Positions 1 through 58,131 of a stretch of DNA of 58,131 nt are shown piece by piece. Both the position numbers and the translations under genes were made by a program. The DNA is taken from NCBI GenBank assembly GCA_024280575.1, contig JAJRPV010000058.1, forward strand, positions 1 to 58,131. Reading direction: 5' to 3'. The stretch is from Campylobacterales bacterium (GTDB lineage: Bacteria > Campylobacterota > Campylobacteria > Campylobacterales > Sulfurospirillaceae). The notes beneath the pieces were generated by a model. That model was not told the origin of the DNA. It made no database searches and was given only the letters and a program-made list of their open reading frames with translations. Numbering within the stretch: position 1 is the first letter of the stretch; every line of letters starts with the position of its first letter.

Positions 1-260
1 GCTTATTTAGATTTCAAAGATTGAATAATTTAACATTGTAAAAATTAATGAACTTAGAATCCCTAAAATTGGGAGTCTTAAACACTCGTTCTCTCAAACG
101 AGGACGAAATTATATACAATCAATGCTTAGAGTTTGCTTAGGGGTTTAGGGCGATTGGGGAAAAGGTTTATTAAATAATTGTTACTTATTATTTATTTTT
201 TGTTTATCAACTTATTATAGTATAATCATTTATAAATATTAAAATAATTAGGAGATTAAA
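1..260. other. Non-coding leader region with two hairpins
   Basis: I see no gene here. Two imperfect hairpins follow each other: GAATCCC/GGGAGTC at about 57-77 (one mismatch) and CTCGTT/AACGAG at about 85-102. The stretch may be the 3' end of a transcript that begins outside the window. I compared it with remembered ends of rRNA, tmRNA and tRNA genes and found no match. The last 40 bases hold the promoter of the next gene. Confidence 0.4.
221..226 (+). promoter_or_regulatory. Sigma-70 -10 box of the BI-1 gene
   Basis: TATAAT lies 35 bases upstream of the start codon at 261, after a T/A-rich stretch as is usual in Campylobacterota promoters, where the -35 element is poorly conserved. A Shine-Dalgarno-like TTAGGAG follows at about 248-254. 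Confidence 0.55.
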
Positions 261-971
261 ATGGCTTTGTATGATCGTAAGTATATCAGTCAAGATGCTA
301 GCAAGGCTAGTGAGAATTTTGGGCAGTCAAGAACCAGTAGCAATATGGCTATATTTGTTAAACAAACATATCAATTATTTGCTGCTTCTTTATTGGCTGC
401 TAGCGTAGGTGCTTATATAGGTTTGGGATTTGCTGCAACTATATCTAGCATGTATTTTGTTTTTGTAATACTTGAGTTTGCAGTTTTATTTGGTTTATTT
501 GCAGCTAAGAAAAAAGCTGGATTGAACTTAATATTGCTATTTGCTTTTACATTTTTAAGTGGATTGACACTAGCACCATTACTTACATCAATATTGGGAA
601 TGAACGGTGGTGGTGGAATAATTGCTAATGCTTTTATGCTCACGACTGTCGCCTTTGGATCTTTATCTGTATTTGCCATGAATACAAAAAGAGATTTTTC
701 TGCGATGGGCAAAATGCTTTTTATAACATTGATTGTTGTTGTGGTTGCAAGCCTTATAAATATCTTTTTACATAGCCCAATGATGCAACTAGTCATCGCA
801 AGTATAAGTTCTATTTTATTTAGTGCTTTTATTTTATATGACACACAAAATATTTTAAAAGGTAGATACGAAACTCCGATCGAAGGTGCGATTGCTCTTT
901 ATTTAGACTTTCTAAATCTATTTATATCTTTGTTGCAAATTTTAGGTATTTTTGGAAGTGATAATAGATAG
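261..971 (+). CDS. BI-1/YccA family integral membrane protein
   Basis: The 236-residue product has a hydrophilic N-terminus of about 30 residues followed by about seven closely spaced transmembrane segments. This is the length and layout of the Bax-inhibitor-1/YccA (UPF0005) family. The end carries the family-typical YDTQNIL and the acidic/aromatic ALYLDFLNLFISLL segment. In bacteria the family acts in the inner membrane; YccA of E. coli modulates FtsH protease, and other members behave as calcium leak channels. The role here is unknown. It has its own promoter (221-226) and terminator (978-1020), so it is probably monocistronic. The family assignment is firm; the function is not. Confidence 0.88.
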   Translation: MALYDRKYISQDASKASENFGQSRTSSNMAIFVKQTYQLFAASLLAASVGAYIGLGFAATISSMYFVFVILEFAVLFGLFAAKKKAGLNLILLFAFTFLSGLTLAPLLTSILGMNGGGGIIANAFMLTTVAFGSLSVFAMNTKRDFSAMGKMLFITLIVVVVASLINIFLHSPMMQLVIASISSILFSAFILYDTQNILKGRYETPIEGAIALYLDFLNLFISLLQILGIFGSDNR

Positions 972-977
972 GTACTT

Positions 978-1020
978 AAATTCAAGCAAGGGAAAAATTC
1001 CTCTTGCTTGAATTTATTTT
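978..1020 (+). terminator. Rho-independent terminator after the BI-1 gene
   Basis: A 13-bp perfect stem (978-990 with 1003-1015) carries AAATTCAAGCAAG and its complement. It is followed by a T-rich tail. It lies directly after the stop codon at 971 and between convergent genes. Confidence 0.85.
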
Positions 1021-1061
1021 TTAAACCATCTGCTATGTTACAATAAACTATTGTTTTATGA

Positions 1062-1379
1062 TTAACAAGATGGAACATTACCGCTATCACTAGCGAAGTT
1101 ATTTAAGAAATCGTAAACATCTTTTACATATCTTTTCTTTAAAGGTTTAGCTTTAGGACAAATTTTCTCAATTTCGGCATTAAGCTTGCCTGCTTTGAAG
1201 ATTGTAGTCCACTCTTCTTGAGTATGTTTTTTAGCTAAAACACCGCCGTTAAAGCCACAAGGTTTTTTTAATTTTTTAACAATTATTTTTTGTCCTTTGT
1301 CGCTACTGGCAAATGCTGAAGTGCTTACAAAACTCAAGCCGACTATTGCTGCGAATACTATTACTAGTAGTTTCTTCAT
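1062..1379 (-). CDS. Small secreted protein downstream of psrC
   Basis: The 105-residue protein starts at the ATG at 1379. A start 18 bases further upstream would lie inside the Shine-Dalgarno AAAGGAG. The N-terminus MKKLLVIVFAAIVGLSF is a clear signal peptide ending near AFA-S, so the product is periplasmic. The mature part is Lys-rich with three cysteines (in KKPCGF, KICPKA and the C-terminal VPSC) and has no CxxCH haem motif. The length and the GKL...FLNNF ending recall small class I cytochrome c domains without haem. It follows psrC on the same strand after about 70 bases and is probably co-transcribed, which suggests a periplasmic accessory role in sulfur respiration. That role is an inference. 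Confidence 0.6.
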   Translation of the reverse strand: MKKLLVIVFAAIVGLSFVSTSAFASSDKGQKIIVKKLKKPCGFNGGVLAKKHTQEEWTTIFKAGKLNAEIEKICPKAKPLKKRYVKDVYDFLNNFASDSGNVPSC

Positions 1380-1450
1380 ATTTTTTTCTCCTTTCATAAG
1401 ATTTACTAAATATAATTATAACATATTAATTGTGAAGTAAATGTGAATTT

Positions 1451-2713
1451 TTAGTGCTCTCTGATCTTTGACACTGAAAAAAGCGAATTTACTAATTTAT
1501 ATACAGCTAATGCTACTCCAATTGAACCTATAACTATAAAAATCTCTGCCTGATGTGGCCATTCATAGTTAATATTGCTGGCTACTCCATAAAAGTCATA
1601 TTTTTCATAGCCAGTGCCAAATCTATCTGAAAGCGGGTTTGCATTTCCGCCATAAACAAATAGATATCTGTTAACATACCCTCCTATTACCGTAGCAATA
1701 GAAGCCAAGATTACTAAAAAAGGTTTTCCTTTGTTAAAAGTTAATAAAAATGGTAATACCAAGGCCAATAAAATATAACCTCCAAAATAGGCATATTTAA
1801 AATATCCAAAAAGGATATTAAATGCCCAAGATTTGTCCACGACTAAATATGCTATAACTTCATAAGCAGCTAGTATTATAACAAAAAATAGTATTGCTTT
1901 TCTAATAACTTCCATCAAATCCACATATATGCTTGATTTTCTGTGATCAAAAAATGCATATAGCCCCATTATTCCCAAAGAAGAGACAAAAGCTGAAATA
2001 ATAAAATAAAATGTTAAAGCTGGAAATTCTGTCCAAAGATGGCGAGCCACATTCATAGAAAAAAGCTTGGCCTGGATGAAATATTCAACGATATCAACAC
2101 CAACACTTAGTAACAATACCCATAATGCCAATCTTTTAGCCCATGCTCTCTTGTTTGTAATCAACAAATATATCTCAAACAAAACAAACGGTATATATGT
2201 CAGATAAAGAGGAAGCATCAGCCACATACCGGCATTAAAATTTGGAGATGTGAGCATGCTTAACATATTTAGCATATTTAAATCTGTCGCGATAGTAAAA
2301 AGTCCTGCAAAAACCATGGATAAACCTAACGCCATAAATCCTGCTGCAGTTTTAGCAATAACTTCTATATTCGTAAGTTCTGCAAGTGCTACTAAAAAAA
2401 TTACGCCACTTCCTGTATAAATCATATACATGTAGTTTACGATAAAGAGCGTCCATGGATTTTCACGACTTACCTCTCCAACATGTCCAAAAACTGCATT
2501 TTTCATTGCTTCTATAAGATATGGATTATTAGGATCAAGTCCTGCTGTGTGTGCATTTGCAACAACACTGAAATATCTCTCATCGAATGCTTCAAAAATT
2601 CCATACACTCCGACTGCCAACAAAACATAAGCCACAATCATTGCTTTATTAAAAAGCAGTTTAAATATGCTGATCTTGTTTATTTCAAGTCCGGCTATTA
2701 CGATTTTTTCCAT
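1451..2713 (-). CDS. psrC: Polysulfide reductase membrane subunit PsrC (NrfD family)
   Basis: The 420-residue hydrophobic protein has about eight to nine transmembrane helices and matches the NrfD/PsrC family. It anchors the PsrAB catalytic dimer on the periplasmic side of the membrane and passes electrons from the quinone pool. Family-like features include the N-terminal helix with an early loop, the NPWTLFIVNYMYMIYTGSG region at about residues 85-103, and a C-terminal loop with GYEKYDFYGVASNINYEWP (about 368-386) before the last helix. Its start overlaps the end of psrB by 16 bases, so the two are translationally coupled. TACATGTA at 2427 falls within the gene. Confidence 0.9.
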   Translation of the reverse strand: MEKIVIAGLEINKISIFKLLFNKAMIVAYVLLAVGVYGIFEAFDERYFSVVANAHTAGLDPNNPYLIEAMKNAVFGHVGEVSRENPWTLFIVNYMYMIYTGSGVIFLVALAELTNIEVIAKTAAGFMALGLSMVFAGLFTIATDLNMLNMLSMLTSPNFNAGMWLMLPLYLTYIPFVLFEIYLLITNKRAWAKRLALWVLLLSVGVDIVEYFIQAKLFSMNVARHLWTEFPALTFYFIISAFVSSLGIMGLYAFFDHRKSSIYVDLMEVIRKAILFFVIILAAYEVIAYLVVDKSWAFNILFGYFKYAYFGGYILLALVLPFLLTFNKGKPFLVILASIATVIGGYVNRYLFVYGGNANPLSDRFGTGYEKYDFYGVASNINYEWPHQAEIFIVIGSIGVALAVYKLVNSLFSVSKIREH

Positions 2714-3363
2714 TCTTTACTCCTTTTGGCTTTTGCTTCATCATATATTGGTTTTATTTCATCCCATGTGTGAATTTTTGTCTCTTTTCCAACACTTCTA
2801 AGCAAGAAGTTTTCATCTTCGGGTACCAAATAAAATAGTTTTGGAAGAGTCTTTTCACCCTCTTTCAAAAAGAAAAACTTTCGCTTCTTGAGAAGTTTGA
2901 CCAAATCACTATTCTCATCATCCAAATCACCAAACAATCTAACTTTGGTTGGACAAGTTGCCTGACAGGCTGTTGTGCCGTACTCATCAATCCTGTGATG
3001 ACACAATGTACATTTGTCAACTGCGACTATTGTATCATCAACGAATCTTGCATCATAAGGACAAGCTTCCATGCAACCCTTACATAAAATACATTTCGTA
3101 GGGTTCACCATCACTATACCGCCATCTATGTAGTGGCTGGCATGAGTCGGACAGACACTAACACAAGGTGCGTCTATACAGTGATTGCATTGTGAAGGAT
3201 AAAGATTTACAAAAGGATTTCCAAAAACAGAGCCTTCTGTTACTCCAACCCAAATTCTTTGTTTATCAGCACCTAGCTGAACACCATTTTCTTCCTTGCA
3301 TGCAACTTCACATGCTTTACAATTTATACAATTTTGATAATCAAGTGCCATTGCATAGTTCAT
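2698..3363 (-). CDS. psrB: Polysulfide reductase iron-sulfur subunit PsrB
   Basis: The 221-residue ferredoxin-like protein carries the four cysteine groups expected of a DmsB/PsrB/NrfC electron-transfer subunit with four [4Fe-4S] clusters: CINCKACEVAC near residue 12, CNHCIDAPCVSVCP near 59, CILCKGCMEACP near 92, and CTLCHHR...CQATCP near 117-140. It carries electrons from PsrC haem-free quinol oxidation to the molybdenum site of PsrA. It has no signal peptide, as expected for a subunit exported with the Tat substrate PsrA. The start ATG (3363-3361) overlaps the stop of a short ORF encoded by the 80-bp repeat upstream. The repeat also supplies the Shine-Dalgarno AAGGGGA. Confidence 0.92.
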   Translation of the reverse strand: MNYAMALDYQNCINCKACEVACKEENGVQLGADKQRIWVGVTEGSVFGNPFVNLYPSQCNHCIDAPCVSVCPTHASHYIDGGIVMVNPTKCILCKGCMEACPYDARFVDDTIVAVDKCTLCHHRIDEYGTTACQATCPTKVRLFGDLDDENSDLVKLLKKRKFFFLKEGEKTLPKLFYLVPEDENFLLRSVGKETKIHTWDEIKPIYDEAKAKRSKEWKKS

Positions 3364-3523
3364 TTTACTGTCCCCTTTAGCTCGAACAAGTCCGAGATAA
3401 ATTCCTCGCGACTAAAGCTTATGCTTTGCATAGAATTTTTCATTTTACTGTCCCCTTTAGCTCGAACAAGTCCGAGATAAATTCCTCGCGACTAAAGCTT
3501 ATGCTTTGCATAGAATTTTTCAT
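3360..3523 (-). CDS. Two tandem 27-codon ORFs between psrA and psrB (candidate)
   Basis: Reading leftwards, ATG at 3523 opens a 27-codon ORF ending in TGA at 3440. That TGA overlaps the ATG (3443-3441) of an identical second 27-codon ORF, whose TGA (ending 3360) overlaps the ATG of psrB. Both begin MKNSMQSISFSREEF and end LKGTVK. The stop/start overlaps are 4 bases (ATGA). Each ORF is preceded by a Shine-Dalgarno-like sequence: AAGGTG at the psrA end, AAGGGGA in the repeat. Whether the peptides matter or are just the price of keeping ribosomes moving into psrB cannot be told from the sequence. It is possible they arise only because the repeat was inserted. Confidence 0.4.
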
Positions 3524-3528
3524 TTTAC
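3361..3528. repeat. 80-bp tandem duplication of a repeat element in psrA-psrB
   Basis: Positions 3361-3440 and 3441-3520 are identical by eye, and the first eight bases (CATTTTAC) occur a third time at 3521-3528. Each unit contains CTCGAACAAGTCCGAG (a hairpin with CTCG/CGAG arms) and CTAAAGCTTATGCTTTGCATAG (a hairpin with AAAGC/GCTTT arms). A diverged copy of the same core lies at about 12195-12276 behind typA. Both loci show duplicated flanking sequence, which suggests insertion rather than chance similarity. Confidence 0.85.
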
Positions 3529-5957
3529 ACCTTTCTTATATCTACGATAGTATCATGCATAACAGCACTACCAAAAACTGGCTCAATTTTATCTTCTATG
3601 ATTTCATTGTCACTTGCCCCATTTCTATGAGCAAATGTCAAACCGGTAGATTTTGCACCAAAACCATGTATATAAAATAGAGTTTCAGGGATAATTTTAG
3701 GTGTAGGATAAGCTTTAATTCTAACACTTCCCACCTTGCTTGTAACCTATATTTCATCACCAAATTCTATGCCTCTTTTTTGTGCCTCTTTGTCATTTAT
3801 CCAAGCATAATTTTCTTTCATAAGTTCAAGAAGCATAATATTATTTTGCGTAGCATCTTGAGTGAATTGAGCATGACGACCAGTGATAAACTTAAATTTT
3901 CCTTTTGGAATTTCTACATAAGACTCTGCTCTCCATGTAGGCATGGCGTCAATGCCTTTTTTCTTAAGATTACCCAAATAGCATTCTATTTTTTTACTAG
4001 GAGTTTTAAAAAATTTTCTAAGTTCTGAGATTTCCTTTGGATTTATACATGTATCATGTAGATATGCATCCTTATCAGCCTTTTCCAATAATTTATCAAT
4101 CTGATATGTTTTTTTATTCTCTGGATAATACTCAAATGTATTGTTGTCTATCTTTTTAAAATATTTATCCATATTTGGATAGAAGACACCCTTGGCCCTA
4201 AGATCACTCCAAGCTTTTTCTCCATATTTTCCAACAAACATTTTTTTATTCATTTCTTCTTGAGAAGTACCAAACATATCTGTTAAATCAAATCCGTTTT
4301 CTTTGTAATATTTTTGTTCATCTTTCTCATCTTTTAAATCGCTCTGAACATCTTCATCATACTTCTTGGTATTTTCCCAAAGTGGTTTGGTTAAAACTTC
4401 TGCAAGTCCTTTCATAATATCAAAAACAGGTTTGGTCTCATACATAGGCTCTATAACTTTTTGTCTCAAGACAATTGCCGGCTCAACTCCACCAAAAGAC
4501 CTTATAGGATCTTCTTTTTCCAAATAAGTACATTCCGGAAGTATGACATCAGCCATCATAGCCGTATCGCTTGGCATCGTATCAATCACAACAACAAGAT
4601 CTAATTTTTCCAACATTTGTTTTGTTTTCTTGGTATTTGGAACAGACAACATAGGATTTTGCTTATACACAAAGAAACCTCTGATAGGATATGGAGTGTT
4701 TCCCTCTGCTACCATATTTCTCCATGCTATCCATGAACCCGTAGAACCAATGATGGCAGCAGCCTTCTTCTCTATTCTTTCTTGCGCATTTGCATATATA
4801 GGTGAATTTATCTCTTCTTTATCTAAAGGCAAACTCTTGCCAAATACAATACCGCCTTTTATATCAATTCCACCACCTAATGCACTAAATATAGCTTGTG
4901 CACGACGAAGTTGAAAATCGCTTGAAGTCCAAGTACTTCTTCTACCTTGATAATATACTGATTCAGGAGCATTTGCCATGAAATCATATGCAATTTTTTC
5001 TATAGTCTCAGCTGAAACACCTGTTATTTTTTCTGCCCACTGCGGAGTATAATTGCTTTCCAATATATGCATTTTATATATATTGAAATTATCAAAGTTT
5101 TTCTCTACAAATTCTCTGTTGTAAAGTCTATTTTTTATAGCTACATATGTAAGGGCTAGCACAAAGGCCAAATCTGTTCCTACTTTTATAGGTACATATG
5201 TGTCGGCATGAATAGCAGTGTTTGTAAATCTAGGATCAACAACAACTAGCTTTGCACCTCTTCCTCTCGTTCTTTTAAATAAGTTCATCGTATCTGGAGT
5301 AAGTATAGCCTCTGCTCTGTTTGCTCCTGCCATTATGATATATTTTGCGTTATCTAAATCAGCGCTTCCATATCCTCCGATGGTTAGAGCATAGCCCGAT
5401 ATCGCTGTTTGCAAACAGATAGAAGCATGATTTATAAAGTTGGATGAACCAAATTTTTCTGCCATAAATTCTTTATATGTAGGCTCTGCCATACCCTCTC
5501 CTGCACAATAACCTATACAGGAACGGTTATCTTTCTCTTCATCAAGAATTTTTACCATTTTTTCCTTGATAAAGCTATATGCTTCGTCCCAAGTAGCTCT
5601 TCTATATTTTCCGTCTCCTCTTTTTCCTGATCTGATAAGAGGATATTTAAGACGATCGGGATCATATAGTGCATGAATACCGGCATCTCCTCTTGCGCAA
5701 AGCATATTTTTAGATTTTGGGAAAAGTGGATTTGGATCTAGTTTTTTTACGACACCATTTCTTACCTGAGCAATAAGTGCACATTTGTTTACGCACATTT
5801 CACAAAGAGAAGGAACTTTCTTCGTAGGTCTTATCTTGACATCTTCACTCTCTTTTGTGTCTGCCAAAATATTTGTTGTTCCAAGAGCAGTTCCACCAAC
5901 TACACTCAAAGCAACACTGCCCTGAAGAAATCTCCTTCTTGAGATCTCTACTTTCAT
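3525..5957 (-). pseudogene. psrA: Polysulfide reductase catalytic subunit PsrA, interrupted by in-frame TAG
   Basis: The combined frame encodes 810 codons, a normal length for the PsrA/PhsA molybdopterin oxidoreductases that reduce polysulfide (or thiosulfate) in the periplasm. The N-terminus has a Tat signal (SRRRFLQG, residues 6-13). Four cysteines follow in the [4Fe-4S] pattern C52-x2-C55-x3-C59-x27-C87, and Cys181 in SICLQTA is the likely Mo ligand. The C-terminal pterin-binding domain is cut by TAG at 3749-3747 (codon 737), after FGDEI. The reading frame continues in phase as VTSKVGSVRIKAYPTPKIIP to 3525. GAG changed to TAG would explain it. The truncated product would lose about 70 residues of the cofactor-binding domain. 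First gene of psrABC. Confidence 0.88.
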
Positions 5958-5974
5958 ATTTTCTCCATTGATTA

Positions 5975-6008
5975 CGATTTATCTTGAAATAACTTTCAAG
6001 ATAAATCG
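5975..6008 (-). promoter_or_regulatory. Perfect 15-bp inverted repeat in the psrA leader
   Basis: CGATTTATCTTGAAA (5975-5989) and its exact complement (5994-6008) are separated by four bases. It lies 17 bases upstream of the psrA start codon, just before a GGAG ribosome binding site. It could be a 5'UTR hairpin controlling psrA translation or an operator. No T run follows on the minus strand, so a terminator of the upstream bioC is less likely. Confidence 0.65.
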
Positions 6009-6229
6009 TTTGATAGCGTAATTTTAATAGAGATTCTTTATATATTTATTAAGAAATAATTGGATTATAATGATTTTTTATCTTTATATTGCATAACAGC
6101 CTATATGGTGGGATTTATAAAATTAAATATTTTTAGTTTTTTTATCAATAGTATCATAAAAAAGGTAAAATTTTTTTTATAAAAAATGCAAAAAAATGAT
6201 TTTTTTAACTAAAATAAAATATATCTTAA

Positions 6230-6925
6230 CTAATTTGTTATGAATATTACTTCAAATTCAAGATAGCTATATGGATAATTTTCCAATAAATATTTCATTT
6301 TTTTATAATTCAAGATAGCATTTCCTCCACTTATGCCACTATTTTTAATATATCTGAATTTTGAAATATTATCTATAAAATCCAATTTATATATCTTTTT
6401 TATGATTTTAGGGTTTTTAAAGACTTTTGAAAAATTTTTAACCTCTTCACATGTAGGTAAAAAACTTTCTCTTTGGGTCATCTTATAGATTGTTTTAAAA
6501 GTGCCTCTTGTAAAAATTGAAAAAGCAACCCTATCACTTATATTACTACAAAAATCAAACATTTCCTGCAGATTTGTTGCCCATTGTAGAGACGATGATG
6601 ACATAACCAAATCAAAAGGAGAAAGTGCTTTAGCCTTATTTTTGAAATCTACTGACTCAAAATCATCACAAAAAATATTCACCTTTTCGTCCTTTGGATG
6701 GAGGTTACACATCGAAGGGGAATAATCAACACCAAAAAATTTATCTATTTTCCAAGATATATTTTTATAAATCTCTCCTGTACCGCAACCTAAATCTAAT
6801 ATAGTTTTAGGTTCAAAATCAATATGATGCACAAGCTCTTTTGCTATATATTGCTGAATTGGTGCAAAAGAATTGTATGTATTGGCATGTTTCTCAAACT
6901 CTGATATATGATTTTTATTTGGCAT
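6230..6925 (-). CDS. bioC: Malonyl-ACP O-methyltransferase BioC (biotin synthesis)
   Basis: The 231-residue class I SAM-dependent methyltransferase has the motif ILDLGCGTGEI at about residues 41-51. The BioC-typical MSSSSLQWATNL (about 107-118) replaces the usual post-motif II sequence, and the N-terminus SEFEKHANTYNSFAPIQ is typical of BioC proteins. BioC methylates malonyl-ACP so that fatty-acid synthase can make the pimeloyl chain of biotin. No other bio gene lies nearby. The gene ends about 270 bases before psrA; that gap holds A/T tracts and the psrA leader hairpin but no other gene that I can see. Confidence 0.82.
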   Translation of the reverse strand: MPNKNHISEFEKHANTYNSFAPIQQYIAKELVHHIDFEPKTILDLGCGTGEIYKNISWKIDKFFGVDYSPSMCNLHPKDEKVNIFCDDFESVDFKNKAKALSPFDLVMSSSSLQWATNLQEMFDFCSNISDRVAFSIFTRGTFKTIYKMTQRESFLPTCEEVKNFSKVFKNPKIIKKIYKLDFIDNISKFRYIKNSGISGGNAILNYKKMKYLLENYPYSYLEFEVIFITN

Positions 6926-7001
6926 TTTTATAAAACTTTCTATTTTTTCATCTATTTTTTAATAAACTTAGGATATAATCGCCGATTATACCAAATGGTA
7001 G

Positions 7002-7024
7002 CTCAATAATTATTGAGATATAAT
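7002..7024 (+). promoter_or_regulatory. secG promoter with 16-bp palindrome
   Basis: The perfect palindrome CTCAATAATTATTGAG (7002-7017) abuts a TATAAT -10 box at 7019-7024, 20 bases before the secG start codon. A second TATAAT lies at 6974-6979. The palindrome sits where RNA polymerase would contact the spacer, so it may be an operator. Confidence 0.45.
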
Positions 7025-7043
7025 TCAAAACAAGGAAAAATTT

Positions 7044-7394
7044 ATGACCGGAACCTTATTGGTCTTACAATTTATATTAGCTGCAGTTTTAACAATAGCG
7101 ATATTGCTACAAAAAAGCTCATCAATTGGACTAGGTGCTTATAGCGGAAGCAATGAATCTTTATTTGGCGCAAAAGGCCCTGCTGGTTTTATGGCAAAAT
7201 TCACTTTTATAGTTGGATTTATCTTTTTGATAAATACTTTAGCACTTGGCTACTTTTATAACCAAGAGAAAAAAGTGTCAATAGCAGAAGATATCAAAGT
7301 AGTAAAACCGCTAATACCAGCTGTTCCAAAAACAGCAGAAATTCCAAAAGCTCCAAAAGCTCCAAAAGCTCCAAGTGCGCCTAAAACAAAATAA
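7044..7394 (+). CDS. secG: Protein translocase subunit SecG
   Basis: The 116-residue protein has two transmembrane helices (about residues 3-23 and 50-70) separated by the SecG-typical cytoplasmic loop with LLQKSSSIGLGAYSGSN and LFGAKG. SecG is the small stimulatory subunit of the SecYEG channel in the inner membrane. The C-terminal tail is Pro/Ala/Lys-rich with repeated KAP units (about 95-116), a low-complexity extension seen in Campylobacterota SecG. It is the first gene of a co-directional run that continues through the deacetylase, frr and pyrE. The next gene starts three bases after its stop codon. Confidence 0.92.
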   Translation: MTGTLLVLQFILAAVLTIAILLQKSSSIGLGAYSGSNESLFGAKGPAGFMAKFTFIVGFIFLINTLALGYFYNQEKKVSIAEDIKVVKPLIPAVPKTAEIPKAPKAPKAPSAPKTK

Positions 7395-7397
7395 AAT

Positions 7398-8354
7398 ATG
7401 AAAGTTGTTCTGCTATCACTTCTGTTTGCAATGACTTTATGGGCTGATGCCCATATATTCGTGTACCATAGATTTGGTGATAGCAGATATCCCTCCACGG
7501 ATACAACCAAAGAAGAGTTGAAAAGACAGTTTGATTATTTTAGGACACATGGATACAAAGTGGTTCCTTTAGAAAAGCTAGTTACCTCCTTAAAAAAGAA
7601 AAAAACTATACCGGATAATTGGGTAGTTTTGACAATTGATGACAATTTTAAAAGCTTTTACGACAATGGACTTGCTCTATTTAAAGAGTATAAATATCCA
7701 TTTTCTCTTTTTGTATATGTGGAAGCTACACAAAAGAAATACCCAGATTATCTAAGCTGGAATCAGCTCAAAGAGATATCAAAATACGGCTCTTTGGAAT
7801 TTCATTCTTATGCTCACCCTCATATGACAAAATTGAGCGATAAAGAACTTGAAAAAGACTTTACAAAAGGCTTGAACATCTTCAAGAAAGCTCTACATGT
7901 AGAGCCAAAATATTTTACTTATCCCTATGGCGAATACACTGACAGGGTAAAAAAAATAGCCATGAAATACGGATTTAGTGCTATCGTAAATCAAAATATG
8001 GGAGCGGTAAATAAATATAGCGACATATTTGATTTGGATAGAAATGCTCTCGTAGGCAAAACAAATTTAAAGTTATTGCTAAGTTTTAAACACCTTCGTG
8101 CAAACTGGATAAAGCCGACAACATTTCCAAAAAATGGTGTGCTAAAAGCCCTACATGTAGAGATAAAAAAAGATGTAAAAAGTGCGGGCTTATATATAAG
8201 TGGAAACGGATGGGAGAAGATACCTGTCAAAAACAGACAAATTAATATAACTTTAAATAAAAAATTAAAAAAAGGAAGAAACAGGGTGATAATCTCTGTT
8301 AAAAATAGAATTTCTACAAAATTACTAATAAAGGACAAATATGGAACTGAGTAA
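7398..8354 (+). CDS. Secreted polysaccharide deacetylase (NodB domain)
   Basis: The 318-residue protein has a signal peptide (about residues 1-18, cut near WADA). A NodB-type carbohydrate esterase 4 domain follows at about 20-230. The motif 1 aspartates appear as TIDDN near 79, and the zinc-binding H-x3-H as FHSYAHPHM near 135, followed by TYPYGEY near 180. Such enzymes remove N-acetyl groups from peptidoglycan or surface polysaccharide. The C-terminal 80 residues are Lys-rich and beta-like, perhaps a binding module. It overlaps the start of frr by 14 bases. Two TACATGTA octamers (7894, 8152) fall in this gene. The substrate is not known. Confidence 0.83.
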
Positions 8355-8901
8355 AATATATGAAACTCAAAAAGAACATTTGAAAAAAACTCTCGCATCC
8401 CTAAGGAGAGATTTTAGCACTATTAGAAGCGGTAGAGTTTCCGTATCGGTGCTTGACAATATAAAAGTTGATTATTACGGTACTCCCACACCGCTTAGTC
8501 AAGTTGCTACTGTTTTATTAAACGATGCAACTACGATTAGCATAACTCCATGGGAAAAACCTATGCTAAAAGCGATAGAACACTCTATTGGTTCTGCCAA
8601 TATTGGTGTAAATCCAAACAATGATGGCGAAAGCGTTAAGCTATTCTTTCCTCCAATGACAACTGAGCAAAGAAAAGAGGGTGCAAAACAGGCAAAGAGT
8701 ATGGGAGATAAAAGTAAAATCGCCATAAGAAACATTAGAAAAGAAGCCAATGATAAAATCAAAAAACTAGAAAAAGAGAAGGAAATCACAGAAGATATTG
8801 CCAAAAAAGCTTATGATGAAGTGCAAAAAATAACAGATGAAGGCGTGAAACAGGTTGATAATGCAGTAAAAGAAAAAGAAGCAGAGATACTAAAAATATG
8901 A
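8341..8901 (+). CDS. frr: Ribosome recycling factor
   Basis: The 186-residue protein has the full RRF length and the conserved N-terminal helix with [22 protein letters not shown]... and the C-terminal helix with [21 protein letters not shown] acts with EF-G to split post-termination ribosomes in the cytoplasm. The start codon lies inside the end of the deacetylase gene, and the stop overlaps pyrE in an ATGA arrangement, so the genes are translationally coupled. Confidence 0.96.
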
Positions 8902-9506
8902 ATGTTGAAAAAATCTACAGAGATGCAAATGCTCTTTTGGAAGGGCATTTTTTACTTAGTAGTGGAAACCATTCACGGTTTTATCTTCAAAGTGCAAAAG
9001 TTCTGGAAAATCCAAAAACAGCCGAAACATTGGCAAAAGAATTAGCATCGCAAATTAAAAAATACAACTTGAAAATTGACACTGTCTGCTCTCCGGCTCT
9101 TGGTGGCGTTCTTGCAGGATATGAATTGGCCCGCTCTCTTGGTGTGAGATTTATTTTTGCAGAACGAGTCAATAAAAAAATGACTATCAGAAGAGGATTT
9201 GAGATTGTAAAGGGCGAAAATATTCTAATGTGCGAGGATATTATCACGACGGGCGGATCTGCACTTGAAGCTGCCAAAGTTGCTATCGATATGGGTGCAA
9301 ATATAGTCGGATATGCTGCTCTTGCAAACAGAGGTTTTTGCAAAAGAGTCGGTAGCGATTTAGAAACAAGCCCTACATGTAAGCTACCCTCTAATTTACC
9401 ATTTTTTGCATTGGAAGATTTTAAATTTGATATATATGAACCTGAAAATTGCCCATTGTGCAAAGATGGAAGCATTGCCCACAAGCCAGGTAGCAGAGGA
9501 AATTAA
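8898..9506 (+). CDS. pyrE: Orotate phosphoribosyltransferase
   Basis: The 202-residue enzyme makes orotidine 5'-phosphate from orotate and PRPP in pyrimidine synthesis. The PRPP-binding loop is seen as [17 protein letters not shown] at about residues 109-125. [17 protein letters not shown] precedes it, and the N-terminal [18 protein letters not shown] is typical of the long bacterial PyrE type. The start overlaps the frr stop (ATGA) and the stop overlaps the next start (TAATG). A short cysteine pair near the C-terminus (ENCPLCKDG) is found in several relatives from this phylum. Confidence 0.95.
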
Positions 9507-9970
9507 TGAGGTGGAGAGATGTCAAAAAAGGCCAGATTGACTTAAAAGAAGAGCCAAAAAAACCTTCTTTTCAAAGCTCTCCGGTTTTATACAGAATAAA
9601 AGCTTTCTTGACAGATTCATTTATGATTGCTATGCCAATCATTTATATAGTATTTTATGCCATCATGGGTTCTCGTGAAGAGTTCAGAGCCCACATGTTA
9701 CTTGGGTGGGTATATATTTTAATCCCTCATTTTATAGTCACTACCGGTTTTTTATATTTTAAAGATCAAACACCGGGATATAAAGCATATAATTTAAAAC
9801 TGGTCACATTTAAAATGAAAAAACCCTCATTTTTACAAATCGCTGTAAGGTATGTCGTTTTTACTCTTACTATTGTCATTTTTCCCTTACTATTCATCAC
9901 ATTTTTTACAAAAAACAGATATGGACTACAGGATATAATCTCTAGAACTGTGCCTATTAACTCTAAATGA
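9506..9970 (+). CDS. RDD family membrane protein
   Basis: The 154-residue protein has an N-terminal charged region and about three transmembrane helices. In place of the RDD signature, the first helix is preceded by LYRIKAFLTDSFMIAMPI (Arg...Asp pattern), and TPGYKAYNLKLV before the last helices is typical for the family. The function of RDD proteins is mostly unknown; some act in ion transport. It is translationally coupled with pyrE (TAATG) and with the MFS gene (ATGA). Confidence 0.82.
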   Translation: MRWRDVKKGQIDLKEEPKKPSFQSSPVLYRIKAFLTDSFMIAMPIIYIVFYAIMGSREEFRAHMLLGWVYILIPHFIVTTGFLYFKDQTPGYKAYNLKLVTFKMKKPSFLQIAVRYVVFTLTIVIFPLLFITFFTKNRYGLQDIISRTVPINSK

Positions 9971-11076
9971 ATCTATTTTCCAGATTTTCTTCTTTTTTCT
10001 TTTTTTATTTTAGCTTAGTAGCAATTTATGTAGTTTTTTTGCCAAAGATTTTACAAACTTTAGGGTATAGTAGTTTTCAAATAGGATTTATTTTTTCACT
10101 TGGACCTTTGATGAGATTTTTTATTCCTTTTTTCTTTTTAAAAAAATACCACCTTAATAAACTGATTTTTCACACTAGCTTGCTTTTGGCTCTGGCTTCA
10201 TCTATTTTATTCTATTTTACTATTCATAATTTCTATCTTTTCATATTTCCCAATATACTTCTTGGCATTGCTTTTGGGATTATGCTTCCATATGTTGATA
10301 CTTTTGCACTCACTGTTTTAAAGAAAGAAAAATATGGCAGGGCAAGACTTTTTGGATCTCTTGGTTTTATGCTTTGCGGTTTGGTTTTAGCGAGAAATTT
10401 GAGCGATTATAGCGTAGGATTGAACTATTTTTTAATTTCGACGGTATTGGTTATATTTTATAGTTTTTTAATAACTTCAAGCAAGGATGAGTTTCAAGAT
10501 AATATAAAAAAGATATCTGAAAAATTTAGATTTAAAAAAGCGATATACCTGTGGATTAGCCTATTTTCGATGCAGATGAGTTTTGGTATTTTTTATAATT
10601 TTTTTACTATTTATGAAACAAGTCATGGTATATCTTTGCAAACTGTCAGTTATCTATGGGCCTTTTCTATTATTTGCGAAATGGTACTTTTTTATTTTCA
10701 ATCAAACTTTTTTAAAAGATTTGAACTTTTATCGCTGATAAAGTTTGCTGTGTTTATAACCATTGTAAGATGGCTTTTACTTTACTTCTTTCCTGATTCG
10801 ACAACTGTTTCATACATATCTCAATCTTTACATGCCTTTAGTTTTGCCCTTCATCATACTGCCGCAATCAGTTATCTTTATAATATATATGAAAACAAAA
10901 AACTCTCTTCCCAGTTTTATTATGGTTTGTCATTTGGATTAGGTGGATTTTCCGGCTCCTTGTTTGCCGGTTATTTTTATGGAAATAACATATTCCTTTA
11001 TGCTGCTCTTATTGCATTATTATCATTTTTATTATTATTATTTCAAAAATCTATGGTGCCAAAACAAAATTTCTAA
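9967..11076 (+). CDS. MFS transporter (MFS_1-like)
   Basis: The 369-residue protein has about 11-12 transmembrane helices and the layout of small MFS_1-like (LacY/NupG-type) carriers. It begins with a short N-terminus and GYSSFQIGFIFSLGPLMRFF, resembling the first-helix-pair loop of the family, and has GRARLFGSLGFMLCG at about residues 120-134 as the conserved mid-domain motif. The substrate cannot be inferred. It is the last gene of the secG run and its 3' end overlaps the convergent fliL by 26 bases. Confidence 0.78.
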   Translation: MNLFSRFSSFFFFYFSLVAIYVVFLPKILQTLGYSSFQIGFIFSLGPLMRFFIPFFFLKKYHLNKLIFHTSLLLALASSILFYFTIHNFYLFIFPNILLGIAFGIMLPYVDTFALTVLKKEKYGRARLFGSLGFMLCGLVLARNLSDYSVGLNYFLISTVLVIFYSFLITSSKDEFQDNIKKISEKFRFKKAIYLWISLFSMQMSFGIFYNFFTIYETSHGISLQTVSYLWAFSIICEMVLFYFQSNFFKRFELLSLIKFAVFITIVRWLLLYFFPDSTTVSYISQSLHAFSFALHHTAAISYLYNIYENKKLSSQFYYGLSFGLGGFSGSLFAGYFYGNNIFLYAALIALLSFLLLLFQKSMVPKQNF

Positions 11077-11542
11077 AGTAAATATCTTCTATTTTGAAAC
11101 CAAAAGTTTGATAAATAATCTCTTTTAACTTTTTCTTATACTCTTCTTTGCCTTTATTTGTAGCTAGTTGATTTCCATTTTGCGTGGTGGTAAATCTTAA
11201 AATCAAATCTCTAACATCATCTATATTTTTTTCCAACGCCTTTTTATCATCAGAATTTTTCATTTTAAATGACATATCAGCCTTCATATATTGGTACTTT
11301 CCACCACCTAGTGTGATAGTAATTCCATCAACTGCTACCATACTTTTATCTGTGCCTTCCGTAGATTTTTTAGAAGCACCTGCTACCTGTCTTGCAAATT
11401 TCTGATAATTAATTTTTGTTTGCTTATCACCATATAAAAATGTATCTACAATAAAATAAGTCAAAGCAACCAAAACAATAGTAACCAGGGATATTTTTAA
11501 AGCTTTCAAACCATTCATGTCTTTACCTATATTTTTTGTCAT
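11051..11542 (-). CDS. fliL: Flagellar basal-body protein FliL
   Basis: The 163-residue protein has one N-terminal transmembrane helix (about residues 14-36) and a periplasmic domain with the FliL pattern MKADMSFKMKN and a final IEDIYFRNFVLAP, which matches the conserved FliL C-terminus. FliL surrounds stator units and supports torque. It is separate from the other flagellar genes in this window and faces the MFS gene. The start could also be the internal ATG nine codons later (MNGLKALK). Confidence 0.82.
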   Translation of the reverse strand: MTKNIGKDMNGLKALKISLVTIVLVALTYFIVDTFLYGDKQTKINYQKFARQVAGASKKSTEGTDKSMVAVDGITITLGGGKYQYMKADMSFKMKNSDDKKALEKNIDDVRDLILRFTTTQNGNQLATNKGKEEYKKKLKEIIYQTFGFKIEDIYFRNFVLAP

Positions 11543-11634
11543 TATACCGTTTTAAATAAAAAATTAAATTAATTAAGACTGTTTTTATCCTATTAAGGTA
11601 TAATTATGGTAACAAATTATATTAAAGGTAAATA

Positions 11635-12135
11635 ATGTCAAAAACACATTTAAAAGGTAACGATGTTACTCTTAGCGGAAATGAAGTAAATGTCGGAGAT
11701 AAAGCTCCTGCAACAGTTGTAGTCGGAAAAGATTTAGGTGAAATCACAGTAGGTGGAGCGACAGGCAAAAAACAAATTATCGTAGTAGTTCCTTCTTTGG
11801 ATACTCCCGTATGTGCAGCAGAAACAAGAAAATTTAACGAAGAGGCAGCAAAAATTGACAATGCTAGCGTAACTGTAGTATCTATGGATTTGCCATTTGC
11901 AATGGGTAGATTTTGCACAACTGAAGGAATCGAAAACCTAAGCGTAGGAAGTGACTTTAGAAACAAAGATTTTGCAAATGCATATGGTGTTTTGGTAGCT
12001 GATGGTCCTTTGGCAGGTGTTACATGTAGAGCTATTTTTGTAGTAGGTGAAGATGGTGTTGTTACTTATAAAGAAATTGTTCCGGAAATCACAGAAGAGC
12101 CTGATTATCAATCAGCACTTAACGCTATAAAATAA
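11635..12135 (+). CDS. tpx: Thiol peroxidase Tpx (atypical 2-Cys peroxiredoxin)
   Basis: The 166-residue protein has the peroxidatic cysteine C60 in SLDTPVCAAET and the resolving cysteine C94 in MGRFCTTEG, the exact layout of Tpx. It reduces hydrogen peroxide and alkyl hydroperoxides with thioredoxin as donor. A TATAAT box lies at 11599-11604 and an AAAGG ribosome binding site just before the start. It is a single-gene unit closed by the terminator at 12141. Confidence 0.95.
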   Translation: MSKTHLKGNDVTLSGNEVNVGDKAPATVVVGKDLGEITVGGATGKKQIIVVVPSLDTPVCAAETRKFNEEAAKIDNASVTVVSMDLPFAMGRFCTTEGIENLSVGSDFRNKDFANAYGVLVADGPLAGVTCRAIFVVGEDGVVTYKEIVPEITEEPDYQSALNAIK

Positions 12136-12140
12136 ATATC

Positions 12141-12175
12141 TTGGCTAAAGGGAATCCCCTTTAGCCAAAGCTTTT
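12141..12175 (+). terminator. Rho-independent terminator after tpx
   Basis: A perfect stem TTGGCTAAAGGG/CCCTTTAGCCAA encloses a short AATC-type loop and is followed by CTTTT. It lies six bases after the tpx stop. Confidence 0.88.
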
Positions 12176-12301
12176 ATCTTGATGCCCTCTTTCTATTTAA
12201 TTTCTCGTGAAGCTTGAACAAAGTCCAAACTTCACTCAGTCACTAAAGCTTTGGCTTTGCCAAGAAAATAAAGAGTGCTTTTATCTTGATGCCCTCTTTC
12301 T
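12170..12301. repeat. Diverged copy of the 80-bp element flanked by a 25-bp direct repeat
   Basis: GCTTTTATCTTGATGCCCTC plus five more bases occurs at 12170-12194 and again at 12277-12301, where it encodes the last codons of typA. The 82 bases between the copies contain CTTGAACAAAGTCC and CACTAAAGCTTTGGCTTTGC, which align with the core of the tandem repeat at 3361-3520. The direct repeats look like target sequence duplicated when the element arrived. Confidence 0.7.
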
Positions 12302-14119
12302 TTTAGTCGCATCCAAAATTCTTTTTCTAATTCTTATTGTTATTGGTGTTACTTCTACTAATTCGTCATTTTCTATCCACTCTAGTGCAAGCTCAAGTCC
12401 CATATCTCTTGGTGGAACTAATTTTATAGCTTCGTCTGCGCCACTACTTCTTACATTTGTAAGGTTTTTGCCTTTTATAGGATTCACATCCAAATCATTT
12501 GGACGAGCATGTTCACCTATAATCATGCCTTTATAAACTTTTGTCTGAGGTCCTATAAAAAGAGCGCCTCTATCTTGAAGATTAAATAATGAATATCCTA
12601 ACGCCACTCCATCTTCCATAGAGATTAAAGCTCCGTTTTTACGATGTTCAACTGCACCACTTAAGGATCGAAATTCTAAAAATGAGTGATTCATAACACC
12701 CTCACCTTTAGTATCAGTCAAAAATTGTCCGCGAAAACCAATAAGTCCACGAGCTGGGATTTCAAACTCTATTCTAGTCTGCCCGTCACCTGTTGGATTC
12801 ATAGCAACCATCTCTGCTTTTTTTCGACCTAATTTTTCAATAACAGTTCCTGTATGTTCATCCGGTACATCTATCACCAAATGCTCATAAGGCTCCATTT
12901 TAACTCCATTTTCCTCTTTGATGATAACTTCGGGACGACCAAGAGAAAATTCAAAACCTTCCCTTCTCATGTTTTCAGCCAAAATTGTGATTTGAAGCTC
13001 GCCACGACCTGAAACCTTAAATTGTCCCTCGCCTGTATTTTCATACTTCATAGCAATATTTGTTTTCATCTCAGCTTCAAGTCTTTCATCTATCTTGTTT
13101 GAAGTTACATATTTGCCTTCTAGACCGGCAAATGGCGAGTTATTTACGGCAAACACAACTGAAAGTGTCGGTTCTTCTATGTGAAGCGGATCAAGAGGCA
13201 TAGGATTATTTGGATCAACTACGCTATCACCGACATCCAAAGCTTCAAAACCTGCAATTGCAACTATATCTCCGCTTATTGCTTCATCTATATCAATTCG
13301 TTCGAGTCCCTTGAAGCCTATAAGTTTGGAAATTCTTCCTTTGAGTGTTTCTCCATTTGCTTTTGCTAGCATAACATTTTGATTCTTTTTGATAGTGCCG
13401 TTAAATATTCTAGCTATTCCTATTTTTCCCACATAATTATCATAATCAAGCGTAAATACCTGCAGTTGCAAAGGATTTTCAATTGATCCTGTCGGTAAAG
13501 GAACGAAATCTAAAATTGTTTCAAAAAGTGGTATTAGATTTTTGTTTTCATCATCCATATCAAGTTTTGCATAACCCTCTTTTGCAGCCGCATAAACTAC
13601 AGGAAATTCTAACTGTTCATCATTTGCATCAAGTGCTACAAGCAGGTCAAAAACTTCATCCACTACTCTTTCGGGATCAGCTGCTGGCTTGTCTATTTTA
13701 TTTATCACGACAATCGGTTTCAAGCCCAATGTCAATGCTTTTTTTAGCACAAATTTTGTTTGAGGCATTACTCCTTCTTGAGCATCCACCAAAAGCAAAA
13801 CACCGTCAACCATCTTTAAAACCCTCTCAACCTCACCGCCAAAATCAGCGTGACCCGGAGTGTCTATGATATTTATCTTAGAATTTTTGTAATGAATGGC
13901 TGTATTTTTAGAAAGAATAGTGATGCCTCTTTCCTTTTCCAAATCGTTACTGTCCATAACTCTCTCATCAATTTTTTGATGCTCTGTAAATGTTCCTGAT
14001 TGCTTTAATAATTCATCTACCAAAGTAGTCTTCCCGTGATCGACATGTGCAATCACTGCAATATTTCTAAACTCTTGCAAAATTTCTACTGATTTATCTC
14101 TTTTATATAAGGATTGCAT
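12281..14119 (-). CDS. typA: Ribosome-associated GTPase TypA/BipA
   Basis: The 612-residue translational GTPase has G1 [10 protein letters not shown] (about residues 24-33), the switch II motif [13 protein letters not shown]4 NKIDKP, then the EF-G-like domains and the TypA-specific C-terminal domain ending [14 protein letters not shown]. TypA binds 70S ribosomes under stress and helps 50S assembly. The end of the gene has been duplicated downstream together with the repeat element. The start codon has no strong ribosome binding site. Confidence 0.95.
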
Positions 14120-14170
14120 TATACCCTAATTTTTCTTGAAAAAGATAAAACATATTTTTTGCACTTGTGT

Positions 14171-14184
14171 GGAATAGTAATTGC
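14171..14184 (+). promoter_or_regulatory. Sigma-54 promoter of the fliK-flgD-flgE operon
   Basis: GG (14171-14172) and GC (14183-14184) are spaced by exactly ten bases in TGGAATAGTAATTGCTTT. This fits the -24/-12 consensus used by RpoN for middle-class flagellar genes in Campylobacter and Helicobacter. The fliK start codon is 36 bases downstream. Confidence 0.85.
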
Positions 14185-14219
14185 TTTAATTGATAAAGAT
14201 AAATTTCTAAGGTAAAAGT

Positions 14220-15799
14220 ATGAACAGTCTCATGACACTTATCAGCAACAGTCCAAAGACAATCAACTTATCAAAAGAGGATAAGACAATTAATGATAAA
14301 ACTGACTCTAAAATTAATACACAAGATTTTATATCTATTCTTTTTAGCCAAATAAAAAATCGCTCAAACAAATCAATAAAAGAAGATATAAAAATCCCTG
14401 CTGATATTGTATCTTCCGCAAAAACATCAATCAAAAATGAAAAACTAAAATCCTCAAATGAACTTTTACTTGGAGAAATTCTTAATATAATGACCATGCT
14501 AAAAGGAAGTGATGACCAAGTTTCTTTTCCAAAATTTTCTAATAAACTTGACAAGATTTTAAATGAAAAATCCGTTTTACATGAATTTAAAAATGCCAAA
14601 AGTCTGGATGATATATTTAAATTATCCAAAAAATATAACCTAGGTTTAAAAGATATAAAGCTCACAAAAGAAGATATAAAATCTTTAAAAAAAGATTTTC
14701 CAAAACTGGATTCACAAAAATTTTTCGAAATCAAAACGCCTAATACAGATTATACACAAAATAAACAAAATACAACCATAACAAAAAATAAGAAGCATAT
14801 AATTATAGAAAAGCTAATTCAAAACTTGCCGGACAAACAAAACAGTAAACAGCCTAAAAATATATTACAATCACTTTTAAAAGATGTAGATGAAAACACA
14901 AAAAAAGTTATAATAAAAAATATTGAAGAAGATAAAAAAACTAAAGTTGAGCAATATATCAAAGGTGATAAACAATATACTCAAAAGAACAAAACCAGTA
15001 AAGACAAAATAATAGACAAACAACTTAAGGAATCTTCCCATATTATACAAAAAGAAGAAAAGTCTATAAAAACTTCTTCAAAAGAAGTCATGAATATAGA
15101 AATAAATAAAAAAGAGTATATCTCAAAAAAATAGTGAAAAACGATGAGACTCTCTCTGATAAAACAATAATAGGCGAAATCAAACAAGAAAAAACGAAAA
15201 TTAACAAAAATTTAAAAGATAGGCTGATCCACAAAGTAAAAACACAAAAAAGCTCAAACGCTCAAAATATAAATAATATAGAGACTCTACTCACTGATGA
15301 TAAAACTGATATAGAAAATACAAAAGATATAAAAAATGAACCAATATCACACAAACAAGAGTTTAAAAATACAATAAAAGCTGACACTTTTAAACCAAAT
15401 AAAAATGTTGAAACAAAAAGCAGTTTAAACCATTTTTCAAACAATTTAAAAGAAAAAATGGAAAATTATAAACCGCCTATTATGAAGGTTAAAATGGCAC
15501 TAAATCCTAAAAATTTGGGTGAAGTAGAAGTTACGCTTATACATAGAGGAAACAACTTACATGTAAATATTGTATCCAACACAAACACAATGTCGCTTTT
15601 CACGCAAAATCAAGCAGAATTTAAAAATTCTCTTGTAAATATGGGCTTTACAAACTTAGAAATGAATTTTTCTGATCAAGGAAAAAATTCAGGTCAAAAT
15701 CAGCAAAATAGAAAAAACAGTAAAAACTCTTTTGAGGAGTTTAATAATCAAGAAAACTATGAAAGCACTGTAGAACTTATAGTGCCAAGATATATATAA
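14220..15799 (+). pseudogene. fliK: Flagellar hook-length control protein FliK, frameshifted
   Basis: Two abutting frames make one FliK-like protein of about 526 residues: a long Lys/Asn/Asp-rich low-complexity part, then a C-terminal Flg_hook domain with VKMALNPKNLGEVEVTLIHR. FliK is the exported ruler that stops hook growth and switches substrate. The first frame ends in TAG at 15132-15134, directly after a run of seven A (15125-15131). One more A, or a -1 slip on A_AAA_AAA, restores the frame into the second part. First gene behind a sigma-54 promoter, followed by flgD. Confidence 0.8.
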
Positions 15800-15809
15800 A
15801 GGATAAAAA

Positions 15810-16472
15810 ATGGCAACCTCGGCAATCACAAATTCATTCACTAAAACAGACAGCAGTGTTACTCAAAATCCAAACGGTGTTTTAGATAAAGATTCTTTTA
15901 TGAAACTGCTTTTAATAGAACTCCAGTATCAAGATCCTACAGATCCCATGGATACAGATAAAATACTTACACAAACTTCTCAACTTGCAACTCTTGAATC
16001 AGCAGACAATACAAACAAGACTATGGAAGATTTGGTAAAAAGATTAAATAATAATATGGATATGGGAGCTCTTGCCGCCATAGGTAAAATGGCAAGTTTA
16101 GGAACAAATGACATAACACTGCCGGAAAAAGAGAGTGCAAAATTTGAAGTATATTTTGGAAAAGAGATTAAAGACGGAACTCTTACTATTTCAGATACAA
16201 AAGGGCATACGATAAGAACAGTACCTTTAAGTTCTCAAGAAGGAAAAAGCGGAATTCTCTCTTTTCAGTGGGATGGCCTAAATAATAGTGGGAAAAAAGT
16301 TGACCAGGGTAAATACAGGGTAAGTGTTAATTATACAGATGTTGATGGCAATAAATTAAAGACTCAAACAGGAGTTTATCCAGTTGAATCCGTAAGATAT
16401 GAAGATGGAAAACCACAAATGAAATTAGGATCTTCTTATGTTCCTATGGAACAAATTACTGAATTTTATTAA
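15810..16472 (+). CDS. flgD: Flagellar hook capping protein FlgD
   Basis: The 220-residue protein has the N-terminal scaffold signature LDKDSFMKLLLIELQYQDPTDPMD (about residues 25-48; also the part that directs export) and a C-terminal FlgD Ig-like/tudor region with FQWDGLNNSGKKVDQGKYRVSV. FlgD caps the growing hook and lets FlgE subunits polymerise. It lies between fliK and a hook-like gene in the usual Campylobacterota order. Confidence 0.93.
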   Translation: MATSAITNSFTKTDSSVTQNPNGVLDKDSFMKLLLIELQYQDPTDPMDTDKILTQTSQLATLESADNTNKTMEDLVKRLNNNMDMGALAAIGKMASLGTNDITLPEKESAKFEVYFGKEIKDGTLTISDTKGHTIRTVPLSSQEGKSGILSFQWDGLNNSGKKVDQGKYRVSVNYTDVDGNKLKTQTGVYPVESVRYEDGKPQMKLGSSYVPMEQITEFY

Positions 16473-16484
16473 GAAGGTTGATTT

Positions 16485-17918
16485 ATGAATACATCTTTTT
16501 ATAATGGCGTAAGCGGTATTATAAGTGACCAATATTATTTAGATAGCATCTCAAATAATATATCAAATATCAGTACTGTTGGTTACAAAAGAAGCAATGC
16601 ACCAGAATTTTCAACTGTTTTTTCAACTACACTAACAGATAATTATTTTGATGCGACAGCAAATGACAGCGGATTGGGCGTTAGAAAAACTCAAGCCACT
16701 TTAAACATGACTCAAGGAGTACTGCAAAATACTGACAATACTTTTGATTTAGCAATTGGCGGAAACGGATGGTTTGGCGTGCAAGGTCAACAACAAAACA
16801 CATATTATACTCGAGCCGGTATATTTAATATAGATGAAAATGGTGATTTGGTAGATCCAAATGGAAATTATCTATTGGCAACTAGCGGTAATAATATATC
16901 TCCGACAACTTTACCGCAAAATATATCAGATGATATCGGAAAATACTATAGTGGAAAAGTTCCTGAAACTACTGAGCCAAAAGCGATATCTGAAATATCA
17001 GAAATACCGCTTGGAGCTGTGGCATCTCAAACAAAAGTAAATCTTCCTACAATACTTTACTATCCTCCAACTCCCACTACAAATATATCATATCAGGCAA
17101 ATTTAAATCCTCAAATATTAAAAGATGCAAATGGAGACGAAATTGCAAATGTTGAACATTTTAGTTCAGGCATAATATCTCCGACTGGAAATAAAGACAT
17201 ATTGGATATGACTTACACAAAAAGAATTCCTCAGCAAATTAGTGGTACCACATGGGATGGAGTCGTAAAAATATTATCTTTTTATGAAAAATATGATCCT
17301 AACACAACATATGATCCTGCTCTTTATCAGGTAAATAAAAGTGCTTAGAAAGTTTATACTATTGTTGACTCAAAAAATGCAACTTTAAATTTTTCGAGTA
17401 CAGGAGAATTATTAAGTGCAAATGTTCCCACGATGTCTAACAGTGGAACTCCTTTAAATATAAATGTAGGTACACCAAACAGCTATGACGGTTTTGAATC
17501 AAGTGCAAATTTTGATAAATCCAGAAGCGAACAACATGATGGATTTGAGTATGGTTTATTAAAAAATTATGGTGTAGATGAGGAAGGAAATATAATAGCA
17601 GAATTTACAAACGGGAGAAGTACACCTATAGCAAAAATAGCCTTGTATCATTTTCAAAATGACCAAGGATTGGAAAAAGTAAATTCTTCTCTTTTGAGAG
17701 CATCTATTAACAGCGGAAAACCTATTTTTTACACAGATGCAAACGGAAATCCAATGCTTGGAGCGAAAATTTATTCTCAAAAACTTGAAAGCAGCAATAC
17801 TGATTTAACAATTGCCATGAGTGAATTAATTCTAGCTCAAAGAACTTATGGGGCAAATGCAAAAAGCATCACTACGAGTGACCAAATGATTCAAAATGCA
17901 ATTAATATGAAAAAGTAG
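16485..17918 (+). pseudogene. FlgE-like flagellar hook-basal body protein, interrupted by TAG
   Basis: The frame encodes 477 codons with the N-terminal rod/hook signature NGVSGIISDQYYLDSISNNISNISTVGYKR and the C-terminal QRTYGANAKSITTSDQMIQN. Both belong to the FlgE/FlgF/FlgG family. TAG at 17346-17348 (codon 288) stops it after VNKSA, and translation would continue in phase with KVYTIVDSKNATLNFSSTG. A GAG or AAG changed to TAG would explain it. It follows flgD by 12 bases and corresponds by position to the hook-like gene beside flgD in Helicobacter (HP0908-type). The next gene is the main hook protein. Confidence 0.82.
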
Positions 17919-17931
17919 GAATAGTTTTTGC
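17918..17931 (+). promoter_or_regulatory. Sigma-54 promoter of the main hook gene flgE
   Basis: GG at 17918-17919 and GC at 17930-17931 are ten bases apart in AGGAATAGTTTTTGCTTG, nearly the same -24/-12 sequence as the promoter upstream of fliK. The first G is also the last base of the preceding stop codon. Confidence 0.85.
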
Positions 17932-17954
17932 TTGAAAAATAAAACATTGACAAT

Positions 17955-17972
17955 TTGTGACAGTGGTCACAA
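17955..17972. promoter_or_regulatory. CRP/FNR-type palindrome in the flgE leader
   Basis: TTGTGAC-AGTG-GTCACAA is a perfect inverted repeat and contains TGTGA-N6-TCACA, the exact consensus architecture of CRP-family sites. It lies some 25 bases downstream of the sigma-54 -12 element, near the expected transcript start. Confidence 0.5.
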
Positions 17973-18087
17973 TATTTAGTATAAAACAGTTGAAACGATA
18001 CAATCAAAAGTTGTATTTTAGTAGGGCGTAAATTTTATATGAGTTTTACTTATATAAGATATGACAGTTAAACAAAAAGGATATAAA

Positions 18088-20328
18088 ATGTTAAGATCTT
18101 TATGGGCCGGAGTTTCTGGTCTTCAATCACACCAAATAGCACTAGATGTAGAAGGCAACAACATAGCAAATGTAAATACTGCCGGTTTTAAATACTCTAG
18201 GGCAAACTTTTCAGATATGCTTAGCCAAACATCAAAGATAGCAACAGCTCCGCAAGGAGAGCTAGGTGGTAAAAACCCTATGCAAGTCGGATTAGGTACG
18301 CAGGTTAGCTCTATCACTAAGATTTTTAAGCAAGGCTCAGTCCAAACAACAGATAAAAATACTGACTTGGCAATACAAGGTGATGGCTTTTTTGTAGTCT
18401 CACCTGATGGTGGAAAAACATATAAATACACCAGAAATGGTGATTTTGTTTTTGATGCGAGAGGAAACTTTACTGACAGCAATGGATATATAACTCAAGG
18501 ATGGGTTAGAGATGAACAAACTGGTGTTATTGATTCTACAACTCCTATACAAAATATAACAATCCCGCCAGGCTTGACAACTCCTGCAAATGATACTAGT
18601 TATATCACTTTAAAAGCTAATTTAAATTCCGGTAACAGTATTGTAAATAAAACCCCTATTTATACATTGGATAGCTTAAATAATGCCGTAGATTTAAATG
18701 GAAATGGCGTTGTGGACGCCAATGAATCACATAATGAAAATGACCTTGGCAGCGATATATTTAATGGTGACAAATCACTATATGAGAGATCTATAGATTT
18801 TGGCGTACTTTTTAATGCTTCAGGAGAGGCTTTTAATATTCAAGGTGGTCAAGGTTTGTGGGTTAGCTATACAGATGCCGTAAATAAGCAAACAATTACA
18901 TCTACCGGTCCTTCAACTGTGGATTTAACTCTTAATGGAACAACAATATCTGGCACAACAGCCGGAGGTGCAACAGCTGCTGAAAATGCTCAACAAATAG
19001 CCACAATAATCAATCAAAAAAGTTCATTAACAGGAGTAGAGGCTACAGTAAATGGAGCTGACATTACCTTGAGAAATAATAATGCCTCAGGAACAACAGA
19101 ATCTACTAAAAATATAAATTTAGATATAGGAGGCACTGATAATACAGGCTTAAACGCAAAAGAAGTTTATACTGCATTTTATTATCAATATGCAACAAGT
19201 GGTGCTGCACCGGTACAAGGTGTCCCCGCTGCTAATAATCCTCTATCATCAAGAACTTTTACTACTACAGAAGATTTGAGAAATGCTATGCAACATGATG
19301 CAAGAGTCAATACTAATTATGACAGTAGTAATGATGCAGGAGAAGCAAGTAGTGCAGATTCAAACGATGGTGTTTTAGTAGAGGTAAATGATTTAGGGCA
19401 ATTTCAAATAAAAAATCCTACTGGAGATGCAGATGCCGATGGAAATCAAGATGATCATGATATGGCTTTAAAAATAACATCATATACAAATCTGGCAAAT
19501 AACATCAGTGAAAATTCAAAATTTACAACATCTTTATCAGCTCTACAAGGAAATTTGCCTTCTGGAAATACTCTCAGAATTTCACAGGGTATATACTCTG
19601 CTAGTCATGCTTCAAGTATAGATATTTATGATTCTCTCGGAACAAAACATACAGTAAGATTTGAGTTTAAAAAAACAGGTTTTACAGCTGATGGCGGTAC
19701 ACAATGGGGCGTAGTGCTTTCTGTTCCTGAACCAGGAGACATAAATGGTGGTCTTGCTCCTAAAAATATAGTAACCGGGCAGATAAGTTTTAACAGTGAT
19801 GGTTCACTTTCATCTTTTACTCCATCAAATATAACATATACTGCAAATAACGGCTCATCTCCAAATCAAAATATAAATTTACAATTTGGAACAGCCGGTG
19901 CATTTGACGGAATGACCAGTTTTGATTCTACTTCAAATACATCCGGAATTAGTCAAGATGGTTTTCCAGGCGGTGATTTAAGTGGAATTAGAGTTGATGA
20001 AACAGGAACATTAATTGGAACATTTACAAATGGTAGAAGTTTTGGATTAGCTCAAGTTTCAATGGCAAAATTTACAAATAATAATGCCCTTGAAAGTGAT
20101 GGTGGAAATGCTTTTATACAAACATCGAACTCCGGTGATCCTATAATCGGTCAAGCCGCAGTAGGAGGAAGAGGTTTTATACAAGCGAGCGCTCTAGAGA
20201 TGAGTAATGTTGATTTATCTCGCTCACTTACAAAACTTATAATAATTCAAAGAGGTTTTCAGGCAAACTCTAAAACAATCACAACAAGTGATCAAATTCT
20301 AAACACTCTTCTTCAACTAAAACAATAA
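18088..20328 (+). CDS. flgE: Flagellar hook protein FlgE
   Basis: The 746-residue protein begins MLRSLWAGVSGLQSHQIALD with GNNIANVNTAGFKYSRANF, the standard N-terminus of the Campylobacterota hook protein. It ends with RGFQANSKTITTSDQILNTLLQLK, the coiled-coil C-terminus. The start is placed at 18088 because an AAAGGA ribosome binding site lies just ahead of it. An upstream in-frame ATG at 18061 would add nine non-conserved residues. The long Thr/Ser/Asn-rich central part (about residues 150-600) forms the variable outer hook domains, and the protein is nearly twice the length of E. coli FlgE, as in Campylobacter. Confidence 0.93.
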   Translation: MLRSLWAGVSGLQSHQIALDVEGNNIANVNTAGFKYSRANFSDMLSQTSKIATAPQGELGGKNPMQVGLGTQVSSITKIFKQGSVQTTDKNTDLAIQGDGFFVVSPDGGKTYKYTRNGDFVFDARGNFTDSNGYITQGWVRDEQTGVIDSTTPIQNITIPPGLTTPANDTSYITLKANLNSGNSIVNKTPIYTLDSLNNAVDLNGNGVVDANESHNENDLGSDIFNGDKSLYERSIDFGVLFNASGEAFNIQGGQGLWVSYTDAVNKQTITSTGPSTVDLTLNGTTISGTTAGGATAAENAQQIATIINQKSSLTGVEATVNGADITLRNNNASGTTESTKNINLDIGGTDNTGLNAKEVYTAFYYQYATSGAAPVQGVPAANNPLSSRTFTTTEDLRNAMQHDARVNTNYDSSNDAGEASSADSNDGVLVEVNDLGQFQIKNPTGDADADGNQDDHDMALKITSYTNLANNISENSKFTTSLSALQGNLPSGNTLRISQGIYSASHASSIDIYDSLGTKHTVRFEFKKTGFTADGGTQWGVVLSVPEPGDINGGLAPKNIVTGQISFNSDGSLSSFTPSNITYTANNGSSPNQNINLQFGTAGAFDGMTSFDSTSNTSGISQDGFPGGDLSGIRVDETGTLIGTFTNGRSFGLAQVSMAKFTNNNALESDGGNAFIQTSNSGDPIIGQAAVGGRGFIQASALEMSNVDLSRSLTKLIIIQRGFQANSKTITTSDQILNTLLQLKQ

Positions 20329-20334
20329 TTTAGA

Positions 20335-20367
20335 TATAATAAGCCTCAATAAATTTTGGGGCTTATT
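20335..20367 (+). promoter_or_regulatory. thyX promoter and hairpin covering the ribosome binding site
   Basis: TATAAT (20335-20340) overlaps a 10-bp stem: AATAAGCCTC at 20338-20347 pairs with GGGGCTTATT at 20358-20367, one pair being G-U. The GGGG arm is the only Shine-Dalgarno-like sequence before the thyX ATG at 20368. In a transcript from upstream the site would be sequestered; in one starting about 20347 most of the left arm would be missing and the site open. It may also act as the flgE terminator. Confidence 0.5.
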
Positions 20368-20979
20368 ATGAAAATTACTTTACTACAACATACATCATTA
20401 GCAGTTTGTGCAAGTGCCATTCGAACCTGTTGGCAGAGTTTCGACAAAAGTGACAATGGTGGCGAAAAAGACAAAGAACTCATAGACAGGGTCGGTAACA
20501 AATTTAAACATGCTTCAACACTAGAACACTTAGTATATACATTTTATATCCAAGGTATCAGCAGAGCATTGCTCCAAGAGCTTGCAAGACATAGAATTGC
20601 CTCGCTCTCAGTTAAAAGCACAAGATATACCCTAAAAGAGTTAAAAGGCGAAGAGAGCTTTACATGTAGAGACTTTGAAAAAGCCCGTAAATATCTTGTT
20701 ATGACTGATAATGAAAAAGTAAATGAGATGAGCATCATTGCACTTGAAAATTTAAGATTGATTTTAAAAGAAGGCATCAGCAATGACAAAGCAAAATATT
20801 GTCTTCCTGAAAGTTATAAGACTGAGCTCACTTGGACTATAAATGCAAGAAGTTTACAAAACTTTTTAACTCTAAGAAGTAGTAAATCTGCTCTTTGGGA
20901 GATACAAGAATTAGCTCATAAACTCTATGAAAGCCTACCATTTGAGCATCAGTATCTTTTTACATGTGAGAAACTCTGA
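20368..20979 (+). CDS. thyX: FAD-dependent thymidylate synthase ThyX
   Basis: The 203-residue flavoenzyme methylates dUMP using methylene-tetrahydrofolate, NADPH and FAD. The ThyX motif RHRxxSxxxxSxR is present as [13 protein letters not shown] (about residues 70-82). A conserved [12 protein letters not shown] precedes it, and the C-terminal [10 protein letters not shown] binds nucleotide. The start is set at 20368, after GGGGCTTATT; four residues upstream of it are not conserved. The 3' end overlaps the convergent ruvC by 20 bases. Confidence 0.95.
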
Positions 20980-21439
20980 TAGTGTTTGCATAAGTTAAAG
21001 CTATGGCTATGGCATCGGTTATATCAAGAGGTTTTATCTCCTTTTTTATACCTAAAATTCGCTTCACCATAAATGCCACCTGTTCCTTTTTTGCCTTACC
21101 GTTTCCCGTCACTGCTTTTTTGACTTGAAGAGGTGTAAATTCGTGAAAATTTCCTATAATTTGAAGTATCTTTAGACTAAGAGCTCCCCTAAACTGCGCT
21201 AGTTTAAGCACTGTTTTAGGATTATATGCAAAAAATATATCTTCAATAACAACTTCATCGATTTTATGATTTTTAAAGATAATATCAAGACCCTCAACAA
21301 GTTCAACTATCTGGTGTTGAAGAATTTTTTCTTTGATTTTTATAAGTCCGGCTTCAACCAATTTTGTTCCATTTTTATCTTTTGTTATTATTGCATATCC
21401 ACAATTTTTAGTACCGGGATCTATCCCTAAAATAGTCAT
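20960..21439 (-). CDS. ruvC: Holliday junction resolvase RuvC
   Basis: The 159-residue endonuclease has the RNase H-like acidic motifs [15 protein letters not shown] (first Asp), [15 protein letters not shown] (Glu), and [13 protein letters not shown] (C-terminal Asp pair). It resolves Holliday junctions with RuvAB. The start is placed at MTILGID (21439); ten in-frame residues further upstream are not conserved. Its position directly next to dnaA is the usual one in this phylum. The gap of 158 bases to dnaA is AT-rich and contains DnaA-box-like sequences. Confidence 0.95.
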
Positions 21440-21597
21440 TTTACTGCCTTTTTTCACATACTTATTCATATAGTGAAAAAGTATTTCACATTATTTTTTA
21501 TTATCTCTTTAAACATTTTAACATTTCTTCTTTTGAATTAACATATAACTAATATTATTTTAGGTAAAATAAGTCCATATAATGTTAAGGGGTATTT
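21440..21597. other. Candidate origin region upstream of dnaA
   Basis: The ruvC-dnaA gap is a known origin location in Campylobacterota. DnaA-box-like sequences are TTTTCACAT (21451-21459), TTATTCATA (21462-21470) and TATTTCACA (21482-21490). They are followed by about 60 bases that are almost only A and T (21491-21560), a possible unwinding element. The boxes are imperfect; the downstream gap at 22930-23089 is an alternative or second part. Confidence 0.45.
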
Positions 21598-22929
21598 TTG
21601 TTAGCAGATAATGTATTAGAACTTTTAAAAAATGAAATATCTGAACAAGAATATAATCGCTATATTAAACAATTAGCATTTGATGAAAAAAACTCTCATT
21701 CTGATCAAAAAGTTTTTACAACTCCAAATATTTTGATACAAAATTGGATCAAAACAAAATATAGTAAAAAATTGGCTCATCTTTTTGAAGTCAAAACTGG
21801 AATTAAGCCTGATATAAAAATAACTTTGAAAGATAAATTAACAAATAATCTAAAAATGGCACAAAAAACAGATATTTATGAAAAAAATAAACCCAACATA
21901 AATACAATATTGAACCCTTCATATACATTTGATAGCTTTGTTGTAGGAAGCTCAAACCAATTTGCTTATTCTATAGCAAAATCAGTAGCAAAAAAACCAG
22001 GCGTTGTTTATAATCCTGTGTTTATTTATGGTCCAACTGGACTTGGAAAAACACATCTAATACATGCTATCGGAAACTATTCACAATCTTTAGGTAAAAA
22101 TGTTATTTATGCTACAATTGAGCAATTTATGAATGATTTTACTTATAATTTAAAAAATCAAACGATGGATAGATTTAGAGAAAAATATAGAAGTTGTGAT
22201 ATTTTGCTCATAGATGATACACAATTTTTATCAAATAAAATTCAAACTCAAGAAGAATTTTTTCATACCTTCAATGAACTTCATGCTGCGGGAAAACAGA
22301 TTGTATTAACTTCTGATAAACCACCTAAAATGATAAATGGCTTAGAAGAAAGATTAAAAAGTAGATTTGAGTGGGGCACAATTGCAGATATAGGCATACC
22401 TGAATTAGAAACAAAGATAGCTATTATTAAAAAGAAATGTGAATTAGATGGGATTAATTTAAATAATGATGTGACAAATTTTATCGCAGCAAATATGGGC
22501 GATAATATAAGAGAGATAGAAGGTGCTATTATAAATTTAAATGCATATGCTACTTTGATGAGACAAGAGATAACTATTGATTTTGCAAAAAATGTTATAA
22601 AAGCACAGATTAAAGAGAAAAAGAAAAATATCACTTTAGAAGATATTGTAAAAGTAATTTCAAGAGAATTAAATATAAAACCAAGTGAAATAAAATCTAA
22701 AAAAAGAAATAAAAATATAGTAGAAGCAAGAAGAGTAGGAATCTACCTAGCAAGGACACTTACACAAAATTCTATGGTATCGCTTGCATCATTTTTTGGC
22801 ATGAAAGATTATTCAGCAGTTTCGCACAATATGAAAAAAATAAATGAATTAATAGAAACAAATGAAACATTTAAATTAAGAGTAGAAGAACTTAAAAATA
22901 AAATTTTAGTAAAAGGTAAAGAGGATTAA
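21598..22929 (+). CDS. dnaA: Chromosomal replication initiator DnaA
   Basis: The 443-residue initiator has an N-terminal DnaB-contact domain, AAA+ core with Walker A FIYGPTGLGKTHLIHAIG (about residues 141-158) and Walker B DILLIDDTQFL, and C-terminal box-binding helix-turn-helix with SLASFFGMKDYSAVSHNMKK. The start codon is TTG, preceded by AAGGGG at 21587-21592. A weak hairpin follows the stop. Confidence 0.97.
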   Translation: MLADNVLELLKNEISEQEYNRYIKQLAFDEKNSHSDQKVFTTPNILIQNWIKTKYSKKLAHLFEVKTGIKPDIKITLKDKLTNNLKMAQKTDIYEKNKPNINTILNPSYTFDSFVVGSSNQFAYSIAKSVAKKPGVVYNPVFIYGPTGLGKTHLIHAIGNYSQSLGKNVIYATIEQFMNDFTYNLKNQTMDRFREKYRSCDILLIDDTQFLSNKIQTQEEFFHTFNELHAAGKQIVLTSDKPPKMINGLEERLKSRFEWGTIADIGIPELETKIAIIKKKCELDGINLNNDVTNFIAANMGDNIREIEGAIINLNAYATLMRQEITIDFAKNVIKAQIKEKKKNITLEDIVKVISRELNIKPSEIKSKKRNKNIVEARRVGIYLARTLTQNSMVSLASFFGMKDYSAVSHNMKKINELIETNETFKLRVEELKNKILVKGKED

Positions 22930-23089
22930 ATAAGAAGTTTATTGAAAATATGTGAATAGATATGAAAAACTAATATTTTTTATTCATATCTATTTTTCCT
23001 ATTTTTTAGGCTTTTAAAACCTATTTTCACTTATTCATTCTAAACTACTACTTCTACTATATTTATTTTAAAAATAAAAAGGAGATTTG
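22930..23089. other. dnaA-dnaN gap: DnaA-box-like sites and terminator
   Basis: The minus strand reads CTATTCACA at 22951-22959, close to the Helicobacter-type DnaA box. CTATTTTCAC (23021-23030) and TTATTCATT (23031-23039) follow on the plus strand. A long-looped hairpin AGATATGAA/TTCATATCT (22958-22991) with a T-rich tail may end the dnaA transcript. Origin function has been described for this gap in relatives, so it is a candidate part of oriC. The last 20 bases hold the dnaN ribosome binding site AAAGGAG. Confidence 0.45.
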
Positions 23090-26476
<3,387 letters not shown>

Positions 26477-26482
26477 TTTATA

Positions 26483-27898
26483 ATGCTTCATTCTGAATCA
26501 AAAGAGAGATGTAACAGGTTTTTAATTGCATTAAAAATCTCTTTTCCTTTTCTTGTTTTGATTCTCTATATTTCATTGACATTTAGTTTAGAAAATACCA
26601 ATTTATACTCTATAATTTTACTGACTATTTTAATCCCAATTTATACTTATTATATTTTTTATCTTATATATAATGGGTTTAAAACATCACTTTTAGACAA
26701 AACTACTAGAACATTTAACAGAAAAGAGATATTAAATTTAATACAAAAAGAGATTTTGAAGAAAAATAATTCTGTTATTATTCTTTTAAATATAGAAAAT
26801 ATATTTGATATAAATGAAAGATATAGCGTGAATAATGCTGATATTTTATTAAGAGAGTTTTCAAGTAGAATTAATAATTTTTTTGAAAACTATAATTTTA
26901 AAAATATACCGATAGGAAGATATTCAGGAGCTAGTTTTTTACTCATAATAAATCATAAAAAAAAAGAGTTAAAACATTTTCTAACAATGTTTTCAAAAGA
27001 GTTAAAAAATATAGGCATAAATGATATAGAAGTAAAAGTTGATTTTTCACTTATTGAATCTAGCTATGATACCAAAGTAGAAAATATTGTTAAAAAACTT
27101 TTTGATTTACTCAGTTTGGAAAATGATAGTGGAACTGATATTTTAAATATAAAACCAAATGAATTTGAAAAAATTATATTTGATGCTATAAAAAACAAGA
27201 AATTTCTTTTAAAATACCAACCAAGTTTAAATTTGAAAACATCAGAAATAGAAATATTTGAAGTTTTAGTTAAAATTTACTCTAAAAATTATGGACTTTT
27301 ATCAAAAAGACAAGCTCAAAAGGCTATAAATTTTGGTGGTTTTGAAAAACTTTTTGATAAAAAACTTTTTGATTATTTTTTAGAAGAGATAGAAAATTAT
27401 AAAGGAAATGACAGATATTTTAGTATAAATGTTTCAGCCGTATCTTTAAGAGACAATGATTTTAGACTATATCTTAGAGAAATTTTTTATCAAAAAAATA
27501 TAAAAATGGAAAATATTATTTTAGAAATAAATGAAAAAAATGCTTATGAAGATATCAAAAGATTTAATGAAATCCTTTTGCAGTACAAAAAAGCCGGTTT
27601 CAAAATTGCCCTTGATAATTTTGGCGGGGATAATTGCTCAATTGAATATCTTAAAAATCTACCGATAGATTTTGTAAAGTTTGATATACAATATACAAAG
27701 TATTATAAAAATGAAAAGTATAAAAAAATACTAATAAATTTGATAGACCTATGCAACAGTTTACATGTAAAGAGTATGATTAAATTTATTGATAAAGAAA
27801 AATTATATGATGATATGAAAGAGATAAACCCTACATATATACAAGGTTTTTATGTATCAAAGCCTAAAAACATCAACCAATTAACGGAGAAAATATGA
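26483..27898 (+). CDS. Membrane protein with degenerate GGDEF and EAL domains
   Basis: The 471-residue protein has two N-terminal transmembrane helices (about residues 16-36 and 42-65). A GGDEF-like domain follows in which the signature is replaced by GRYSGASFLL, then an EAL-like domain (about 225-470). The EAL residues are only partly kept: FEVLVKI (E-x-L), LEINEKN, LDNFGGDN and VKFDIQYTK, but the catalytic Glu of the loop before the last strand (usual AEGVET) reads IKFIDKE. It is therefore probably a poor or inactive c-di-GMP phosphodiesterase, possibly a binding or scaffold protein. It lies six bases after gyrB and overlaps queF by four bases. Confidence 0.75.
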   Translation: MLHSESKERCNRFLIALKISFPFLVLILYISLTFSLENTNLYSIILLTILIPIYTYYIFYLIYNGFKTSLLDKTTRTFNRKEILNLIQKEILKKNNSVIILLNIENIFDINERYSVNNADILLREFSSRINNFFENYNFKNIPIGRYSGASFLLIINHKKKELKHFLTMFSKELKNIGINDIEVKVDFSLIESSYDTKVENIVKKLFDLLSLENDSGTDILNIKPNEFEKIIFDAIKNKKFLLKYQPSLNLKTSEIEIFEVLVKIYSKNYGLLSKRQAQKAINFGGFEKLFDKKLFDYFLEEIENYKGNDRYFSINVSAVSLRDNDFRLYLREIFYQKNIKMENIILEINEKNAYEDIKRFNEILLQYKKAGFKIALDNFGGDNCSIEYLKNLPIDFVKFDIQYTKYYKNEKYKKILINLIDLCNSLHVKSMIKFIDKEKLYDDMKEINPTYIQGFYVSKPKNINQLTEKI

Positions 27899-28284
27899 GA
27901 TACGGTGAAAAAGAGATAAAAGAGTTTGATATAGATAAAGATTTGGAAATATGGCCAAATAAACATAAAAAAGATTATATTATAAAAATTACACTGCCTG
28001 AATTTGTCTGTTTATGCCCAAGAAGCGGATATCCTGACTTTGCAACTATTTATATAGAATATACTCCAAATGAGCTAGTAGTTGAGCTAAAAGCTATAAA
28101 ATTGTATATCAATAGTTTTATGAATAGAAATATTTCACACGAAGACAGTGCAAATGAGATATATGATACACTTTTTACACGCCTTAAGCCAAAATGGCTC
28201 AAGGTATTTGCTGATTTTAATCCAAGAGGCAATGTTCACACAACGATTGAGATTGATTCGGATAAAATAAATGTTAAATCCTAA
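27895..28284 (+). CDS. queF: NADPH-dependent preQ0 reductase QueF
   Basis: The 129-residue enzyme reduces 7-cyano-7-deazaguanine to preQ1 in queuosine synthesis. It is the short, single-domain type. The active-site segment PEFVCLCPRSGYPDF (about residues 35-49) holds the catalytic Cys41 in LCP and Asp48. The QueF signature is seen as ELKAIKLYINSF, followed by NRNISHEDSANEI. The ATGA overlap with the preceding gene and the 14-base overlap with the next suggest one transcript. Confidence 0.95.
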   Translation: MRYGEKEIKEFDIDKDLEIWPNKHKKDYIIKITLPEFVCLCPRSGYPDFATIYIEYTPNELVVELKAIKLYINSFMNRNISHEDSANEIYDTLFTRLKPKWLKVFADFNPRGNVHTTIEIDSDKINVKS

Positions 28285-29475
28285 ACTTATAGAGCAACTT
28301 TTCGCAGCAGCTTCGATACAGAGGTGGAATGACTATCCAAGAATGGTAGAATTAGTTGAATTAGACAAGCAGGCACACAAGTTTATAATTGCTTATTTTA
28401 TGGCAAATATGGAAAAAGATATAAATATGGTGCATCTCATAGAAGCCGGAATTTTTGAATTTTTAAGAAGAGTGGTGGTTACAGATATCAGACCTGATGT
28501 TTTCAGAAAAGCACTCCAACTTAAAGAAAAAGAGATAAATGAGTGGGTATTATCAAAATTATCAGATTCAATTTCAGATATACAAGGCGGTAAATTTTTA
28601 GAAAGATTTGAAGAATATCTAAAAGATTTAAATATGTATAAAAAAGAGAGATTTATACTAAAAGCTGCTTCATATCTCTCTACAAAATGGGAATTTTCTA
28701 TCGTGTATCAAACCAGCCAGTTTTTGAGTGGAATTGATGATGTAAAAGAAGCGGTTGATGAAGAGATAGAAGATTATTATGAGTTGGTTAGTGTCAGAAA
28801 AATAGCTTTAAATAAAAAGATTTCAAAAATTATAGATTTAAGTGGAAGGCTCAGATTTCAAAAAAGATGGGCACAAACCCCAAGAGTCCCTGAGACTTCT
28901 GTATTGGGACATATGCTTATAGTTGCAATATTGGGATATTTTTACTCTTTACATGTAGGCGCTTGTGATAAAAGAATCGAAAATAACTTTTATTGCGCCC
29001 TGTTTCATGATTTACCCGAAGCCCTTACAAGAGACATTATTTCACCGGTTAAATATTCTGTCAGCGGGCTAGATGATATCATAAGCGAGTACGAGATAAA
29101 AGTGATGGATGATAAAATATTTCCATATATTCCAGCTAATTTTTTAAAAGATTTTAAATATATACTCGGCTTATATGATGGCAAAAAAATGAATTTTTAG
29201 ATAAAATCATTGATAACGGGGATATAAAAGTTGTAGAAAATATTGGTAAATACAATGAAAATAAATATTGTGCGATAGATGGAATTGCGCTTAAGAATTG
29301 TGATAGATTATCTGCCTTTATTGAAGCATCTCTTTCAATCTCACATGGAGTTAAATCCAAAGAGTTAGTTCAGGGTAAAGCTCATATACTAGAGGCATTA
29401 AAAGAAAAATCACAAAACGGATAAGTAAATTTGTATAATTTAGCAAAAGAGATAGAAAAGTTTGTAGAAAATTAA
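28271..29475 (+). pseudogene. HD-domain protein, frameshift plus in-frame stop
   Basis: The intact gene would encode about 401 residues. A helical N-terminal half is followed by an HD phosphohydrolase domain with GHMLIVAIL, ALFHDLPEAL and RDIISPVKYSV, resembling the YfbR-like 5'-nucleotidase type. The zero frame reaches a stop at 29198-29200 just after seven A (29183-29189). An eighth A would read KKNEFLDKIIDNGDIKVVEN and continue to TAA at 29422-29424, after KEKSQNG. Past that stop the frame again looks coding (NLYNLAKEIEKFVEN) to 29475. It follows queF with overlap. The substrate is unknown. Confidence 0.72.
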
Positions 29476-29479
29476 CAAA

Positions 29480-29582
29480 CCCTCCTTCAGATTACTGCGG
29501 CACACACTTTAAAAGAGTGCTCTGCTGTGTTCCCACCCTGAAGCATTGTTCTTAGAAAATATTGCACAGGTCTAAAGGAGAG
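29480..29582 (-). ncRNA. ffs: Signal recognition particle RNA (small bacterial type)
   Basis: On the minus strand the apical hairpin reads CAGG-GTG-GGAA-CAC-AGCAG. This has the conserved SRP asymmetric loop (CAGG on one side, AGCAG on the other) closed by a GTG/CAC stem and a GGAA tetraloop, matching the E. coli 4.5S domain IV layout. The two ends pair over 12 bp: CTCTCCTTTAGA (29582-29571) with TCTGAAGGAGGG (29491-29480). The length is about 103 bases. ATTATA on the plus strand (29591-29596) is a TATAAT -10 box eight bases before the 5' end. It lies five bases beyond the end of the HD gene, on the opposite strand. SRP RNA with Ffh targets membrane proteins. Confidence 0.85.
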
Positions 29583-29658
29583 CGGATAAAATTATATCTA
29601 ATTTTACTTAAACAAAAGTTTTATAGAGTATAATTCACAAAAATTATTGGGATATATA

Positions 29659-31245
29659 GTGCTACATAGCGAAATTTTTTATCTTTTTTTGATCATATCT
29701 ATCGGTTATATCTTGGGCAATATAAAAATAAGAGGATTTTCTCTAGATATAACAGCCATGCTTTTAGTCGCTCTAATCGCCGGGCATTTTGGGATGGTTA
29801 TATCTGATAATTTTAAATTATTTGGTTTGGCTATTTTTATATACGCAGTAGGTTTACAATCAGGTCCTGGATTTTTTGAGACTATCAAAAATGAAGGAAT
29901 TAAACTCAATATTATCGCTATTTCTTTATTGTTGAGTATCTTTACATGTATATACATCTTGGGCTCATATTTTGGTTTGAGTAAAAGTATAATAGACGGT
30001 ATATTTACAGGTTCTCTTACGAGTGTTCCATCACTCGCAGCTGCTATAGAAGTGAAAAATGACCCTATTATATCTGTTATTTTCGGTGTTGTGTACCCAT
30101 TTAGTATATTTGCTACTATTTTATTTATCAGATTTTTGCCAAGTATATTTAGAGTAAATTTAGAAAACGAAGTAAAATCTTATGAAAAAGAAAAAAAGGC
30201 AAAATACCCTCTTATAATCACAAAAAACTTTAGAATTACAAATGAAAATTTTAAACATCACCCTATTAAAAAATCACAAATTGAAAATACAACTTCAACA
30301 CTCATTGAAAGGATAGAAGCAGTAGATAAATGTGAATTAGATGAAAATGCTTGCAAACAGTTGCATTATAACGATATTGTTAGAGTTTCTGGCACTAAAG
30401 AGCAGCTAGAAACACTGAGTGTTATGCTTGGCGATGAAATTGGAGAAGCATATAGGTTTCATGATGATATGATTGTTATGCGATTGCTTGTTGCTTCTAA
30501 AGATATAGTCGGTAAAAAAATTGCGGGTATAAAAGAGTTAAAATCTCTTCGTGCAGTTGTTACAAAAGTAAGGAGATCAGGGATAGACATAACCCCTCAT
30601 CCGTCTTTGGCTTTGATGTTGGGAGATAAATTATATGTTGTTGCACCTAAAAAATATAGTGAGCGAATAACTGATATCATTGGAAATGACCTCTTAAAAT
30701 ACCCTGCTGCTGATTTTTTACCTATTTCTTTAGGTATTGTGTTTGGTATTATTTTAGGCAGTATCCCATTTAGTTTGCCGTTTGTCGGAACTATAAAACT
30801 CAGTTTTGTCGGCGGTATTTTGATTACTGCTTTGGTATTGGGTAGGTTTGGTAGAGTAGGACCGATAGTTTGGCAGTTATCCCCACATTCAAATACTATG
30901 ATGAAAACTTTAGGGCAACTTATATTTATGGCTTCGATTGGTACAAATGCAGGTAAATATCTTTTAGAAGGTTTATCTAAAAATGGAATTTTGCCTATCT
31001 ATATAGCACTATTTTCTCTTATATTTTCACTGTTTTTAGTAGCATTTATATGCAGAGTATTTTTAAAAATGAATTTTCTACATGTACTAGGAGTGCTATC
31101 TGGCGGTATGACTTCAACGCCGACACTTACTATGGCAAACAGTATCTCAAAATCAGATTATCCTTCTATCTCATACGCTGCAGTATATCCGATGGCATTA
31201 GTAAGTGCAATTCTTCTAGCTCAACTTCTTTTAAAACTTTTCTAA
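29659..31245 (+). CDS. AspT/YidE/YbjL-type putative antiporter with RCK_C domain
   Basis: The 528-residue protein has two sets of about five transmembrane helices flanking a hydrophilic middle (about residues 170-350) that contains TrkA-C (RCK_C) regulatory repeats, the layout of AspT/YidE/YbjL carriers. Repeat-specific motifs are GLQSGPGFF in the first half and IGTNAGKYLLEGL in the second, with GSLTSVPSLAAA and GGMTSTPTLTMA as the paired signature loops. The start is set at GTG 29659: a TATAAT at 29629-29634 leaves too little leader for the TTG at 29647, and GGGA precedes the GTG. The substrate is unknown; AspT exchanges aspartate and alanine. Confidence 0.8.
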   Translation: MLHSEIFYLFLIISIGYILGNIKIRGFSLDITAMLLVALIAGHFGMVISDNFKLFGLAIFIYAVGLQSGPGFFETIKNEGIKLNIIAISLLLSIFTCIYILGSYFGLSKSIIDGIFTGSLTSVPSLAAAIEVKNDPIISVIFGVVYPFSIFATILFIRFLPSIFRVNLENEVKSYEKEKKAKYPLIITKNFRITNENFKHHPIKKSQIENTTSTLIERIEAVDKCELDENACKQLHYNDIVRVSGTKEQLETLSVMLGDEIGEAYRFHDDMIVMRLLVASKDIVGKKIAGIKELKSLRAVVTKVRRSGIDITPHPSLALMLGDKLYVVAPKKYSERITDIIGNDLLKYPAADFLPISLGIVFGIILGSIPFSLPFVGTIKLSFVGGILITALVLGRFGRVGPIVWQLSPHSNTMMKTLGQLIFMASIGTNAGKYLLEGLSKNGILPIYIALFSLIFSLFLVAFICRVFLKMNFLHVLGVLSGGMTSTPTLTMANSISKSDYPSISYAAVYPMALVSAILLAQLLLKLF

Positions 31246-31634
31246 GAGTTTGCTCGACGCCACTTTTCAATCTTCAAATCATTTTCTAATATATGATCAA
31301 TCAGCCACTTTTTAGTAGCGATTTTCATTTGCTCTTTAAGACTCTCTAGAGAGTGATTTTCCTTAATCAAATTTGTAAATTCTTTTATTATTTCTTGGTG
31401 TAAAATATGATGAGTTTTTAAAAGAGGGTATCCTATATTTTTCATATAATTTTCTTCATCTTTAAAATGATCTCTCATATAGGCAAATAGGCTATTTAGT
31501 ATATTTTTTATTTCAACTTTGGTTGTTTTTTCATCTAATGATTCTATCAAAGCAGTTAACCTAAAAAGTTCCTTATGCTGATTGTCAATACTCTCTACAT
31601 GTAGAGAGTATTTTTCATGCCATTGTGTTTTCAT
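31242..31634 (-). CDS. Bacteriohemerythrin
   Basis: The 130-residue four-helix protein carries the diiron ligands of hemerythrins: Gln-His in IDNQHKELF, His and Glu in RDHFKDEENYM, His in LLKTHHILHQE, and His/Asp in WLIDHILENDLKIEKW. It binds oxygen reversibly and probably stores or senses it in the cytoplasm. ATG at 31634 and 31637 are adjacent starts. Its 3' end overlaps the convergent transporter gene by four bases. A 20-bp palindrome around TACATGTA at 31591-31610 lies in codons 9-15. Confidence 0.92.
   Translation of the reverse strand: MKTQWHEKYSLHVESIDNQHKELFRLTALIESLDEKTTKVEIKNILNSLFAYMRDHFKDEENYMKNIGYPLLKTHHILHQEIIKEFTNLIKENHSLESLKEQMKIATKKWLIDHILENDLKIEKWRRANS
31591..31610. repeat. 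20-bp perfect palindrome around TACATGTA
   Basis: ACTCTCTACATGTAGAGAGT is its own reverse complement and lies inside the hemerythrin coding region, encoding YSLHVES there. It is the longest example of the octamer repeated throughout the window (others: GCTCTACATGTAGAGC at 7890-7905, CTCTACATGTAGAG at 44651-44664). Confidence 0.8.
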
Positions 31635-31685
31635 CATAGAACCTTAATTTTTTTGATATCATTATATAAAAAATTGGTTAATATT

Positions 31686-32162
31686 ATGATAATAGATAAA
31701 GTTTCTCATAAAACAACTTTAGAAGGGTATATTTTAAATTTGGAATTGGCAAAATTTGCCGGTATATCATCAAATGCCTATAGATTTTGGAAAAGTGTGA
31801 AAGCCATAAAATATGATGGATCTAGAGTTGTGTATCTCAAAAAGGATTCAATTCCTGAAAAATATATAAGTTATCTTAAATATTGTACAAATCTTGATGG
31901 ATATGTTCAGGCACAATCTTTTTGCAAATATACAGGACTTGCTTCTTCGCATCTGACAAAAAGCAATGATTCCAAAATCTATGATATCTTGGATATTGTC
32001 AAAATCCGTACAGTAAAATTTGTTAATTTAAAAAAATTTTATGATGATTTAGGGTTGGATTACAGTTATCACTTATATATAGAAAAATGTAAGTATTTTG
32101 GCCCGTATCCACTGGAAAAAAAGATAAAGTTAGGTGGTGGAATGTGCTTAGGATATTATTGA
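31686..32162 (+). CDS. Uncharacterised 158-residue protein
   Basis: I do not recognise a family. The start is placed at MIIDKVSHKTT, downstream of the divergent hemerythrin promoter. It is basic and aromatic-rich with no signal peptide or membrane helix. The segment LNLELAKFAGISSNAYRFWKSVK looks like a helix-turn-helix-type pattern, and QAQSFCKYTGLASSHLTKSND may be a second, so a DNA-binding role is possible. The end is Gly-rich (KLGGGMCLGYY). It is probably monocistronic. Confidence 0.55.
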   Translation: MIIDKVSHKTTLEGYILNLELAKFAGISSNAYRFWKSVKAIKYDGSRVVYLKKDSIPEKYISYLKYCTNLDGYVQAQSFCKYTGLASSHLTKSNDSKIYDILDIVKIRTVKFVNLKKFYDDLGLDYSYHLYIEKCKYFGPYPLEKKIKLGGGMCLGYY

Positions 32163-32170
32163 GTAGGTAC

Positions 32171-32269
32171 TTAGTGTAAGGCATTATATATACTGCTTAT
32201 TAAAATAGCCAATATAAAAGATATGCCGATTATTAATCGGATATAAAAATACTTGTATTGTTTTTTCAT
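32171..32269 (-). CDS. Possible 32-residue membrane peptide
   Basis: The ORF would encode a positively charged N-terminus (MKKQYKYFYIR) followed by a single hydrophobic helix LIIGISFILAILISS. TATAAT lies directly upstream but there is no ribosome binding site, so translation is uncertain. It sits between convergent genes. The palindrome GCCGATTATTAATCGG falls partly inside it. Confidence 0.25.
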   Translation of the reverse strand: MKKQYKYFYIRLIIGISFILAILISSIYNALH

Positions 32270-32283
32270 ATCAAATTATATCA

Positions 32284-32315
32284 AAAACCGAGGAGATAAA
32301 TCCCCGGTTTTGTAG
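32284..32315. terminator. Bidirectional terminator
   Basis: AAAACCGAGG (32284-32293) pairs with CCCCGGTTTT (32302-32311) with one mismatch. T/A runs lie on both sides. It serves the peroxiredoxin gene on the minus strand (stop at 32319) and may also end transcription from the left. Confidence 0.7.
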
Positions 32316-32318
32316 TTT

Positions 32319-33017
32319 TTACGAAAGAATTTCTTCAATAGTGATATAGTCGCCTACTCTGCCTGTCATTTTTTCTACATCAGTATTTACCGGTAGAGTC
32401 TTCTTGCCTTTTCTCCATCCTGCCGGACAAACTTCTCCTGTTTTTGTAGCATGTTGCCAAGCTCTAACTTGTCTCAAGAACTCATTTACATTTCTGCCGA
32501 CTGAAGGAGCTTGAACTTCTTGAGCAACGCAAACACCATCAGGATTTATAAGGAATCTACCTCTAAGCGCGATACCTTCACTCTCAATCATAACACCAAA
32601 TGCTCTTGTAACATCACCTTTTGGATCAGCACCGATAGTGAGTTTCAATCCTTCTAATAAAGGCTCAGTCTCCACAAATCTTTTGTGTGAAAATTTTGTA
32701 TCAGTTGAAATTGCAAGAATTTCAACTCCCAACTCTTGAAATTCATCGTATTTTGCGTTCATTGCAGCTATCTCAGTTGGGCAAACAAAAGTAAAATCTG
32801 CAGGATAAAAACACACTACATGCCATTTCCCCTTATAATCTTCACTGCTTACTGTTGTAAAGTGACCTGTTTTTGCGTTATACGCATCTATTTTAAACTC
32901 TGGTGTTTTTTGTAATACCATTGATGAACTCATTTTTTCTGTCTCCTTGTTGTTTTCATTTTTTATTTCTATTTTTTGTTCTTTTACAGGAACAATACTA
33001 TCTGAATCACATGCCAT
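32319..33017 (-). CDS. Typical 2-Cys peroxiredoxin (AhpC/Prx)
   Basis: The protein reduces hydrogen peroxide and organic peroxides. The peroxidatic cysteine is in DFTFVCPTEIAAM and the resolving cysteine in TGEVCPAGW, with the helical WQHATKTG between. Two in-frame starts each have a good ribosome binding site: ATG at 33017 behind AAGGAA (232 residues) and ATG at 32933 behind AAGGAG (204 residues, beginning MSSSMVLQ). The longer form adds a charged Lys/Glu-rich tail with MACDSD at the front. The core begins at QKTPEFKIDAYN. Divergent from a PerR-like regulator, so it is probably induced by peroxide. Confidence 0.92.
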   Translation of the reverse strand: MACDSDSIVPVKEQKIEIKNENNKETEKMSSSMVLQKTPEFKIDAYNAKTGHFTTVSSEDYKGKWHVVCFYPADFTFVCPTEIAAMNAKYDEFQELGVEILAISTDTKFSHKRFVETEPLLEGLKLTIGADPKGDVTRAFGVMIESEGIALRGRFLINPDGVCVAQEVQAPSVGRNVNEFLRQVRAWQHATKTGEVCPAGWRKGKKTLPVNTDVEKMTGRVGDYITIEEILS

Positions 33018-33113
33018 TATCTATTCCTTAATGCAAATATTTATTAACAAGGAAATTATATTATAAAGCTACTTAAAATAATATTAATTACTTGCAAAAA
33101 ATTATTATTTATG

Positions 33114-33131
33114 TTATTATGCTAATAATAA
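33114..33131. promoter_or_regulatory. PerR/Fur-type inverted repeat between ahpC and perR
   Basis: TTATTAT-GC-TAATAATAA is an AT-only inverted repeat like the TTATAAT-N-ATTATAA sites bound by PerR and Fur. It lies in the divergent promoter region, 18 bases before the regulator start at 33149. The match is suggestive in such AT-rich DNA, not decisive. Confidence 0.35.
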
Positions 33132-33148
33132 ATAAAAAAGGTATTATT

Positions 33149-33556
33149 TTGTCACATATAAAATTATTAAAAAATCATGAATTAAAAGCGACACCACAAA
33201 GACTTTGTATCCTAGATACCCTAGATGAGTGCGGGCACGCAACTTTGGAAGATATACAAAAAATCATAAGTAAGAAGTTTCCGACACTTTCTCTTTCTAC
33301 CATATATAGAAATCTAAATGATATGATAAATCAAGAGATAGTAAGCGAGGTAAAACTTGCAAACAAAAAAGATTATTTTGAAATCAAAAAAGAGAAACAT
33401 GTGCACCTTGTTTGCAAAAAATGTGGAAAAATTGAGGATTTCAAAATAAAAACAGATGATTTGTCAAAGAAAATAGAAGAGCTGACAGGCGATAAAGTAT
33501 TAGATGATACGATAACTTTCGATGTCATATGTAAAGATTGTCTAAGCCCAAAATAG
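33149..33556 (+). CDS. Fur-family transcriptional repressor, PerR-like
   Basis: The 135-residue protein has the winged helix with ATPQRLCILDTLDECGHATLEDI and SLSTIYRNLNDMI (recognition helix). The zinc-binding CxxC pairs are CKKCGK and CKDC, and the metal site has EKHVHLVCKKC. The start is TTG at 33149 behind AAAAGG; the in-frame upstream region (from 33092) is not conserved-looking. Its divergent neighbour is a peroxiredoxin, the usual PerR target, so a peroxide-sensing role is likely. Fur or Zur cannot be excluded. Confidence 0.85.
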   Translation: MSHIKLLKNHELKATPQRLCILDTLDECGHATLEDIQKIISKKFPTLSLSTIYRNLNDMINQEIVSEVKLANKKDYFEIKKEKHVHLVCKKCGKIEDFKIKTDDLSKKIEELTGDKVLDDTITFDVICKDCLSPK

Positions 33557-33578
33557 ATATACTCTCCTCCTACAAAGT

Positions 33579-33666
33579 AGAGAGGTGTCCGAGTGGCTTA
33601 AGGAGCACGCTTGGAAAGCGTGTGTGGGGCAACTCACCGAGGGTTCGAATCCCTTCCTCTCTGCCA
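33579..33666 (+). tRNA. tRNA-Ser (anticodon GGA)
   Basis: The acceptor stem AGAGAGG/CCTCTCT is followed by a G discriminator and CCA. The anticodon stem CACGC/GCGTG encloses TTGGAAA, giving anticodon GGA. A long variable arm (TGTGGGGCAACTCACC) marks class II Ser. The T-loop is TTCGAAT. Encoded CCA is present. A weak -10 (GATATACT) lies upstream. Confidence 0.95.
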
Positions 33667-33752
33667 TTAATATAAATTATCCCAAACCAACCTTACCCCT
33701 TATACGCGTGATATATAATGAGTAAAGTCGGTTATTTATGATTAAATAATTT

Positions 33753-34256
33753 CTACCAAACTACACTTGGTACTGATTCTGGTGCTTTTGTAGGTAGTCT
33801 ATACTTGATAAATCCGTGACCGGTTCCTACATGACAGTTATTGCAGCCATCAACCGCAGCTGCATAATTTGCAGTAAAGGCATTCCAGTCCTTTGCTTTT
33901 ATAGATGCCTGAATAGGATCAAGATAGGTATGCTCAAATGCTTTTAGCTCATCGGCATGACCTGGTCTTGTAACTTCTCCAACCTCTTGGATTTCTGTTT
34001 GTTCTTTGATTTCATATGCTGCCAAATCCCAGTTTCCTACTCTCGCTGCATAATACGCGATGTAAAATCTATGACCATACTCAATCATAACGGTTCCCAA
34101 GCCCGGTGTGATTTCAGCAATTTGACCCAATGTCATATTTTTGTTGTGCTTTGTAGGCACTACCTGATCATTCATATTTTTTGCATTTGCACCAACGCCT
34201 GCAAATAAACCAATGACCGCTGCAGATAATAGTAATTTTGTAAATTTACCTTTCAT
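33753..34256 (-). CDS. Periplasmic monohaem cytochrome c-like protein
   Basis: The 167-residue protein has a signal peptide (about residues 1-25, cut near ANA) and a single CxxCH haem motif CNNCHVG at about 137-143. It resembles the four-helix cytochromes c', though the helical part precedes the haem site. Electron transfer partner is unknown. Its start faces the response regulator at 34379 across a repeated TTAAGTTT region, so it may be under that regulator's control. Confidence 0.82.
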   Translation of the reverse strand: MKGKFTKLLLSAAVIGLFAGVGANAKNMNDQVVPTKHNKNMTLGQIAEITPGLGTVMIEYGHRFYIAYYAARVGNWDLAAYEIKEQTEIQEVGEVTRPGHADELKAFEHTYLDPIQASIKAKDWNAFTANYAAAVDGCNNCHVGTGHGFIKYRLPTKAPESVPSVVW

Positions 34257-34313
34257 CTTAACTCCTTTTAAGTTTAATAATGAAATTTTACAATCAAATG
34301 CTTTAAGGTCTAT

Positions 34314-34365
34314 TTAAGTTTAAATTAAGTTTTTTTAATCTTTTAGCTTAGTTTTATTAAGTTTT
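34314..34365. promoter_or_regulatory. Phased direct repeats TTAAGTTT, candidate OmpR-type box
   Basis: TTAAGTTT occurs at 34314 and 34325, with weaker copies near 34335, at 34347 (CTTAGTTTT) and 34357 (TTAAGTTTT), spaced about 10-11 bases. Direct repeats with one-turn spacing are the usual target of OmpR/PhoB-family regulators. It lies just upstream of such a regulator (34379) and of the divergent cytochrome gene. Confidence 0.5.
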
Positions 34366-34378
34366 GTTAATATAGCAT

Positions 34379-35047
34379 ATGAATATTTTAATAGTAGAAG
34401 ATGATAAAAAAATAGCAAATTATTCCAAAGAGGGTTTTGAAGAAGAGGATTTTGTTGTAGATTTGGCATACAATGGCGAAGATGGGCTTTCTCTTGTGGA
34501 AACAAATACTTATGATGTCATTATTTTAGATTGGATGCTTCCGGGCATAGACGGTATCGAAGTTTGCAAAAAGATTAGGGAGTCGGGTTTTACTACTCCT
34601 ATTATCATGCTAACGGCAAAAACTTTTATAGAAGACAAGGTATTAGGGCTAAACAGCGGTGCCGATGATTATATACCAAAACCGTTTTATTTTGAAGAAT
34701 TATTAGCAAGAGTAAATGCTTTGATACGAAGAGCCTCTTACCAAAGCAGTCCGGATATCGTGATAGCAGATCTTTTGATAAATATGAGCAAAAGAGAAGT
34801 TTCAAGAGCCGGCAAAGTGATAGAACTTACTCCAAAAGAGTATGGCATACTAGAATTATTGGTGCAAAACAGAGGAAAAGTTGTTAAACTTAAAACTATC
34901 GTAGATACACTTTGGGCAAATGATGATGATATTAGTAGCAATATCATAAATGTATATATGCACCATCTTAGACACAAAGTTGATAGTGAACATAAACAAA
35001 AACTCATCAAAACCGTAAGAAAGCATGGCTTTAGGATAGATTCATAA
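34379..35047 (+). CDS. OmpR/PhoB-family response regulator
   Basis: The 222-residue protein has an N-terminal receiver domain (acidic pocket VEDD, phospho-acceptor in VIILDWMLPG at about residue 51, and conserved Lys in YIPKPF). A winged-helix DNA-binding domain follows with LTPKEYGILELLVQNRG and INVYMHHLRHKV. The kinase encoded on the opposite strand ends one base away (35049), so the two genes are convergent, an unusual arrangement for a cognate pair. The signal is unknown. Confidence 0.92.
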   Translation: MNILIVEDDKKIANYSKEGFEEEDFVVDLAYNGEDGLSLVETNTYDVIILDWMLPGIDGIEVCKKIRESGFTTPIIMLTAKTFIEDKVLGLNSGADDYIPKPFYFEELLARVNALIRRASYQSSPDIVIADLLINMSKREVSRAGKVIELTPKEYGILELLVQNRGKVVKLKTIVDTLWANDDDISSNIINVYMHHLRHKVDSEHKQKLIKTVRKHGFRIDS

Positions 35048-35048
35048 A

Positions 35049-36479
35049 TTAAAATTTTACTATTATTTTTGTACCGATATCAGGTTTGCTGATTATTTTT
35101 ATCTTAGCTTTATGAATCTCGATTATTTTTTTAACCATAGAAAGACCTAATCCGTACCCTTTTATATGCTCTTTCCCCGGTTGGTTTATTTTGTAAAATT
35201 CATCAAAAATCAGACTTAATTTATCTTTTGGTATTCCTATGCCTTCATCATTTATGATTAGTACGGATTTCACCAAAGAGATTGTCACTTTGTTTTTAGA
35301 AGGAGTAAATTTTATCGCATTGTCTATGAGATTTGCAAGCAGGATTTTTAGCAATGTCGCTTCCGCTTTGATTTGCGAGTAGTCAAGTTTGTCAATATCT
35401 AGTAAAACGCCCTTATTTTGTGCAATCACTCTGAATTCTTCAAAAATCTCCAGTAAAATTCCGTCAAGATTTACTGTTTGAAAAGTATCTCTTATATTCA
35501 TATTTTGTATTCTGGTTAACAAAAGAAGATTACCTACCATATCTTGAAGATAAACTATTTCGTTGTCTATAGATTTTAGAGTGTCTCTATACTCTTTGAT
35601 ATCTTTATTTTTTTTAAGCGCTACATGTATCTGAAGTCTTAGAGCCGTTAACGGTGTTTTGATTTGGTGAGATGCATTTGAGCTGAATTTTTTTGTATTT
35701 TCATATGATTCATTCAGTTTTGCTATAAGCTCATATTTAAAAATACTCAAAGCTTTTATAGAAGCTACCGCTATGATAATAGCACAAAGACCGCGGAGTG
35801 CCTGGACAGGAAAGTGAAATGTATCTATAAAAGTTTTTGTATTTATTATATTGCCGGGAAAATAAGATATCTGATCAACTACTATTCCTGAAAACAGAGC
35901 ATAAAATATAAATGCCATGCCTGCTATTTTAAAATATAGTTTTAATTGATTTATGCTTTGACTTTTTTTAAGAGAATCTCCATAGTAATACAATCCAACC
36001 CCTAAGATAAAAGCACCCCAAAAGCCATATGTGTATCTGATAGCAGCATTTATACCGCCAATCGTGGGATGCAAAAATACTAAAAACAACAAGCCTAAAG
36101 TCGCAAAAGAATAAATTGCAGGTGGATAATAAAATCTGTATATTAAGTGTTTATTGTTATTTTTGCTGTGTTTTAGAAAATTTTTCCTGATTATGAAGCG
36201 AGAAAATTCAAAAAGAAATATATATGATATAAGAAGCAAAAATGATTGCAGATAGTTTAAAGTAGTAAATTTTACGCCGGGATGAATATATTCAAACAGC
36301 CCTATCCAATCTTCAAAGGCATGAGATATAGCAAAAACACCTAGAAGCCAAATCTTTTTAGCAAAAAAATATTCACTCTCTTTTGGTCTTGAAAAAAGAA
36401 CTGATACGCCAAGAACAAAAAAAGACAAACCATATATAAATAGTAGCAACTCCATACTTTCTTGCTCAATAGTAAACAT
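35049..36479 (-). CDS. Membrane sensor histidine kinase
   Basis: The 476-residue protein has about seven transmembrane helices (roughly residues 10-250). The HisKA domain with H-box NASHQIKTPLTALR follows (about 268-282), then HATPase_c with N-box NLIDNAIKFTP, G1 DEGIGIP, F and G2 GYGLGLSMVKKI. The 7TM input lacks a large periplasmic domain, so it probably senses something in the membrane. It starts directly at the end of the 160-residue gene and forms an operon with it; the likely partner regulator is convergent. Confidence 0.9.
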   Translation of the reverse strand: MFTIEQESMELLLFIYGLSFFVLGVSVLFSRPKESEYFFAKKIWLLGVFAISHAFEDWIGLFEYIHPGVKFTTLNYLQSFLLLISYIFLFEFSRFIIRKNFLKHSKNNNKHLIYRFYYPPAIYSFATLGLLFLVFLHPTIGGINAAIRYTYGFWGAFILGVGLYYYGDSLKKSQSINQLKLYFKIAGMAFIFYALFSGIVVDQISYFPGNIINTKTFIDTFHFPVQALRGLCAIIIAVASIKALSIFKYELIAKLNESYENTKKFSSNASHQIKTPLTALRLQIHVALKKNKDIKEYRDTLKSIDNEIVYLQDMVGNLLLLTRIQNMNIRDTFQTVNLDGILLEIFEEFRVIAQNKGVLLDIDKLDYSQIKAEATLLKILLANLIDNAIKFTPSKNKVTISLVKSVLIINDEGIGIPKDKLSLIFDEFYKINQPGKEHIKGYGLGLSMVKKIIEIHKAKIKIISKPDIGTKIIVKF

Positions 36480-36962
36480 TTATAGCCTTTGCAGTCTTCT
36501 AAAAGTATTTAACTTTTTCTTTTTTTCCTTTTTACTGTTGTAATACCTAAGTTCATTTTTAAAGTATTCTATGATTCTCATTTGCAAAAGGTGTGTTTCT
36601 TCATCTGTATGATTTATTGTAACGAGAAATTTTTTCAAGTGTCTTATGTTTATTTTTGTTATATATCTCGGATTTTTACGGATTTCTCTATCTATATCTT
36701 TTATCAGTGAGTCAATGTTTAGGCTTTTGATATTTATAATTTTTTCTACATACTCTTTTGTTGTTGCAGCCAAAACATCAATTCTGTATTGGTCTTTATA
36801 TATCTCTTTTGCAACTTCTCTTAGAATTTCATATTCTACACTGTCCTCTTTTTTATTGGAAGCAATCATAGAAGCAAATACTTTTGCACGAAATTCTAGA
36901 GATTTATGGTGATATATAAAAAGTTCTCTAAAAAATGATAAAAATTTTGTTTTTAAATCCAA
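36480..36962 (-). CDS. Uncharacterised helical protein beside the kinase
   Basis: The 160-residue protein is rich in charged helices, with no membrane segment or signal. The region AKVFASMIASNKKEDSVEY and the following EILREVAKEIYKD resembles the TerB-like fold, but I am not certain. It lies between the SYLF protein and the kinase with gaps of 12 and zero bases, so it is probably co-transcribed with both. The Lys-rich C-terminus (KKEKKKKLNTFRRL) is notable. Confidence 0.55.
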   Translation of the reverse strand: MDLKTKFLSFFRELFIYHHKSLEFRAKVFASMIASNKKEDSVEYEILREVAKEIYKDQYRIDVLAATTKEYVEKIINIKSLNIDSLIKDIDREIRKNPRYITKINIRHLKKFLVTINHTDEETHLLQMRIIEYFKNELRYYNSKKEKKKKLNTFRRLQRL

Positions 36963-36974
36963 CAGATATCTAAC

Positions 36975-37643
36975 TTACAGACTATTTAGGACTTGCATAA
37001 ATTTTATTGATTCTGGTTTGTCTTTTACTTTGTCATGTGCCAATATATCGTTTACATATATCAAATCATCATAATAGTCAAAGTCATCATTATTGCTCAC
37101 GGTCAAGCTTCCTCCGCTGATCGAAGCACCTGCATATATGCCGTTGCTCTTACCCGCACTTGTTATTCTAGAAGTTAATTTTTCATCTGTCTCTACACTG
37201 TTTTGTATGCCTTTTGAGATAGCTACTGCTCCTGCATTCGCACTTATCGTTACTTTGCCGTCAGCCAAATCATCAAGACTTCTGTAATTTTTAAATACCA
37301 TAATGAGATCAGTTGTTTTTAAACCTATTTGAAGTCCCAAGCTTAAATTTCCTAATTTAACAAATATAGGGTTACTCCATTTTCCTTTTGCATCTTTTAT
37401 ACTGAGAATACCTTTGCCACTACTCACTCCTAATAAAAATGCACCTTTTGCTACATTTGGAAAAATGGCGATTGCTTTTGCGTTATGGAGTAGTTTTTCC
37501 GTTATTGCTGTTTTTGGAGCTTTTAAAATATTTTGTAGTATTTTAGTGGAAGTCAGAACTCTTCTTTCTTGATTGTATCCTGCATTTAAAGTGCTTGCCA
37601 AAAATATACCTACTAGTAGCACGATAGCCGATAGTTTTTTCAT
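36975..37643 (-). CDS. SYLF-domain (Ysc84/DUF500) lipid-binding protein
   Basis: The 222-residue exported protein begins with a signal peptide (about residues 1-21). The SYLF family pattern follows: AIAIFPNVAKGAFLLGVSSGKG, FVKLGNLSLGLQIGLKTTDLIMVF, and GKVTISANAGAVA. These proteins bind phosphoinositides in eukaryotes; in bacteria they are periplasmic with unknown function. It is the first gene of the unit with the 160-residue protein and the kinase. Confidence 0.87.
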   Translation of the reverse strand: MKKLSAIVLLVGIFLASTLNAGYNQERRVLTSTKILQNILKAPKTAITEKLLHNAKAIAIFPNVAKGAFLLGVSSGKGILSIKDAKGKWSNPIFVKLGNLSLGLQIGLKTTDLIMVFKNYRSLDDLADGKVTISANAGAVAISKGIQNSVETDEKLTSRITSAGKSNGIYAGASISGGSLTVSNNDDFDYYDDLIYVNDILAHDKVKDKPESIKFMQVLNSL

Positions 37644-37753
37644 AATCTTCTCCTAAATATAAAATTTCAATGTATTATATCAATTTTTACGAAAATTTTA
37701 TAATTTGTCGATATAATATTTGAAGATAAATCTGAAACTTTTTGGAGCTATCA

Positions 37754-39268
37754 ATGGAAAAGAAAAATAACTATAAACTACTAGCGGAACTTGCGAAAGA
37801 TTTTACTCTTTTATATGTGGAAGATAATATTGGACTTCAAAAACAAGCTTCTAAAATATTTGAAAAATTTTTTGCAAATGTTATCGTTGCCAATGATGGA
37901 CAAGAAGGCTTGGAATTATTTAAAGAATACTACCCAAATATAGTGATATCCGATATAAAAATGCCTAAGATGAATGGTTTGGATATGGCGAAAAATATAA
38001 AAGATATAGACAAAGAAGTAAAAATTATAATTACTTCAGCATTTGATGAAAAAGAGTATCTTATAGAATCCATAGATGTTGGTATAGACAAATACCTAAA
38101 AAAACCAATTCCTCTTGATGCTATGATAACTTCTTTGATAGAGATGATAAATAAAATAAATGACGAAAAAAATATAAAGCTTTTTGAGAGATATACGGCT
38201 GATTCATTTGAATATCAAGACAATATGCTTATATTGATAGAAAAAGATGAAGTGCTAACGGTCAATAAAAAATGTTTAGAATTTTTTTCTCAAAAAAACA
38301 ATACATCTTTCAAAGAGTTTTTCAGAAAATTTTCTCACCTTTTGTTGCCACATGAAAATTTTTTATATGATAAAGGGCAACCAAGCTGGCTTGAAACAAT
38401 CAAAGACGAAAGTGGTAAACTATTTAATGCCAAGATAAAAGACGACAAGGGTAAAAATAGACATTTCGTTCTAAAGGCAAACAGGATTCCAAATAAAGAT
38501 GATTACTATATACTCTCATTTGATGATATAACCGATCTTGGAATGCTAGAGGAGAATGACTCAAATTTATCCAAAGAAGATAGCATGGAAGAAGAGAAGA
38601 TAAAGATGATAAATCTTCTACATGTATTAAAGAGAAACAAATCAAAAATCAGGTTATTTAACTCATATAAAGGCTTATCTATATCAAATACTGGCACTAT
38701 TGAAGAAGTGACGGCTGAGCAAATCAAAATAAAGACGACATATCTACAACAAAGAGCCATACATATAGATAAAAAAACCGTCATAGAATCCGAACTTTTC
38801 ACAAAAGCACTAAAATGCAAAATGGTCAGTGTAAATTTTGAGACACAAATGGTTGTTTTGGATAATTTTTCTTTTATACCATATCTGCCGTCAGATCAAA
38901 AATATGTGCGCGTAATGCCAGAATCAAACAGTAAAGCAGAGGTCTATTTTAATACGACTAAGATTTCTTCTGATATAAGTATTGTTGATATAAGTATTGA
39001 GGGATGTAATTTTTCTTTTAAATCTTTGCCGGCAGGATTGAAAGAAAAAAGTAATTTAGTGCTTAAACTGAAGCTCGGTATAGAAAAATCATCATTAGAC
39101 TTAAATATAAAAAGTGAAGTTTTAAAGATAAAAGAAAATGCAGAAGATTTTAATGTGGTTGTGACTTTCGAGTTGGAACATGAGATTAAAAAAGAACTGA
39201 TAGATTATATAGCAAAAAGGCAAATGGCTCTTATAAGAGAATTTAAAGGATTGCAAAATGCAAAATGA
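37754..39268 (+). CDS. Response regulator with REC, PAS and PilZ domains
   Basis: The 504-residue protein starts at ATG 37754, behind GGAG. It contains a receiver domain with LLYVEDN and phospho-acceptor in VISDIKMPKMNG (about residues 15-135), a PAS-like domain (about 150-270), and a C-terminal PilZ-like domain with YLPSDQKYVRVMPES and VDISIEGCNFSF (about 380-500), a c-di-GMP receptor fold. It would connect phosphorylation with c-di-GMP. It opens a five-gene run of sensory genes and overlaps the next gene by 11 bases. TACATGTA occurs at 38619. Confidence 0.82.
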   Translation: MEKKNNYKLLAELAKDFTLLYVEDNIGLQKQASKIFEKFFANVIVANDGQEGLELFKEYYPNIVISDIKMPKMNGLDMAKNIKDIDKEVKIIITSAFDEKEYLIESIDVGIDKYLKKPIPLDAMITSLIEMINKINDEKNIKLFERYTADSFEYQDNMLILIEKDEVLTVNKKCLEFFSQKNNTSFKEFFRKFSHLLLPHENFLYDKGQPSWLETIKDESGKLFNAKIKDDKGKNRHFVLKANRIPNKDDYYILSFDDITDLGMLEENDSNLSKEDSMEEEKIKMINLLHVLKRNKSKIRLFNSYKGLSISNTGTIEEVTAEQIKIKTTYLQQRAIHIDKKTVIESELFTKALKCKMVSVNFETQMVVLDNFSFIPYLPSDQKYVRVMPESNSKAEVYFNTTKISSDISIVDISIEGCNFSFKSLPAGLKEKSNLVLKLKLGIEKSSLDLNIKSEVLKIKENAEDFNVVVTFELEHEIKKELIDYIAKRQMALIREFKGLQNAK

Positions 39269-40001
39269 AAAGATAATCTACGATGATGAAAATCACAAGT
39301 GCATAGTTTTCAGTTTTGATGATGAAGAAGCTGACGAGAGTTTTTTGGCAGTAAACCAATATCTTATCATACATAATAATTCTGCCATCTTGATAGATCC
39401 GGGAAGCCAATCAGTTTTTGAAGAGGTTTATGATGCAGTTTGCAGATATATAGATATTAAAAACCTAAAATACATTTTCTATTCTCATCAAGATCCTGAT
39501 GTCGCAGGCTCTATCTCTCAATGGTAAGTTGGCTGCGGGGCCAAACAAATTGTTCCCAAGATCTGGGTTAGATTTATGAGCCATTATGGCTTGATGAATT
39601 TTAACAGACTTATACCTCTTGACGATAAAGGTGCAAAGATACATTTTGGTGAAGATTATTTGCATTTTATTCCTGCTCATTTTTTGCATAGCCCTGGTAA
39701 TTTTTCACTTTATGACAGCCATTCAAAAATTCTTTTTAGCGGTGATATAGGGGCTAGTATTACCCATCAATACGGAGCACGAATTGATAATGTAGATTTT
39801 GATGATATCAAAGATTCATTGCAGGGTTTTCACGAGAGATATATGGCGGGAAATAAGTTTTGCAGAGCATGGGTTCAAAAAGTAAAGCAGCATGATGTTA
39901 AAATTATGGCACCTCAGCACGGTTCATTGCTTAGCGAGAAAAATTATGATAAGTTTTTATCATGGTTTGAAGAGTTGAAATGTGGTGGAGATCTTTATTG
40001 A
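39258..40001 (+). pseudogene. MBL-fold diiron (ODP/flavodiiron-like) protein, interrupted by TAA
   Basis: The 247-codon frame matches metallo-beta-lactamase-fold proteins of the flavodiiron/oxygen-binding diiron (ODP) type without a flavodoxin domain. Metal-site motifs are YSHQDPDVAGSIS at about residues 75-87, PAHFLHSPGNF near 140-150 and LFSGDIGAS near 160. The HxExDH motif of nitric-oxide/oxygen reductases is replaced by HQDPDV, as in sensor-type members. TAA at 39525-39527 follows SISQW; the frame continues with VGCGAKQIVPKIWVRF, so TTA to TAA would explain it. ODP in Treponema senses oxygen for chemotaxis (published for T. denticola). Here it sits in a regulator/kinase cluster, which supports a sensory role. 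Confidence 0.75.
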
Positions 40002-40858
40002 AAAACAAAACAAAAATACTCAATTTTTCTATCATTTTTTTAATTATATTTTCATTTATAGGTTGTGAAAAGAAAATAAAAAAACCGATGGTGTTAGCAG
40101 CAAATCTTTGGGTAGGATATGCACCGTTGTATTACGCAGAGCAAAAGGGCTGGCTTGATAAAAATGGCATAAAATTTGTTGCAACTTTAACTCTTAAACA
40201 AAGTTTAGAATACTATAAAAAAGGCTCATTTGATGTTTTTGCCGGCACAAACTATGAGTTCAATGAAGCAAAAAAGGTTGTAAAAGATTTGATGGGAATT
40301 AAGTTGCTAGATATATCCAAAAATGGAGATTTGATATATAGCAATAGAACCATAGATGAGCTAAAAGCAAGTAAAAAAATAGATGCCTATCTTGAAATTG
40401 ATAGTGTAAATTCGATACTTTTAGAAAAATTTATTGCAAAATATAAACTCAAAAAAGGAAATATAAATTTCATAAATAAGAAAGCAGACAGTATATTAAG
40501 AATAAAAATGAAAGACAGTGCCGCTTTGATTGTGACATACAAACCTTATAACAGAAATTTGAAAAAAATCGGCTATAAAGTTGTTTCTACCGCCCAAAGT
40601 TTAAAAGTTACCGTCGTTGATGCGCTTTTTGCTTCAAAAAATTATGATACAAAGCATATGAAAAAGATTGAAAAATTAAATCAATTATTTGATGTAGCTT
40701 TGGAAGCTCTAAAAAATAATCCTTATAAATTTTATATAGCAATCAAGCCATATTTTGGTTATAAAGAGTATAAAAATTTTCAAAGTGATATGAAATCAGT
40801 CAAGTGGCAAAGTGAAAAAAGTCTGAATGCTCTGCTAAAACAAAGTGAAACAAAATGA
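39998..40858 (+). CDS. Periplasmic substrate-binding lipoprotein (NMT1/SsuA-like)
   Basis: The 286-residue protein has an N-terminal signal helix ending in the lipobox FIGC and a type II binding-protein fold with LAANLWVGYAPLYYAEQKGWL and FDVFAGTNYEF, as in nitrate/sulfonate/thiamin-precursor binding proteins. The start is TTG 39998 behind GGAG; it overlaps the preceding stop. No permease or ATPase lies nearby, but a kinase gene follows with four bases of overlap, so the protein more likely presents ligand to the sensor than feeds a transporter. Confidence 0.75.
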   Translation: MKNKTKILNFSIIFLIIFSFIGCEKKIKKPMVLAANLWVGYAPLYYAEQKGWLDKNGIKFVATLTLKQSLEYYKKGSFDVFAGTNYEFNEAKKVVKDLMGIKLLDISKNGDLIYSNRTIDELKASKKIDAYLEIDSVNSILLEKFIAKYKLKKGNINFINKKADSILRIKMKDSAALIVTYKPYNRNLKKIGYKVVSTAQSLKVTVVDALFASKNYDTKHMKKIEKLNQLFDVALEALKNNPYKFYIAIKPYFGYKEYKNFQSDMKSVKWQSEKSLNALLKQSETK

Positions 40859-42879
40859 AATTAAAATTTAAAATAACTTTTATAATTTTACTGTTTTCAT
40901 TGTTGACGATGATATTCGCATCATTGTTTTATGCAAACCACTTATATGAAAGCAGGTTGAAACTAAGCAGAATTGAGATGATCAACAAAAGCTCTGATTT
41001 GGCATTTCATATTGAAATTAATTTATTTGATAAATTAAATTTGGTCAAAACGATGATAAATGCAAATTTGGTTGAAGAGGCGCTCCTTAACAGCAATTTT
41101 AACTATAAAGATTTATCAAAGAAAGAAATATCAAGGAAAATATCAGAGTTAAATAAAAAATGGATGAGTATAGATGATGAAAATGACACATTTATAAAAC
41201 GATATACAAACAACAAGCTATCTTTGTATCTAAAAAAAGAAAAAAATACATTTCCAAACCTCTTTGGCGAAATATTTATAACAAACAAGTATGGGGCTAT
41301 GATTGCAGCAACTGGTAAACTTACAACTTTGGAACATGAACAAAAGTATTGGTGGAAACAGTGTTATGGTGGAGGCAAAAGTCAAATATTTTTTGATGAC
41401 AGAGGTTTTGATGATAGTGTAAATGGTTATGTTTTAGGCATAGTTGTGCCTATCAAAAAAAATGGAAAATTTATAGGAATCATAAAAGCAAATATCAATA
41501 TTCAGTCGTTGTTTGATACAGTTACGAAAAAATCTACCCAAGAGAATGTGGGAGCTATAAAAATAGTAAGATCAGGTGGTTTAATTGTATATGAAAAAAA
41601 TCTACCCCCGCTTAGCACTAGAGTACCCCTAAAACTCTCAAAAAAATTAAAAACACTCAAAACGGGCGTAGTTGATATGAAAATCTTAGATGAAGATAAG
41701 ATAGTGGCATATTCTCCTGTAAAAATTTCTCTTAAATATGACAATATAATTTTTGGCGGTACAAAAAGTTCTATAGATCACATCTTAGGCAATGATGGTG
41801 AATTGTGGCATGTTGTGATTGAAGAAGATAAAGCTAAAATCTTCAATGATGCCATTGACGACACAAAGGATGTAGCCAATATTGTTTTGGGATTTGTTTT
41901 GTTGATTATTGTTTTGCTTTTTATGATAATTGGTAAGCTTAGTGCTCCTTTGCTTAGGTTGTCTTTCGCGGCCAAAAGAATTGGAGAAGGAGAAAAAAAT
42001 ATAAAAATTGAGCCGGAATCAGATGATGAGGTTGGAGAATTGGCTGTCTCTCTGAGAGATATGCTGGAAAATTTAAAAAAAACAACTGCCTCGCGAGATG
42101 AACTTGAACTTGAGATTAAAAAAAGAATACAGATGCAAGAAGAGCTTAAAAAACAAGATGAAATTTTAATAGCTCAATCAAAACAAGCAGCTATGGGAGA
42201 GATGATAGGTATGATAGCTCACCAATGGAGACAGCCTATCTCTATCATAGCTATGATTGTAAATAATATTCAAATAGATATGGAACTAGGCGAATTAAAA
42301 GAAGAAGATATAAAAAAATGTTCGCAAGAGATAATAAGTGAAACAATGTATTTGTCTCAGACTATAGATGACTTTAGAAATTTCTTCAAACCCGATAAAG
42401 AAAAAGAGCTGATAGAAGTGCAAGAACTCTTTGAAAATGTATTAAAAATAATAGGAAAATCTTTTGAGAGCAATAAAATAGAGTTGATTTTTTCAAAAGA
42501 TTTGGATGTGAAGATAAATACATATGCAAATGAGCTTACACAGGTATTCTTAAATATCTTAAATAATGCAAAAGACGCTCTCGAAGAAAGTTGTGTAAAA
42601 GACAAAAAAGTATCAGTTTCGGCATATATGGAGGAAGGTTTTATTACTTTTAAATTTTGTGATAATGGAGAAAATATCAAAGAAGAGCTTAAAGATAAAA
42701 TCTTTGAACCATATTTTAGTACCAAGAAAGAAAAAAACGGTACAGGTATTGGTCTTTACATGTGTAAAATGATTGTGGAAAAACATATGCTAGGTAAAAT
42801 CTGGACAGAAAATAATAAAGATGGAGTTTGTTTTATGGTAAAATTACCGATTGAACAAATAGGTGCCGAATATGAATAA
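40855..42879 (+). CDS. Sensor histidine kinase with periplasmic Cache-type domain
   Basis: The 674-residue protein has an N-terminal transmembrane helix and a large periplasmic dCache-like domain (about residues 30-340). A second helix near 345-365 leads into HAMP, a coiled coil, then a HisKA domain with AAMGEMIGMIAHQWRQPIS and HATPase_c with LNILNNAKDAL, CDNGENI and GTGIGLYMCKMIVEKHM. The H-box is typical of Campylobacterota. Overlaps the preceding binding lipoprotein (ATGA) and the next regulator, so a three-part relay lipoprotein-kinase-HD-GYP regulator is likely. Confidence 0.9.
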   Translation: MKLKFKITFIILLFSLLTMIFASLFYANHLYESRLKLSRIEMINKSSDLAFHIEINLFDKLNLVKTMINANLVEEALLNSNFNYKDLSKKEISRKISELNKKWMSIDDENDTFIKRYTNNKLSLYLKKEKNTFPNLFGEIFITNKYGAMIAATGKLTTLEHEQKYWWKQCYGGGKSQIFFDDRGFDDSVNGYVLGIVVPIKKNGKFIGIIKANINIQSLFDTVTKKSTQENVGAIKIVRSGGLIVYEKNLPPLSTRVPLKLSKKLKTLKTGVVDMKILDEDKIVAYSPVKISLKYDNIIFGGTKSSIDHILGNDGELWHVVIEEDKAKIFNDAIDDTKDVANIVLGFVLLIIVLLFMIIGKLSAPLLRLSFAAKRIGEGEKNIKIEPESDDEVGELAVSLRDMLENLKKTTASRDELELEIKKRIQMQEELKKQDEILIAQSKQAAMGEMIGMIAHQWRQPISIIAMIVNNIQIDMELGELKEEDIKKCSQEIISETMYLSQTIDDFRNFFKPDKEKELIEVQELFENVLKIIGKSFESNKIELIFSKDLDVKINTYANELTQVFLNILNNAKDALEESCVKDKKVSVSAYMEEGFITFKFCDNGENIKEELKDKIFEPYFSTKKEKNGTGIGLYMCKMIVEKHMLGKIWTENNKDGVCFMVKLPIEQIGAEYE

Positions 42880-44365
42880 CATAAAAGAGTTAAAGCAAAT
42901 TTGTAAAGATTTGCGTGTTTTGTATGTTGAAGATGATAGTAAGTTAGGAAGTATAGTATATGCTTATCTAGCAAAAATTTTCTCTCGCGTAGATATGGCA
43001 ACAGATGGCAAAGATGGATTGGATAAATATAAAAATAATTTTTACGATATCGTAATAACAGATATTTTAATGCCAAAATTAGATGGCTTGGGTATGTCCC
43101 AAGAGATAAAAAAGATAAATAAAAATCAGAAAATTTTAGTGTTGTCGGCATGCTTGGATACTCAAGGTTTTGTAAAATCTATAGAAATAGGGGTAGATGG
43201 GTATATTTTGAAACCTTTTAGGCATGAGCAGTTAAATGAAATCATCTATAAAATAGCAAATTCCATAAATGAATCAAGAGAAAATGAAATTTACAAAACA
43301 AAACTTATGCAACTTGTTGATATAAAAATAAAAGAAGCAAGCAGGCTTGAAAAAGAAAAAGCTGAAAACTACAAAGATATGCTATATACCCTTGTCGGTT
43401 TGATAGAGCAAAGAGATGCTTATACGGGAGATCATTCAAAAAGAGTTGAGCAGTATTGCAAATTGATTGCACTTGAGATGAACATGGATAAAAAATCGCT
43501 AAAAGATTTACTGGAGGCTGCCATGTTACATGATATAGGCAAAGTGGCCATTCCTGATTCTATACTTTTAAAACCCGGCAAATTAAACGAAATAGAATAC
43601 AAACTAATACAACAACATGTGAAGTTAGGATACAAGATACTTAATAACTCTCCTTTGTTTAAAACAATAGCACAAATAGTAAAAGTTCATCATGAGAGGA
43701 TAGATGGAAGTGGATATCCAGATGGGCTAAAAGGGGATGAGATAAGTTTAGGTGGAAAGATCATAGGAGTGGCTGATTCGTTTGATGCGATGACAACTAG
43801 CAGGATTTACAAGCCTCGAAAAACAATAAAAGCTGCCTTAGAAGAGATAGAGTCATTGTCTGGTATTAGATTCGATAAGCAAGTAGTAGCTGCGACATTG
43901 AAGGCATTAAAAGATGTGCAAATAAAAGAGGATATAAGTCAAGAGCCATCTAGTGAGATAGAAAAAGAGAGATTTTCCTATTTTTACAGAGATCACTTAA
44001 CACATCTTTTTAATGAAAATTATTTGGATTTGATTTTAAATAAAAATGTTTTTCAAAATTTATATCAAGAATTATATGTCGTATTTCTCAAAGATTTTCA
44101 CAAGTACAATAAAGAGCATGGCTGGCTAGATGGAGATATTTTACTTAAAGGAGTAGCCGACATACTTAAAAAGAATCATAAAAATAGTCTAATTTTTAGA
44201 ATACATGGTGATGATTTTGTCATACTTGGACCAAAAGGTATGATTTTTGAAGATGTATATGAATTTTGTGAAAAAAATTCCTTAGTGTGCTATCACTCGA
44301 TAGTCGATTTGCATGAAAAAAATATAACATCTATGAAATCTTTGGAAGATTTTATAGGACCATAA
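42872..44365 (+). CDS. Response regulator with HD-GYP and degenerate GGDEF domains
   Basis: The 497-residue protein has a receiver domain (phospho-acceptor in VITDILMPKLDG). A complete HD-GYP c-di-GMP phosphodiesterase domain follows: GDHSKRVEQ, LHDIGKVAIPDSILLKPGKL, HHERIDGSGYPDGL. A C-terminal GGDEF-like part has its active site changed to HGDDF. It should hydrolyse c-di-GMP when phosphorylated. It starts at ATG 42872 (AGGTG ahead) inside the kinase end. Closes the sensory run before the convergent DUF4392 gene. Confidence 0.9.
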   Translation: MNNIKELKQICKDLRVLYVEDDSKLGSIVYAYLAKIFSRVDMATDGKDGLDKYKNNFYDIVITDILMPKLDGLGMSQEIKKINKNQKILVLSACLDTQGFVKSIEIGVDGYILKPFRHEQLNEIIYKIANSINESRENEIYKTKLMQLVDIKIKEASRLEKEKAENYKDMLYTLVGLIEQRDAYTGDHSKRVEQYCKLIALEMNMDKKSLKDLLEAAMLHDIGKVAIPDSILLKPGKLNEIEYKLIQQHVKLGYKILNNSPLFKTIAQIVKVHHERIDGSGYPDGLKGDEISLGGKIIGVADSFDAMTTSRIYKPRKTIKAALEEIESLSGIRFDKQVVAATLKALKDVQIKEDISQEPSSEIEKERFSYFYRDHLTHLFNENYLDLILNKNVFQNLYQELYVVFLKDFHKYNKEHGWLDGDILLKGVADILKKNHKNSLIFRIHGDDFVILGPKGMIFEDVYEFCEKNSLVCYHSIVDLHEKNITSMKSLEDFIGP

Positions 44366-44367
44366 TT

Positions 44368-44388
44368 TATTGCCATCCCATAGCAATA
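44368..44388. terminator. Small hairpin between convergent genes
   Basis: TATTGC (44368-44373) and GCAATA (44383-44388) form a 6-bp stem directly after the stop of the HD-GYP gene and before the end of the convergent DUF4392 gene at 44390. Weak T run; a bidirectional terminator is plausible. Confidence 0.35.
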
Positions 44389-44389
44389 C

Positions 44390-45220
44390 TTAGGCTAATC
44401 TAGAGTTGTTCAAATTTTCCAATATCTCTTTTTCAGTATGCCACTCTTTTCCGTCAACGGATTTCACATTTTCACATTTTATACCATCAACACATCCAAA
44501 AGTAAGTATATAGTCCATATATTCTTCAATTTCATCAAACGCAGGTAAAAGTTTTTTTCTCAAAAAAAGTTGCATATAAGTGATAAATCCATAAGCTCCC
44601 CAATTTGATACGGAGGCTATGATTGGATAGTCAGATGTGACGACACAAGGCTCTACATGTAGAGTATTTTTTAAAAATTCCTTGAAGTTGCCCATACCTA
44701 TCTCGTTTCCTCCGTCACCTATGGCGAAAGTTGGATTTGACTTGCCTCCAAGTATATATAATTCATCCACAGGTGCCGTAACTTTGCCTATATCAACACC
44801 TCTTGAGTTTAAGTATTTTCCATTTTCGTTTCTGCCTAATCTCTCTATCGAAAAATGGCATATAGGAGTATAATCATCCAAAATCTTTTGATATTCACTG
44901 TTTTTTAATCCATCTAGCGGAATATAAACAGTCTCTATATCTTTAAAATAATCCTTGCAGTATAAGTCTGTGATGATAACCGGCTTATAGCCTAGTTTTT
45001 CAATCGCAAGAGCCAAAAAATAAGTTCCGATAGGGCCGTCAGTTTCTGCATATCCTTTGACGCAAAAACCTGTATATAAAAAGACAGTGCCTTGCTCTAT
45101 CTCAAGAAAGTTTTGTACAGCTTTTTTGCAGTGTTTTTTTGGATATTGTTTTTGCAATAAATTCATACCTCTAGTTGAGTGACTTAATATGATTTCTTCT
45201 ATTGTTTTATTGTTTTTCAT
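44390..45220 (-). CDS. DUF4392 protein, D-glutamate cyclase C-terminal-like
   Basis: The 276-residue cytoplasmic protein matches the family of DUF4392/GLUCM-like C-terminal domains, with LYTGFCVKGYAETDGPIG at about 49-66 and AIGDGGNEIGMGN near 169-181. The same domain forms the C-terminal half of human DGLUCY (C14orf159), a mitochondrial D-glutamate cyclase making 5-oxo-D-proline. The other half (DUF1445) is encoded divergently at 45290. The function here is inferred from that pairing. TACATGTA at 44654 encodes LHV. Confidence 0.78.
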   Translation of the reverse strand: MKNNKTIEEIILSHSTRGMNLLQKQYPKKHCKKAVQNFLEIEQGTVFLYTGFCVKGYAETDGPIGTYFLALAIEKLGYKPVIITDLYCKDYFKDIETVYIPLDGLKNSEYQKILDDYTPICHFSIERLGRNENGKYLNSRGVDIGKVTAPVDELYILGGKSNPTFAIGDGGNEIGMGNFKEFLKNTLHVEPCVVTSDYPIIASVSNWGAYGFITYMQLFLRKKLLPAFDEIEEYMDYILTFGCVDGIKCENVKSVDGKEWHTEKEILENLNNSRLA

Positions 45221-45289
45221 GGTAGATTATTCTATAATTAAACTGCTTAAAAAAGTTTGATAATTTTCGTTTACATGTAGGGGATAGAA

Positions 45290-46060
45290 ATGAAAGCAAA
45301 AGAGTTAAGAAAAAAGATAGCCAAAGGTGAGTTTATCAAACCGACAGCTGGATACTGCGAAGGACATGTGCAAGCAAATATGTTTGTCATACCAAAAGAG
45401 TATGCCCAAAGTTTTGAAGAGTTTGCGAAAAAAAACTCTAAGGCAATGCCACTTTTGGAAGTTGTGAGAGATGACTTTCACACAAAACTTCTAGCCGATA
45501 AAGCAAATCTTTTAAATGAACTTCCTCTTTATAATATAATCGAAAATGGAAAAGTTATAAAACAGGTCAAAAGCATTGAGGAGTATTATAACAAGGATTT
45601 GGTTTTCTTTTTGATAGGATGCAGTTTTACTTTTGAAACTTCTCTTGTAAAAAGTGGTATTGGTCTAAGGCATGTAGAACAGGGTGTAAATGTATCTATG
45701 TACAGCACAAATATCAGGCTAAATCCAGTTGATATCTGGCAGGGAGATATGGTTGTTTCAATGCGCCCAATCAAAAAAGAGAGAGTAGCAGATGCCTGTG
45801 TAGTCACAAGTCACTACCCAAATATGCACGGAACTCCGATACAGGTCGGATATCCGGAAATGATAGGCATAAAAGATATAAATCACCCCGAATACGGAGA
45901 TCCGGTAGAGATAAAAAAAGATGAAATCCCACTGTTTTGGCCATGTGGCGTAACGCCTCAAAATGTCTTAAGAGATGTAAAGCTACCTTTTGCGATAACT
46001 CATACCCCGGGACACATGTTTGTTTCAGATAAAAAAGACGAGGATTATTTTATAGCATAA
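45290..46060 (+). CDS. DUF1445 putative hydro-lyase, D-glutamate cyclase N-terminal-like
   Basis: The 256-residue protein belongs to the DUF1445 (putative hydro-lyase) family: TAGYCEGHVQANMFVIP near the start, FFLIGCSFTFETSLVKSGIGLRH (about 104-126), and the C-terminal FWPCGVTPQNVL and FAITHTPGHMFVSD with conserved Cys and His. Human DGLUCY carries this domain fused N-terminally to DUF4392. It is divergent from the DUF4392 gene, with only 69 bases between start codons, and convergent with a TRAP transporter. The promoter region contains TACATGTA at 45272, just upstream of the start and the only non-coding copy. Confidence 0.8.
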   Translation: MKAKELRKKIAKGEFIKPTAGYCEGHVQANMFVIPKEYAQSFEEFAKKNSKAMPLLEVVRDDFHTKLLADKANLLNELPLYNIIENGKVIKQVKSIEEYYNKDLVFFLIGCSFTFETSLVKSGIGLRHVEQGVNVSMYSTNIRLNPVDIWQGDMVVSMRPIKKERVADACVVTSHYPNMHGTPIQVGYPEMIGIKDINHPEYGDPVEIKKDEIPLFWPCGVTPQNVLRDVKLPFAITHTPGHMFVSDKKDEDYFIA

Positions 46061-46073
46061 AAAAGTCCATTTA

Positions 46074-46103
46074 AAAGGTGCCAGGGTTGAACTTTGCACT
46101 TTT
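46074..46103. terminator. Hairpin between DUF1445 and dctM
   Basis: AAAGGTGC (46074-46081) pairs with GCACTTTT (46096-46103), including one G-U pair, leaving a 14-base loop. It separates convergent genes and reaches the dctM stop codon. Confidence 0.45.
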
Positions 46104-47371
46104 TAGTAGATTGATGGTAAAAATGTAGTAAAAAAAGGTACGAAAGTTATCAATAGTAAATCAAATAGCATCACTAGTAAAAATGGTATTATTGCTTTTG
46201 AAATTTCTACTATTTTACTATCGGCTATGGATCCGGCTACCATCAGACATATACCAAGAGGTGGAGTAAGCATCCCTATGGCAAGGTTTGTTACTATCAT
46301 AACTCCATAAGTCATAGGGTCTATACCCATGCTGTTTAACAAAGGGGTGACAACCGGTACAAAAAGTATCAAAGATGCGGTTGTTTCTACAAAAGTGCCC
46401 ATGATTAGCAAAAATAGATTGATTGCTATGAGTATGATATATTTATTATCTCCTAAAAGCAAAAAAGTATTTGAAAGCATTTGCTGTATGTTGTTCATGG
46501 ACAAAAACCACGAAAATACAGTCGCTATGGAGATGATTATTAAGATAATCGAGCTTGTATTTATCGCATATATCGTAGCTTTGTAGAGTTTTTTCAAAGT
46601 AAGCTCTCTATATATCAAGCCACTCACTACAAAAGCATAAATGACCGCAACTGCTGCGGATTCTGTGGCCGTAAACAGTCCGCCAAGAATACCACCAACT
46701 ACTATAAAAGGAATTCCTAGTGCTAAGATAGCATTTTTAAAGGCTGTTTTAAATTTTTCAAAATCAAAATTTCTACTCTCTTTGTCTATCTCAAAATTTC
46801 TAGTTTTAAAAATAACAAGTGCGATAAGAGACAAGCCGATGATAATTCCTGGAATGATGCCTGCCAAAAACAGTTTTCCAACCGAAATATTGGCTATAAA
46901 GGCGAAAATAATCATAGGGATGGAAGGTGGTATGATAACTCCGATAGAGCCTCCGGTGGCTATGATGGAAGCTGCAAAATTTTTATTGTAACCCTTTTTT
47001 TTCATAGATGGTATTAAAACAGATCCAACAGCAGCTGTATCGGCAGCTGCAGAGCCCGAAACACCGGCAAAAAGCATGCTTGAAAGTATAGATGTGATCG
47101 CAAGTCCGCCTTTAAAATGTCCCACCAAGGATTCTGATAAATCAACAAGCCGTTTTGACATACCGCCTTGATCCATCAGGCTTCCGGCGAGCATAAACAA
47201 AGGAACAGCCAGCAAAACATAAGAATTGACTCCGTCGAACATCTTTTGGGGTATCATAAACAGAGGCAAATGTGAAATAACAAATGCAGTGGCCGTGGAT
47301 ATTCCGATAGACAGAAATATAGGAATTGACAAAAGTATCAGAGATAACATCAATAAAAGCAATAACAACAT
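46103..47371 (-). CDS. TRAP transporter large permease DctM
   Basis: The 422-residue protein has about 12-13 hydrophobic segments and the DctM signatures MFAGVSGSAAADTAAVGSVL and MKKKGYNKNFAASIIATGGSIGVIIPPSIP. It forms the sodium-driven channel part of a tripartite transporter for small acids. The start overlaps the stop of dctQ. The substrate might be a carboxylate such as glutamate or pyroglutamate if its neighbours at 44.4-46.1 kb act on it; this is an inference. Confidence 0.93.
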   Translation of the reverse strand: MLLLLLLMLSLILLSIPIFLSIGISTATAFVISHLPLFMIPQKMFDGVNSYVLLAVPLFMLAGSLMDQGGMSKRLVDLSESLVGHFKGGLAITSILSSMLFAGVSGSAAADTAAVGSVLIPSMKKKGYNKNFAASIIATGGSIGVIIPPSIPMIIFAFIANISVGKLFLAGIIPGIIIGLSLIALVIFKTRNFEIDKESRNFDFEKFKTAFKNAILALGIPFIVVGGILGGLFTATESAAVAVIYAFVVSGLIYRELTLKKLYKATIYAINTSSIILIIISIATVFSWFLSMNNIQQMLSNTFLLLGDNKYIILIAINLFLLIMGTFVETTASLILFVPVVTPLLNSMGIDPMTYGVMIVTNLAIGMLTPPLGICLMVAGSIADSKIVEISKAIIPFLLVMLFDLLLITFVPFFTTFLPSIY

Positions 47372-47856
47372 CAGTTTGCAGTCGCCTCTCTTAAGACATC
47401 ATTGATGCTGTAAATTATCCATATGATTGCAGATATCGGCAGTGATGCAAATGGAATGGCAAATGGAATTTGTAAAGTAGCAGTTGTTTGCATCATAAAA
47501 AGTGGAAATAATTTTATACATCCAAGTAAAATCAACACCCAAAAAGCTATAAAAAGAAGTGCAATCGTTATCTCCGTAACTCTTTGTTTTTGTTTGGATA
47601 GATACGACCAAACCATATCTATCCTTATGTGCGCTTTGTGTTTGTGTGCCATGGTTGAGCCTAAAAATACGATGTAAGCCAACATGTACCGTGCCACTTC
47701 GTTGGACCAGTATATAGAGTCATTTAATACATATCTATAGAAAACACTCACTCCTAATAAAAGTGCCAAAAAAAACATAAGTGCTACGACAAGCAAACTT
47801 ATCTGCTTGTCGATTATATCGCTTAGTTTTGAGAAAAACTTGGCTGTTTTATTCAT
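47371..47856 (-). CDS. TRAP transporter small permease DctQ
   Basis: The 161-residue protein has four transmembrane helices and the DctQ pattern FYRYVLNDSIYWSNEVARYMLAYIVFLGSTMAHKHKAHIRID. It joins DctM in the membrane. It starts three bases after the end of dctP and overlaps dctM by one base, a normal dctPQM order. Confidence 0.92.
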   Translation of the reverse strand: MNKTAKFFSKLSDIIDKQISLLVVALMFFLALLLGVSVFYRYVLNDSIYWSNEVARYMLAYIVFLGSTMAHKHKAHIRIDMVWSYLSKQKQRVTEITIALLFIAFWVLILLGCIKLFPLFMMQTTATLQIPFAIPFASLPISAIIWIIYSINDVLREATAN

Positions 47857-47859
47857 ATT

Positions 47860-48819
47860 TTACTGTGCTAAGATTTCATCTAAATATTTTTTAGCAACCC
47901 CGTTAAATTGTTTTTCCAACGGCTTTACTTTTGCTTTAAATGATGCCAAGTCAGGGTGTTCATCAATAATCATGCCCTGTTTTTTCAAATCATTTAGAAA
48001 AAATGTTGCCTTATCTCTGTTTAGCTTTCTTTCATATATAGAAGCATTTTTTGCAGCTTTGAAGAGCAAATCTTTGTATTTTTGAGGTAAGCTTTTGTAA
48101 AACTCTTTGCTTCCTACAAATACCAAAGCAGAATAAACATGCCTTGTCAGTGTAAGGTATTTTTGCACTTCATACAGTTTGTACTGATCTATTACTGCCA
48201 GTGGATTTTCCTGTCCGTCTATGACATGTTGTGAAAGTTGAGTGTAAATCGGCCAAGGCATCGGAGTAGGATTTGCACCGATATCTTTCCATATATCTAT
48301 CTGAAGTTGTGAATTCATAACTCTAATCTTCAAGCCTTTTACATCAGCGGCAGAATGGATAGGTTTTTTAGAATTTGTTATATTTCTAAAACCGTTTTCC
48401 AAGAAATGATACCCGACCAAATTAGCCCTGTCAAAATTTTTCAATATATTTTGCCCGATTTTTCCATCAAGAATTTTATCGGCTTTTGCAAAACTGTCGA
48501 AAATAAAAGGAAATTCTATCGCTTTTATGGAAGGAACAAATTTGTCAATAGGACCGGCTGTTATAACACCCATTTGGAGTGCATTTAATTGCAATTGTTG
48601 CAATATGCTAGTCTCGTTTCCTACTGAATTTGAATGATGAATATCTACTTTAATATCCCCATTGCTGGTACTTTCAACTATATCTTTAAACTTTTTGGCA
48701 GCTTTATAGTGAAATGAATTCGGCGTTGTAACAATTCCCAGATTTATAGTGTAACTGTTGGCAAATATTGCAACAGGAAGCATCAAAAATGCAACAACAA
48801 ACATTAAATTTTTCTTCAT
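47860..48819 (-). CDS. TRAP transporter solute-binding protein DctP
   Basis: The 319-residue periplasmic protein has a signal peptide ending near IFANS and the DctP fold with HYKAAKKFKDIVE, GLKIRVMNSQLQIDIWKDIGANPTPMPWPIYTQL, and DGQENPLAVIDQYKLYEVQKYLTLTRHVYS. The conserved Arg in LKIRVM clamps the ligand carboxylate. It binds the substrate of the DctQM carrier and is the first gene of the operon (GGAGAG ribosome binding site). Confidence 0.93.
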   Translation of the reverse strand: MKKNLMFVVAFLMLPVAIFANSYTINLGIVTTPNSFHYKAAKKFKDIVESTSNGDIKVDIHHSNSVGNETSILQQLQLNALQMGVITAGPIDKFVPSIKAIEFPFIFDSFAKADKILDGKIGQNILKNFDRANLVGYHFLENGFRNITNSKKPIHSAADVKGLKIRVMNSQLQIDIWKDIGANPTPMPWPIYTQLSQHVIDGQENPLAVIDQYKLYEVQKYLTLTRHVYSALVFVGSKEFYKSLPQKYKDLLFKAAKNASIYERKLNRDKATFFLNDLKKQGMIIDEHPDLASFKAKVKPLEKQFNGVAKKYLDEILAQ

Positions 48820-48937
48820 ACTCTCTCCTTATGTAAATTTAGAAAATTAATTTTAACATAAAAAGCCGTTGCATAAGCTTAGGTTGGTACTTAGTTTGTC
48901 GAATCTAAAACTTAAATCTGAAGTGTTAATTATAGGA

Positions 48938-48965
48938 AAGTAGCCAACTGATGGCTACTTTTTAC
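48938..48965. terminator. Hairpin downstream of the copper operon
   Basis: AAGTAGCC (48938-48945) and GGCTACTT (48953-48960) form an 8-bp perfect stem, with five T ahead on the plus strand. It lies 10-35 bases beyond the copB stop. The plus-strand T run and the minus-strand TTTCC tail suggest a bidirectional but weak terminator. Confidence 0.5.
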
Positions 48966-48974
48966 TGCAAGGTA

Positions 48975-49661
48975 CTAAAACCAGAATCTAACACCTACTG
49001 CAAAATAAGTGTCATTTAGCGGTGATAAATCATCTGTATTTCCAAAGTTTTTATTCCATTCCATTCCAATATATGGTGCGAAATTTCTAGTAAATTCATA
49101 TCTAAGACGACCTCCTGCCTTCAAGTTTGATAAACCGCTGCCTAAGCCCATCTGCACATCATTTTTTGTGTATGCATTAATCTCTATACTCGGCGTTAGT
49201 ATCAGTTTTTGTGTGATAAGTGCTTCATATTCAGCACTTGCTCTCAAACCAAGGTTTCCATTGTTATCGAATAAAAATGCCGCCCTTGTTTCAATAAAAT
49301 ATGGGGCTAAACCGGAAAATGCTACTATTCCCCATGTGTTATCCTGACCGTCTGCTTCGTCATATCCGACACCAAACTGTATATCCCAATATGGAGTAAT
49401 TGCACGAGAATATACTAGCTGATTTTCGCTATTTGCTCTAGAGACTCCATCATCTTTTTCTCCTTCAGAATAGATATATATCTTGTTTATATCATATCCC
49501 GCATATCCGGATACATCCCAACTGAGTGTTTTTGTATCTGCATATTGGTACTCCAATTTATCTGCTGAGAAACTAGCTCTAAAAATATCTCCGCCGCCAC
49601 CTGCATAAGCAGATGTACCTAATCCTATAGCCAATACTGTACTTAATATTAAATTTTTCAT
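48975..49661 (-). CDS. copB: Outer-membrane copper protein CopB
   Basis: The 228-residue protein has a signal peptide ending near AYAGG and the beta-barrel of CopB/PcoB: SWDVSGYAGYDINKIYIYSEGE, ITPYWDIQFGVGYDE, FIETRAAFLFDNNGNLGLRASAEYEALITQKLIL, and a last strand ending with aromatic FAVGVRFWF. The usual Met/His-rich N-terminal extension is missing. Start set at MKNLI (49661) behind AAGGA. It follows copA closely. Confidence 0.88.
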   Translation of the reverse strand: MKNLILSTVLAIGLGTSAYAGGGGDIFRASFSADKLEYQYADTKTLSWDVSGYAGYDINKIYIYSEGEKDDGVSRANSENQLVYSRAITPYWDIQFGVGYDEADGQDNTWGIVAFSGLAPYFIETRAAFLFDNNGNLGLRASAEYEALITQKLILTPSIEINAYTKNDVQMGLGSGLSNLKAGGRLRYEFTRNFAPYIGMEWNKNFGNTDDLSPLNDTYFAVGVRFWF

Positions 49662-49672
49662 TATTCCCATCC

Positions 49673-51478
49673 TTACGCTACTACAACTTTTCTAAACATA
49701 CCACCCATGTGGTATAACAAGTGACAATGGTATGCCCAAGAGCCTTTTGCATCAACATTTACTCGAACACTAATCTTTGAACCAGGCTGTACGATAATCG
49801 TATGTTTACTAGGAAGATAGTTGTCATCCCCTGTTTCCAAATCACTCCACATACCATGCAAGTGCATAGGATGATTCATCATCGTGTCATTTATATAAGT
49901 GATTCTAAGTCTTTCTCCGTATTTGAATTCTAAAGGTTTCGCATCTTTATATGCGATTCCGTTGATTGACCACATGTAGCGATCCATATTGCCCGTCAGA
50001 TGAAGAATAATCTCTCTATCAGGATATCTGTTATGCTTAGTTGGTTTCAATGATTTTAAATCAGCATATGTTAAAACGCGTCTGCCGTTTTTTCGTAATC
50101 CAACACCCGGATCATCCAGTCTATACTTGGGGTTCATGGCTTGCATTGTTGTCTGGACACCTTTTGCCTCGTCAAGTGGAGTTATTGGTATTTTAGGCTT
50201 ACCCATCTTCATGTTTGCTTTGCTTTTGGATGCAGACATGTCCATATTCATACTCATCCCGCTCATCATCGCAGGTTTTTTCATTTCTGATTTTTGTTTC
50301 ATGCCTGACATATTGCCACCATCGCTCATGTCCATTTTTTTGTTCATATCCATATCCATGCCCATATCGGAAGCTGTTAGAATTCCGGCTTTATCCATAG
50401 TCGGAGTCGGCGCTGTTTTGTTTGCATTGTTTGTTAGAGTACCAATAGCATAGCCGCTTCTATCTAAGCTTTGGGCAAAAATAGCATATGCTTTGTTATC
50501 TTCTGGTTCAACAATCACATCATATGTCTCAGCTACACCCATTCTAAACTCATCCACTGATACGGGTTGCACATAATTCCCATCAGATGCTACAATACTC
50601 ATTTTGAGTCCAGGCATTCTTATATCAAAAAAAGTCATCGCGGATGCATTTATAAATCTCAATCTAACTTTTTCTCCATTTTTAAATAAGGCTTTAAAAT
50701 TGGTTGCAGGATTTTGTCCATTCATCAGATATGTGTATGTGTAGCCAGTTACATCCGATAAATCACGGTCTGACATTGCCATGTTGTTCCACATTTTTCT
50801 ATCTGAAAAAGCACTCCAAAAACCTTTTGCACTTACTTCTGAGAAAAAATCTCCAACAGTTCTTTGTTTGAAATTATAATAATCAGCCGAGAGTTTAAGA
50901 TTTCTGTATATTGATGTCGGTTTTTTGTCTGACCAGTCTGAGAGCAATACTATATACTCTTTGTCATATTTTAGTATCTCTTCTTTTGGCTCAATTATTA
51001 TAGAACCGTACACGCCTGTTTGCTCTTGAAATCCAGAATGTGAATGATACCAATATGTTCCGCTTTGAACTACCGGAAACTTATAGGTAAAAGTTTCACC
51101 AGGAGCAATTCCCTTGTAGCTGATACCGGGAACTCCATCCATGTGTGTCGGAATGATAATTCCATGCCAGTGAATTGATGAATCCTCATCAAGATTATTG
51201 GTTACATTTATTGTGATTTCATCCCCCTCTCTCCATCTAAGAGTTGGTCCAGCTATCATTGAGTTTACTGCAGTTGCAACGGCGGGGTTTCCAGTGATAT
51301 TTACATGGGTTTTGTCTATCGTAAGATTGAACTCAGTTCCACTGAGCTCAGTTGTCTTCTTTTGGTTTGAAATTTTTGTACTGGCATTTAGTGTCAATGG
51401 TGACGAAGCAACCAAAGCAGATGCGACTACGCCTTTGACAAATGTTCTTCTTGATATGTTTGAACTTTCAAGAGTCAT
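49673..51478 (-). CDS. copA: Multicopper oxidase CopA
   Basis: The 601-residue periplasmic oxidase starts at MTLESSN (AGGAG ahead; five earlier residues lack one). Tat signal SRRTFVKG. Copper ligands are HWHGI and YWYHSHSG in the first domain, HPMHLHG and AYHCHLLYHMGGMFR in the last, giving the type 1 and trinuclear sites. Between them lies a Met-rich segment (about residues 370-420 with MGMDMDMNKKMDMSD and MMSGMSMNMDMS), the copper-binding stretch of CopA/PcoA-type proteins. It detoxifies copper(I) by oxidation. Confidence 0.95.
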   Translation of the reverse strand: MTLESSNISRRTFVKGVVASALVASSPLTLNASTKISNQKKTTELSGTEFNLTIDKTHVNITGNPAVATAVNSMIAGPTLRWREGDEITINVTNNLDEDSSIHWHGIIIPTHMDGVPGISYKGIAPGETFTYKFPVVQSGTYWYHSHSGFQEQTGVYGSIIIEPKEEILKYDKEYIVLLSDWSDKKPTSIYRNLKLSADYYNFKQRTVGDFFSEVSAKGFWSAFSDRKMWNNMAMSDRDLSDVTGYTYTYLMNGQNPATNFKALFKNGEKVRLRFINASAMTFFDIRMPGLKMSIVASDGNYVQPVSVDEFRMGVAETYDVIVEPEDNKAYAIFAQSLDRSGYAIGTLTNNANKTAPTPTMDKAGILTASDMGMDMDMNKKMDMSDGGNMSGMKQKSEMKKPAMMSGMSMNMDMSASKSKANMKMGKPKIPITPLDEAKGVQTTMQAMNPKYRLDDPGVGLRKNGRRVLTYADLKSLKPTKHNRYPDREIILHLTGNMDRYMWSINGIAYKDAKPLEFKYGERLRITYINDTMMNHPMHLHGMWSDLETGDDNYLPSKHTIIVQPGSKISVRVNVDAKGSWAYHCHLLYHMGGMFRKVVVA

Positions 51479-51540
51479 TCTTAATCTCCTCATATTTTGT
51501 TTTTTCGAGAGAAGTTTAGAATAAAAAAATTACTTGAACA

Positions 51541-52578
51541 TTACCTTACTAGATACTTAAAGTTTAAGACAAAACTGCTTCCTGTATCGACAATACTTTG
51601 CACTTCTATCTCAATACCCAGTTCATCACAGAGCTTCTTTACTATATGCAAACCGATGCCAAGTCCTGAGCTTGTTTCTTTGTAGTGGCGGTTAAATATT
51701 TTGCTTGGATTTTGTATTCCTATGCCTGTATCCTGGATGATTAAAATATTATTTTCAAGAGAGATATTTACTTTTCCATCTTTTTTGTTATATTTGCAGG
51801 CATTGCTTATGAGATTATCAATGATGCGTATAATTATATCTTTATTTGCATATATGGTGCTGTTTTTGCCCGTGAAGCCTACATGTAATTTTGGAAAAAT
51901 GGATTGAAAATATTGCACTCTTGTTTCTGCGATTTGCTTTAAGTTTATTTGTTCATTTTGCAATTTACTTTGGCTTATAAAATAGTGTAAATTTTCTTGT
52001 AAAGAGAGTATATTACCGATAGACTCTTCACTTCTTTGAAGAGCTTCATCATTTCCAAACTTTTTTTTGAGTATTTTCAGATTTATCCTTAATGCCGATA
52101 AAGGGGTGTTGAAATCATGCAACATATCTTTTACAAACTCTTCATTTAGCCGAAGCGCCTGCTTTAGTGGTCTTAAGGCAAAAAGGGCGAAAAATATAGA
52201 TTCGAGGATGAGTGCAAAAAAATACAGCAGATACAATATTATCGCATGATATTTAATTTTTGATTTTTTATCTTCATATTTTGTTTTATTGACGGTCATC
52301 TTTATAAAGCTGTTTTTATTTTTAAAAATCATAAATATATCATTTTTTTTGTACAAAACATGCAACTTTTTATCTTTGATATCTTTAAGATTTTCAATTT
52401 TAAATTTTGTGCATTTTTCATTCATATTGCATTGCATCATAGAGGTTCCGACATACATATCATACTCGTGTAGAACTTTATTGTAATGCTGATATACGAC
52501 GATTGATAAAAATATAAATTGAACACTGAAAAAGAGTGCAAAACTCTTTAGCAGGGATTCTTTTTCATAACTCTTCAA
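51541..52578 (-). CDS. Copper-operon sensor histidine kinase (CusS/CopS-like)
   Basis: The 345-residue protein has two transmembrane helices (about residues 12-30 and 115-135) flanking a small periplasmic loop with MMQCNMNEKCTKF. HisKA with H-box DMLHDFNTPLSALRIN and HATPase_c with NLISNACKYN and GLGIGLHIVKKLCDEL follow. The Met/Cys pair in the periplasmic loop could bind copper. Overlaps the regulator gene by 14 bases; its target is probably copA-copB just downstream. Confidence 0.85.
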   Translation of the reverse strand: MKSYEKESLLKSFALFFSVQFIFLSIVVYQHYNKVLHEYDMYVGTSMMQCNMNEKCTKFKIENLKDIKDKKLHVLYKKNDIFMIFKNKNSFIKMTVNKTKYEDKKSKIKYHAIILYLLYFFALILESIFFALFALRPLKQALRLNEEFVKDMLHDFNTPLSALRINLKILKKKFGNDEALQRSEESIGNILSLQENLHYFISQSKLQNEQINLKQIAETRVQYFQSIFPKLHVGFTGKNSTIYANKDIIIRIIDNLISNACKYNKKDGKVNISLENNILIIQDTGIGIQNPSKIFNRHYKETSSGLGIGLHIVKKLCDELGIEIEVQSIVDTGSSFVLNFKYLVR

Positions 52579-53194
52579 GCATATATCCTATACCTCTGAT
52601 ATTTTTTATATCCAAGCCCAGTTTGGTTTTGAGTTTAAACAAATTTACTCTTAGAGCATTTGGATTTGGTTGTTCAAGTAAGTCAAACAGCAGCTCGCTC
52701 GGAACAATTTTATCTTTTTGCACTATGAGCTCATGGAAGATGTTTTTTAGTACATCAGATAAACCAACTGTGGTTCCGTCTTGCAATAACTCTTTTGTCG
52801 CAGGATTATAAGTGAGATTCTTGTAACTAAGTGTATCACAATGCATATATCTGCTTTTGATTCTGATGACCAATTCTTCAGGGTCAAAAGGTTTTTTTAT
52901 ATAGTCATCGGCACCAGAGCTCAAACCTTCTGCGACAGACGATATGTCACTCAGGGCCGTTATATAGATTGTAGGTGTTTTATCGTCTGCATTTTTAAGT
53001 GATTTTAAGATTTTAAATCCATTGTCTCCAGGAACATTTACATCAAAGATATATAAATCATAACTATTGATATAGGTTAAATCATAGACATCATCACTGT
53101 TGTAAGCACTATCCACATCAAACTCCTCCATCTCTAAAAAAGCTTTTATAGACTCATGAAGATTTTTGTCATCTTCTAACAGTAATATTTTCAT
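52565..53194 (-). CDS. OmpR-family response regulator of the copper operon
   Basis: The 209-residue protein has a receiver domain (LLEDD, phospho-acceptor in LYIFDVNVPGDNG, Lys in DYIKKPF) and a winged helix with SDVLKNIFHELI and NALRVNLFKLKTKLG. Its order before the kinase and copA-copB points to copper-dependent control, as in CopRS/CusRS. Confidence 0.9.
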   Translation of the reverse strand: MKILLLEDDKNLHESIKAFLEMEEFDVDSAYNSDDVYDLTYINSYDLYIFDVNVPGDNGFKILKSLKNADDKTPTIYITALSDISSVAEGLSSGADDYIKKPFDPEELVIRIKSRYMHCDTLSYKNLTYNPATKELLQDGTTVGLSDVLKNIFHELIVQKDKIVPSELLFDLLEQPNPNALRVNLFKLKTKLGLDIKNIRGIGYMLEEL

Positions 53195-53212
53195 AAAATC
53201 ATCACTCCCGGA

Positions 53213-53662
53213 TTATTTTTTCAGACCGCCACGCTTAAGCCATTCCTCATAAAATTTATCCCCCCAGAATTCTTGAAAATAAGCGATAACCTCATCTGTC
53301 TCTTTATATGACAGCTTTTGATTAAATGCCGGCATTACGCCACCTATATATTTTCCACCGTTTTGTATGGTAAATCTAAGTGCTTTTAGCGGATGATGAT
53401 AAGCATGTGCTTCGCTGTTTAGAGGCGGAGGAGGATATCTGCCGTTGGCCATCTTTTTATTCCAAAATTTAGCAGTCCCTTCACCGTTTAAGCCATGGCA
53501 TGAGGCACAATTGTTTTCATAAAGCGGTTTGCCGTTTGTTACCATCTGCTTTGTGTACCATCTTTTTTGATTTTGAACTTTGCTATTCCATTTGTATCCA
53601 ACAAAAATAGCTACAGCGAGTACAAAAGCAACCGTAAAAAATATTTTTTTATTTATATGCAT
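53213..53662 (-). CDS. Membrane-anchored or periplasmic cytochrome c
   Basis: The 149-residue protein has an N-terminal hydrophobic helix (about residues 6-24) and one haem motif NNCASCHGLNGEG near 52-64. The sixth ligand Met is likely in IGGVMPAFNQ. This is a class I cytochrome c. It lies between DUF302 and the regulator, three bases after the former, in a copper operon; it may hand electrons from copper oxidation to the respiratory chain. That coupling is inferred. Confidence 0.85.
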   Translation of the reverse strand: MHINKKIFFTVAFVLAVAIFVGYKWNSKVQNQKRWYTKQMVTNGKPLYENNCASCHGLNGEGTAKFWNKKMANGRYPPPPLNSEAHAYHHPLKALRFTIQNGGKYIGGVMPAFNQKLSYKETDEVIAYFQEFWGDKFYEEWLKRGGLKK

Positions 53663-53664
53663 AT

Positions 53665-54048
53665 CTACTCCAAATTCGCTATCAGTTTTTTAAGTTTATC
53701 AAAAATATCTTGCATATGAGCTTTATATTCATTTTCCAGCTCAAAACTTCGAAGTATATCTTCTAGACGAATTGTACTGATAATTGTTTTATCACCGTCC
53801 TTGTATATTGATACACGACAAGGCAAATAGACAGATACTTCAGGATGAATATCTAAAATAGCCTGTGCTGCAGCCGGATTGCATAATTCATAAACTGTTA
53901 TATCCCTTTCTATCGGGTGTCCCTTGCTTTTGAGTATCTCTTTAAATTTATACTCTTTTAGTAACCCAAACCCGACTTCTTTAGCTTTGGATTCTATCTC
54001 GTTTTTAACATCTTCCGTATTTCTACCTGTAGTTACTGTGTAAAGCAT
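53665..54048 (-). CDS. DUF302 domain protein
   Basis: The 127-residue protein matches DUF302: DVKNEIESKAKEVGFGLLKEYKFKEILKSKG, ITVYELCNPAAAQAILDIHPEVSVYLPCRVSIYKDGDKTIIST, with conserved Cys in ELCNP and PCRVS. The family often accompanies copper or redox stress genes. No signal peptide. Precedes the cytochrome by a few bases. Confidence 0.88.
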   Translation of the reverse strand: MLYTVTTGRNTEDVKNEIESKAKEVGFGLLKEYKFKEILKSKGHPIERDITVYELCNPAAAQAILDIHPEVSVYLPCRVSIYKDGDKTIISTIRLEDILRSFELENEYKAHMQDIFDKLKKLIANLE

Positions 54049-54163
54049 TTCATTATCCTTATATTTTAGTATTTTTTAAACGAAAAGCGTTAACTATAGC
54101 TGTTATAATGCGCGAGGTTAGTTCGTAAGAATTATTATAATATTCACGCATAATAGACCTTTT

Positions 54164-54367
54164 TTAGCTGCTTAAAAGAGTTTTTTTGGTTTTATACTCT
54201 TCTTCACTCAACTTGCCATTCGCGTACTTTTTATCTAGTATATCTCTAGTTGACAACTCTTTTTTAGTCAGGCTGTTTATAAAATAAATAAAAATAACCA
54301 TAAGAACAATTGGTACAATCCAGCCAAATCCCATCCCAAATCCGTCCATTACCGCATAATCATTCAT
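54164..54367 (-). CDS. SHOCT-domain small membrane protein
   Basis: The 67-residue protein has one N-terminal transmembrane helix (about residues 12-30) and a C-terminal SHOCT motif, ILDKKYANGKLSEEEYKTKK. SHOCT peptides are thought to mediate oligomerisation. It is the first gene of the copper unit, 115 bases ahead of DUF302. The gap has no gene that I can see. Confidence 0.85.
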   Translation of the reverse strand: MNDYAVMDGFGMGFGWIVPIVLMVIFIYFINSLTKKELSTRDILDKKYANGKLSEEEYKTKKTLLSS

Positions 54368-54702
54368 ATTTTTCCTTTTTCTCTAAAACCTTAATTTTTC
54401 TAGTGAGCTAATTTTAAAATATTTGTATTACTTGAATATTACTTGTCTTAACAATTTGGATAAAAGCATTGTGATTGATGATTGGATTTAGAATTAATAT
54501 TTTGAAAATATACAAGCTTGATAGGTAGCATTTTAAATTCTAAAAGTATTATAAAACAGGTATTGAAAGTGAAGTGGCCGGGAGAAGGAGAAATGGTAAA
54601 TTAAACACAAAAGCCCTAAAATAGCCACTTTTGGACTCTTCAATCTATCAAAAAAAGGCAGAAAAAGACATATTTTAGCTACTGAGTAGCTAAAGTTTTA
54701 AT
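54368..54702. other. Gene-free gap at the edge of an accessory region
   Basis: I see no convincing gene. A perfect 9-bp stem TTTAGCTAC/GTAGCTAAA (54674-54694) with a GTTTT tail lies right behind the ATPase stop and is a likely terminator. AAGTGGC (about 54572) and GCCACTT (about 54628) form a long-range inverted pair. No TACATGTA octamer occurs from here on. The gap may mark the border of horizontally acquired DNA. Confidence 0.5.
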
Positions 54703-56628
54703 TTATATTATTTTTTTATCATGCAAATCAATTAACTCACTCGGAAAATTCTTTAGAATAGATAATTTTGCTCCTTTATTTTTGCTCAAAAATTTGATTG
54801 CTCTTTCTTGAAAATTTGTTATCTTGAAATGTTTATTTCCAAATATTTTTAGACCTTTATTGTTATATCTTTTAATTATTCCAGCATAATCTTCCTCTTT
54901 TATTAATTTTTCAAGTAAAGATTTTCTATTGTCATGCCAATCATTAATTTCTATATTTTTTATAAATATGTCAAAATGTTTCTTTACATCATTGATATTA
55001 TTCCCTTTTTTCACATGGGAATTTGAAAAATAATGATTTATTTTTGCACTTACATAGTTGGAAATCTGAAGTTCGATATCGTTTTTAAATTGACATATAA
55101 TATCGTGTTTTATTGCTGCAATTATCTTGTTGTCTTCATCTAAATGTTTACAAAAATGCTCTAAAAAGTCTTCGTCTAAAAAAAGATTTTCTATTTCTGC
55201 AAGTTTGATATTATATATCTCCTCTTCTTTTAATGATTTTAGCTCACTATCTTCTCTAAAGTCTGAATCAATAATACCATATGCTTTTGAATGAGTATTC
55301 TTTAATTTATTAAAAGCTTTTGTATAGTTTATGACAGATTGACAAGATTCAACTGCGCTTATTGTGAAATTTGGGAATAAATTATTATAAATTATTTCAT
55401 CATAGCTATTTTTTGTTCCTTCACAAAATAATATATTATTTCTACTTCCTAATAATTCCATCAATATTGTTTCAGGTAGCTCATTGTTAGGCAAGTCTTC
55501 TATTGTCCAAGATGCAGTTGGAGCATATGATTTTATCCATACTTTTTTTGCATATTTTCTACTTGATGCAAAATCTAAATCATGCGTTAAATAAATAAAA
55601 ATACAATCACTTCTTTCTGCTTCTAATAAGTTCCATAATTTCTTAACAATTGATTTATGTAAATACATTTCAGGCTCATCAATAATAATAAACCCATCAG
55701 AAGGAGCTTGCAAAACTTGTGCAATTAAAAACAACATTACTTTTTCTCCATCGCTCATTTGTATAATAGCATATTCTTCTTTTTCTCCTTTTGCTAATAT
55801 ATTCATTCCATCCTTGCAAAAAATTTTCCTATGAGAAATTAAAGAATTCCATATTTCGAAAGTTTTTTCAAGGTTTGTTGTGTTCGGAGGATTGATCTCA
55901 TTCCCATTTTTAGTACTCTCGTTTGCTATTTTTCTATATTGATATGAATATGAGATGTCTTCTGCTAGAATATTTTCTATGACAACAGAAAATTCAGAAG
56001 CTATTGCATTAAAAGAAGATTAAATTTTTACACTTTTATCTGTAGATTGCATGTCTTTTAATTTGTCTGAAGTTTGACTCGGATTTTGTATGGAGCTAAA
56101 AGTTGGAACTTTTAATACTCTTTGTGCAGAGATAACCACAACCATACCACGCATATCTTCTCTTATGTGATTTGCTAATGATGTTTTTCCACTTCCATTT
56201 GCACCAATTGCAACTATATTGCTCTCAAAAAAATTAAGTTGTTTAAAAAATTTTAAAATAAAATCTAATTTTTGTTTAAATGGTAAGATGACTACGCTAG
56301 TTTTTTCCATAGAAGTTTTATGTAATAAATTTTTTTCGGGAGACCTTTCTTGTATTTGGTGCAAACCAGATAAAAAATCTTCCCCACTATTTTTATATGA
56401 TAGGTGATTATTTATTTGTAGTACTTCATTATGTAATATAATTAAATAATTTTTTTTAAGGTTTCTGTTTTTCAAGTCTTTTTCAAGTTCTTCTAAGAAT
56501 ACAATAGTTTTTCGAAAAAAATCTTTTTCTTTGCTAGCCTTAACTATTGAACATACTTTTATATAGTATTGTAAGCTTTGATTCGTCTCAAGTAGCAGTT
56601 TTTCAAGTTTTTTTAAAAGACTATCCAT
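54703..56628 (-). pseudogene. Fused AAA ATPase-DUF4435 protein (PARIS/OLD-like), interrupted by TAA
   Basis: The full frame has 641 codons. An N-terminal helical part (1-120) leads to Walker A GANGSGKTS (142-150), signature MSDGEK (291-296), Walker B FIIIDEPEMYLH (about 313-324) and LTHDLDF, an ABC-type AAA ATPase. C-terminal DUF4435 TOPRIM-like part: ILFCEGTKNSYD (EG at 403-404) and GIIDSDF (DSD near 454-456). These two parts are the separate AriA and AriB proteins of the PARIS anti-phage system, fused in some members. TAA at 56022-56020 stops it at codon 203, after STDKSVKI; the frame continues in phase as SSFNAIASEFSVV. With that stop, neither half alone would be functional. Confidence 0.72.
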
Positions 56629-56721
56629 TTTATCTCCTTTTGTATTGTTGATTTATTATATAATATATTGCTTTAATACTTTTAATTAAACTTATAATAT
56701 AATAGGGTTATAGGATTTGAA

Positions 56722-57840
56722 ATGTATGAACTAGAGCAACTAAGCCCGAAAATAATAGAAAAATATTTCAATACGATTGAGCAAATAACAAAAACGAAAC
56801 ATCCATACATAATTCTTTTTAGTGTAATGAAAGACACTTTTCACCATATTTTACCAACGCAATTAAACTATTTTGCTAAAAACTATATAAAACAAGCACT
56901 AGATCCTTTGAGGCTACAAATTGAGATGAAACATAGAGTGAGAAGTTTTAATTCTCAAGAAGAGGCAATTGAAGTTTTTAAAACTATAGAAAAACGATTT
57001 GATTACACAGCTTTTGAAACAGAAATAGAAAAAAAAGAATTTGAATCCACCATAGATACTTTTTATGATTTATTAGATTATGATTTATATGAAGAAGAAA
57101 ATGGAAAAAGTTTTTTATACTCTCTAAATCATATATTTTCTTTGGCTGCAAAACATATCGAAGCATTAGAAAAATATATCAAACAAAATGAAAATAAACC
57201 AGATGAAGCTAATTATGATATTACAACCAATACAAATGATACTAAGGCAAAAATGGTTGCTTTTAAACTTAACTATTTAAATAATGAATTAGCTAATCCT
57301 TCTTTAGACGAAAAACTAGAGTTAGAATATGAATATCAAAAAGACACTTTGCTTGAATTCATAACTTATAGTCAAATAACCGTTAGGTCACTTAGGGAAT
57401 TAAGAAAGATTAAAAATGATTTCCAGCATGACCCGCTTATAAGAGCAAAAACTAATTTATCGCACACTCTTAATTCAGATAGACCCATTGACAAAATTGA
57501 GATATATAGAAGTTTTTTTGCATGTGTATTTGGCATGTATAGATTCACTGCAAAAATAAACAAGAAAAAACCTCCATATCTAAAGCTCTATAAACATGCA
57601 AAACAGCTTTCAGAATTATTTTTTCCAGAAATTAAGAAATTTAAAAAACCTCTATTTTCAGAGAAAAAAATTAGGAAACCAATTGTTGAAACTTGTATTT
57701 ATGAGGGCTTGTCTTTAGTGTCATTTGAAGATGGTCGTCGTAAAATAAAAAAAGAACAAGATGAGATAAAATTCACAGAAGAATACCTCAAAACTATAAT
57801 CCACTTTTCACAAAGATATTTACATTTAAGAAAAAGTTAA
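56722..57840 (+). CDS. Uncharacterised 372-residue protein, divergent from the ATPase
   Basis: I do not recognise a family. The protein is highly charged and helical, without signal or membrane helix, and Lys/Glu-rich. No catalytic motif stands out. The start follows an AGGA-like ribosome binding site. It shares a 93-base AT-rich divergent promoter region with the AAA-DUF4435 gene, which makes a functional link possible. Codon use and A/T content are like the flanking accessory genes. It could be a defence partner or an unrelated cargo gene. Confidence 0.6.
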   Translation: MYELEQLSPKIIEKYFNTIEQITKTKHPYIILFSVMKDTFHHILPTQLNYFAKNYIKQALDPLRLQIEMKHRVRSFNSQEEAIEVFKTIEKRFDYTAFETEIEKKEFESTIDTFYDLLDYDLYEEENGKSFLYSLNHIFSLAAKHIEALEKYIKQNENKPDEANYDITTNTNDTKAKMVAFKLNYLNNELANPSLDEKLELEYEYQKDTLLEFITYSQITVRSLRELRKIKNDFQHDPLIRAKTNLSHTLNSDRPIDKIEIYRSFFACVFGMYRFTAKINKKKPPYLKLYKHAKQLSELFFPEIKKFKKPLFSEKKIRKPIVETCIYEGLSLVSFEDGRRKIKKEQDEIKFTEEYLKTIIHFSQRYLHLRKS

Positions 57841-57933
57841 ATTCTCTAAGCATTACAAAACACTACTTTTTGCTACTGACAAATAGCATCCTGTTATCAT
57901 AAACTACCATTCAAGATATCTAAATCAAAATCT

Positions 57934-57947
57934 GATTGAGCTCAATC
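57934..57947. promoter_or_regulatory. 14-bp palindrome before the last gene
   Basis: GATTGAGCTCAATC is its own reverse complement and ends four bases before the AAAAGGAG ribosome binding site. It may be an operator or a leader hairpin. The upstream TGCTA/TAGCA pair (about 57870-57886) could belong to a promoter-proximal structure. Confidence 0.4.
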
Positions 57948-57963
57948 TCCAAAAGGAGACATA

Positions 57964-58131
57964 ATGTTAACCCTAAAAGGTACATTATTAAATATATTCG
58001 TAAGTAACGATTTCAAAAAAGAAGATGGAACAATTGTTCCAGGCAAAACAAAGTTGCAACTGCTAACCAAAGTACACTTAAAAAATGGTGGAACTAAAAA
58101 CGAGTTGATAGATTTATCTATCCCACCCGAA
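57964..58131 (+). CDS. N-terminal part of a small DNA-binding-type protein (cut by window end)
   Basis: Fifty-six codons are visible, starting MLTLKGTLLNIFVSNDF behind AAAAGGAG. The first strand (LTLKGTLLNIF), the KKEDGTIVPGKTKLQLL continuation and the ELIDLSIP ending so far resemble short proteins found on plasmids, integrative elements and filamentous phages (single-stranded DNA-binding, OB-like). The resemblance is a recollection, not a search result. If correct, an integrated element continues to the right of the window. Confidence 0.5.
   Translation, partial: MLTLKGTLLNIFVSNDFKKEDGTIVPGKTKLQLLTKVHLKNGGTKNELIDLSIPPE

Follow-up and report, generated by a model that had tools for sequence, protein, structure and literature searches.

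A candidate mosaic operon pairing an oxygen-binding diiron protein with a YcgR-like response regulator in Campylobacterales

Gene content of the locus

The window, meaning the whole stretch of DNA analysed here (58,131 nucleotides), belongs to a Campylobacterales draft assembly of 86 contigs and 2.06 Mb. It contains a locus of five overlapping frames on the same (+) strand, with a divergent Ysc84 gene on one side and a convergent gene (44390-45220) on the other. The features of the locus, with the evidence for each, are as follows:

37754..39268, + strand: REC - PAS-like - PilZN/PilZ (YcgR-like) response regulator, 504 aa (Pfam, homologues, fold match, motifs)
39258..40001, + strand: gene for an oxygen-binding diiron protein (ODP), interrupted (Pfam, PDB homology, alignment)
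39525..39527, + strand: in-frame TAA stop at codon 90 of the ODP gene (frame reading and 23 orthologues)
about 39998..40858, + strand: NMT1/THI5-like binding lipoprotein, 286 aa from TTG 39998 (ORF, homologues)
40855..42879, + strand: membrane sensor kinase, dCache-HAMP-HisKA-HATPase, 674 aa (domain scan, motifs)
about 42872..44365, + strand: REC-HD-GYP protein with a C-terminal degenerate GGDEF domain, ~497 aa from ATG 42872 (domain scan, motifs)

Successive frames overlap by 11, 4, 4 and ~8 bp, which suggests translational coupling of the five genes, and counts from a promoter and terminator scan of the locus were at background level. The lipoprotein probably starts at TTG 39998, which overlaps with the stop of the ODP gene in the sequence TTGA; its frame also has an ATG further upstream, at 39980. 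The earliest start of the REC-HD-GYP gene is GTG 42863. A preliminary description of this DNA had reported five overlapping genes. Coordinates, strand and overlaps stand, but these are not five intact genes, as the ODP frame is interrupted by the TAA. The domain assignments of that description were largely right, but the stop codon had been missed and the unity of the cluster overstated.

For the regulator, which had been read as REC-PAS-PilZ, Pfam matches were obtained for REC (9e-23) and PilZ (5e-4). The receiver domain conserves the phospho-acceptor D67 as well as T94 and K117. This part of the earlier reading is borne out together with the PilZ fold, but the protein scan gave the PilZ match a score below the Pfam cut-off (20.9 vs 22.5), the domain carries a QxxxR motif, and Pfam called no PAS domain in the protein of the window. 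Among homologues, PilZ was called in 11 of 22 and PAS in a minority. An AlphaFold model based on two sequences was weak (pLDDT 47) with a usable C-terminal half, and the two-barrel part of this half had its best PDB fold matches in MotI (3.8e-9), MrkH and VCA0042. In a profile search with the regulator, the MotI protein YpfA ranked first at a non-significant E-value of 0.07. This low-confidence model, in weak agreement with the profile search, predicts a PilZN-PilZ (YcgR-type) fold.

PilZ motif I reads QKYVR (residues 382-386), i.e. QxxxR and not RxxxR, while motif II reads DISIEG (412-417) and follows [D/N]xSxxG. Across the family, QxxxR is found in the window and in related members of the genus and RxxxR in most others; DxSxxG is found in the window and DxSxxA/S in most others, and both canonical motifs occur in only 3 of 40 family members. 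Because motif I is QxxxR, and because replacing both motif-I arginines of Leptospira YcgR abolished binding (PMC11800159), c-di-GMP binding by the PilZ domain of the window is uncertain. PixA of Myxococcus xanthus controls motility without a need for c-di-GMP binding under the conditions tested (PMC8316039), and a PilZ regulator driven by phosphorylation or by a partner therefore has precedent.

The third gene had been described as a lone binding lipoprotein without a transporter. This was confirmed by its surroundings, as no transporter gene adjoins it in the window and its homologues lie beside GGDEF/EAL proteins. The protein has a lipobox (...FIGC), is only weakly NMT1/THI5-like and gave no match in profile and sequence searches of the PDB; its single-sequence AlphaFold model reached a pLDDT of 35. 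Among 399 genomes sampled from the order, 58 encode homologues. At 16 of 18 homologue loci outside the arrangement of the window they are direct neighbours of a gene for a membrane GGDEF and/or EAL protein, in most cases with an overlap, and the remaining two are cut or broken genes. This genomic context supports membership in a family of sensory proteins that lack a transporter and are linked to c-di-GMP enzymes. While the homologues are partnered by GGDEF or GGDEF-EAL proteins, the partner in the genus of the window is a dCache-HAMP kinase. At other loci, the kinases close to the regulator have SBP_bac_3 or PAS sensors fused to them, so the sensor is exchangeable.

Transporter-less NMT1-like lipoproteins beside membrane GGDEF/EAL proteins (L169-L188) are widespread in Campylobacterales and could represent a large set of NspS-MbaA-like sensors. 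The host genome encodes FliG and many GGDEF proteins; on its contigs C52 and C11, the frames matched by NMT1 and those matched by GGDEF agree in length (775 and 708 aa), which suggests binding-protein/GGDEF fusions elsewhere in this genome.

The last two genes agree with their earlier naming as a Cache kinase and a REC-HD-GYP protein with a dead GGDEF. The kinase (40855-42879) has the order Cache-HAMP-HisKA-HATPase, with HQWRQP as its H-box and DNGEN as its G1 box. Relatives have DNAGG at this position, and the altered G1 box possibly weakens ATP binding by the kinase. In the REC-HD-GYP protein the phosphodiesterase motifs HDIGK and HHERIDGSGYP are intact, and the degenerate GGDEF motif reads HGDDF, departing from GG[D/E]EF.

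The diiron protein and its interrupted frame

The second frame, previously called an ODP-like diiron protein, has full-length homology to solved structures. In phmmer searches of the PDB it matched 6qrq (E 2.6e-65) and 6qnm (E 3.7e-60), both named oxygen-binding diiron protein there, with flavodiiron enzymes far behind. Judged by this homology, it is a true ODP (Pfam PF19583). The metal-ligand positions H77, D79, D81, H144, D163 and H221 are all kept in the frame, and the ligand motifs SHQDPDV, HSPG, FSGDIGA and APQHG are present. The protein is assigned to the metallo-lactamase/flavodiiron superfamily, has no flavodoxin domain, and no reductase gene was recognised beside it.

In the host genome this frame is not an intact ORF, owing to the TAA at 39525-39527. 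Translated from its normal start, the sequence as it reads would yield no more than an 89-residue fragment. If real, the stop would remove most of the ODP and, because the likely TTG start of the lipoprotein overlaps the ODP stop, it would also uncouple lipoprotein translation. Among the 24 ODP orthologues in 399 genomes of the order, the window copy alone has an internal stop, and the 23 others have Ser, Ala or Thr at the aligned position. Downstream of the stop, pN/pS against close relatives is 0.17-0.20, the value seen between intact copies. Since constraint after the stop matches that of intact copies and the orthologues have Ser, Ala or Thr, the stop would be either recent or a sequencing or assembly error. 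A long-decayed ODP found no support, as constraint after the stop is as strong as in intact copies, and programmed readthrough was set aside because none of the orthologues shares a stop at that codon.

It is quite conceivable, at somewhat below an even chance, that the stop is an artefact, arising from sequencing, from assembly or from a minority strain, and that the ODP is intact in the organism. The many contigs of the draft assembly, the low pN/pS after the stop and the complete set of ligand residues all point in this direction, but sister genomes have independently deleted or lost the ODP, so that a real loss is plausible. An artefact would be compatible with the explanation preferred below, except for the oxygen arm being cut in the present assembly.

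Distribution of the five genes and of the ODP-regulator pair

The five-gene order is complete, with overlapping genes, in the window, G007 and G003, and G008 probably has it as well in a copy divided over two contigs. In these four loci, the ODP is intact in G007 and probably in G008, and broken in the window and in G003. In the latter (L128:5432-5689) an in-frame internal deletion, with short similar sequences at its junction, has left 85 codons and intact neighbours. The ODP is absent from the locus in G001 and G005; the locus consists of the regulator and two kinases up to the contig end in G001 and of only the regulator and kinase in G005. Extra Cache/kinase genes replace the lipoprotein in G004, and the contig of G002 ends after the ODP. 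Outside the genus, the lipoprotein was found at none of the ODP loci read. G007 additionally contains a 55-residue remnant (L046:6125-6289) of the kinase that neighbours the locus in the window (35049-36479); the response regulator of this kinase was not found beside the remnant.

The preliminary description had taken the five genes as a single unit that would sense a periplasmic ligand and oxygen or redox state together. As a unit the set does not survive the neighbourhood survey, being seen only in 3-4 members of one genus with the ODP repeatedly lost or broken. By gene neighbourhood, the cluster divides into the regulator with the ODP, the lone lipoprotein, and the kinase with the REC-HD-GYP protein. 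An obligate system of five genes, in which periplasmic ligand and oxygen would set c-di-GMP breakdown and a PilZ output, would fit the overlaps in the window, G007 and G003 and the consistent arrangement of G008 across two contigs. It is nevertheless improbable, as at least one member is missing in G001, G004 and G005 of the same genus, the ODP loci read in other genera all lack the lipoprotein, and two of the four loci with five genes have a broken ODP. What remains of the proposed joint sensing is the ODP homology, the pair and the sensory lipoprotein family, whereas the set of five is not kept and the ODP is cut here.

The survey gave a different result for the ODP and the REC-PilZ regulator, which do stay together. 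In the sample of 399 genomes of the order, 24 had an ODP and all 24 also had the regulator. The two genes lie at most 3.3 kb apart on the same contig in 23 of the 24, and the regulator is directly upstream in 20, mostly with an overlap of 4-14 bp. A phylum-wide sample added three further ODP genomes, each with the regulator adjacent upstream and an overlap of 8-11 bp. A conserved pair in Campylobacterales is thus supported. The converse does not hold, as the regulator is often found without an ODP. Because of this frequent occurrence alone, the repeated changes of ODP presence on the tree and the losses within the genus, the ODP looks like an input that the regulator can do without. ODP pairing as the mark of one regulator clade was rejected, with at least six changes on supported tree branches. 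In other genera and families (G043, G360, G390 and G521), a REC-HD-GYP protein of the same subfamily as in the window is encoded close to the pair.

In G004, of the same genus, an ODP domain is fused to GGDEF in a single protein of 450 aa (L050:4680-6032), which would link an ODP directly to c-di-GMP synthesis.

That the ODP is an enzyme detoxifying O2 or NO, which travels with the regulator by chance and is not its signalling partner, is very unlikely: its superfamily would allow for it, but it has no flavodoxin domain and no recognised reductase gene next to it, it is accompanied by the regulator in 27 of 27 genomes, an ODP-GGDEF fusion exists in the same genus, and its relative in Treponema denticola is an oxygen sensor for chemotaxis (PMC7666581).

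A possible mosaic of two sensory modules and its known relatives

The explanation that we favour, with moderate confidence, sees the locus as a mosaic operon in which two sensory modules are joined, one comprising the regulator and the ODP (module A) and the other the lipoprotein, the kinase and the HD-GYP protein (module B). Module A, which is Campylobacterales-wide, combines a REC-PAS-PilZN-PilZ regulator with YcgR/MotI-type output and an overlapping, cytosolic diiron ODP, whose binding of O2 or Fe(II) would act on the regulator and, by way of the regulator, on the flagellar motor. Module B would have been assembled in the genus of the window. Here the Cache domain of the kinase would be presented with a ligand by the dedicated sensory lipoprotein, and the kinase in turn would phosphorylate the REC-HD-GYP phosphodiesterase and probably also the REC-PilZ protein. 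As the present assembly reads, the oxygen arm is cut and ligand sensing left as the working input. The sequence itself establishes the identities of the genes, their overlaps, the conserved pair, the stop codon in the ODP frame and, through genomic context, the sensory character of the lipoprotein family, while ligands, phosphotransfer, an effect on the flagellum and c-di-GMP binding by the PilZ domain are matters of inference. Against this explanation stand the incomplete PilZ motif I in the window and genus, the dispensability of the ODP (absent in G001 and G005, deleted in G003, stopped in the window), the altered G1 box of the kinase and the promoter scan at background. The G1 change and the ODP stop may together reflect partial decay of the operon in the host genome.

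A more speculative and rather doubtful possibility is that the ODP and the REC-PAS-YcgR protein form a two-protein motility brake gated by oxygen or iron. The diiron protein, and not c-di-GMP alone, would then control the YcgR-like effector, with phosphorylation as a second input. Control by something other than c-di-GMP alone is suggested by the degenerate PilZ motifs of many family members.

Oxic-anoxic boundaries are the habitat of many Campylobacterales, and the route from oxygen or iron level to a motility decision is only partly known in this order. The overlapping ODP/REC-YcgR pair provides a specific two-gene target for this question, and the repeated ODP losses with the regulator kept provide natural controls. 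The lone lipoproteins paired with GGDEF-EAL proteins are a second, broader set of uncharacterised ligand sensors.

The locus is composed of known signalling parts. The pairing of an ODP with a REC-PilZ (REC-YcgR) protein is undescribed in the literature searched, most subscription journals lying outside the search. With the ODPs of T. denticola and Thermotoga maritima (6qnm, 6qrq) the ODP of the window shares homology over the full length, the motifs SHQDPDV, HSPG, FSGDIGA and APQHG, a structure without a flavodoxin domain and adjoining signalling genes. The T. denticola ODP couples to a chemoreceptor and CheA, whereas the partner in the window is the REC-PAS-YcgR protein, and unlike both relatives the ODP gene of the window has a stop codon.

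The regulator resembles the two-barrel PilZ proteins YcgR, MotI and VCA0042 in its PilZN-PilZ fold match and DxSxxG motif. It differs from them by the REC and PAS-like domains in front, by QxxxR as motif I in the genus and by DxSxxA/S as motif II in most other members. Like PixA of M. xanthus, which consists of PilZ and a receiver, it would be a PilZ-output response regulator of motility, although PixA has the opposite domain order, no described PilZN or PAS and an orphan gene (PMC8316039). Finally, NspS-MbaA of Vibrio cholerae (PMC8079147) likewise has a periplasmic binding protein encoded beside a membrane signalling partner and no transporter genes. In the window the binding protein is an NMT1-like lipoprotein and its partner a Cache histidine kinase, not a GGDEF-EAL protein, but the homologues of this lipoprotein do adjoin GGDEF-EAL proteins, as in the V. 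cholerae system.
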